Of a stretch of DNA of 29,214 bases, positions 1 to 29,214 are shown one piece after another. Below the pieces are notes generated by a model. The model saw only the letters and a program-made list of their open reading frames with translations. It was not told the origin of the DNA and did not search any database. The DNA lies in IMG/VR virus record IMGVR_UViG_3300007516_000094, positions 1 to 29,214 of that record. One strand, given 5' to 3'. The translations under genes were made by a program, and so were the position numbers. Source of the DNA: a virus. Positions within the stretch are counted from its first letter, which is position 1. Every line of letters starts with the position of its first letter.

Positions 1-2
1 GA

Positions 3-569
3 CTTTCTGGTTCTTATACTGGTCTAACATCGGTTACATCGACAACATTCGTTGGTGCATTAACTGGTAATGCAACTACTGCGACAACTGCGACTAATTC
101 GACAAATAGTGCAATTACAAACGATACAACTACAAACGCAACTATGTATCCTACGTGGGTTACGGGAACATCGGGTAACCTACCGACAAAAGTATCCTCG
201 ACGAAACTATCGTTCAATCCGTCCTCTGGTATTTTAACATCTGTGGCATTCAACGCTACATCAACCAAGCGTGTAAAGAAAGCCATTAAGAACTTAGGTA
301 AGACATACTTGTCTAAGTTTGCAGATTTAAGACCAAGGGAATATGATCGTAAGGATTACAAAGCACACGAGTTTGGATTTGTCGCTGAAGAAATGGCACT
401 TGTTTATCCAGAAATTGTTGGAATGGATGACAGCGGTATTCCGAGTGGCATCGACTATGGCAGGCTATCAGCTATATTGACTGCTAAAGTTCAGGAACAA
501 GAATCTACAATTTCTAAATTGCAGAAGCAAGTTGCTGAAATTATGGGAATGTTGAAAGGGGTAAAGTAA
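3..569 (+). CDS. Tail fibre C-terminus with S74-type intramolecular chaperone domain (5' partial)
   Basis: The frame is open to the left edge, so the gene starts outside the window; an internal ATG at 144 is not a convincing start. The visible N-terminal part is a low-complexity Thr/Ser/Asn-rich segment typical of a fibre shaft. The C-terminal ~110 residues match the peptidase S74 / intramolecular chaperone pattern: a Ser/Lys-containing segment (TSTKRVKKAIKNL), then FGFVAEEMALVYPEIV, and an amphipathic coiled coil at the end (VQEQESTISKLQKQV). In this family the domain trimerises the fibre and is usually cut off autocatalytically at the conserved Ser. The stop codon abuts the ATG of the next gene, so the two are probably co-translated. 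The domain call is based on motifs only. Confidence 0.8.
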   Translation, partial: LSGSYTGLTSVTSTTFVGALTGNATTATTATNSTNSAITNDTTTNATMYPTWVTGTSGNLPTKVSSTKLSFNPSSGILTSVAFNATSTKRVKKAIKNLGKTYLSKFADLRPREYDRKDYKAHEFGFVAEEMALVYPEIVGMDDSGIPSGIDYGRLSAILTAKVQEQESTISKLQKQVAEIMGMLKGVK

Positions 570-1367
570 ATGACAGCTAATATCCAGTCAGCTGGTATTG
601 ATATTGATACATTGTTTGCTACATTTGTTTCGACAAGCCCCGCAAACATTACGGGTTATCAAGTAGCCGGAGTCGATATTCGTACAAGATTCGACCCTAT
701 TGCAACCGCAGCGCAAATTAATCTTGGTGCAAGAATACCGGCAACAAATATTACAACTAGCGCAACCGGTTATGCTGCAAGTACTGATTTAGCAAGCATA
801 TTTGCTGGAAATGCAGGGCAGTATTCATTAACAACACCAGCAAACGGCACAAAGTCAGCCAATGGATGGACCACTCCAAAAACACAAACACATACACTGA
901 CAATCACTTTTGCCACTGCCGCAGCATTGACAAACTATTTCTTCTTTGGTGGGAGGATTCAACTTTCACCAAGTAAGACAACTGGAAATGCAGCCGACAA
1001 CACTATGAATGCTATGTTTGTTGCGATGGGCACACTAGTTATATATGACTTAGGTCATTTTAGGACTGGCGCCGGTGGCACAATAACAAATTCTGGGACT
1101 GGCGGATCAAACATAGGCACAAGTTCCACAGCTATGTATAACACTACTGATGGAGCACCGTACACTAATAATACATATGTTGTGAATATGGTAGCCAACG
1201 CAGCATCAGGGTCGGCGACAGTGATAACAATCACAACCATTCTTACCACGCCGACTACAGGTACAGTAGCTGATACCTATACAGGGACACCTGCTTACAC
1301 TTCGACCGTTCAACAACGAAACCATCCGACTCAGACTGTTCCGACATTTGGCGGATCCTTAGTGTGA
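570..1367 (+). CDS. Probable virion/tail protein
   Basis: A 265-residue protein rich in Thr, Ala, Asn and Gly, starting directly after the tail-fibre stop. The segment TNYFFFGGRIQLSPS resembles a motif found in many tailed-phage fibre-associated proteins, where a predicted beta-rich domain contains F-F-x-x-G-G-x-I. No signal peptide or membrane segment is visible. Position and composition suggest a receptor-binding or fibre-tip protein, which is inference. It ends just before a strong sigma70-like promoter, so it is the last gene of the structural block. Confidence 0.6.
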   Translation: MTANIQSAGIDIDTLFATFVSTSPANITGYQVAGVDIRTRFDPIATAAQINLGARIPATNITTSATGYAASTDLASIFAGNAGQYSLTTPANGTKSANGWTTPKTQTHTLTITFATAAALTNYFFFGGRIQLSPSKTTGNAADNTMNAMFVAMGTLVIYDLGHFRTGAGGTITNSGTGGSNIGTSSTAMYNTTDGAPYTNNTYVVNMVANAASGSATVITITTILTTPTTGTVADTYTGTPAYTSTVQQRNHPTQTVPTFGGSLV

Positions 1368-1372
1368 AGTGG

Positions 1373-1401
1373 TTGACATAGGTCAACATTGTTGTTACAA
1401 T
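1373..1401 (+). promoter_or_regulatory. Sigma70-like promoter
   Basis: TTGACA at 1373-1378, a 17-nt spacer and TACAAT at 1396-1401: a perfect -35 box, a 5/6 -10 box and ideal spacing. Transcription would start near 1408, at the edge of the structured RNA described next. Confidence 0.75.
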
Positions 1402-1404
1402 AAC

Positions 1405-1503
1405 GGCTAGGGAGATTTGTTTTATAGTGGTTCTACTGTCATTAAAAAGGCGCGCAGTAGATTAGAAGCCGGCAGCATTGGCACTAAATTAAAACAAATT
1501 TTA
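1405..1503 (+). ncRNA. Candidate structured small RNA
   Basis: Directly downstream of a strong promoter and without a credible ORF. A perfect 10-bp stem pairs 1415-1424 (ATTTGTTTTA) with 1490-1499 and encloses a 7-bp hairpin (1432-1438 with 1455-1461) plus a short GCC/GGC hairpin (1468-1470 with 1480-1482). This three-way-junction shape with its own promoter suggests a small RNA or a structured leader. I do not recognise the family. Confidence 0.4.
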
Positions 1504-1546
1504 TGAATGTTTGACGCCTGTTTTGTTTGATGTCAGACTGACAGAA

Positions 1547-1554
1547 GATAAATA
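1547..1554 (+). promoter_or_regulatory. Late-promoter-like GATAAATA
   Basis: Matches the GATAAATA element found before many genes here and resembles the T4 late promoter TATAAATA. Only a 13-codon ORF follows at once, so its target is unclear. Confidence 0.4.
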
Positions 1555-1602
1555 AATGTGTTGCAAGCAATATATCTGTTTTTTAGAAGATAACTGAATG
1601 AC

Positions 1603-1631
1603 TTGACAGATTAACTATATTCGTGTAAACT
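1603..1631 (+). promoter_or_regulatory. Sigma70-like promoter
   Basis: TTGACA (1603-1608), a 17-nt spacer, and TAAACT (1626-1631, 4/6 match). It would transcribe the 50-residue ORF at 1741 and the hairpin/terminator after it. Confidence 0.5.
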
Positions 1632-1681
1632 TGCGGTAAGATAGTAAAGATGTGCATATTAAGTGCTATTTTTACACAGAT

Positions 1682-1689
1682 GATAAATA
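1682..1689 (+). promoter_or_regulatory. Late-promoter-like GATAAATA
   Basis: GATAAATA 51 nt before the small ORF at 1741. It is preceded by TGAT-type sequence as in most other copies in the window. Confidence 0.5.
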
Positions 1690-1740
1690 ACTTGCAGAAC
1701 AATAATTGTTCGGCACTAATTGGAATTTTGGAAAGAAAGA

Positions 1741-1893
1741 ATGTTTGTAACGATTATTAAACTGGCAAATAAGATGCATAATTTGGCGTTAGCATCAGAG
1801 CGTCTGTGCGGTTATTGGGTCGGATTTACAACATCGAGTAATGAACAAGATCCGATTAAAACAGCTTCCTTCTATAAGGGTATTAGTAACTAA
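1741..1893 (+). CDS. Small hypothetical protein (50 aa)
   Basis: An ATG preceded by a purine-rich ribosome site (GGAAAGAAAG, spacing 1-2 nt) opens a 50-codon frame, MFVTIIKLANKMHNLALASE onward, ending in TAA at 1891-1893. No known domain. Its last ten codons lie in the left arm of a 26-bp imperfect hairpin that overlaps a terminator. The frame could therefore be a leader peptide that controls read-through, or simply a small phage protein. Reality as a gene is moderately supported by the promoter and ribosome site only. Confidence 0.45.
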   Translation: MFVTIIKLANKMHNLALASERLCGYWVGFTTSSNEQDPIKTASFYKGISN

Positions 1894-1920
1894 CACTAAT
1901 AAGATTATAAAAGGAAGCTG
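1862..1920 (+). repeat. 26-bp imperfect inverted repeat (possible antiterminator)
   Basis: Arm 1862-1887 pairs with 1895-1920 at 22 of 26 positions around a 7-nt loop, beginning with a perfect 10-bp CAGCTTCCTT/AAGGAAGCTG stem. The right arm shares 1915-1920 with the left arm of the terminator below, so the two structures exclude each other. Confidence 0.7.
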
Positions 1921-1945
1921 CTCAGGAAACTAAGCAGCTTTTTTA
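1915..1945 (+). terminator. Rho-independent terminator
   Basis: AAGCTGCT (1915-1922) pairs perfectly with AGCAGCTT (1933-1940) over a 10-nt loop, followed by TTTTA. It separates the leader region from the endonuclease gene at 1973. Confidence 0.8.
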
Positions 1946-1972
1946 TTGGATTGAAATATTAGAAAGAAATAT

Positions 1973-2665
1973 ATGGGAAAAACATTTAAATCACCGATTG
2001 CTACAGCTTATGGTTCGAACATGAACCATATAGCAAACTACGGCAATAGTTTACCTTCACGAAAGAAAGATATTAAGAAGATTGAAAATGTCTCAGGAGG
2101 AAGTTTAAATTCTAAATATGAGTTAGCAAAGAAGTATTTCATATATAATTTTCGAGAGCTAAGTACATCTAAAATCTGCACTCAATATAAATTGAATGCA
2201 AAACAGGCAAAAGAATTATATGACATGCTTAAGGAATTTAGAAAAGAATTTGAGAATAACAAATACGGAACGAAAGAAGAAACTATATTAACTGGTAAAC
2301 CGGTCAGAATTGTCCCGACACTAAAGGACAGATTAGAGAATATCAGAATAAGATATTTAAGTGAAGATAGAAGCAGAAGTACAAGAGATAGTATTCCGGA
2401 AGGATTTGTGTATTTGGTTGAAAATCCAGCTTGGCCCGGATGGGTGAAGATAGGGATGACAATGGATTATGAGCAAAGATTATCGTCATATAATAGTGCA
2501 TATGACCCGTATAATAAATATTCTTACATTGAAATTAACTGGGTAAAGAATAGAAGGGATAAAGAGGCAGATTTACTAGAATTATTTGAAAATAAAGCAG
2601 ATGATAGGAATGGAGAATGGTTTAGAATTAGTAAATCATTAGCAATTCAATTATTTAGTATATGA
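1973..2665 (+). CDS. T5orf172/Mug113-type GIY-YIG nuclease
   Basis: A 230-residue protein. The C-terminal ~85 residues (GFVYLVENPAWPGWVKIGMT, then YEQRLSSYNS and EADLLELFENKADDRNGEWF) follow the T5orf172/Mug113 branch of the GIY-YIG nuclease fold, with the V-Y-L-V and K-I-G-M-T segments replacing the GIY and YIG motifs. The N-terminal ~70 residues are basic, and residues 50-95 contain a possible helix-turn-helix (TSKICTQYKLNAKQAKEL), likely for DNA binding. It lies between a terminator and the first tRNA block, a typical location for a free-standing phage endonuclease. A purine-rich ribosome site (AGAAAGAAA) precedes the ATG. Confidence 0.75.
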   Translation: MGKTFKSPIATAYGSNMNHIANYGNSLPSRKKDIKKIENVSGGSLNSKYELAKKYFIYNFRELSTSKICTQYKLNAKQAKELYDMLKEFRKEFENNKYGTKEETILTGKPVRIVPTLKDRLENIRIRYLSEDRSRSTRDSIPEGFVYLVENPAWPGWVKIGMTMDYEQRLSSYNSAYDPYNKYSYIEINWVKNRRDKEADLLELFENKADDRNGEWFRISKSLAIQLFSI

Positions 2666-2815
2666 ACATCAAACCGCGTTAGGAGTAATATCAATTCAAC
2701 ATTGGTATCGCGGGATAGAAATATCGCCGGACCGGCATGAATAGTCATAGAAAATTATGGTTATTCGAAGGGCATCGAGTAGTCTTCAGATGTACCAATG
2801 TGCGATTAAAGGCAT
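2666..2815. other. Non-coding stretch without recognised feature
   Basis: No ORF with a ribosome site and no tRNA was found between the endonuclease stop and the paired hairpins at 2816. Short inverted repeats are present but none stands out. Confidence 0.5.
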
Positions 2816-2843
2816 ATAAGAGTGATATTTATATCACTCTTAT
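2816..2843 (+). terminator. Perfect 13-bp hairpin (terminator-like)
   Basis: ATAAGAGTGATAT (2816-2828) is perfectly complementary to 2831-2843 around TT. No long T-run follows, so it may protect the transcript's 3' end rather than terminate by itself. Confidence 0.5.
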
Positions 2844-2892
2844 AGTAAAGTATATTACACTGGTTTAAATGACCAAATAGTGTATTTTACTA
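2843..2892 (+). repeat. Second long hairpin
   Basis: TAGTAAA (2843-2849) pairs with TTTACTA (2886-2892), and G-U-rich pairing continues inward to TGGT/ACCA (2861-2864 with 2872-2875). It stacks directly on the previous hairpin, just upstream of the tRNA promoter. Confidence 0.5.
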
Positions 2893-2900
2893 TAGGCATA

Positions 2901-2909
2901 TGTTATAAT
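2901..2909 (+). promoter_or_regulatory. Extended -10 promoter for tRNA block
   Basis: TGT-TATAAT is a perfect extended -10 element (TATAAT at 2904-2909). The -35 position is a poor match, as is common for this type. It lies about 55 nt before the first tRNA. A 12-nt perfect palindrome, GTGTCGCGACAC, follows in the leader. Confidence 0.6.
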
Positions 2910-2965
2910 GTGTTTACAAATTTTGGTGTCGCGACACAGTTGGAGAGGTGTGGCAGGAATAATTT

Positions 2966-3049
2966 GGGTTTTGTCCCTATCGACGGTCTGTAAAACCGTT
3001 GCTTAAAGATAGGAAGCAGCAAGTGGTGCGTTACCACCAAGACCCACCA
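2966..3049 (+). tRNA. tRNA-Tyr(GTA), D-arm-reduced
   Basis: The acceptor GGGTTTT pairs with AAGACCC, then A73 and encoded CCA. The anticodon stem ACGGT/ACCGT is perfect, with loop CTGTAAA (GTA). A long variable arm closed by TTGCT/AGCAA fits Tyr. Only about 10 nt separate the acceptor from the anticodon arm, so no normal D-arm can form, and the T-loop is TGCGTTA instead of TTCRA. Identity is fairly clear; function with this shape is uncertain. Confidence 0.65.
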
Positions 3050-3055
3050 AATTTT

Positions 3056-3131
3056 GGGCTATGATTGAGCTGGGGTTCTTGTCTGCTTTGCAAGTAGATA
3101 TCGGTGGGTTCGATTCCCACATGGTCCACCA
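3056..3131 (+). tRNA. tRNA-Ala(TGC)
   Basis: Acceptor GGGCTAT/ATGGTCC (two wobble pairs), anticodon arm TCTGC-TTTGCAA-GTAGA, T-arm GTGGG-TTCGATT-CCCAC, A73 and encoded CCA. The D-stem is wobble-rich (TGAG/CTTG). Confidence 0.85.
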
Positions 3132-3137
3132 TATTTT

Positions 3138-3213
3138 CTCTGTGAAGTGTTATCAGGTTGCACATGCCGTTTGGGGCGGTAAGGTCAAGGTTCAAGTCCT
3201 TGCATGGAGACCA
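3138..3213 (+). tRNA. tRNA-Pro(TGG)
   Basis: Acceptor CTCTGTG/CATGGAG with the C1-G72 pair typical of tRNA-Pro; D-stem GTGT/GCAC; anticodon arm TGCCG-TTTGGGG-CGGTA; T-arm CAAGG-TTCAAGT-CCTTG; A73 and CCA. Confidence 0.9.
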
Positions 3214-3226
3214 AAATTTGGGGTAT

Positions 3227-3234
3227 GATAAATA
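3227..3234 (+). promoter_or_regulatory. Late promoter GATAAATA, 5 nt before start codon
   Basis: GATAAATA, then 5 nt, then the ATG at 3240. With T4-like start-site spacing the mRNA would begin at or next to the ATG. Confidence 0.6.
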
Positions 3235-3239
3235 GATGT

Positions 3240-3494
3240 ATGAAGTTAGAAAAACTAAAATACATAAAATTAGCAAGAGATGTTACATGCCCTTTGTACA
3301 ATGAGCAGTGTAAGATTGATGCACTACACGAGAGGATGTGGTTCATTAATTCATTATATAATCATCGGCGCGACGGACCCCCTGCCAAATCATATATTTC
3401 TGAAATTATTAAATTAAATTCTGAAATTTCTGATATTAGGAAAGTCATAGATATAAAATTAGCCGATACCGCTTTGTGGGAACAGGTGGTATGA
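3240..3494 (+). CDS. Small hypothetical phage protein (84 aa)
   Basis: Begins MKLEKLKYIKLARDV and is a mainly helical, charged protein with no recognised domain. The ATG at 3240 is chosen because upstream in-frame codons lie inside tRNA-Pro and because a GATAAATA element sits 5 nt before it; there is no ribosome site. Its TGA overlaps the ATG of the next gene (ATGA), so the two form a translationally coupled pair. A second pair of the same design lies at 5490-5925. Confidence 0.65.
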   Translation: MKLEKLKYIKLARDVTCPLYNEQCKIDALHERMWFINSLYNHRRDGPPAKSYISEIIKLNSEISDIRKVIDIKLADTALWEQVV

Positions 3495-3829
3495 AACTTT
3501 GCGAAATCGAAAAGCAGGATGCACTTATATACAGGATTAATACATTAGGCAAAGAAGATACATCAGGCATATTGAGCAAAGATTATAAATCTGTCATGAA
3601 AGATATACATCATGTGAGACAAGAATATAATAAATTTAAGAATGTCAAGTCATTGCGTGACAAAAATAGTATACGGGATATAGTAGGTAAATTGCAAAAT
3701 AGAGTAGCTGACATAGATAGTATGTGTGTTGATATACTAAATCAAACACACGATGTTGATGCGATCGCTATTCGAAATAAATTAACCCCTCTGTATAATG
3801 AATTACAGCAAATGTATGATAGTATTTAA
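3491..3829 (+). CDS. Small hypothetical phage protein (112 aa), paralogue of the 5638 gene
   Basis: Start at 3491 (MKLCEIEKQDALIYRINTL), overlapping the previous stop by ATGA and preceded by AGGTGG. Predicted helical, no known domain. The N-terminus resembles that of the protein at 5638 (MRLFEIDDQDRTWAKINGI): M-[KR]-L-x-E-I, then Q-D. Similar short N-terminal motifs occur on many T4-like head-associated proteins, but a head role here is a guess. Confidence 0.65.
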   Translation: MKLCEIEKQDALIYRINTLGKEDTSGILSKDYKSVMKDIHHVRQEYNKFKNVKSLRDKNSIRDIVGKLQNRVADIDSMCVDILNQTHDVDAIAIRNKLTPLYNELQQMYDSI

Positions 3830-3853
3830 GATACTAACAACAGTAACAATTTC

Positions 3854-3962
3854 GGGTATATGTCGGTACAGCTAATGCACGGTCAGTAGCCGTCGGAGCA
3901 TCAATATGAAATAGCTATATTTTATAGGGCCTGTTTGGGTTCGACTCCCAATATATCCACCA
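3854..3962 (+). ncRNA. Oversized tRNA-like RNA (109 nt)
   Basis: A complete 7-bp acceptor stem GGGTATA/TATATCC, a canonical T-arm TTGGG-TTCGACT-CCCAA, A73 and encoded CCA, but about 65 nt in place of the usual D- and anticodon arms. That interior contains hairpins (ATGC-ACGG...CCGT...GCAT; CTATA-TTT-TATAG) and no anticodon loop I can assign. It is either an expanded tRNA or a tRNA mimic. Confidence 0.55.
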
Positions 3963-3968
3963 TATTAT

Positions 3969-4105
3969 GTGTTATGAAGGATCCACGTAGAAGGCGATCT
4001 GGAAGTCAGAGGTAATATTACTGAGGACTTGATCGGCGTGACATTTAATTGATGTCGTCGAGAAATCCATTTATGTGCGCGGTTCGATTCCGCGATAATA
4101 CACCA
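3969..4105 (+). ncRNA. Oversized tRNA-like RNA (137 nt)
   Basis: Acceptor GTGTTAT/ATAATAC, T-arm CGCGG-TTCGATT-CCGCG, A73 and CCA are intact. About 90 nt lie between, including a hairpin CTTGA...TCGAG that encloses GACAT-TTAATTG-ATGTC. No standard D- or anticodon arm is evident. CTTGA...TCGAG recurs at 4115 and 4276. Confidence 0.55.
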
Positions 4106-4111
4106 GTTTCA

Positions 4112-4187
4112 GGCTTGACATGAAATGATTTCATGCTGTCGAGAATTACAAGACAGTTTAGGTGGTTTAATTCCACACTAGCCCACC
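4112..4187 (+). tRNA. Degenerate tRNA, possibly Val(TAC)
   Basis: D-arm TGAA-ATGAT-TTCA and a perfect anticodon stem CTGTC/GACAG, but an 11-nt loop ending ATTACAA (TAC if 4 nt are extra). T-arm GTGG-TTTAATT-CCAC. Two acceptor mismatches and no clean CCA. The D-loop A19 and T-loop U56 match the covariation seen in Thr, Met and Cys. Confidence 0.4.
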
Positions 4188-4341
4188 GGTTTCGAGATAG
4201 ACGATGATATTAGAGTCCCAAGTAGCGGATGTCGGTGAACCGACCTTAGTTTGACCGTGAAGTATGGTGTAAGACTTGATCATTCGAGACAATCTTCCGA
4301 GTCCCTTCAATAAGGATAGGTAGGCACTCGGATTTAGTTAC
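4188..4341 (+). ncRNA. Structured stretch, tRNA-derived or unknown RNA
   Basis: No ORF. Hairpins GTCGG-TGAA-CCGAC (near 4229), CTTGA-TCAT-TCGAG (near 4276) and a long CCGAGT...ACTCGG stem (near 4300-4336) enclosing CCTT-CAAT-AAGG. No acceptor/CCA pair could be assigned. It is part of the transcribed RNA array. Confidence 0.35.
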
Positions 4342-4430
4342 ACAAGTAGCAGCATGAGCGTTGGGTTTAAATGGAAGTCGAGAATCCACAGACGCAAAGA
4401 TATAGGTTCGATTCCTGTCTACTTGTACCA
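4342..4430 (+). tRNA. tRNA-Ser(CGA), atypical
   Basis: Acceptor ACAAGTA/TACTTGT plus an extra G-C pair, T-arm ATAGG-TTCGATT-CCTGT, A73 and CCA; 89 nt. An anticodon arm TGGAA-GTCGAGA-ATCCA gives CGA, with a mismatch at 31-39. The D-region is enlarged and not clearly paired. Isotype is tentative. Confidence 0.5.
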
Positions 4431-4437
4431 GTTTTAA

Positions 4438-4492
4438 AGTATGCGTTCAGCAAATATAAAAATTCAAATGATAATTGAAAAATAAGCATACT
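4438..4492 (+). ncRNA. CAGC-family small RNA, copy 1
   Basis: A perfect 7-bp closing stem AGTATGC/GCATACT, the TTCAGC motif after the left arm, an A-rich linker, an inner TTCAAA/TTGAA hairpin and GATTTTAT after the right arm. Same plan as copies at 5398, 5932, 14789, 15191 and 15575. It ends at the 3' end of the minus-strand gene below. Confidence 0.5.
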
Positions 4493-4496
4493 GATT

Positions 4497-5033
4497 TTAT
4501 AACATTAGATGTTGAAACTTAGTTTTAACTTCTTCCCAAGTCATGTCAAACTTTCCTGGCCGAAGGCTAAAAGCATATCGACCATTATTGCCTGACGGCA
4601 AATGTGGTATAGATGCATTTACTAAATATGTACCTATTGTGAGGTTGTATTCTTTTGCAGGTAGTTCATCAGTTTTATAGACATATATGAGATAACCCTC
4701 TTCGTCTACTTTGCTAATTGAAGATTTTATCTGTGACTTCTCCCAATATTTTAATGTTCCGACGCCGGAGTAGATCCAATTTATTCCCCATGCTAGTTTG
4801 TCTGTTGAGTCGACGTGTAATCGACCAATAAAATTATTTGTCTTGTGAAATATTAGAACTTGTTGCCATTCGATGTTATTCCAGGTCAGAAATTCCTCTT
4901 TTATTAGAGTTTTAGCGGGAACAGATTTGTATGTGATTCTGTCCGTATTAATGAAGAGTTTTTCTTCTACACCTGGCAGAAGCATATCAGTTAAAGCAGG
5001 TGCTGTTATCGAGTATACGTATTCGTTAGTCAT
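4497..5033 (-). CDS. Hypothetical protein (178 aa)
   Basis: An intact soluble protein beginning MTNEYVYSITAPALT, with Trp-rich C-terminal half (MTWEEVKTKFQ) and no recognised domain or signal peptide. Two consecutive ATGs are present; the second (5033) is chosen because the GATAAATA element lies exactly 4 nt before it, as in other genes here. It is the only minus-strand gene in the tRNA region and is flanked by RNA genes on both sides. Confidence 0.65.
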   Translation of the reverse strand: MTNEYVYSITAPALTDMLLPGVEEKLFINTDRITYKSVPAKTLIKEEFLTWNNIEWQQVLIFHKTNNFIGRLHVDSTDKLAWGINWIYSGVGTLKYWEKSQIKSSISKVDEEGYLIYVYKTDELPAKEYNLTIGTYLVNASIPHLPSGNNGRYAFSLRPGKFDMTWEEVKTKFQHLML

Positions 5034-5037
5034 CATA

Positions 5038-5045
5038 TATTTATC
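5038..5045 (-). promoter_or_regulatory. Late promoter GATAAATA (minus strand)
   Basis: Reads GATAAATA on the minus strand, 4 nt before the ATG at 5033. Its first base overlaps the first base of the initiator-like tRNA on the plus strand. Confidence 0.6.
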
Positions 5046-5119
5046 GCGGGTTGGGATAGTCCCCCATTGGTCTCATAAGCCACATCGGAAAGAAGGAGCG
5101 TTACCTTCGCCCGCATCCA
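5045..5119 (+). tRNA. Initiator-like tRNA-Met(CAT)
   Basis: Acceptor CGCGGGT with GCCCGCA leaves C1 opposite A72, the hallmark of bacterial initiator tRNA, while positions 2-7 pair. Anticodon loop CTCATAA (CAT); T-stem GAAGG/CCTTC with an unusual loop AGCGTTA; U73 and CCA. The D-arm is shrunken (GGGA-TAG-TCCC). The anticodon stem lacks the full run of three G-C pairs of a classical initiator. Confidence 0.65.
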
Positions 5120-5234
5120 GTTTTGTAAAAGAGGACACGGTTCCTGCCACCACAATGTCAAGGCAGGCTTTTGCAAATCTAAATCAATCGGGCTCATGAT
5201 CCGAAAAGTAAATACCAGACGCTGTGCGAACATG
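5120..5234 (+). other. RNA-array spacer with Met-like anticodon arm
   Basis: No credible ORF. Contains a 6-bp CCTGCC/GGCAGG hairpin and, at 5188-5204, TCGGG-CTCATGA-TCCGA, which closely resembles an initiator-tRNA anticodon arm. No matching acceptor or T-arm was found, so it is probably a tRNA remnant. Confidence 0.35.
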
Positions 5235-5295
5235 GCGTTGATCGATGTATATCGATTGAAAAAAGGTGCAGTAAAAGTCTGCAATGAACGCACCA
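5235..5295 (+). ncRNA. Undersized tRNA-like RNA (61 nt)
   Basis: Acceptor GCGTTGA/TGAACGC (6 of 7 pairs), A73 and CCA, a T-arm-like hairpin TGCAG-TAAAAGT-CTGCA and one upstream hairpin around ATCGAT/ATCGAT. Too short for a D-arm. It could be a minimal tRNA or a decayed one. Confidence 0.35.
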
Positions 5296-5397
5296 AATAT
5301 ACCGATGTACGGATGATGGGGCTGCATGGTGTGGCCACTACACTGTCAATGTAGATGTTCAGGCCAGATCGTTACTGGTATCATCCGCCAATTTTGA

Positions 5398-5451
5398 AGA
5401 GTACCTGCAGCCACTAAAAACTTCACCGCAAATGAAAAAAATGTGTACTCT
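5398..5451 (+). ncRNA. CAGC-family small RNA, copy 2
   Basis: Closing stem AGAGTAC/GTACTCT, motif CTGCAGC, an A-rich linker, hairpin CTTCA-CCGCAAA-TGAAA and GTTTTAG. It is about 80% identical to copy 3 at 5932; the two copies flank the gene pair 5490-5925. Confidence 0.55.
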
Positions 5452-5461
5452 GTTTTAGTTT

Positions 5462-5469
5462 GATAAATA
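5462..5469 (+). promoter_or_regulatory. Late promoter GATAAATA
   Basis: 20 nt before the ATG at 5490, preceded by TT. Drives the 5490/5638 gene pair. Confidence 0.6.
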
Positions 5470-5489
5470 TTATATCAACGAGATATATT

Positions 5490-5660
5490 ATGCAGAAACA
5501 ATTAATCGAATTAAATACCAATATCAAATCTGACGAAACGATCTTAGATGAAATTCATCAACAAATGTTGATAACAATTGAAGAATTAAAGAAAGCTCAG
5601 CTAGAAATTGGACTAGAGATGAACAAGAGGTCAGTACATGAGACTATTCGAGATCGATGA
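5490..5660 (+). CDS. Small coiled-coil-like protein (56 aa)
   Basis: Begins MQKQLIELNTNIKSDETILD; heptad-like Leu/Ile spacing through most of its length suggests a coiled coil. ATG 5490 is chosen over an upstream TTG because the latter lies inside the promoter element. Its end overlaps the next gene by 23 nt. First member of a two-gene cassette that parallels 3240/3491. Confidence 0.6.
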   Translation: MQKQLIELNTNIKSDETILDEIHQQMLITIEELKKAQLEIGLEMNKRSVHETIRDR

Positions 5661-5925
5661 TCAAGATAGAACATGGGCCAAAATTAATGGTATTGATTTG
5701 GATATCGACGAACAATATCAGCGAACAGTAAACATATTAGATATGTTAATTAAACTTAAGAGTCCACATTTAACACAAAACTGGTTATATACTATAGAAC
5801 AGGTGGAATCTAATCTTAGGACAATTATTAATACTAATTTTGCTAATGATATCACAACACAAGATATAAAAGATAATGCAAAAATTGCATTAGCAAACAT
5901 ACAAACCCTTAAGAATAAATTATAA
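5638..5925 (+). CDS. Small hypothetical phage protein (95 aa), paralogue of the 3491 gene
   Basis: Begins MRLFEIDDQDRTWAKINGID, preceded by AAGAGGT at good spacing. Predicted all-helical. The N-terminus matches the protein at 3491, and both follow and overlap a small upstream gene, so the pair appears duplicated. No function known. Confidence 0.65.
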   Translation: MRLFEIDDQDRTWAKINGIDLDIDEQYQRTVNILDMLIKLKSPHLTQNWLYTIEQVESNLRTIINTNFANDITTQDIKDNAKIALANIQTLKNKL

Positions 5926-5931
5926 TTTTGA

Positions 5932-5988
5932 AGAGTACCTACAGCAAACTAAAAATTTTCACTGTGAATGAAACCAAATGTGTACTCT
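5932..5988 (+). ncRNA. CAGC-family small RNA, copy 3
   Basis: Closing stem AGAGTAC/GTACTCT, motif CTACAGC, hairpin TTTCA-CTGTGAA-TGAAA and GTTTTAT. The hairpin loop has the form of an anticodon loop (GTG), perhaps by chance. It lies 10 nt before tRNA-Thr. Confidence 0.55.
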
Positions 5989-5998
5989 GTTTTATTTT

Positions 5999-6072
5999 GC
6001 TCCGTTAGTTAAGTGATAGAATGCGGGTTTTGTAATCCTGAGACGGCCGTTTGATTCGACCACGGAGCACCA
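5999..6072 (+). tRNA. tRNA-Thr(TGT)
   Basis: Perfect acceptor GCTCCGT/ACGGAGC, A73, CCA. Anticodon loop TTTGTAA (TGT) with a mismatch at 31-39. D-loop AGTGATA has A at position 19 and T-loop TTTGATT has U56 instead of C56, a compensatory change of the G19-C56 pair. T-stem mismatch at 51-63. Confidence 0.8.
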
Positions 6073-6137
6073 TACAATGTTTGAAATGCGTATAGAAAAC
6101 ACCTTGATTGCAGCACTACAATTTTCAAACATATATT

Positions 6138-6214
6138 AGCTCCATAACTCAGTTGGTCAGAGTATCGTCTTGATAAGGCGGAAGTCCTTGGTTCGAACCC
6201 AAGTGGAGCTACCA
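6138..6214 (+). tRNA. tRNA-Ile(GAT)
   Basis: Acceptor AGCTCCA/TGGAGCT, D-stem ACTC/GAGT, anticodon arm TCGTC-TTGATAA-GGCGG, T-arm CTTGG-TTCGAAC-CCAAG, A73 and CCA. Fully canonical. Confidence 0.93.
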
Positions 6215-6226
6215 ATTTTTAGTAAG

Positions 6227-6404
6227 TAGTTTTAAAGTTGTAGTTAGCGTCAACTAACAATGACGGTTGTATCTACACTTTCACATGTATCCTTGACGGG
6301 GTTTTATGAAAGTGAGCATGTAGCATAGCGGCAGTGCGAACGGCGATGAGTCGTGTGTGGAGGTTCGATTCCCCCCTTGTGTATAGATTACAACTTTAAA
6401 ACTA
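6227..6404 (+). ncRNA. Large structured RNA closed by a 16-bp stem, tRNA-like core
   Basis: TAGTTTTAAAGTTGTA (6227-6242) is perfectly complementary to 6389-6404. Inside are hairpins GTTAG/CTAAC and CACTTTCA/TGAAAGTG, then a tRNA-like part: D-arm GCAT-AGCGGCA-GTGC (from 6323) and T-arm GGAGG-TTCGATT-CCCCC. The acceptor is poor, no CCA is encoded and the anticodon loop lacks U33. The sequence AGTTGTA-GTTAGC after the left arm recalls the CAGC-family RNAs. Confidence 0.5.
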
Positions 6405-6408
6405 TTTT

Positions 6409-6494
6409 ATCTTGTGTCGACTGCTGGCAACGGTCATTACCCTTTCAAGGTGACGCCTTAACAGGCTGGGGTTCGAATCCCCCACAGGATACCA
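6409..6494 (+). tRNA. tRNA-Glu(TTC) with a long variable arm
   Basis: Acceptor ATCTTGT/ACAGGAT, 3-bp D-stem GAC/GTC, anticodon arm TTACC-CTTTCAA-GGTGA (TTC), T-loop TTCGAAT, A73 and CCA. The variable region forms a GCCT-TAAC-AGGC hairpin, which is unusual because tRNA-Glu normally has a short variable loop. Confidence 0.75.
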
Positions 6495-6504
6495 TAGTAT
6501 TTTG

Positions 6505-6512
6505 TATAAATA
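6505..6512 (+). promoter_or_regulatory. T4-type late promoter TATAAATA
   Basis: An exact match to the T4 late consensus, 22 nt before the ATG at 6535, with an AAGGAG ribosome site between. Confidence 0.65.
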
Positions 6513-6534
6513 CTCCATTATAAGGAGTGTTAAT

Positions 6535-7251
6535 ATGGATTTAGTATTAGGCCCCGATGAATTATCAGTGCCGTTTAATTTTACAATCCCGACTCATTTG
6601 AAGAACGGAAACGAAGTAAAAAGAGTCGGCTTATATAGTTCGGGAGGTATGGATTCATCCGCGCTAATGTGTCTGATTATGTCGGAATTAAAAGCAACAG
6701 GCAGATTAGAAACTGTCCCTGTAACAGCATTTACCATTGTGAAGAATGAAGGGTCTACATATTATTCTCATCGAATTGTAGATAAGGTATCTGAACATTT
6801 CGGTGTACGTATCACACACGTAAATAATTTAGAAAATGACGAAGAAGCTAATGCACAGGGCCGAATCGGACGCACACCATTGGTGAATACTTATTTGCAA
6901 AATAGACAAGATATGATGTTCTATATAGGCATCAACAGAATGGCGCCAGATGACATTCGGCCGTTCGAGCATACACTAAAATTATTCTATAAAGACGAAC
7001 AAGTCTTATATAAGGCTCCATTCTTACTTCTACATAAACCGCAGATTACAGATATTTACTATAAATTGGGATGTGAAGATATTATCCAATATACACATTC
7101 ATGCACTACACAGGCAATCGGCCCGTGTAATAATTGTTATTCGTGTTCGGAGCGAAAATGGGGGCTTTCTGCATTAGGCAAGGCCGATCCAGGGACAGTT
7201 CCCCCAGATATAGACGATATTTCGTACGGTAACACATGGATTAATAATTAA
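6535..7251 (+). CDS. QueC-like PP-loop ATPase
   Basis: A 238-residue protein with the N-type PP-loop SGGMDSS (residues 36-42), which binds and adenylates substrate with ATP, and a C-terminal Cys cluster C-x7-C-x2-C-x2-C (CTTQAIGPCNNCYSC), the zinc site typical of 7-cyano-7-deazaguanine synthase (QueC). Length fits QueC. Phage QueC homologues are known to serve 7-deazaguanine DNA modification, but the partners QueD, QueE, FolE or DpdA are not seen nearby, so the substrate is open. The start is fixed by AAGGAG 8 nt upstream. A second PP-loop protein lies at 25009. Confidence 0.75.
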   Translation: MDLVLGPDELSVPFNFTIPTHLKNGNEVKRVGLYSSGGMDSSALMCLIMSELKATGRLETVPVTAFTIVKNEGSTYYSHRIVDKVSEHFGVRITHVNNLENDEEANAQGRIGRTPLVNTYLQNRQDMMFYIGINRMAPDDIRPFEHTLKLFYKDEQVLYKAPFLLLHKPQITDIYYKLGCEDIIQYTHSCTTQAIGPCNNCYSCSERKWGLSALGKADPGTVPPDIDDISYGNTWINN

Positions 7252-7286
7252 AGATTTTAGGAAGTTAGATATTATTTAGACAAAAT

Positions 7287-7364
7287 TGGTCGTGAGCGAG
7301 CAAGGTGTTTGCGTTCCGCTGTTAACGGAAATTAGGCGAGGTTCGATTCCTCGACGACCAGCCA
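7287..7364 (+). tRNA. tRNA-Asn(GTT)
   Basis: Perfect acceptor TGGTCGT/ACGACCA, G73 and CCA; D-stem GCGA/TTGC; anticodon arm TTCCG-CTGTTAA-CGGAA; T-arm CGAGG-TTCGATT-CCTCG. Confidence 0.92.
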
Positions 7365-7370
7365 AACAAT

Positions 7371-7466
7371 GATGAAAAAGTCCAGTCGGTTGCTGGTACG
7401 AATCAATAAGAACTGTTCTTGGCGATCCAGGAGTAGTCCGATGCAGTTCGATTCTGCATTTCATCT
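7371..7466 (+). ncRNA. Oversized tRNA-like RNA (96 nt)
   Basis: A perfect acceptor GATGAAA/TTTCATC, D-arm CCAG-TCGGTTG-CTGG and T-arm TGCAG-TTCGATT-CTGCA, but the anticodon/variable part is about 45 nt with an AAGAAC/GTTCTT hairpin and no assignable anticodon. No CCA is encoded. Confidence 0.5.
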
Positions 7467-7526
7467 CAATCATGGTTCGAAACCTAGTCGTGGAGCCCTT
7501 GAGTTCGAGCATAAGTATCAAACTAT

Positions 7527-7534
7527 GATAAATA
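7527..7534 (+). promoter_or_regulatory. Late promoter GATAAATA
   Basis: Lies 21 nt before ATG 7556 and 30 nt before ATG 7565 of the GIY-YIG gene, preceded by CTAT. Confidence 0.55.
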
Positions 7535-7564
7535 ACACATAAGAATAACAGGGTAATGTCACTT

Positions 7565-8209
7565 ATGTTTTATTTAATTTATAAAATAACAAATAAATTT
7601 TCTGGTAAATTTTATATTGGTACCCATAAAACTAATAATAAAAACGACAGTTATATGGGTTCCGGCAAATATTTAAATTATGCTATACAGAAGTATGGTC
7701 TAGAAAATTTTACTAAAGATATATTATTTGAATATGATAATTCAGAAGATATGTTTAATAAGGAAGCAGAAATTGTAAATGAAGATTTTTTAGCAAGCGA
7801 AAATACATATAATCTTAAAAAGGGTGGTAATGGTGGGTTCGGGTATATAAACAACCTTGGTATAAATTTATACGGAAAAAACGGCCATCCTGGTTATGGA
7901 GGAAATAATCTTGTCGATGGTGCATATATAAAAGACAAATTTATAAACGAAAATAAATGGAATGACTATCTTGTAAAATTATCACAAATTCATAAGCAAA
8001 CATATATAAATGGACGAATACCATCATTCACTAATAGGAATCACACAATAGAATCTAGAAATAAGATGAGTATATCTAGTAAAGGAATTGGTTGTGGTAA
8101 GGATAACAGCCAATTTGGAACCTGTTGGATTACAGATGGTATAAATAATAAAAAAATAAAAATTAATGATTTAGATAAATGGCCAAATTGGAAACGCGGT
8201 CGCAATTAA
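7565..8209 (+). CDS. GIY-YIG homing endonuclease
   Basis: Starts MFYLIYKITN, followed by FYIGTHKTNN, the conserved YMGSGK and KYGLENF, and KEAEIVNEDF carrying the catalytic Glu: a clear GIY-YIG domain in residues 1-95. The C-terminal half carries a helix rich in basic residues and ends with NSQFGTCWITDG, a DNA-binding tail common in phage Seg-like enzymes and shared with the protein at 13080. An ATG 9 nt upstream (7556) is possible, but the family normally begins at the MFYLIYK strand, and AGGG lies at better spacing for 7565. Very AT-rich. Located between tRNA-like RNA and tRNA-Trp. Confidence 0.85.
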   Translation: MFYLIYKITNKFSGKFYIGTHKTNNKNDSYMGSGKYLNYAIQKYGLENFTKDILFEYDNSEDMFNKEAEIVNEDFLASENTYNLKKGGNGGFGYINNLGINLYGKNGHPGYGGNNLVDGAYIKDKFINENKWNDYLVKLSQIHKQTYINGRIPSFTNRNHTIESRNKMSISSKGIGCGKDNSQFGTCWITDGINNKKIKINDLDKWPNWKRGRN

Positions 8210-8216
8210 ACAATAT

Positions 8217-8290
8217 GTATCAGTAGTGTAATGGCAGCACGACAGTCTCCAAAACTGTTTGTGAGGGTTCGAGTCCTTCCTGGTACGCCA
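8217..8290 (+). tRNA. tRNA-Trp(CCA)
   Basis: Acceptor GTATCAG/CTGGTAC, G73, CCA; D-arm GTGT-AATGGCA-GCAC; perfect anticodon arm ACAGT-CTCCAAA-ACTGT; T-loop TTCGAGT. A likely near-cognate reader of the UGA inside the release factor gene. Confidence 0.92.
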
Positions 8291-8297
8291 AATTTAT

Positions 8298-8373
8298 CCG
8301 ACCTTGGTGAAGGTGGTCCTCACGCTTGTCTGAAGAACAAGAGAACTCCGTTCGAAACGGGGAGGTCGGGCCA
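8298..8373 (+). tRNA. tRNA-Phe(GAA)
   Basis: Acceptor CCGACCT/AGGTCGG, D-arm GTGA-AGGTGGTCC-TCAC, anticodon arm CTTGT-CTGAAGA-ACAAG, T-arm CTCCG-TTCGAAA-CGGGG, CCA. C1-G72 and G73 are unusual for Phe. Confidence 0.85.
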
Positions 8374-8379
8374 AACGTT

Positions 8380-8395
8380 GCATGTGGCCACATGC
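8380..8395. repeat. 16-bp perfect palindrome
   Basis: GCATGTGGCCACATGC is fully self-complementary, 6 nt after tRNA-Phe. It could be a processing hairpin or a protein site. Confidence 0.6.
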
Positions 8396-8400
8396 GAACA

Positions 8401-8441
8401 GAAGTATATAGCTACCCTCTGAAGGTAAGAGTCACTACTTC
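8401..8441 (+). ncRNA. Possible armless tRNA-like element (41 nt)
   Basis: GAAGTA/TACTTC closes a 41-nt element with one anticodon-like arm, TACC-CTCTGAA-GGTA, whose loop has the correct U33, CTG and A37 for a Gln tRNA. There is no D- or T-arm and no CCA. The remaining sequence to 8516 holds ATCGAT/ATCGAT and GGACA...TGTCC hairpins. Chance is possible. Confidence 0.25.
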
Positions 8442-8516
8442 GAAATTTATTTACGAATATCGATAGAAAGCATCGATCAGGACATAGTTGTGACGCTCAC
8501 TGTCCGAAATTATTTT

Positions 8517-8593
8517 GCCTCCGTACGCCAATTGGTAGTGCGGCCTGTTTCAGAAACATGTGATTGGGGGTTCGAATCCGCCCGGAGGTACCA
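8517..8593 (+). tRNA. tRNA-Leu(CAG), no long variable arm
   Basis: Acceptor GCCTCCG/CGGAGGT (G1-U72), Leu-like 3-bp D-stem CGC/GCG, anticodon loop TTCAGAA (CAG), T-loop TTCGAAT, A73 and CCA. The variable loop is only 5 nt, although bacterial tRNA-Leu is normally class II. Mismatch in the middle of the T-stem. Confidence 0.75.
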
Positions 8594-8598
8594 AAATT

Positions 8599-8625
8599 AA
8601 ATAGTTGTTAACTATTTTTTATTTT
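8599..8625 (+). terminator. AT-rich terminator-like hairpin
   Basis: AAATAGTT/AACTATTT with a 3-nt loop and a T-rich tail, between tRNA-Leu and tRNA-His. It has no GC in the stem base, so it may be weak. Confidence 0.4.
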
Positions 8626-8627
8626 AT

Positions 8628-8704
8628 GCGGCCCTTAGTGTAATGGTAAGCACTTAATTCTGTGAAAATTAGAGACACGGTTCGAATCCGTAGGAGTCCG
8701 CCCA
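8628..8704 (+). tRNA. tRNA-His(GTG)
   Basis: G-1 pairs with C73, the hallmark of tRNA-His. D-arm GTGT-AATGGTAA-GCAC, perfect anticodon arm TAATT-CTGTGAA-AATTA, T-loop TTCGAAT, CCA. Two mismatches in the acceptor (4-69 and 6-67). Confidence 0.85.
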
Positions 8705-8750
8705 ATCATTTTTGTTTAACAGAGATCGTTAAATAATCTCAACCCAAGTA

Positions 8751-8892
8751 TGATTCTTTAGCTCAGATGTTAGAGCACTGTCGCAACCGCTCATTGTTGA
8801 TGTCAGACGTTTGATCAAGCGTCACCGCTCCACAATGATGTATAGGCTTCAGGGGTCGCAGCATTAACAAGCTGCATGAGTCACCGATTTAT
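8751..8892 (+). pseudogene. tRNA-derived fragments
   Basis: A canonical 5' tRNA part (TTTA, then D-arm GCTC-AGATGTTA-GAGC at 8761-8776) has no matching 3' acceptor. It is followed by a CATTGT...ACAATG stem enclosing the self-complementary GACGTTTGATCAAGCGTC, and a GCAGC/GCTGC hairpin. Looks like a broken or rearranged tRNA. Confidence 0.4.
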
Positions 8893-8967
8893 GTATCGTT
8901 GTCCGAGCGATTTAGGTAGCAGTCTGCAAAACTGTTTAGAGTGGTTTGACTCCACTACGATACTCCA
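8893..8967 (+). tRNA. tRNA-Cys(GCA)
   Basis: Perfect acceptor GTATCGT/ACGATAC, U73 (a Cys identity base), CCA; anticodon arm GCAGT-CTGCAAA-ACTGT. The D-loop has G18-A19 and the T-loop TTTGACT has U56, again replacing G19-C56 by A19-U56. Confidence 0.85.
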
Positions 8968-8972
8968 CATAT

Positions 8973-9049
8973 GCCCCTGTACGCTAATCGGTAGTGCGGG
9001 TTGATTCAAAATCAGCTGGTTGTAGGTTCGAATCCAACCAGGGGTACCA
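8973..9049 (+). tRNA. tRNA-Leu(CAA), no long variable arm
   Basis: Acceptor GCCCCTG/CAGGGGT (G1-U72), D-stem CGC/GCG, anticodon arm GTTGA-TTCAAAA-TCAGC, T-loop TTCGAAT, A73 and CCA. Short variable loop, as in the other two Leu tRNAs here. Confidence 0.75.
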
Positions 9050-9160
9050 AAATTTGATTTATAGACACAGTGGGACTCAGTGTATAGATACCCGATCAGC
9101 GGTCTCCTGCAACGCGGTGGGTGGCAAATCTATTTTAGCTTTCTAAATCAGATAATTATT
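9050..9160 (+). other. RNA-array spacer
   Basis: No ORF and no assignable tRNA. Short pairings (GATTT/AAATC, GCG/CGC) suggest a degenerate tRNA-like RNA, but nothing is clear. Confidence 0.3.
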
Positions 9161-9168
9161 GATAAATA
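9161..9168 (+). promoter_or_regulatory. Late promoter GATAAATA, 4 nt before start codon
   Basis: Directly precedes the metalloprotease ATG at 9173 with only GTGA between, leaving no room for a ribosome site. Confidence 0.65.
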
Positions 9169-9172
9169 GTGA

Positions 9173-10147
9173 ATGCGTTTAATTGAACTATTTGTAACAG
9201 AAAAGATAAGTCTCACCAATTTAAAGAATCCTTTAAAACGTGAGATTGAAGAAACAATACTGTATTGTCTACATCAAATCTATTACCGTGAATCCAAACT
9301 GGACCCAAAGATAAAAGCTCATGCAGATAAAAATTCGACCTTAAAACAGGTAAATGCGTTTATTAAACCTTTGTTAGATAAACAATTAACACTTGTAGTT
9401 GCAGCAGCATTAACAGAATTACTTAAAGGTATTACTGAAGTAGATGTGGCAGTTAAATTTGCCGATATAACTGCTTCTGGTCATGCATCCGGAAGAACAA
9501 TCGTACTAAACACAAAATATACAGATGATATTTGTAAAGTCACAATGGGATCATTGTACGATGTGGCATTAGACAGTGTAGAAAATGAGAATGATCTTGT
9601 TTCGGTGTTATTTCTTACATATAAAAAAGCCGATATGTATATGTTTGCAAGATCGAACCTTAATACTATTATAGACAATCTGATTAGTGTTATTATACAT
9701 GAAATGGTGCATGTTGTGCAGCACGACAAACAATATAAAGCAGGAAGATCGACAACCGAATACAGAAGTTATCTGGATAAAGGTAAAGATAAAACTAAAT
9801 TTTATAATTCTCTACGTAAATTATCGGCAGGGGATCATACAGCCGCAGATTACAAATTATATCGAGGAAGTCCTCAAGAGATTGCAGCATTTGCCCAAGA
9901 GGCAGCATTGAAATTTATTAATGATATAGATATGGACAACTTGGCAGACATTAATGATCTCAGGAAAGATTTACCTAACGAAATGAGAATGTATATAGAA
10001 TCATTATTTAATAATCCAACCAATCAGACCGAACATAAAGTATTCAAGAGATTTCATAAATTAATGTATCAAGAAGTTGATCGTTACATGGATGCAATCG
10101 AGAAAAAACGAAAAAGAGAGGCTAGATCTAATAAGCCTAAGAATTAA
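9173..10147 (+). CDS. Zinc metalloprotease-like protein (HExxH)
   Basis: A 324-residue protein with a clear zincin motif IIHEMVHVVQH (His176, Glu177, His180); Glu236 in SPQEIAAFAQEA is the likely third zinc ligand, as in gluzincins. The N-terminus (MRLIELFVTEK) is a short hydrophobic/acidic segment like those on T4-like head-packaged proteins, which is only suggestive. The C-terminus is strongly basic. No signal peptide, so it probably acts in the cytoplasm or virion. The mRNA would be leaderless from the adjacent late promoter. The stop is 1 nt before tRNA-Val. Confidence 0.75.
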   Translation: MRLIELFVTEKISLTNLKNPLKREIEETILYCLHQIYYRESKLDPKIKAHADKNSTLKQVNAFIKPLLDKQLTLVVAAALTELLKGITEVDVAVKFADITASGHASGRTIVLNTKYTDDICKVTMGSLYDVALDSVENENDLVSVLFLTYKKADMYMFARSNLNTIIDNLISVIIHEMVHVVQHDKQYKAGRSTTEYRSYLDKGKDKTKFYNSLRKLSAGDHTAADYKLYRGSPQEIAAFAQEAALKFINDIDMDNLADINDLRKDLPNEMRMYIESLFNNPTNQTEHKVFKRFHKLMYQEVDRYMDAIEKKRKREARSNKPKN

Positions 10148-10148
10148 T

Positions 10149-10226
10149 GCCCGGAGAGTGCAGCTGGTGAAGCCATCCTCCTTACAAGTGGACAAATGTA
10201 GAGTTCGATTCTCTATCCGGGTACCA
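10149..10226 (+). tRNA. tRNA-Val(TAC)
   Basis: Acceptor GCCCGGA/TCCGGGT (G1-U72), anticodon arm TCCTC-CTTACAA-GTGGA (one mismatch), T-arm TAGAG-TTCGATT-CTCTA, A73 and CCA. Confidence 0.85.
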
Positions 10227-10332
10227 ACATAATCGGAATATTGATAGTTCCTGTCTTAAATGAAAATATCTGTACCAGGTGTAGGCCTATCGCCTCTTCA
10301 TATAAGGTAACTCCTTATCGATTATATTTAAT

Positions 10333-10375
10333 GGAAGTGCTATCGTCTAGGAGCGCGACACAGTTTTGATTATGA
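10333..10375 (+). pseudogene. 5' tRNA fragment before endonuclease gene
   Basis: GAAGTGC-TA, D-arm GTC-TAGGAGCGC-GAC and then ACAGTTTTGATT, which looks like the 5' half of a tRNA-Gln(TTG) or Glu. It breaks off at the GATAAATA promoter of the endonuclease gene, and no 3' half follows. The preceding 10227-10332 has no recognised feature. Confidence 0.4.
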
Positions 10376-10381
10376 TAAATA
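10374..10381 (+). promoter_or_regulatory. Late promoter GATAAATA
   Basis: 17 nt before the ATG at 10398; a GGGAGA ribosome site lies between. Confidence 0.6.
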
Positions 10382-10397
10382 TGTACGGGAGACCGTT

Positions 10398-10955
10398 ATG
10401 TTTATATGTATATATTGTGAAAGAGAATTTAACAAAAAAGAAGGTAATACACTGCACACTAAGTATTGCAAATTAAATCCACATTCTATTAAAAGAATTA
10501 CAGGCGGATCCTTTAGACCAGGTCATTCAGGAAAAGCATCGACCCCGGAGAAAGAAAAGATAAGATCTGACAAATTATCAATAATAGCAAAGAAAAATAA
10601 ATTGGGCGGCTATGTGCATGGTTCTGGCAGAGGTAAGAATGGATGGTATAAAGGATTTTTTTGTGATAGTAGTTGGGAATTGGCTTATGTAATATATTGT
10701 CTGGAACACAATGTATCTATTACACGAAATACTGTTCGACGCCAATATTATTGGGATGGTAAAATTAGAGATTATATTCCTGATTTTGTTGTGTCTGGTA
10801 CCGTAATCGAGATAAAAGGATACAAAACTTCCCAGTGGTTAGCAAAAATGGAAGCTAATCCTGACATTGAGGTATTGTATGAGAAAGATTTACAACCGAT
10901 ACTTAAGTATGTCAAACTTAAATACGGTAAGAATTTTATAGACTTATATGAATAA
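10398..10955 (+). CDS. Zinc-finger homing endonuclease, Vsr-like PD-(D/E)xK type
   Basis: A 185-residue protein. The N-terminus has a Cys-Cys/His-Cys finger (CIYCEREF...HTKYC). The C-terminal ~100 residues follow the phage EDxHD/Vsr-like homing nuclease pattern: FFCDSSWELAYVIYCLEHN, then YIPDFVVSGTVIEIKGY, with catalytic Asp and E-x-K. It begins after a tRNA fragment and its stop is 1 nt before tRNA-Ser, so it occupies a tRNA-rich insertion site. Confidence 0.75.
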   Translation: MFICIYCEREFNKKEGNTLHTKYCKLNPHSIKRITGGSFRPGHSGKASTPEKEKIRSDKLSIIAKKNKLGGYVHGSGRGKNGWYKGFFCDSSWELAYVIYCLEHNVSITRNTVRRQYYWDGKIRDYIPDFVVSGTVIEIKGYKTSQWLAKMEANPDIEVLYEKDLQPILKYVKLKYGKNFIDLYE

Positions 10956-10956
10956 T

Positions 10957-11043
10957 GGAGATTAGGGACGCTGGGCGTTAAATGGCTTTGAATACCATCC
11001 CACTTAGTGATAGGTGATAGTTCGATTCTATTATTCTCCGCCA
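10957..11043 (+). tRNA. tRNA-Ser(TGA)
   Basis: Acceptor GGAGATT/ATTCTCC (one mismatch), G73, CCA; anticodon arm ATGGC-TTTGAAT-ACCAT (TGA, mismatch at 31-39); a variable arm around CAC/GTG; T-arm GATAG-TTCGATT-CTATT. Confidence 0.75.
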
Positions 11044-11121
11044 AATTTCTTTTATAAATTCTACTAGTATAATACTTCCGCCATTTGACAAAGGAGTGAT
11101 AAGTAGTTACAATGTATTTAC

Positions 11122-11215
11122 GGGCCGTAGAAGGTGTAAAAGGGTAACACACAAGTCACTGTTATATATTTGCTGGCTTATGTCAGTTGTGGTTCGAATC
11201 CGCCACGGTCCACCA
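11122..11215 (+). tRNA. Class II tRNA, isotype uncertain
   Basis: Acceptor GGGCCGT/ACGGTCC, D-arm GTGT-AAAAGGGTA-ACAC, variable arm CTGGC-TTAT-GTCAG, T-loop TTCGAAT, A73 and CCA. The anticodon stem CAAGT/ATTTG encloses an 11-nt loop CACTGTTATAT, so no anticodon can be fixed. Two extra bases precede the D-stem. Confidence 0.55.
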
Positions 11216-11295
11216 GTTTTAGACTGTGTTAATATCCTGTCCAGTGGACGCATTTCTTCCATCTTTCCTGCAAGTGGAAAGCAGTTTTTAGTTTC

Positions 11296-11370
11296 GGTAG
11301 CGTAGCATTAAGATAATGCAGCACTTTCATAAGGTGTTCCAAGTGGGTTTGATTCCCGCCGCTCCCACCA
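11296..11370 (+). tRNA. tRNA-Met(CAT), elongator-type
   Basis: Acceptor GGTAGCG/CGCTCCC (mismatch 3-70), D-arm GCAT-TAAGATA-ATGC, anticodon arm GCACT-TTCATAA-GGTGT, A73 and CCA. D-loop A19 with T-loop U56 (TTTGATT). It could also be tRNA-Ile if C34 is modified. Confidence 0.82.
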
Positions 11371-11373
11371 AGT

Positions 11374-11444
11374 TTTACATGTGTTATACCGAGGCACTGG
11401 AGCCGGCTCACAGATGTTCCGCAGATATGTATCTGCAATGTAAA
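11374..11444 (+). ncRNA. Structured RNA closed by a 7-bp stem
   Basis: TTTACAT/ATGTAAA closes a 71-nt element with a GCAGAT-ATGT-ATCTGC hairpin and the palindrome GAGCCGGCTC. No CCA or anticodon. tRNA-sized but not a recognisable tRNA. Confidence 0.35.
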
Positions 11445-11452
11445 TTCAATTC

Positions 11453-11526
11453 GCGTGCTTAGTTAAATGGTAGAACCAAACATTGCCGATGTTTAGACAG
11501 GAGTTCGATTCTCCTAGCCCGCACCA
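11453..11526 (+). tRNA. tRNA-Gly(GCC)
   Basis: Acceptor GCGTGCT/AGCCCGC (mismatch 4-69), D-arm GTTA-AATGGTA-GAAC, perfect anticodon arm AAACA-TTGCCGA-TGTTT, T-arm AGGAG-TTCGATT-CTCCT, CCA. Confidence 0.9.
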
Positions 11527-11587
11527 TCGTTGACTTTTTTAGTATTAGTGTTTACACTGAGCTATGTTGCACTGCAACATATTTGCA

Positions 11588-11595
11588 GATAAATA
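11588..11595 (+). promoter_or_regulatory. Late promoter GATAAATA
   Basis: 22 nt before the ATG at 11618; follows a TATGTTGC/GCAACATA hairpin. Confidence 0.6.
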
Positions 11596-11617
11596 AGTGT
11601 TGATACTAAGGAATAAA

Positions 11618-11785
11618 ATGTTTAAGAATTTATTTGAAAGTTTAAAAGGCCTGTTCTCAGGCAAGTATATAGACCAGCGTATGGATAAGTTTGTACAGTC
11701 GGGTAATCCACAAAGCGAAGAAGATGTAATACGACTACGAAAGGCATACTGGAATAATGCTACAAATAAAAGAGCAGGATATTGA
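11618..11785 (+). CDS. Small phage protein A of a tandem pair (55 aa)
   Basis: Begins MFKNLFESLKGLFSG; ATG 11618 follows AAGGAAT, better than the upstream ATG at 11597. Contains FVQSGNPQSEEDVIRLRKAYW, a motif shared with the next gene (FIIAGNPQNVGDVDQLEKEFQ). This F-x4-NP-x4-DV-x2-L-x4-[YF] pattern occurs in many tiny T4-like phage proteins of unknown function. Its TGA is 1 nt before the next ATG. Confidence 0.7.
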   Translation: MFKNLFESLKGLFSGKYIDQRMDKFVQSGNPQSEEDVIRLRKAYWNNATNKRAGY

Positions 11786-11786
11786 T

Positions 11787-11966
11787 ATGTTTAAAATATT
11801 TATGACATCACTGGCAAAATTTTTCAAAGTTCCGTCGGTCCAAGACGATCTCGAAGCATTTATAATTGCAGGCAATCCACAAAACGTAGGCGATGTCGAT
11901 CAGCTTGAGAAAGAATTTCAAAGAAAGAAAGCCCATACATGGGTCGGCACACATTTAAATAGATAA
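11787..11966 (+). CDS. Small phage protein B of a tandem pair (59 aa)
   Basis: Begins MFKIFMTSLAKFFKV; paralogue of the preceding gene over its full length. A GCAGGA sequence precedes the ATG. The stop is 1 nt before tRNA-Arg. Function unknown. Confidence 0.7.
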   Translation: MFKIFMTSLAKFFKVPSVQDDLEAFIIAGNPQNVGDVDQLEKEFQRKKAHTWVGTHLNR

Positions 11967-11967
11967 T

Positions 11968-12040
11968 CTCCCATCCGTCGGATACGGTGACTGGTCTTCG
12001 AAACCGGTTTAGGAAAGTTCGAATCTTTCATGGGGGACCA
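11968..12040 (+). tRNA. tRNA-Arg(TCG)
   Basis: Acceptor CTCCCAT/ATGGGGG, 3-bp D-stem GTC/GAC, anticodon arm CTGGT-CTTCGAA-ACCGG, T-arm GAAAG-TTCGAAT-CTTTC, A73 and CCA. Confidence 0.9.
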
Positions 12041-12045
12041 TATAT

Positions 12046-12053
12046 GATAAATA
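12046..12053 (+). promoter_or_regulatory. Late promoter GATAAATA, 7 nt before start codon
   Basis: Precedes the ATG at 12061 by only 7 nt with no ribosome site. Confidence 0.6.
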
Positions 12054-12060
12054 GTTTACT

Positions 12061-12732
12061 ATGACACACCTATCTATACGACATTACATCAACTTGGTAG
12101 AATCTGCAGAATTTGCTGCCACAACAGAGGCCGAGGGCGACGCCGAGGGGTTACCGCATCTCACTTCTACAATGGCGAAAAATATTTCTGATCAGATCGA
12201 CACTGAAGGCCCACACGCTATTTCTAAAAGTGTTGAATGGGGTGACGGTGCATCCAGAGAGCTTATTCGAAAAATACAAAACATGCTAGACGATTATTCA
12301 GCTGCTGTAGATGAATCGGCAGCATGGAAAAGAAAAGAAGGTAAAAGTAAATCCGGCGGCCTTAATAGCAAGGGTGTGGCCAGTTACCGTAAGGAACACC
12401 CGGGCAGCAAGTTACAAACAGCAGTAACTACCAAACCCAGCAAACTGGACCCCGACAGCAAAGATGCTAAACGGAGAAAAAGTTTTTGTGCTAGAATGGG
12501 TGGCATGAAAGGACCGTCGAAAGACGATAACGGCAAGCCCACTCGAAAAGCATTAGCATTAAAGAAGTGGAATTGTGAAAGCATTGCTGACCTGGGCATG
12601 CTGATTGAATCTGAGATTCAGGAAGCAAAGCAAAGACTAGACCCCAGTTGTTGGAAAGGATACCGAAAGGCCGGCACCAAAATGAAAAATGGTGTAAAAG
12701 TTAACAACTGCGTGCCAACCAACAAAACTTAA
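12061..12732 (+). CDS. Phage protein with RKSFCARM motif (DUF5872-like)
   Basis: A 223-residue basic protein. The middle (AWKRKEGKSKSGGLNSKGV, then RRKSFCARMGGMKGP and GKPTRKALALKKWNC) is a conserved block found in many large phages and some bacteria, with two invariant Cys. The C-terminus (LDPSCWKGYRKAGTKMKNGV, then NNCVP) is a second conserved phage block. Both are of unknown function; the basic charge suggests nucleic-acid binding or packaging into the head. The N-terminal MTHLSIRHYINLVES could be a capsid-targeting helix. Start set by the late promoter. Confidence 0.75.
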   Translation: MTHLSIRHYINLVESAEFAATTEAEGDAEGLPHLTSTMAKNISDQIDTEGPHAISKSVEWGDGASRELIRKIQNMLDDYSAAVDESAAWKRKEGKSKSGGLNSKGVASYRKEHPGSKLQTAVTTKPSKLDPDSKDAKRRKSFCARMGGMKGPSKDDNGKPTRKALALKKWNCESIADLGMLIESEIQEAKQRLDPSCWKGYRKAGTKMKNGVKVNNCVPTNKT

Positions 12733-12742
12733 ATACCTTTAT

Positions 12743-12815
12743 ATCTCTATCGTCTAACGGTTTAGGACGCTACTCCCTCAAAGTAGAAATTTGGGCTCGA
12801 CTCCCAACAGAGATT
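12743..12815 (+). tRNA. tRNA-Glu(CTC), no encoded CCA
   Basis: Acceptor ATCTCTA/CAGAGAT (6 pairs), D-stem GTC/GAC with GG in the loop, anticodon arm CTACT-CCCTCAA-AGTAG with C33 instead of U33, T-arm TTGGG-CTCGACT-CCCAA. U73 followed by CTA. Confidence 0.65.
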
Positions 12816-12824
12816 CTATTTTAT

Positions 12825-12893
12825 ATCCCGCAATGGCTTTATAGATGAGGTCCAAACTTGTTCTATTAGGGGTTCGATTCCTCGGGGATGCCA
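12825..12893 (+). tRNA. tRNA-Trp-like(CCA), D-arm-reduced
   Basis: A1-U72 and G73 as in tRNA-Trp, anticodon arm ATGAG-GTCCAAA-CTTGT, T-loop TTCGATT, CCA. Only about 13 nt lie between acceptor and anticodon arms, so there is no normal D-arm; the inner acceptor pairs are imperfect. Confidence 0.5.
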
Positions 12894-12898
12894 GTTAT

Positions 12899-12979
12899 GT
12901 CTTCTCAACATGAGATGTGTAGGTTCGGAGGTAACGTTACCGAACTTGGAGTGCGGTGTAATACCGACGGGAGACGCCA
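12899..12979 (+). ncRNA. tRNA-like RNA with large internal hairpin
   Basis: Acceptor GTCTTCT/GGGAGAC, G73 and CCA; T-arm-like CGG-TGTAATA-CCG; the centre is one long hairpin, GTTC...GGTAAC/GTTACC...GAAC, plus TCTCA-ACA-TGAGA. No anticodon loop. 81 nt. Confidence 0.45.
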
Positions 12980-12986
12980 GTTTTAT

Positions 12987-13060
12987 TGCCTCGTAGCTTA
13001 ACAGGAAGAGCGGCCGGATTCTGAGTCCGGAGGACGTCGGTTCGAGTCCGACAGGGGTTG
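12987..13060 (+). tRNA. tRNA-Gln(CTG), no encoded CCA
   Basis: D-arm GCTT-AACAGGAA-GAGC, perfect anticodon arm CCGGA-TTCTGAG-TCCGG, T-arm GTCGG-TTCGAGT-CCGAC, G73 followed by CAC. The acceptor has U1 opposite U72, as in the other Gln tRNAs. Paralogue of 13870-13946. Confidence 0.8.
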
Positions 13061-13067
13061 CACAAAT

Positions 13068-13075
13068 GATAAATA
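13068..13075 (+). promoter_or_regulatory. Late promoter GATAAATA, 4 nt before start codon
   Basis: GATAAATA-GTTC-ATG: leaves no 5' leader for the endonuclease gene. Confidence 0.65.
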
Positions 13076-13079
13076 GTTC

Positions 13080-13793
13080 ATGAACTATTTATACCAAATC
13101 ACCAACCTTATAAACAACAAAATCTATGTAGGTGTTCATAAAACAAATAATATAGATGATGGTTATATGGGAAGTGGAAAAGTTATAGTATCGGCTATAA
13201 AGAAATACGGAATAGAGAATTTCAGAAAAGATATTTTAGAATTCTTTGATACATACGATCTTGTCTTGCAAAAAGAAACAGAAATAGTTACCGAAGAATT
13301 TCTGCAAAGACCCGATGTGTATAATCTCCGTAAAGGAGGTTCCGGCGGATTTGATTATATAAACAAGACAGGCCTTGCGTCTGTCGGCCGTGTAAAAGGA
13401 TATAATAATCGAACGAAAGAATCATATGCTAAAATGTCAGAAGGCGGCAAGAAGGGTGCTGCTTCACTTAATATTTCAGGTAACAGAACACCCGGTAATG
13501 CATCTCGTGCAGATTACGCCAGGTTGCATACGCAAACAAAAGATGCTAAAATTAAAAGAAAGAAGACATTAGCTGAAATAAATCATCAGCAAGGCACTAA
13601 GAATTCCCAGTTTGGAAAGTGCTGGATTACAGATGGTATCGAGAGTAAAAAGATAAAAAAAGAAGAATTAGAAAAATATGTTTCCGAAGGATGGAGACAA
13701 GGAAGAATAATGCACCGTTCGACTTCTGGTGAGGTCACCAGCCTTTCACGCTGGGTAGAGGGGTTCGAAACCCCTACGGTGTACCAGTTATGA
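13080..13793 (+). CDS. GIY-YIG homing endonuclease overlapping tRNA-Glu
   Basis: A 237-residue protein with a GIY-YIG domain in residues 1-95 (MNYLYQITN, IYVGVHKTNN, YMGSGK, KKYGIENF, KETEIVTEEF) and the NSQFGKCWITDG tail seen in the 7565 protein. The family usually ends near GWRQGR. Here the frame has no stop there and runs ~25 codons through the whole tRNA-Glu gene to TGA at 13791-13793, so the last residues are translated tRNA sequence. This is likely the scar of insertion next to the tRNA. Leaderless by promoter position. Confidence 0.85.
   Translation: MNYLYQITNLINNKIYVGVHKTNNIDDGYMGSGKVIVSAIKKYGIENFRKDILEFFDTYDLVLQKETEIVTEEFLQRPDVYNLRKGGSGGFDYINKTGLASVGRVKGYNNRTKESYAKMSEGGKKGAASLNISGNRTPGNASRADYARLHTQTKDAKIKRKKTLAEINHQQGTKNSQFGKCWITDGIESKKIKKEELEKYVSEGWRQGRIMHRSTSGEVTSLSRWVEGFETPTVYQL
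13712..13786 (+). tRNA. tRNA-Glu(TTC)
   Basis: Acceptor GCACCGT/ACGGTGT, D-stem GAC/GTC, anticodon arm CCAGC-CTTTCAC-GCTGG, T-arm AGGGG-TTCGAAA-CCCCT, A73 and CCA. Canonical, and entirely inside the 3' end of the endonuclease ORF. Confidence 0.92.
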
Positions 13794-13858
13794 CCCTACC
13801 CTGGAATGGGAGAAAATGTTACATGAATATGTAACCAAGTAGGTGAGAGCCCAGGGTC
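13792..13858 (+). ncRNA. tRNA-sized structured RNA
   Basis: GACCCT/AGGGTC closes a 67-nt element with hairpins CCC/GGG and GTTACAT-GAAT-ATGTAAC. G and CC follow the right arm. No T-arm of the TTCGA type or clear anticodon. Confidence 0.4.
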
Positions 13859-13869
13859 GCCTATATTAT

Positions 13870-13946
13870 TGCGGGGTAGCTTAACAGGAAGAGCGATCTG
13901 ATTTTGAGTCAGAGATACGTCGGTTCGAGTCCGACACCCGTTGCCA
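13870..13946 (+). tRNA. tRNA-Gln(TTG)
   Basis: D-arm GCTT-AACAGGAA-GAGC, anticodon arm TCTGA-TTTTGAG-TCAGA, T-arm GTCGG-TTCGAGT-CCGAC, G73 and CCA. U1 opposite U72. Confidence 0.88.
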
Positions 13947-13970
13947 AACCAAGGGAGTGTAAGTTAAAAT

Positions 13971-14138
13971 ATGTCAGATGATAAACAAACGTATAGCAGA
14001 AAAGGCATGTTATGCCCGGCATGCGAAAATGGACATCTTGTAGAAGGTAGTATTTACGACGACTGGGAATCCATGTTGACATGTGACAACGGCGAATGTA
14101 GACTACGGGTTGATTCGCGCGGGGAGAAAGAAGAATAA
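13971..14138 (+). CDS. Small zinc-ribbon-like protein (55 aa)
   Basis: Begins MSDDKQTYSRKGMLCPACEN, with a second pair in CDNGEC: a CxxC...C-x4-C four-cysteine zinc-ribbon pattern. Preceded by AAGGGAG. Acidic tail GEKEE. No named family; possibly a small transcription- or anti-host factor. Placed between tRNA-Gln and tRNA-Ser. Confidence 0.65.
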   Translation: MSDDKQTYSRKGMLCPACENGHLVEGSIYDDWESMLTCDNGECRLRVDSRGEKEE

Positions 14139-14160
14139 GGAAGATTTGCAGAGTGGATAC

Positions 14161-14248
14161 AGAAAGTTAAGCTAATGGGATTAGCCGCAACCTGCTAAGT
14201 TGTTGGCTCGTGAAAACGGGTGCGGGTCGGGACCGCAACTTTCTGCCA
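14161..14248 (+). tRNA. tRNA-Ser(GCT)
   Basis: Perfect acceptor AGAAAGT/ACTTTCT, G73, CCA; D-arm GCTA-ATGGGAT-TAGC; anticodon arm GCAAC-CTGCTAA-GTTGT; variable arm CTCG/CGGG; T-arm TGCGG-GTCGGGA-CCGCA with an atypical T-loop. Confidence 0.85.
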
Positions 14249-14254
14249 TATAAT

Positions 14255-14617
14255 ATGAAAAACTTTATAATAGATGAAAAGTTCCTGACCCAGGAGACTG
14301 TCCACAACGAGTGGAGTATGTATGCTGGCAGAACAGATCTTACAGAAGATGAGACGATAAAAGTCCTGAAGGGCGAGGGAAGGATGACATCTACTTCGTC
14401 AATTGATAATCCGGTATTTACTGAGTTGAGAAATCAGCTTGAGGTAGATGGATACATAAAGACAGAACGTAACTGGTGGAACGGCGACATGGTGACCAAA
14501 CCGTTTAGCTTAAACGATTATAAGTTTAAGAAGGGAGCAAGGTTTCCCTGTGCTGGCGCACTTAAGATTACTATAGAGGTTGATAGAAAATATAGAAAGA
14601 AAAATAAAAAGATTTGA
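14255..14617 (+). CDS. Hypothetical phage protein (120 aa)
   Basis: Begins MKNFIIDEKFLTQETVHNEW; start 14255 is chosen because an upstream GTG at 14210 lies inside tRNA-Ser. Mixed helix/strand with a very basic C-terminus (DRKYRKKNKKI). No recognised domain and no clear ribosome site. Confidence 0.6.
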   Translation: MKNFIIDEKFLTQETVHNEWSMYAGRTDLTEDETIKVLKGEGRMTSTSSIDNPVFTELRNQLEVDGYIKTERNWWNGDMVTKPFSLNDYKFKKGARFPCAGALKITIEVDRKYRKKNKKI

Positions 14618-14618
14618 T

Positions 14619-14696
14619 TGTAAGTAATGCCCTTAATATTCGCAGGAGTCACCGGCTGTCGGCCGGTCTGCCGGTCGCTGAAGGTGCTTACAACCA
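14619..14696 (+). ncRNA. tRNA-sized RNA with acceptor and CCA, non-tRNA core
   Basis: Acceptor TGTAAGT/GCTTACA, A73 and CCA, 78 nt. D-stem-like TGC/GCA, then a GC-rich domain closed by CACC/GGTG containing CCGGC-TGTCG-GCCGG. No T-arm or anticodon. Its GC content stands out from the surroundings. Confidence 0.45.
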
Positions 14697-14709
14697 AAAC
14701 AGAACAAGC

Positions 14710-14738
14710 CTGACTTGCTGTGCAGCAGGTCATATAAT
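14710..14738 (+). promoter_or_regulatory. Sigma70-like promoter
   Basis: CTGACT (14710-14715), 17-nt spacer, perfect TATAAT (14733-14738). It would transcribe the CAGC-family RNA at 14789 and tRNA-Lys. Confidence 0.5.
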
Positions 14739-14788
14739 AGAAATATGGTTCGGTAATATTATTAGTAAGCATAAAGATAACAAAAACT

Positions 14789-14863
14789 AACACACCTCAG
14801 CACTCCAATATATCAAAGCACATTAACTGTTAAGGTTAATGCCTGGTTACTGATTAGTGTGTT
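14789..14863 (+). ncRNA. CAGC-family small RNA, copy 4 (divergent)
   Basis: Closing stem AACACAC/GTGTGTT, motif CTCAGC after the left arm, an A-rich linker, hairpin CATTAAC-TGTTAAG-GTTAATG, then TCTAT. Longer right-hand linker than other copies. Confidence 0.4.
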
Positions 14864-14901
14864 TCTATATGATAGACAATACGGGTATAAAATAAACATT
14901 C

Positions 14902-14975
14902 GGGCTACAAACTTTAAAGTGAAGTATTAGGCTTTTAACCTAAGAAACGGGGGGCAGTACCCCGGTGGCCTACCA
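14902..14975 (+). tRNA. tRNA-Lys(TTT)
   Basis: Acceptor GGGCTAC/GTGGCCT (G1-U72), D-stem ACTT/AAGT, perfect anticodon arm TTAGG-CTTTTAA-CCTAA, T-stem CGGGG/CCCCG with an atypical loop GGCAGTA, A73 and CCA. The D-loop lacks GG. Confidence 0.82.
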
Positions 14976-14979
14976 TAAT

Positions 14980-15189
14980 ATGACAAGCAGAACTATTGAT
15001 ATCAAGTGTATAGGTTGCAGAAAATATTTATTTTCTATACTTCCAGACAGTAACGCTGAGTTAGATAAGATACATCACTGTAATAAGAAAGCCTGCAAAG
15101 AAAAAGCAACTTTCGAAATATTGAAAGGTCCCGAACCATCAATAACCTGGGAAGAGATGATGAGTATACTTTCGGGCAAAAGAATTTAA
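14980..15189 (+). CDS. Small Cys-rich protein, zinc-finger-like (69 aa)
   Basis: Begins MTSRTIDIKCIGCRKYLFSI; the CxxC...HHCNKKAC arrangement suggests a zinc ribbon of the Com-like type seen in phages. ATG 14980 is used because the upstream in-frame ATG is inside tRNA-Lys. No strong ribosome site. Function unknown. Confidence 0.6.
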   Translation: MTSRTIDIKCIGCRKYLFSILPDSNAELDKIHHCNKKACKEKATFEILKGPEPSITWEEMMSILSGKRI

Positions 15190-15190
15190 A

Positions 15191-15253
15191 AGAATGCTTC
15201 CAGCGAACCAACACAACTTCAAAACTTTTATCTTTGAAAAGAAACAGCATTCT
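15191..15253 (+). ncRNA. CAGC-family small RNA, copy 5
   Basis: Closing stem AGAATGC/GCATTCT, motif TTCCAGC, A-rich linker, TTCAAA/TTTGAA hairpin, then GATTTAT. Closest to the copy at 4438. The following 15254-15377 has small hairpins (TATCAT/ATGATA) but no gene. Confidence 0.5.
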
Positions 15254-15377
15254 GATTTATATAATAGGTTATCATGACACAAAATTGAAATCATAACAAC
15301 TGAATATCATTCCTATGATAGATATAGTGACGAGCATTCACTTATAGTGGAAAGTATAACAGGTGTTACAAGTTAAT

Positions 15378-15455
15378 GCGGGTGTAGTGCAATAGGTAGG
15401 AGACAGCAGATTTAAAATCTGAACAGTGTGGGTTCGAATCCCACCACCCGCACCA
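15378..15455 (+). tRNA. tRNA-Leu(TAA), no long variable arm
   Basis: Perfect acceptor GCGGGTG/CACCCGC, A73, CCA; anticodon loop TTTAAAA (TAA); T-arm GTGGG-TTCGAAT-CCCAC. Variable loop of about 5 nt. D-stem poorly paired. Confidence 0.78.
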
Positions 15456-15460
15456 GTTTT

Positions 15461-15561
15461 GAAATGTTATGACTACATACAGGGAGTAGCTAACCAATCC
15501 AAGGCCTGTATTCCGAAGGATAAACATAGCAGGGAGGTTTGGTCACCGACCGTAACATTTC
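15461..15561 (+). ncRNA. Structured RNA with possible pseudoknot
   Basis: A perfect 9-bp GAAATGTTA/TAACATTTC stem closes 101 nt. Inside, CTAC pairs with GTAG while TACAGG in that loop pairs with a later CCTGTA, which would make a pseudoknot; ATCC/GGAT is also present. Followed by GATTTAG, as after CAGC-family copies. Family unknown. Confidence 0.4.
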
Positions 15562-15574
15562 GATTTAGTTTTAA

Positions 15575-15652
15575 AGAATTCTTCCAGCACATCCTATGGA
15601 TACAATTGGTTCAACTCCAGTCGGACTCGCAAGAGTACGTTACAAGAATTCT
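15575..15652 (+). ncRNA. CAGC-family small RNA, copy 6 (enlarged)
   Basis: Closing stem AGAATTC/GAATTCT, motif TTCCAGC, then a larger interior with ATCC-TAT-GGAT, a T-arm-like ATTGG-TTCAACT-CCAGT and GACTC-GCAA-GAGT(A), then GTTTTG. It may be a fusion of this RNA with tRNA debris. Confidence 0.4.
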
Positions 15653-15697
15653 GTTTTGATTTTGATTACCCGGACTGTTGGTCCGCACAGGAATAAA

Positions 15698-16141
15698 ATG
15701 GCAAAGTTAGACTCGTCTGTAGTGTTTGTAGAAGATTGTACCTGCAGCGATGCAACAGTTAAGTCACATTTTTTGAAATTAGTACCTTATGTCTGTGTAG
15801 AGTGTGGGTGTAGTTCCCATAATAATAAACCGATAACATTACAACTTGACCATATAGATGGTAATCACACAAATTGCAAACGTGAAAATTTACGTCTGTT
15901 ATGTCCTAGTTGTCATTCACAAACAGAGACATATGCTGGTCGCCAAAATTGGAACAATATAGTGGTAACTGATGATGAATTGGAGACAGCTTTACTCAAA
16001 AGTGCTAATATCTCAATTGCCCTTAAGAAGGTTAAGTTAGACGTAGGGAGAACAGAATATTTTGGTCGAGCAACATTCTTAATACAAGAAAGAAAAATTG
16101 TAGTCGGCAGTAAACATAACACATATACTAACTTTTTTTAA
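15698..16141 (+). CDS. HNH homing endonuclease
   Basis: Begins MAKLDSSVVFVEDCTCSDAT from ATG 15698 (an upstream in-frame ATG at 15596 lies in an RNA element). The core LQLDHIDGNHTNCKRENLRL plus CPSCHSQTETY is a classic HNH nuclease with Cys pairs (CVECG, CPSC) binding structural zinc; catalytic His in LDHIDG. 147 aa. The C-terminal half may bind DNA. Near-identical 14-nt segments (TTTTGATTACCCG) lie just before and after the gene, at about 15657 and 16151, suggesting insertion into an RNA gene. Confidence 0.8.
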   Translation: MAKLDSSVVFVEDCTCSDATVKSHFLKLVPYVCVECGCSSHNNKPITLQLDHIDGNHTNCKRENLRLLCPSCHSQTETYAGRQNWNNIVVTDDELETALLKSANISIALKKVKLDVGRTEYFGRATFLIQERKIVVGSKHNTYTNFF

Positions 16142-16150
16142 AATACATAG

Positions 16151-16361
16151 TTTTGATTACCCGAACAGTCGCTGGGAGAAATCCTTGAGGAAAGTCGGGC
16201 TGTATAGAACAGGACTTGTCGATCTGTGGAAGATGGCGTAGCAATACAGGGGTAATGTCGGGAGCAGACAGCGAAGCTGTCTGCTAAATCTCGATGCCAT
16301 CATTTTTACCACAACGACTCCGCAGCAGCACAAACAAGTTCGAGTCTCGTATCTCGCGCCA
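16151..16361 (+). ncRNA. RNase P RNA-like structured RNA (candidate)
   Basis: ACAGTCGC (16165-16172), GAGGAAAGTCGGGCT (16187-16201) and ATAG..CAGG (16204-16213) match, in order, the P2, CR-I/P4 and following segments of bacterial RNase P RNA, with one base missing in the conserved 16-mer. Downstream helices: GATGGC/GCCATC, TCGGGA/TCTCGA and a 9-bp GCAGACAGC-GAA-GCTGTCTGC hairpin. CGACT near 16314 could pair with AGTCG. The 3' P4 strand and CR-II/III are not evident, so it may be a reduced or decayed copy. It ends with a T-arm-like segment, GCCA and a T-run. Confidence 0.4.
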
Positions 16362-16413
16362 TTTTTATAAGGAACTTATATGAAACATTAGTGTAACTTA
16401 AATAAGGACAACT

Positions 16414-16662
16414 ATGAAAGTAAGAATAACGATGTCAGGTGACAACATCACACATTTGAATTCGAGAGAATGGAAGGATAAATACGTTGACGACATGTTG
16501 ATGTGGGCTTCAGAGACCGAGACCAGCATGGAGTTCTATACTTGGCATTCTGTTTGGGAAAAACACAAACTAAAAGAAATGCATGCAGTATGGATCGTCG
16601 AGGACGATGACAGGGCAATATTAATGCTCAAATGGAATGCTAAAAAGCATAAAGTAAAATGA
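16414..16662 (+). CDS. Hypothetical phage protein (82 aa)
   Basis: Begins MKVRITMSGDNITHLNSREW; AAGGA precedes the ATG at good spacing. Mixed alpha/beta, Trp-rich, basic C-terminus. No domain recognised. Its TGA overlaps an ATG (ATGA) that opens a short remnant of the release factor gene. Confidence 0.65.
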   Translation: MKVRITMSGDNITHLNSREWKDKYVDDMLMWASETETSMEFYTWHSVWEKHKLKEMHAVWIVEDDDRAILMLKWNAKKHKVK

Positions 16663-16715
16663 AAAAAGTAATAGAGATAAGATCAGCCGCCAATTTTATA
16701 ATCAAAACTTTATGA
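16659..16715 (+). pseudogene. Interrupted 5' end of the release factor gene
   Basis: MKKVIEIRSAANFIIKTL then TGA. The first 11 residues match the start of the release factor downstream ([12 protein letters not shown]), and the ATG is coupled to the preceding gene. The GIY-YIG gene that follows separates this remnant from the rest, so it is best read as the original release factor start cut off by insertion. Confidence 0.5.
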
Positions 16716-16732
16716 AGAGGGTAAATGATATA

Positions 16733-16740
16733 GATAAATA
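16733..16740 (+). promoter_or_regulatory. Late promoter GATAAATA, 5 nt before start codon
   Basis: GATAAATA-CATTT-ATG (16746). No ribosome site. Confidence 0.65.
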
Positions 16741-16745
16741 CATTT

Positions 16746-17426
16746 ATGATTTACTATGTCTATGCGTATCTTAGGAATAAAGATTCAATCTCATCACACT
16801 CCGGCAGCCCTTACTATATAGGAAAGGGAAAGAATTTAAGAGCGTGTGAATATCACAGAAATGTTCCCTTGCCGAGTAATAGAAAAAATATTGTGATATT
16901 AGAATTTAATCTTACTGAAGTAGGTGCGTTTGCGATTGAACGCAGGATGATTAAATGGTATGGAAGAAAAGATTTAGGAACAGGGATATTACTAAATAGA
17001 ACAGATGGCGGCGATGGCGCAAGTGGGCACATTGGCCAGATTCCGTGGAATAAAGGCAAAAAGGGCTTGCAAAAAGCCTGGAATAAAGGTATGCCACATA
17101 CCGCTGAAACAAGAAAGAAGATATCAATTTCCGGTACAGGCAGAAAACAATCGACAGAAACTATTGCGAAAAGATCCATTTCGATGCTTGGTAAAAATAA
17201 GGATAAGGTACGATCTGATGAACTGAAACAACAATGGGCTAATTCTCATAGAGGTAAAAGACATTCGGACGAACATAAGCAGAATATATCGGCCGCGCTC
17301 AAAGGTAGAGACGGCAGGGTTTGGACAGATGAACAAAAACAAAAACAATCTGTAGAAAGAAAGGGGAAATCTTGGACTCTTGCAAGGAGAGAAGCACAAT
17401 CTAAAAGAAAGGAACGAGATGAATAA
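16746..17426 (+). CDS. GIY-YIG endonuclease with NUMOD3 repeats, inserted in release factor gene
   Basis: A 226-residue protein: MIYYVYAYL and PYYIGKGK form the GIY-YIG motifs (residues 1-30), with an Arg at AFAIERRMI and a catalytic-type Glu. The rest is a chain of basic NUMOD3-like DNA-binding motifs ([33 protein letters not shown]). It sits between a short remnant of the release factor start and the main release factor ORF, whose ATG overlaps its last codons by 8 nt. Confidence 0.85.
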
Positions 17427-18096
17427 TCAACGAAAAATTATAGAAATCCGTGCCGCAGAGGGTGGAGACGATAGCAAACTATTCGTAGCTGACTTGGCAC
17501 AAGCATACCGCAAACACGCTGACAGAGTCGGCTGAATTAATCGTATAACAAAATCCTTACCTGGTGAAATCTTTATAGAGGTTGTTGGCGCGGATCTTGT
17601 TCAACTACAAAATGAATCCGGCGGTCACAGGATACAACGTATACCGCCAACAGAGAATAAAGGTAGAGTTCACACAAGTACGGTGACAGTAGCTATTACA
17701 GATCCGAATATACAGAAAAAAACGTATAAAGATGCTGACTTTAGTGTTAGTTGGTTCAGTGGCACAGGTGCTGGTGGGCAACACCGCAATAAACACCAAA
17801 ATTCGTGCAGAATAACACACTTACTGACTGGTTTAGTGTCTACTGCACAGTGCAGATCAAGGCAAAACAGTCTAGAACAAGCTAAATCGTCTTTAGTGGA
17901 AGAGTTAGATGCAAAGTACAACAAACTTGCAAACAACGAGATTGCTATAGACAGAAAGCAACAAGTTGGCTCCGGAATGCGTGGAGACAAGATAAGAACT
18001 TATCGTTTTCAGGATGATGTCGTGAAAGACCACATTACTGGTAAGAATGGAAGTGTTAAACAAGTCCTAAAGGGACATTTTAACCTATTATGGTAA
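17419..18096 (+). CDS. prfA-like: Peptide chain release factor, RF1-like, with in-frame UGA
   Basis: Read through one in-frame TGA (17533-17535), this is a 225-residue class I release factor. [14 protein letters not shown] opens domain 2, RIPPTENKG carries a P-x-T tripeptide (residues 76-78) of the RF1 type (UAA/UAG), and [11 protein letters not shown] has the GGQ (119-121) that triggers peptidyl-tRNA hydrolysis. The N-terminal domain 1 of cellular RF1 is absent. The TGA falls where family members have the conserved Trp of a G-W pair; other Trp codons in the gene are TGG. AAAGGAAC is the ribosome site. Could be programmed read-through, Trp recoding or a decaying gene. Confidence 0.7.
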
Positions 18097-18099
18097 TAT

Positions 18100-18173
18100 T
18101 GGGGATTAGTTAAATGGTATAACAGCGGATTTTGATTCCGCTATCATAGGTTCGATTCCTATATCCCCTGCCA
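18100..18173 (+). tRNA. tRNA-Gln(TTG), second copy
   Basis: Acceptor GGGGAT/ATCCCC with U1 opposite U72, D-arm GTTA-AATGGTA-TAAC, perfect anticodon arm GCGGA-TTTTGAT-TCCGC, T-arm ATAGG-TTCGATT-CCTAT, G73 and CCA. Confidence 0.9.
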
Positions 18174-18180
18174 AACAAAC

Positions 18181-18220
18181 AATAGCCTGCTATCGGTAAC
18201 GGTAGTGGGCTATTCTTTTG
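18181..18220. terminator. Strong terminator at convergent junction
   Basis: AATAGCC/GGCTATT plus an inner CTATCG/CGGTAG stem, followed by CTTTT on the plus strand and T-rich sequence on the minus strand. It closes the tRNA region and may also stop the minus operon. Confidence 0.8.
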
Positions 18221-18285
18221 ATTGATTTTTGCAGAATACCCGGTGTTAAATTACAATTTAAGTCAGTATCGCTATCCGTTTAATG

Positions 18286-18951
18286 TTATGCCTGTGCAAG
18301 ATTAGACACTATGTATTTGTATACAGATATGTCAAATTTAATTACAAAAACTATCATAATGCAATCATCCTTCATACTAAACAGCGAGTGTGGTAACATA
18401 CTGTTGAAGTAATACAATCTGCCTTCTTCGAAGCTGCACAATCTGTCGTCTATGATAAACTTTAAAGACGAAGATGAACAGTTCTTGACAAATGCTATAA
18501 ACCTTATTACGGGTTGGAATGCTGGGTCATCCTCATCAACGTCATACGAATCTCTATGTTCGGGAAAAAATCCACCTGCATCTAATTTAAGGAAATGACT
18601 TCTGCCAACCGACGCCTTAAATGGTAGAGTCATTTCCTGTAATATGCTGCTATTGTGATAGACAGGTGTAAGAACGTTGCATTCTTCTGTCTTATAAGAC
18701 GAATTATTCTCCCGGTTATACTCGAGTAATGAGTCTAGGTCCGGGATGCCCGATAATCCACCATCGTATGATGTAATACTCAGGCCCTCCCTTCTTATTT
18801 GTTTTCTTGGATTGTACTGCTTCCAATCATCCGAGAAAGGTGCTATTTCTTTTAGAAGTTCAGAAGTGTTAAACTGAGTTCGCAATTTTATTACTGAACC
18901 CAGTAAATTTAATTTCATTAACCAGAATTGATTATTAATGCTATCAGTCAT
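18286..18951 (-). CDS. 2OG-Fe(II) oxygenase / aspartyl-hydroxylase-like
   Basis: A 221-residue protein with a double-stranded beta-helix pattern: HFLKLDAGGFFPEHRDSYDV gives the H-x-D iron ligands (His132, Asp134), IRFIAFVKN follows as a core strand, and YYFNSMLPHSLFS supplies the distal His188. Small oxygenases of this Asp/Asn or prolyl hydroxylase type are common in marine and freshwater T4-like phages. Last gene of the minus operon, 4 nt after the binding protein gene. Substrate unknown; hydroxylation in the local biosynthetic pathway is a natural guess. Confidence 0.7.
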   Translation of the reverse strand: MTDSINNQFWLMKLNLLGSVIKLRTQFNTSELLKEIAPFSDDWKQYNPRKQIRREGLSITSYDGGLSGIPDLDSLLEYNRENNSSYKTEECNVLTPVYHNSSILQEMTLPFKASVGRSHFLKLDAGGFFPEHRDSYDVDEDDPAFQPVIRFIAFVKNCSSSSLKFIIDDRLCSFEEGRLYYFNSMLPHSLFSMKDDCIMIVFVIKFDISVYKYIVSNLAQA

Positions 18952-18955
18952 TTAA

Positions 18956-19969
18956 TTATTTCTTGGTTCTTGCCCCGTACCTTTTTTCCCATTCCTTAAG
19001 AATAGCTACTCTGTTATTAGCAATTGATTCTAAATTAGAATCAACCATGAATTTTGCAATATTTTTTCCATGTGGGTGATGTTTAGAATTTGAATCTACA
19101 TCGGCCCTACCTAATATAGCATAGTCCTTACCGTAAATCTTCATAGCATTTTTAGAATATATCCAATTATACAAAGTTTTCGCTGCTTCTACATTTTTAG
19201 TGCCTGCCATAATTGCAGCACCTTCTAGATCCCAGAAAACACCTTCGGATGGGACAATAAATTCAATTGGGGCACCATCAGCAATGAGCCTACCTGCTCT
19301 AATATCAACACTCCATCCCATTAGATATTCGCCATTTGCTGCTTGAGTACATGGAGTAGATCCACTAGGCAAATATTTTACAATATTATTATCTAATGCA
19401 TCGAGATATTCCCAACCCTTTTGTTCGCCATACAAATCTAGTATACTTGCAACAATCATAAATCCTGTACCCGAGATAGTTGGTTCAGGCATTTGAATTC
19501 TGCCTTTAAACTCGGGTTTGAGTAAATCTTTAATAGATGTAGGCTTTCGTAGACCTAATTTATCACCTTCAATTGTGTTATAGCAGAGTGCTGCAAGAAA
19601 TGCATCATATGCAAACCAAGTATTTGTCTTACTTCTAAATTTTGCACCAAGATTTGCAGCCTCTGGAGGCACATACTTCATCAGAAGCCCCTCTTTGTCT
19701 AATTGGATTAAGTTCGATGCACCCAATCCATATACAACATCTGCTCGCGGGTTTGACTTTTCTGCCAATACACGGGCTGTTATAGTTCCAATTGGTGCTC
19801 TAACCCAGTCGATAATAACACTAGGATTTTCTGCCTCGAATGCGGATTTAATCGTAGACAATTGATCCGGTTCTAATGAAGCATAAACCAGTAATTTCGT
19901 AGGTGCTTGTGCATATGCAACAGATATACTAACCACTAGGGCTGCAATACCCGATAATAACTTTTTCAT
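18956..19969 (-). CDS. Periplasmic substrate-binding protein, Fe(III)/phosphonate type
   Basis: A 337-residue protein with a textbook signal peptide (MKKLLSGIAALVVSISVAYA, cleavage after AYA). The mature part has hallmarks of the ABC-type family-1 binding proteins for Fe(III) or 2-aminoethylphosphonate: LLVYASLEPDQLSTIKSAFE near the start, RADVVYGLGASNL, LCYNT, GRIQMPEPTISGTG and EAAKTLYNWIYS. No permease or ATPase gene is nearby, so it would have to work with host transport proteins, as phage PstS does. Led by AAAGGA and two tandem TATAAATA elements. An auxiliary metabolic gene; ligand unknown. Confidence 0.8.
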   Translation of the reverse strand: MKKLLSGIAALVVSISVAYAQAPTKLLVYASLEPDQLSTIKSAFEAENPSVIIDWVRAPIGTITARVLAEKSNPRADVVYGLGASNLIQLDKEGLLMKYVPPEAANLGAKFRSKTNTWFAYDAFLAALCYNTIEGDKLGLRKPTSIKDLLKPEFKGRIQMPEPTISGTGFMIVASILDLYGEQKGWEYLDALDNNIVKYLPSGSTPCTQAANGEYLMGWSVDIRAGRLIADGAPIEFIVPSEGVFWDLEGAAIMAGTKNVEAAKTLYNWIYSKNAMKIYGKDYAILGRADVDSNSKHHPHGKNIAKFMVDSNLESIANNRVAILKEWEKRYGARTKK

Positions 19970-20007
19970 ATTTTTCCTTTATTAAAATAATTTAGTACGT
20001 ACACAAT

Positions 20008-20053
20008 GTTTATTTATAATATTTGATATTGTTTATTTATAATATTTAATATT
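20008..20053 (-). repeat. Tandem 23-bp direct repeat carrying two TATAAATA promoters
   Basis: 20008-20030 and 20031-20053 are identical at 22 of 23 positions. Each contains TATAAATA on the minus strand (20011-20018 and 20034-20041), the exact T4 late consensus. The second unit overlaps the stop codon of the ATP-grasp gene. They drive the binding protein gene with a ~36-nt leader. Confidence 0.75.
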
Positions 20054-21403
20054 GTTTCTTATAAATGCGTTGGCGCTTAAAACAGATTTAATCTGATCAT
20101 CCAGCGAATCACCGCATGTATGAATTTTTACTTCCCATTTTTTAGAATTTAGTGACTGAATTTCTGGAATAGATACACCTGTTCTAAGCTTGTCTTTACC
20201 CGATATTATTAATTTGGGTGTATCTGCTGGTATAATACAGTGCTCGATTATTCCGGTGTCTAATAATAACGAATTAACACACCCCAACGGACCTATATGA
20301 TTAAAAGTTTCCATAGATTTATGTAATATAGCATTCCAGTATCTTAAATAGAATTCGGGTTGAGAAAATTTATGATTCACAGTCCATTGCCCGCCAACTC
20401 GAGGGTTAAGGTCGGTTAAATAGAACTCACCGTCTATAGTTTCGTGTATTGCTAGTGTAAACGACATATTATTAATTGAATATGTCCTCTTCATGTAGTC
20501 AACACATTTTTTAAAAAATGGATATATATGGTCCGGTACAGCACTTAAATGATAATAACCTATTTCTTCAGAAGTTATTGTAGACCCATTTGTTATTCTT
20601 AACCTCGGATCTTGCAACGGATCTATTTTCCTATTATTTTCAAATTCGTCTTTTTGTGCCCAACAAAATAATTGACCTATTGTGTTGTAATGCCATTTGC
20701 CATTTAGAACCGAATATTGAAATGTGTAACTTTTATTGGTATAATAGCACTCTTGAATTAGTGCCTTCGGCTTTTCGGGATAATAATAACTTGTATCTAT
20801 GCCGGTTTTACAATATTTTATAAATTCATCTGTTAAATTATGTTTGCGTAGCGTATCAATGAGTGCCTGTGCATTTTTAATACCCTTGTATTCGAAAATC
20901 TGGTCATCGGGTATACTAGATTCAAATACTCCACGCATGCCACAACCAATTTCCGGTTTTATGAACAGTGATTTTTGTGTACGGTTAGGTAAATCATTAA
21001 GGGATGAGTGACCATCTATATATATTGTTCTAGGTACATGATCGGACAATCCGTTTGTAATTGCATGCTGTATGTGTGAGAATTTATTAAGAAATAATTC
21101 CGCCGTCTCTAAGGTGCATGGCGTCTCTATTTTTAGAATGTTGCAAATTTTTACCACGTTAACAAATAAATGGTCAGAGGGTGTTGTTAGGAAGTCAATA
21201 TTAAATTTAGATAATAGTTCTGCTATACCTCTGATATCGTTTAGGTCTACGTAAAAGATCTCATCTTCGTTTATGTAAACTGGCATTTTTGCTCCAGGGT
21301 TTACTAAAAGTAATATTTTAACATTTAGTTGTCGCAATGCTTCGACATCTGGTATAATTCGTTTTAGTGATTTACTATGAGAGAGAAATGCTACTGTTTT
21401 CAT
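20033..21403 (-). CDS. ATP-grasp enzyme
   Basis: A 456-residue protein. An N-terminal Rossmann-like part (MKTVAFLSHSKSLKRIIPDV) is followed by an ATP-grasp domain: FIKPEIGCGMRGVF (Lys149, nucleotide binding) and YLTDLNPRVGGQ (residues 329-339), where Asp/Asn/Arg bind Mg-ATP as in carboxylate-amine ligases and carbamoyl-phosphate-synthase-like enzymes. It should activate a carboxylate as acyl-phosphate and join it to an amine. The C-terminal ~110 residues are unassigned. Lies 12 nt after the radical SAM gene in the same operon. Confidence 0.75.
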   Translation of the reverse strand: MKTVAFLSHSKSLKRIIPDVEALRQLNVKILLLVNPGAKMPVYINEDEIFYVDLNDIRGIAELLSKFNIDFLTTPSDHLFVNVVKICNILKIETPCTLETAELFLNKFSHIQHAITNGLSDHVPRTIYIDGHSSLNDLPNRTQKSLFIKPEIGCGMRGVFESSIPDDQIFEYKGIKNAQALIDTLRKHNLTDEFIKYCKTGIDTSYYYPEKPKALIQECYYTNKSYTFQYSVLNGKWHYNTIGQLFCWAQKDEFENNRKIDPLQDPRLRITNGSTITSEEIGYYHLSAVPDHIYPFFKKCVDYMKRTYSINNMSFTLAIHETIDGEFYLTDLNPRVGGQWTVNHKFSQPEFYLRYWNAILHKSMETFNHIGPLGCVNSLLLDTGIIEHCIIPADTPKLIISGKDKLRTGVSIPEIQSLNSKKWEVKIHTCGDSLDDQIKSVLSANAFIRNNIKYYK

Positions 21404-21415
21404 GAATATGATATT

Positions 21416-22363
21416 TTAAATGACTGGATCATTTGGATTTTTTAGTTTTTTTACAATAATTTCAGGTGCGCACACACATGTCGTCTTCTTACATACAATT
21501 GGTTCTGTTGGTAGAGTAATAACTTTATCATATATGCTGTTAATTATGCCACCTTCTTGGCAACTACCTCGGTATAACATATCGTCGTTCCATATTGTTA
21601 ATGTATAGATACCTGCCCAACAAGTCCATCCCTTAAATCTATTTTTCAGAGAGCTAGATATTTCGTTTACATGCACTTCTGTAGATTTCACTTCATTATT
21701 ATTCTTGTAAAATACAATTGCATTATTGCCAGATGATTCAGATTTCTGTTCTGAAAAAAACCAATCAAGCTGTTCTTTAGTATATAAGTGTGCAGAAGAG
21801 GGCGAAGATATTTCTCTTATACGGCGTAGGGTGTATTTTATGTTGTGCTCTTTATAGAAATTAATACTTTTTTTAGCTTCCTCAAAATGGTTAGCATTAA
21901 ACATAACCTGCACAGATGTTTTTGGATTAATTTCGGAGATTTTCTTAATTTTATGTATAAAAACATCTGTATTGCTAAATTCAAAGTGTTGAGAAAACAT
22001 TATAGAATCGATGTATGTCAATAAGTTTTTGTAATACTTAATTGTTCTCGTTCCGTTACTTGTGATCGACACAAATGCTATTTTTATGCTGTTTAGATAT
22101 TTGCAAAAATCTACAAGTGCAGGATTTACAGTCGGTTCACCACCAGTAAAACCTATTCGTATTAGTCCGGGATCTATAGTTTTAGCAATATTATCGATAA
22201 CTGATCGAAGTTCTGCCAACGATTTATGTTTGCTAAAGTTGTCGTGTAGGAAATCCCCGCAATAACTGCAATCGTAATTGCATCGCTTTCCTAGAAACCA
22301 ATCGATCCTAACTGTATGCGAGTCGTCTATCCTATTAATTGCAATTGGGTCAATGTCTTTCAT
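21416..22363 (-). CDS. Radical SAM enzyme with C-terminal Cys-rich auxiliary domain
   Basis: A 315-residue protein: CNYDCSYC (Cys28, 32, 35) binds the catalytic 4Fe-4S cluster, GFTGGEPTVNP is the SAM-binding GGE motif, and the C-terminus has CWAG, GSCQ and CKKTTCVC, a twitch/SPASM-like set for a further cluster. First gene of the minus operon; its ATG is 4 nt from GATAAATA, so the mRNA would be leaderless. Radical SAM enzymes of this size do C-C, C-S or epimerisation chemistry on peptides or nucleosides; the substrate is unknown. Confidence 0.8.
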   Translation of the reverse strand: MKDIDPIAINRIDDSHTVRIDWFLGKRCNYDCSYCGDFLHDNFSKHKSLAELRSVIDNIAKTIDPGLIRIGFTGGEPTVNPALVDFCKYLNSIKIAFVSITSNGTRTIKYYKNLLTYIDSIMFSQHFEFSNTDVFIHKIKKISEINPKTSVQVMFNANHFEEAKKSINFYKEHNIKYTLRRIREISSPSSAHLYTKEQLDWFFSEQKSESSGNNAIVFYKNNNEVKSTEVHVNEISSSLKNRFKGWTCWAGIYTLTIWNDDMLYRGSCQEGGIINSIYDKVITLPTEPIVCKKTTCVCAPEIIVKKLKNPNDPVI

Positions 22364-22367
22364 TCTA

Positions 22368-22375
22368 TATTTATC
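22368..22375 (-). promoter_or_regulatory. Late promoter GATAAATA (minus)
   Basis: 4 nt (TAGA) before the radical SAM ATG at 22363. Back-to-back with the plus-strand copy at 22394. Confidence 0.65.
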
Positions 22376-22393
22376 GATCTATTATTTTCCAAG

Positions 22394-22401
22394 GATAAAT
22401 A
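22394..22401 (+). promoter_or_regulatory. Late promoter GATAAATA (plus)
   Basis: 15 nt before the ATG at 22417 with AAAGG between; starts the plus biosynthetic operon. Confidence 0.6.
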
Positions 22402-22416
22402 TGGTAAAGGTTAACT

Positions 22417-23163
22417 ATGCTTAGAGATTATCAATCAACTATACTTGGTAAGTTTTATAAGATAAATGATGTAACAGATCAGAAAATATTAGAAGTCGGT
22501 GGCCACAAAATTATGTCTGTCCCGTACGATTTAATATCACACGGTGCAAAAGAAGTAGTCTCTATTTCCATTGACAGGGCTTTTAGCAGAATGGTTGTAA
22601 GTGATAATATAACAACCAAATATATGAATGCAGGTTCCACAGATTTTTTAGATAATTCGTTTGATTCAATTATTTCTATTGCTACCATAGAACATATTCT
22701 GGATTTGCCGAGTGTGCTTAAAGAATTACATCGTGTGGTAAAACCGGGCGGCATTGTCTATATGCAAGGGGGTCCGCTTTGGTCAGGCAGTTGCGGTGCC
22801 CATTACAATTTCTGGATAGGGGACGTTGAATATCATTTTGTTAGAAACCGAATATTACACGACTGGGAACATCTGTATGCTGGGCCAGAGGGCATAATTA
22901 AAAGATTAACTACGTTATATCCTATAGAGGCAATTGATAAATTACTAGATATGACTTACAACGCAGACTTTATAAACAGAAGTTTACACACTGATATAAT
23001 ACAGAATATTAATGATTCCGACTTCTTAGTACAGTCGATGGGTTTACATAATTGGCACCCCAATATCCCAGATGACTTATTGCCAAATATACGAAAACGG
23101 ATTCCACATTTTGTTGATGTATGTGACGAAATTTGTGTTTGCCTTAGAAAACAATTATCATAA
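22417..23163 (+). CDS. Class I SAM methyltransferase
   Basis: A 248-residue protein of the Methyltransf_11 type: motif I KILEVGGHK, a Ser/Asp loop, then FDSIISIATIEHILDLPSVL and LKELHRVVKPGGIVYMQGG (motifs IV-VI). The C-terminal half, with WSGSCGAHYNFWIGD, is a substrate cap. First gene of the plus operon. Substrate unknown. Confidence 0.8.
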   Translation: MLRDYQSTILGKFYKINDVTDQKILEVGGHKIMSVPYDLISHGAKEVVSISIDRAFSRMVVSDNITTKYMNAGSTDFLDNSFDSIISIATIEHILDLPSVLKELHRVVKPGGIVYMQGGPLWSGSCGAHYNFWIGDVEYHFVRNRILHDWEHLYAGPEGIIKRLTTLYPIEAIDKLLDMTYNADFINRSLHTDIIQNINDSDFLVQSMGLHNWHPNIPDDLLPNIRKRIPHFVDVCDEICVCLRKQLS

Positions 23164-23178
23164 TTTTACTACGACATA

Positions 23179-24033
23179 ATGACAATAAACATAGTATGTA
23201 CTAGTAAACCTGTCGACGGATTACTCTATTATAGTTACGAATATAATTCATATTTAAATTCGTGCGGAATACCTAGTAGACTAATAATTATTCCTCACAG
23301 GGGATTTAAGAAAAATGATTACCTATCAGCAATAAATAATAAATATATACATTGTAAAGATGTAATCATTGATAGCTTTACTCCGTTAGAAAATGATGTT
23401 ACACTAGTCATGGGTCGAAGCATGATTACAATATCTTGGCTAAACTTCAATGATTATTCACCTAGTGAACAAGAGACGTTGGTATCGTTATTTAAATGTA
23501 AACTTATTTCAGTTTATTCGGAAAATCATCCTCGTGATTATCCTTTAGCATTAGATTTCTATTCGCCGAACTTTGTAGCAGACTTGTGTGATACCGAAGT
23601 ATATCCCAGTGGGATCGGAACGCACTTTGAAAAGACTATCAATTTTGCAATACATAAGGAATGCAAAATTGATAAACAGGTCGAATATTTATTCCTTGGT
23701 ACAAATGATAAATATTATGATGCTGCTGTAAGTGTAATTAATAATTTTCCGAATTATGGAATTTTGGTATACGATGCACCATACATAAATAGAGAACTTA
23801 ACAATATGTTTGCACCAGTTGATAATTTATTGGGGATCTTTGATACCTACGTATACACTAAGAAGACATTCGACCCTGCTCCCAGACTATTTCAGGAATG
23901 TAAGTATCATAAAAAAAATATTATATATTTACGTGATAAGAATATCATAGATGGTGGTAGCGTATACTGGAAAAGGTCGTTGAAAGATTTAAATATTAAA
24001 CCTATTATGGAGGCATATGACAAGTTACATTAA
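23179..24033 (+). CDS. Glycosyltransferase-like protein
   Basis: A 284-residue protein; MTINIVCTSKPVDGLLYYSY suggests an N-terminal Rossmann strand, and the C-terminal YVYTKKTFDPAPRLFQECKY is similar to the donor-binding end of GT-B glycosyltransferases, where the P-R...E element contacts the sugar nucleotide. Full GT-B motifs are not all visible, so this is a tentative call. It overlaps the next gene by 17 nt. Confidence 0.45.
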   Translation: MTINIVCTSKPVDGLLYYSYEYNSYLNSCGIPSRLIIIPHRGFKKNDYLSAINNKYIHCKDVIIDSFTPLENDVTLVMGRSMITISWLNFNDYSPSEQETLVSLFKCKLISVYSENHPRDYPLALDFYSPNFVADLCDTEVYPSGIGTHFEKTINFAIHKECKIDKQVEYLFLGTNDKYYDAAVSVINNFPNYGILVYDAPYINRELNNMFAPVDNLLGIFDTYVYTKKTFDPAPRLFQECKYHKKNIIYLRDKNIIDGGSVYWKRSLKDLNIKPIMEAYDKLH

Positions 24034-24337
24034 ACCCGGCTGTTTATCGTTCTATTATGATGAAGCTGGTAATCGTGGAACAAAAATAGTCACACAGGTC
24101 ATAGCATATACTGCTGACGGGTATCTGTTGCCGTGTTGTTGGTGCGATTCGGTGTATTCTAAATCAGATATAACTAAGTTAGGTATGCATGATGAATCGC
24201 TGAAGGTAAAAAATAATGAGTCAATCGATAGTATACTAACATCTAGCATATGGCAAAAATTTATAAAAATAATATCGACTGACCCAATTAATTCCCCTAA
24301 TTGTTGTCATGACCGTTGCGGAGTTAAGGGTGGATAA
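24017..24337 (+). CDS. Free-standing SPASM-like Cys-rich protein
   Basis: A 106-residue protein with seven Cys: Cys9, DGYLLPCCWCDS (40, 41, 43) and CCHDRCG (96, 97, 101). The G-x-x-x-P-C-C pattern after a beta hairpin is typical of SPASM/auxiliary domains that bind 4Fe-4S clusters at the C-terminus of radical SAM enzymes. The next gene encodes a radical SAM core that lacks such a domain and overlaps it, so the two probably form a split enzyme. Confidence 0.6.
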   Translation: MTSYIKPGCLSFYYDEAGNRGTKIVTQVIAYTADGYLLPCCWCDSVYSKSDITKLGMHDESLKVKNNESIDSILTSSIWQKFIKIISTDPINSPNCCHDRCGVKGG

Positions 24338-25019
24338 CGACTATTTAGAGTATATAGGTATTTCAAAACGATATATAATACCTAATGTAGAAACTTCGGT
24401 TAAGTGTATATTACGCTGCCCGCAGTGTACTCGGCAGGGACTCCTGTCACCGAAGACTTCGGAGAAGTATAAAACAACAAAATCTAGAATATTAAACGGG
24501 GATGATTTGTCAATTAAGGATGCTAAAAAATTATTAGAATTTTTTAATACAGGTGTGGCATTGTGCGGTTCGTTATCAGATCCTGTGTATTGGCCGAATT
24601 TTTTAGAATTTCTTGATTTGGCGAAGTCTTTTCCCGATAGTGCCATTTATATTCATACTGCCGCCAGTCAAAAAAATATAGAATGGTATAGGGACGCATT
24701 TAGTAAATCAACTAAGAATACACACTGGATTTTTGGTTTAGACGGAATGCACGACACTTCAGCTATATACAGGATTGGCCAAAACAGCAAATTAATGTTT
24801 GATGCAATGACTTTGTGTAAGTCAATGGGATTACATACTGAATGGCATTACATCGTGTTTAAACATAATCTCCATCAGCTGGACACGGCAAAGGAGTTTG
24901 CTGCATTACACAATATTAAATTGATATTTATTAAAAGTGACAGAACTGGCGGCAACATAGAAGTCCCAATTGAATGGAAACCCGGCCGTAATAAGGAATT
25001 CGTGCATAATGAAAATTAG
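24330..25019 (+). CDS. Radical SAM enzyme, core domain only
   Basis: Cx3Cx2C in SVKCILRCPQCTRQ binds the catalytic cluster; LCGSLSDPVYWPNFLEF occupies the GGE-like SAM-binding position, and later strands (IYIHTAAS, THWIFGLDG, TEWHYIVFKHN) fit a partial TIM barrel. There is no C-terminal Cys cluster. GTG 24330 is preferred because GGAG lies 6 nt before it; ATG 24309 is in frame but without a ribosome site. Overlaps both neighbours. Confidence 0.75.
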   Translation: MDNDYLEYIGISKRYIIPNVETSVKCILRCPQCTRQGLLSPKTSEKYKTTKSRILNGDDLSIKDAKKLLEFFNTGVALCGSLSDPVYWPNFLEFLDLAKSFPDSAIYIHTAASQKNIEWYRDAFSKSTKNTHWIFGLDGMHDTSAIYRIGQNSKLMFDAMTLCKSMGLHTEWHYIVFKHNLHQLDTAKEFAALHNIKLIFIKSDRTGGNIEVPIEWKPGRNKEFVHNEN

Positions 25020-25809
25020 AGATGTTGAATTATTCGAACCGGATGTTATTAATTTAATTAATTCGCAGAAATTTGTAGCAATACGTATTAGTGGCGGCAT
25101 AGATTCCGCTATATTATGCCATATTATTCTTAAATATTTTCCACATATCGAATTGTTACCATTTACTTTTTTTAATAAATTAAGACCATCAGCAATAAAT
25201 TCAGTTAATAACGTTATGAGACAACTATCTGTATTAAATCCTAATAATAAATTAATGACACACCGAATTGCATTTTTTGATACAACACTTCCGTATATAA
25301 GGGTAAACGATAGTGGCGGACTTAAACAAAGTCCTAAGGATGCACTTCAGCGGCAATATATAAGAGATCTGTTTGACGAGTATAATGGTGATTTAAATTT
25401 AATTTTTTCCGGAGAATCCTTAAATCCTCCAGCAAATATACAGGCAGAATTAAATATGGATGGCCATTTCCTTAAATACCGGAATGAAATAATATCGGAT
25501 GTGTTATTGAAATATACATATAATAATGAATATAAGTACGAATATAGGCCGTTTATAAATTATACCAAGAAACAAATTTCGGAAGTTTGCAAAGAACTGG
25601 GATTAATGGAGACCCTCTTTCCGTACACAGAAACTTGTGAATCTGTACCGCGGCAGTATAATGATATTTATACTCATAAGTACGGTATAACATACACCAC
25701 GCCGGGCGTTGAACCATGCCAGTGCTGCTGGCCATGCAGGGAAAAGTTCTGGGCATACGGGGTTTTCGACTTCAATACACCGGTTAGAGTGAAAGACTTA
25801 ATCAAATGA
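25009..25809 (+). CDS. PP-loop ATPase, QueC/asparagine-synthase-like
   Basis: A 266-residue protein with PP-loop SGGIDSAIL (residues 28-36) and a C-terminal Cys set (TCES, then PCQCCWPCREKFW) resembling the QueC zinc site; 'W-x-C-R-E-K-F/W-G' parallels the CSERKWG of the 6535 protein. It should adenylate a carboxylate or carbonyl oxygen for amidation or nitrile formation. ATG 25009 overlaps the preceding stop by 11 nt; the stop overlaps the next ATG (ATGA). Central step of the operon; substrate unknown. Confidence 0.75.
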   Translation: MKIRDVELFEPDVINLINSQKFVAIRISGGIDSAILCHIILKYFPHIELLPFTFFNKLRPSAINSVNNVMRQLSVLNPNNKLMTHRIAFFDTTLPYIRVNDSGGLKQSPKDALQRQYIRDLFDEYNGDLNLIFSGESLNPPANIQAELNMDGHFLKYRNEIISDVLLKYTYNNEYKYEYRPFINYTKKQISEVCKELGLMETLFPYTETCESVPRQYNDIYTHKYGITYTTPGVEPCQCCWPCREKFWAYGVFDFNTPVRVKDLIK

Positions 25810-27311
25810 AAATATTTTCTATTGCTGCTAATATGCATGATCATAATACATATGATGGCATTATCCATCGTCAGGAAGAAAGATACACAAGGAGAAAACA
25901 TAATTTAATAACCGATAATCCGCATGATCCTTTACCAAGTCGAGAATTCTTCACAGAGCAGTTTATTCCAGCCTTCACTCTAACTGGTGTGATGCCTGCG
26001 TTCACATGTTCAAATTTAGGTAAACAATTTGTTTTAGATTTACTAGAAGATCAGCTATCGGATACGGGATTTTTATCATTTAAGCCAAAGACTATCTGGG
26101 ATAGGTATCAGACACCCGACTATTACTATATCGACCACCATCAGTCCCATGCTGCGTATGCATATCTTACATCGGGGTTCAATGAATCCGATATACTTGC
26201 AATCGACGGCCAGGGTTGCACATTTAGCTGTATATTTGTAGATAAGTCTGGGAAAATAATTGATTTATCGCCTAAATTATCTATAGGTGGTTTGTGGAAT
26301 CTATTGTCGCAACAGGTAGGCCTGGGATATTTAGGTGCAGGAAAGTTAATGGGGTTATCTGCATATGGAAAATATGACAACAGAATAGCAGACGTAGTTT
26401 CGTTATACCTTAGAAATCCAATTCATAAATTGCCTGATTACGCATATAGCATTGTTATGAATACTGAAAAAAAAGACATAGCTTATACTTTGCAATATAT
26501 AACTACGCGATTAGTTATAGACACAATAATGCAGTATAAGACATCTGACAATATATGTATTGCCGGCGGCGTAGCTTATAATGGGTACCTAAATGAAGAA
26601 TTTACTAAATTTTATACAAATGTGCATATACCACCTGCAGTAGGGGATGAAGGCCAATCAATCGGCACCTACATGCATGCAAACTATGTATTAAATAATA
26701 GTATAGATATTCCGAGTGTATATTCGGGGGAATCGCACACACTTGATCCTGCAATTTTTAAAGGGATAAATTTCAAAAAAGAATCATTTGACAGTTTGTC
26801 AATTTATATAGCTGACGCAATTTCAAATGGCAAAATTGTCGGGTGGTATCAGGGCAGATCCGAAAGTGGGAATAGAGCCCTTGGAAATCGTAGCATTTTA
26901 GCAGATCCCAGAAATCCGAATATTAAAGATATAATTAATTCTAAAATTAAATTAAGGGAAGATTTTCGACCGTTTGCCCCTAGTGTGCTAGAGGAGCACT
27001 ATAAGGAATATTTTCTTACTAACCAACCGAGTCCGTATATGTCTAGGATAATCCCTGTAATATCAGATAAAATACCTGGTGTAACCCACATCGATAAGAC
27101 AGCAAGAATACACACCGTAACTAGAGAATCTAATGAAAGATTTTTTAAATTAATTACAGATTTTCATAATATAACAGGAATACCTATGTTACTGAATACA
27201 AGCTTCAATTGTAGAGAGCCTATTGTCGAAACACCAACAGATGCTATAAACACTTTTAAGAAGTGTGGATTAGATATTCTTGTAATTGACGATTACATAA
27301 TTGAAAAATGA
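25806..27311 (+). CDS. NodU/TobZ-family carbamoyltransferase
   Basis: A 501-residue protein of full family length. The N-terminal Kae1-like domain has DHHQSHAAYAY (metal-binding His112 and His115) and ILAIDGQG; the C-terminal YrdC-like domain has GRSESGNRALGNRSILADPR and FRPFAPSVL, and LLNTSFN near the end. The family makes carbamoyl-adenylate from carbamoyl phosphate and ATP and carbamoylates a hydroxyl (Nod factor, tobramycin, cephamycin). Linked by ATGA overlaps to both neighbours, hence co-translated. Confidence 0.88.
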   Translation: MKIFSIAANMHDHNTYDGIIHRQEERYTRRKHNLITDNPHDPLPSREFFTEQFIPAFTLTGVMPAFTCSNLGKQFVLDLLEDQLSDTGFLSFKPKTIWDRYQTPDYYYIDHHQSHAAYAYLTSGFNESDILAIDGQGCTFSCIFVDKSGKIIDLSPKLSIGGLWNLLSQQVGLGYLGAGKLMGLSAYGKYDNRIADVVSLYLRNPIHKLPDYAYSIVMNTEKKDIAYTLQYITTRLVIDTIMQYKTSDNICIAGGVAYNGYLNEEFTKFYTNVHIPPAVGDEGQSIGTYMHANYVLNNSIDIPSVYSGESHTLDPAIFKGINFKKESFDSLSIYIADAISNGKIVGWYQGRSESGNRALGNRSILADPRNPNIKDIINSKIKLREDFRPFAPSVLEEHYKEYFLTNQPSPYMSRIIPVISDKIPGVTHIDKTARIHTVTRESNERFFKLITDFHNITGIPMLLNTSFNCREPIVETPTDAINTFKKCGLDILVIDDYIIEK

Positions 27312-27946
27312 TAGATCTTGTAAATAACACCATTAGTTTAGATTTATTTAGGAAAGTTTTAAAAGAAATAAAAAACCAATCAACACTTTATCTGGATATG
27401 ATAGATTCGTTTAGTGACAACCAGTTTAAATCAAAAGTATTTTTGTTAGACCAGTTAACAAACCTCGGTATAGTAAATGAGGCAACATATGTTGTCATTA
27501 TCGGGTGCTGGTACGGTAGTATACTTATACCTGTATTGTCATCTAAAGTATCTAAAATAACTGGGATTGATTTAGATGACAGGTCGATACGCATAGCAAA
27601 AAATAGATTTTTTCCAAATTATAAAAATGTATATTTTAGGACAGGAGACACCTTTGATACAACTAAAAATAAAACCATCTACAGTGATGCTAATTTAATT
27701 ATTAATACATCCTGCGAACATATGCGCCCAATGTGCGAATGGCCTTACTGGGATAGTGTGAAGAGTGATGCATATTTTGCATTTCAGTCGAATAATATGT
27801 TCGGCATAGACGGGCATACCAATTGTGTAAATTCAATAATTGAGTTTAAAGCTCAGATGCCGACAAAATTTGAAGCAATTTTTGAAAATGAATTAATCGA
27901 AGACAGGGGAATTCGTTACACACTTATCGGAAAAATGCATCCATAA
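27308..27946 (+). CDS. Class I SAM methyltransferase
   Basis: A 212-residue protein; motif I VVIIGCWYGSILIP, acidic loop ITGIDLDDRSIRIAKNRF, and LIINTSCEHM as motif IV. This compact form is frequent in T4-like phage genomes next to radical SAM and carbamoyltransferase genes. Start overlaps the preceding TGA. Last gene of the plus operon. Confidence 0.75.
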   Translation: MIDLVNNTISLDLFRKVLKEIKNQSTLYLDMIDSFSDNQFKSKVFLLDQLTNLGIVNEATYVVIIGCWYGSILIPVLSSKVSKITGIDLDDRSIRIAKNRFFPNYKNVYFRTGDTFDTTKNKTIYSDANLIINTSCEHMRPMCEWPYWDSVKSDAYFAFQSNNMFGIDGHTNCVNSIIEFKAQMPTKFEAIFENELIEDRGIRYTLIGKMHP

Positions 27947-27972
27947 TGCGATTATATAACTCTGGGTTTAAT

Positions 27973-27980
27973 GATAAATA
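27973..27980 (+). promoter_or_regulatory. Late promoter GATAAATA
   Basis: 19 nt before the spanin ATG, with GGAGA between. Confidence 0.65.
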
Positions 27981-27999
27981 ATTGAAATGGAGATAATAT

Positions 28000-28395
28000 A
28001 TGTTCGGATTAAGTCAGATTCAATTAATAGCAAGTATTGTATTACTAGCCGCACTTTCTGCATCGGCTGTATATATAGTAATTCTTAGAACACAGGCAAC
28101 AACACTAAAGTCGGAAAAAGAAACACTTCAGACAAAATTAGATATGTCACAGGCTAATCTTTTCCAATTGAAAAATGATATAGATGCACAAAATGTTGCC
28201 ATACAGAAATTAAAGACAGACACCGATGAAAGAGTTGCAAAGGGGTTAGAAGAAATTGCAAGAGCCAAGGCATCTGCAGCATCAAGCAAAGCGAGAGCAG
28301 ATAGTATATTATCAAGAAAACCACCTGTGGGTGCAAATATATGTGACGCTGCAAATGACTTATTTAATCAGGAGATAAAGCATGGTAAGAAATAA
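28000..28395 (+). CDS. Rz-like: i-spanin (Rz-like)
   Basis: A 131-residue protein with an N-terminal membrane anchor (IQLIASIVLLAALSASAVYI) and a long periplasmic coiled coil (residues 35-95), the type II membrane topology of inner-membrane spanins. The next gene overlaps its 3' end by 14 nt and encodes a lipoprotein, as in Rz/Rz1 pairs. Role: fusion of inner and outer membranes in the last step of lysis; this implies a Gram-negative host. Confidence 0.82.
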   Translation: MFGLSQIQLIASIVLLAALSASAVYIVILRTQATTLKSEKETLQTKLDMSQANLFQLKNDIDAQNVAIQKLKTDTDERVAKGLEEIARAKASAASSKARADSILSRKPPVGANICDAANDLFNQEIKHGKK

Positions 28396-28651
28396 ATTTA
28401 TATTATTGATACCGTTTTTATTATTTGGATGTGCTACTACAGAGCCTACTATAAAGGTTGTTACACAGAAAGTTGAGATACCTGTTGCAACAGCATGTAA
28501 GACAGTAACACCGACTGCACCATCTTTCTCTTTTAACAGTCTGTCTGAAGAGAATACAATATACGAGAAATCACAGATTGCATTATCTGATTTAGAACTC
28601 CACAGGAGTTATGAAATAGAATTGTTAGCAGCATTAAAATCTTGTAAATAA
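28382..28651 (+). CDS. Rz1-like: o-spanin lipoprotein (Rz1-like)
   Basis: An 89-residue protein with a lipoprotein signal ILLIPFLLFGC; the lipobox LFGC predicts lipidation of Cys17. Proline is moderately frequent (VEIPVATACKTVTPTAPSF). Partner of the overlapping Rz-like gene; would be anchored in the outer membrane. Confidence 0.82.
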   Translation: MVRNKFILLIPFLLFGCATTEPTIKVVTQKVEIPVATACKTVTPTAPSFSFNSLSEENTIYEKSQIALSDLELHRSYEIELLAALKSCK

Positions 28652-28686
28652 AACTCCCAGACATTAAGTTTAAATATAAAGCTATT

Positions 28687-28694
28687 GATAAATA
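28687..28694 (+). promoter_or_regulatory. Late promoter GATAAATA
   Basis: 22 nt before the PrkA-like ATG; CAGGAG ribosome site follows. Confidence 0.65.
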
Positions 28695-28716
28695 CTCTGA
28701 CACAACAGGAGTTCCA

Positions 28717-29214
28717 ATGGCAATATCCAAACTTTTTAAATCTAATTTCGACAAAACTGTTTTTAAGTCGATGACTATAGACGAATATCTCGATATTTGT
28801 AAAAAAGATAAAATGGCATATGCTACTTCTGCAGAACGAATGGTAAAAGCCATCGGAGAACCGGAATTAATAGACACAAGTAGAGATCCCCGACTAAGCA
28901 GAATATTTTCCAACAGAACTGTAAGGATATATCCGGCATTTAAAAATTTCTACGGAATGGAAGATGCTATAGAACGTATAGTTGGATATTTTAGGCATGC
29001 AGCACAGGGATTAGAAGAAAGAAAACAAATTCTATATTTGTTAGGCCCAGTCGGGACCGCTAAATCCTCCTTAGCCGAGAAACTAAAGGATTTGATGGAA
29101 ATAAATCCTATCTATGTATTAGCAACAGATCAGGGCGAGATTAGTCCTGTATTCGAAAGCCCGTTGGGATTATTTCCTAGTAAAACTTATGGCGATACCA
29201 TGGAAACAGAATAC
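28717..29214 (+). CDS. prkA-like: PrkA-like serine protein kinase / AAA ATPase (3' partial)
   Basis: 166 residues to the window edge. The sequence YATSAERMVKAIGEPELIDT, then RLSRIFSNRTVRIYPAFKNF and RHAAQGLEERKQILYLLGP, is very close to bacterial PrkA. The Walker A loop reads GPVGTAKSS, where the family has GPVGGGKSS: the invariant Gly before Lys is Ala, which may weaken ATP binding. PrkA normally acts in stress response together with YeaH/SpoVR; phage copies are known but their role is not. Confidence 0.88.
   Translation, partial: MAISKLFKSNFDKTVFKSMTIDEYLDICKKDKMAYATSAERMVKAIGEPELIDTSRDPRLSRIFSNRTVRIYPAFKNFYGMEDAIERIVGYFRHAAQGLEERKQILYLLGPVGTAKSSLAEKLKDLMEINPIYVLATDQGEISPVFESPLGLFPSKTYGDTMETEY

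Follow-up and report, generated by a model that had tools for sequence, protein, structure and literature searches.

A 137-nt RNA gene at positions 3969-4105 (plus strand) of the window, by which we mean the whole stretch of 29,214 nucleotides analysed here, was found to belong to a conserved family of alanine-type tRNA-like RNAs (ATL) which keep the acceptor stem, the T arm and the alanine identity elements of a tRNA and have no anticodon arm. Being without an anticodon, this RNA probably acts on the translation machinery instead of decoding codons. The reading favoured here, to which we give a probability of just under one half (about 0.48) on the strength of sequence comparison, is that ATL is an ORF-less tmRNA-like RNA which would be charged with alanine and would engage or titrate the factors of trans-translation. 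Phage tRNA arrays are usually tallied with tRNA finders and taken as codon supply. A conserved, predicted-chargeable array RNA that has no anticodon would let the phage act on ribosome rescue or on tRNA-based defence.

The ATL gene and its surroundings

The window is an entire IMG/VR record from a large uncultured phage, in which phage genes flank a 15-kb tRNA array. ARAGORN called 24 tRNAs in this array, and the virus separately encodes a normal tRNA-Ala (3056-3131, ARAGORN). The initial annotation had pointed to oversized tRNA-like elements at 3854-3962, 3969-4105 and 7371-7466 (109, 137 and 96 nt) with intact acceptor and T arm, and this description holds, as each has an acceptor paired at 7/7 positions, a T arm paired at 5/5 and a TTCGA loop. 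All three, the 3969 element included, were missed by ARAGORN and by the Rfam tRNA model, and the first two encode CCA. The elements at 3854, 3969 and 4111 lie consecutively on the tRNA strand with gaps of 5-6 nt, read from the sequence, as in a processed tRNA transcript.

The ATL RNA opens with the acceptor 5' strand GTGTTAT (3969-3975), which pairs with 4095-4101 and places G3 opposite U70. A D-like region without a D stem, GAAGGATC (3976-3983), follows; it has GG and such a region was read in all members. The 5' strand of helix P2, CACGTAGA (3984-3991), forms 8 bp with the 3' strand TTTATGTG (4070-4077), which stands immediately 5' of the T arm. Between the two strands the minimum-energy fold places hairpin H1 (3995-4035) and hairpin H2 (4040-4056, GACAT/ATGTC), both with a hairpin at the same place in 5/5 core members, and then comes the conserved GAGAAATCC (4060-4068), identical in the same five. 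The T arm CGCGG-TTCGATT-CCGCG (4078-4094, read in the sequence) and the acceptor 3' strand ATAATAC with A73 and the encoded CCA (4095-4105) complete the gene. The D arm and the anticodon arm with 7-nt loop of a canonical tRNA are absent from the fold, and an anticodon arm sought inside 3969-4105 could not be recognised. ATL thus shares the acceptor identity elements and the T arm with canonical tRNA-Ala, and differs from it in having neither D stem nor anticodon arm.

Conservation of the ATL family

With a pattern taken from the array's short tRNA-Leu, 21 further loci were fetched from tRNA-array phages, in contigs of up to 383 kb, and later scans added more. Scanning for the sequence that adjoins the T arm of the 3969 element gave the ATL relatives L054, L081, L061 and L069, which together with the window form the core of five sequences. 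These four and the window element were also among the top real matches of a structure-only descriptor (7-bp acceptor, T arm, CCA, 95-175 nt, helix adjoining the T arm), as were L014/L021 and L028; the other real matches were mostly neighbouring tRNA pairs, and a control of 2.1 Mb of dinucleotide-shuffled sequence gave one match. L208 joined through the covariance model R2. A sister contig (IMGVR_UViG_3300007722_000019) is 99.95% identical to the window over 13.8 kb; contig L009 is near-identical to the window and represents the same virus, and therefore adds no independent evidence.

The resulting eight sequences (window, L054, L081, L061, L069, L014/L021, L028 and L208) fall into four lineages, with relatives in at least three phage lineages other than that of the window. 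At the L061 and L069 loci no tRNA genes were seen; the L061 contig encodes a DnaB-like helicase and a DnaD-like loader of phage families. All eight measure 137-142 nt, none being near 75 nt, and all carry G3-U70, A73, CCA and the T arm. Their order is constant: 7-nt acceptor strand, stemless D region (8-13 nt, with GG), P2, H1, H2, P2 partner, T arm, acceptor, A73 and CCA. In the seven tested with the descriptor scan (7/7) the P2 partner ends 0-4 nt before the 5-bp T arm and takes the place of the anticodon arm. The five core members also have CACG..GGC and CGAGAAATCC in common.

In the core alignment, which is built from these five sequences alone, acceptor pairs 2, 4, 5, 6 and 7 show two-sided changes while G1-C72 and G3-U70 are invariant. 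Pairing reaches 89.8% of cells against 75.4% after shuffling, and covariation is 0.47, compared with 0.18 for the shuffled and no more than 0.16 for the slid alignment; the counts for the T stem are lowered by one gap that is misplaced in L054 and L081. R2 gave 114-138 bits for its five source sequences (128.7 for the window), 38 for L014/L021, 37.8 for L208, whose acceptor has two U-U mismatches, and 32 for L028, with ordinary tRNAs at up to 34. For the L014/L028/L208 branch, then, kinship shows in the architecture but is not clear in the sequence.

These data bear on two explanations that need no new RNA class. The first, that the odd elements are decaying tRNA genes in a repeat-rich array, would fit the elements at 3854 and 7371, for which no relative was found and which may be decaying, and it gains from the T-arm-only similarity of the 4342 element, the missing CCA of 7371 and the CCG end of the gene at 4111-4188. 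For 3969 decay is excluded, since in distant phages the acceptor pairs change on both sides and G3-U70 stays invariant, and as an account of the whole set it is hardly credible. The earlier argument against simple decay hence stands for 3969, where a conserved form and acceptor covariation are seen across lineages, and does not extend to 3854 and 7371. The second explanation is that ATL is a tRNA-Ala precursor that loses an insertion of about 60 nt through some process. Its acceptor and T arm are of the tRNA-Ala type, and a small anticodon-loop insertion does occur in the neighbour at 4111-4188. However, a conserved internal anticodon arm with an Ala anticodon is missing, the interior is kept in all eight sequences and is itself conserved in GAGAAATCC and P2, which makes a precursor very improbable. 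The removable insertion once suggested for these genes was accordingly not borne out for 3969; for 4111-4188 a small anticodon-loop insertion is supported by its relatives, with a loop of 7 nt in L028 and a longer one in L081.

The family was also sought more widely. No ATL was found among cultured phages with blastn, nor in an R2 search with strict filters of 399 genomes from one Burkholderiales order. A scan of genome contigs for the GAGAAATCC pattern gave no recognisable ATL among the 80 matches examined; it brought up Leu and Ser tRNAs, archaeal tRNAs and tmRNAs, in which the same letters occur by coincidence.

Alanine identity

G3-U70 is the main determinant for the bacterial alanyl-tRNA synthetase and suffices on minihelices. 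Among the tRNAs of the same phages, 26 of 27 tRNA-Ala combine G3-U70 and A73, as against 2 of 769 others. As this combination is present in 8/8 ATL sequences, ATL is predicted to be chargeable with alanine. The same pair and A73 are found in the elements at 3854-3962 and 11122-11215, neither of which has relatives.

A chargeable RNA that does not decode could serve as alanine donor in a non-ribosomal reaction, through a tRNA-dependent ligase or transferase of phage or host. The predicted charging would suit such a role, yet the ATL-bearing phages differ widely in gene content, and we regard it as distinctly improbable. Somewhat better placed, although still unlikely, is a decoy or spare against tRNA-targeting defence, absorbing nucleases, toxins or modification enzymes that read the acceptor or elbow, while the anticodon loop, the target of most cutters, is absent. 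That phage tRNAs escape defences which cut tRNA is known, with altered anticodon loops as the means in some (PMC10264068, PMC11555353), and the same array holds tRNAs with 11-nt anticodon loops (4111-4188, 11122-11215). A decoy would nevertheless leave unexplained the invariant G3-U70 and A73 of all members as well as the conserved P2 and GAGAAATCC.

Relation to tmRNA and proposed function

The tRNA-like domain of tmRNA has the same plan as ATL, namely an alanine acceptor with an elbow and a long helix like P2, the anticodon arm being absent. G3-U70, A73 and the T arm of this domain are present in 8/8 ATL sequences, and the absence of a D stem together with a long P2 joining the T arm was seen in 7/7 in the descriptor scan. 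Other hallmarks are missing. No tag reading frame was found in 3969-4105 and ARAGORN called no tmRNA in the window; pseudoknots were not seen, reading through the 137 nt giving two hairpins only; and the models RF00023 and RF04321 had no match at 3969 and none above cut-off on the ATL relatives. The tmRNA D-loop motif GGAUUCGACGGG had an edit distance no better than in shuffles except in L014 (4/2000), and descent from tmRNA as argued from the D loop was dropped because the motif is not significant. That ATL works like a tmRNA is thus better supported than that it is one.

The same viruses do carry a tmRNA. A permuted two-piece tmRNA lies on the sister contig of the window (L228 341-702, RF04321, 87.9 bits, predicted tag ANANTNELNMSAFAEMVAA), and each of the six records above 300 kb that were searched has an RF04321 permuted tmRNA. 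Those of L225-L228 are of betaproteobacterial type with the tags ANANTNELNMSAFAEMVAA, ANDESYALAA, ANDSQFLMVA and ANDEQFLMVA. The permuted form (RF04321/RF01850) shares with ATL the G3-U70, A73, T arm, lack of D stem and P2; it differs in having a tag ORF and the D-loop motif, whereas ATL scores below all tmRNA models. Two-piece tmRNAs have been reported in tens of phages, mostly aquatic (PMC9004378), and tmRNA with SmpB in huge phages (PMC7162821). No SmpB gene was found in ten of the phage records, so that host SmpB would be needed.

A precedent is the tmRNA of mycobacteriophage DS6A, which consists of the tRNA-like domain (TLD) only (PMC4131195; also PMC11915505). A molecule like it strongly inhibits tmRNA whether or not it can be charged, perhaps because SmpB is titrated (PMC4131195). 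The DS6A RNA, which is likewise phage-encoded, and the CDS-less tmRNAs of plastids and mitochondria have in common with ATL an alanine-type tRNA-like domain and no tag frame (PMC4131195, PMC11915505). Compared by description, DS6A has barely more than the TLD, whereas ATL has 137-142 nt with P2 and two hairpins; two further differences are that ATL has its place in tRNA arrays, both in the window and in most of its relatives, and that tmRNA models do not recognise it. It is the tmRNA-like plan, the virus's own permuted tmRNA, the DS6A precedent and the inhibition by a similar molecule that lead us to favour the ORF-less tmRNA-like reading, and with it the tRNA mimic among the possibilities raised by the initial annotation for 3969.

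Under the ORF-less tmRNA-like reading, a stable RNA of about 137 nt would be cut from the tRNA transcript, as the neighbouring tRNAs are. Host alanyl-tRNA synthetase would charge it through the acceptor (G3-U70, A73, CCA) and the T-arm elbow. The helix beside the T arm would lead into the two-hairpin domain, as P2 exits the tRNA-like domain of tmRNA, with no tag frame. EF-Tu and possibly SmpB would bind the alanine-charged RNA, which could then compete with tmRNA on ribosomes or tune it during infection. More generally, and tentatively, at odds below even, large phages may pair a tag-bearing permuted tmRNA with a second RNA that has no ORF, is charged with alanine and is dedicated to controlling ribosome rescue, and the arrays of these phages may hold further unrecognised tRNA-derived classes (ATL, the OS-A family and the 4190-4332 RNA, the latter two described below) which standard tRNA finders miss.

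Comparison with the ATL family would also help with two stable RNAs of T4 that have long been puzzling, rnaC (species 1, 139 nt) and rnaD (species 2, 119 nt); these too are of tRNA-like size and lie within a phage tRNA cluster. The T arm of rnaC is CCGGG-TTCGAAT-CCCGG; unlike in ATL, the acceptor, as far as one can be drawn, has A3-U70 and U-U mismatches. When R2 was run on the T4 tRNA region (L059), only ordinary tRNAs were listed and rnaC was unmatched.

Other unusual elements of the array

The 109-nt element at 3854-3962 (plus strand; G3-U70, A73, CCA encoded) has two predicted internal hairpins. In the 96-nt element at 7371-7466 (plus strand) an 11-bp hairpin replaces the anticodon arm and TCAA stands in place of CCA; no independent relative was found. 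The element at 4112, first taken for a degenerate oversized case, turned out to be a gene of normal length (4111-4188, plus strand) related to the tRNA-Val(UAC) of L028. Its 11-nt anticodon loop, GAGAATTACAA (4141-4151), reads as GAGA + AUUACAA where the L028 relative has a normal 7 nt, which supports a small loop insertion; in the L081 relative the arm is longer and may be drawn as a stem interrupted by a bulge of some 13 nt.

At 4190-4332 (plus strand) lies a further RNA of about 143 nt, structured and conserved. Its relatives L026 (minus strand, 8336-8436), L047 (minus strand, 14781-14856) and L053 were recovered, with part of it in L032/L056/L058, all within phage tRNA arrays. The conserved blocks are GATAGACG .. 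GAGTCCCAAGTAGCG .. CGTGAAGTATGG .. CGAGACGACAACTA, and the closing stem varies on both sides (window TTTCGAG/CTCGGA, L026 TTCTTGAG/CTCAAGAA, L047 TTCCTAAG/CTTAGGAA, L053 TTTTGAGA/TCTCAAAA). Rfam scans gave no match for it. A 212-nt element from 4219 was dropped, as its 5' half belongs to this RNA. The recurring CTTGA..TCGAG hairpin proposed before is not one motif, the likeness of its three unrelated contexts being coincidental: at 3969 the letters straddle two hairpins, near 4115 they span the D and anticodon arms of a tRNA, and near 4276 they form part of a helix in the 4190-4332 RNA.

The set of odd genes as first listed was incomplete; a tRNA-Tyr without D arm (2965-3049) also belongs to it, as do 4342-4430, 8758-8887, 11122-11215 and 12897-12979. 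The 89-nt element at 4342-4430 (plus strand) has an 8-bp acceptor, a T arm and a possible 11-nt loop GAGAATCCACA; it shares T-arm similarity only with other loci, and an exact-pattern search gave no match. The 130-nt element at 8758-8887 and a 91-nt one in L010 (3143-3233) are tRNA-like, and each stands between the His and Cys tRNAs; their D arms are the same and their interiors very different. In tRNA-Tyr(GTA) of the window (2965-3049) and of L011, L013, L026 and L030 the D stem seems to be replaced by a helix enclosing the anticodon arm. tRNA-like genes with non-standard T loops (for example AGCGTTA, GTCGGGA, GGCAGTA, TGTAATA), missed by ARAGORN, comprise Met, Ser-GCT, Lys and one other (window 5046-5117, 14160-14248, 14903-14973 and 12897-12979; L034, minus strand, 3865-3937). 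Moreover, a set of tRNA-like sequences of 108-115 nt with long anticodon and variable arms was noted at L030 8259, L013 10693 (reverse complement), L051 4424 and L011 14038, one of them with CAT in the loop.

The OS-A family and a repeated intergenic element

A second family of oversized tRNAs (OS-A), unrelated to ATL and absent from the window, is present in more than 30 phage records. The 23 distinct sequences sampled have 115-123 nt; the acceptor, the D arm and the T arm are normal, and the anticodon arm follows the pattern ATTCC-AU-NNN-AA-GGAAG with a hypervariable triplet (GUC in 12; also GUU, UCU, UCC, UCG, CAC, CAU, UAC (two) and CAG; two have longer loops). Between the D arm and the anticodon arm all carry a conserved insertion, some 40 nt long, that holds a covarying hairpin and a CAGCA motif. 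The OS-A model R1 gave members 89-137 bits against at most 45 for ordinary tRNAs, and the gene was exactly single-copy in 29 of 37 records searched, with two found by the model alone; examples are L016:4640-4757 and L013 (minus strand). In the window the best R1 matches were ordinary tRNAs (at most 36 bits), without the OS-A insertion with its hairpin and CGTTCAGCA, and the 3854 element was rejected as a member with 17 bits. Among cultured phages, blastn gave only a 46-nt 3' match in one record.

The OS-A insertion appears to resemble, in rearranged order and with recurring parts, a repeated intergenic element of 60-65 nt that is common in the arrays. This element has a closing stem with GTTCAGCAAA and ends in CTGTTTTA (window 4436-4497, 5390-5455, 5927-5990, 15183-15255 and 15567; L010 10495 and 10594), and its Rfam match, to Dictyostelium class I RNA, stays below threshold (28-31 bits).

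Further observations

Other RNAs were noted in passing. L010 has an RNase P class A RNA at 11761-12105 (67 bits, E 5e-19, under the cut-off of 100), and at 16160-16330 the window has what appears to be the 5' half only of an RNase P RNA, followed by an orphan tRNA 3' half. A GOLLD RNA (201 bits) lies within the tRNA array of a related phage (L010 7888-8305). By eye, three frames between the tRNAs of the window (7556-8209, 13080-13793 and 16746-17426) look like GIY-YIG homing endonucleases, and the frame at 17428-18096 is release-factor-2-like and has a TGA in frame near 17534 that might be a frameshift site of the prfB type.
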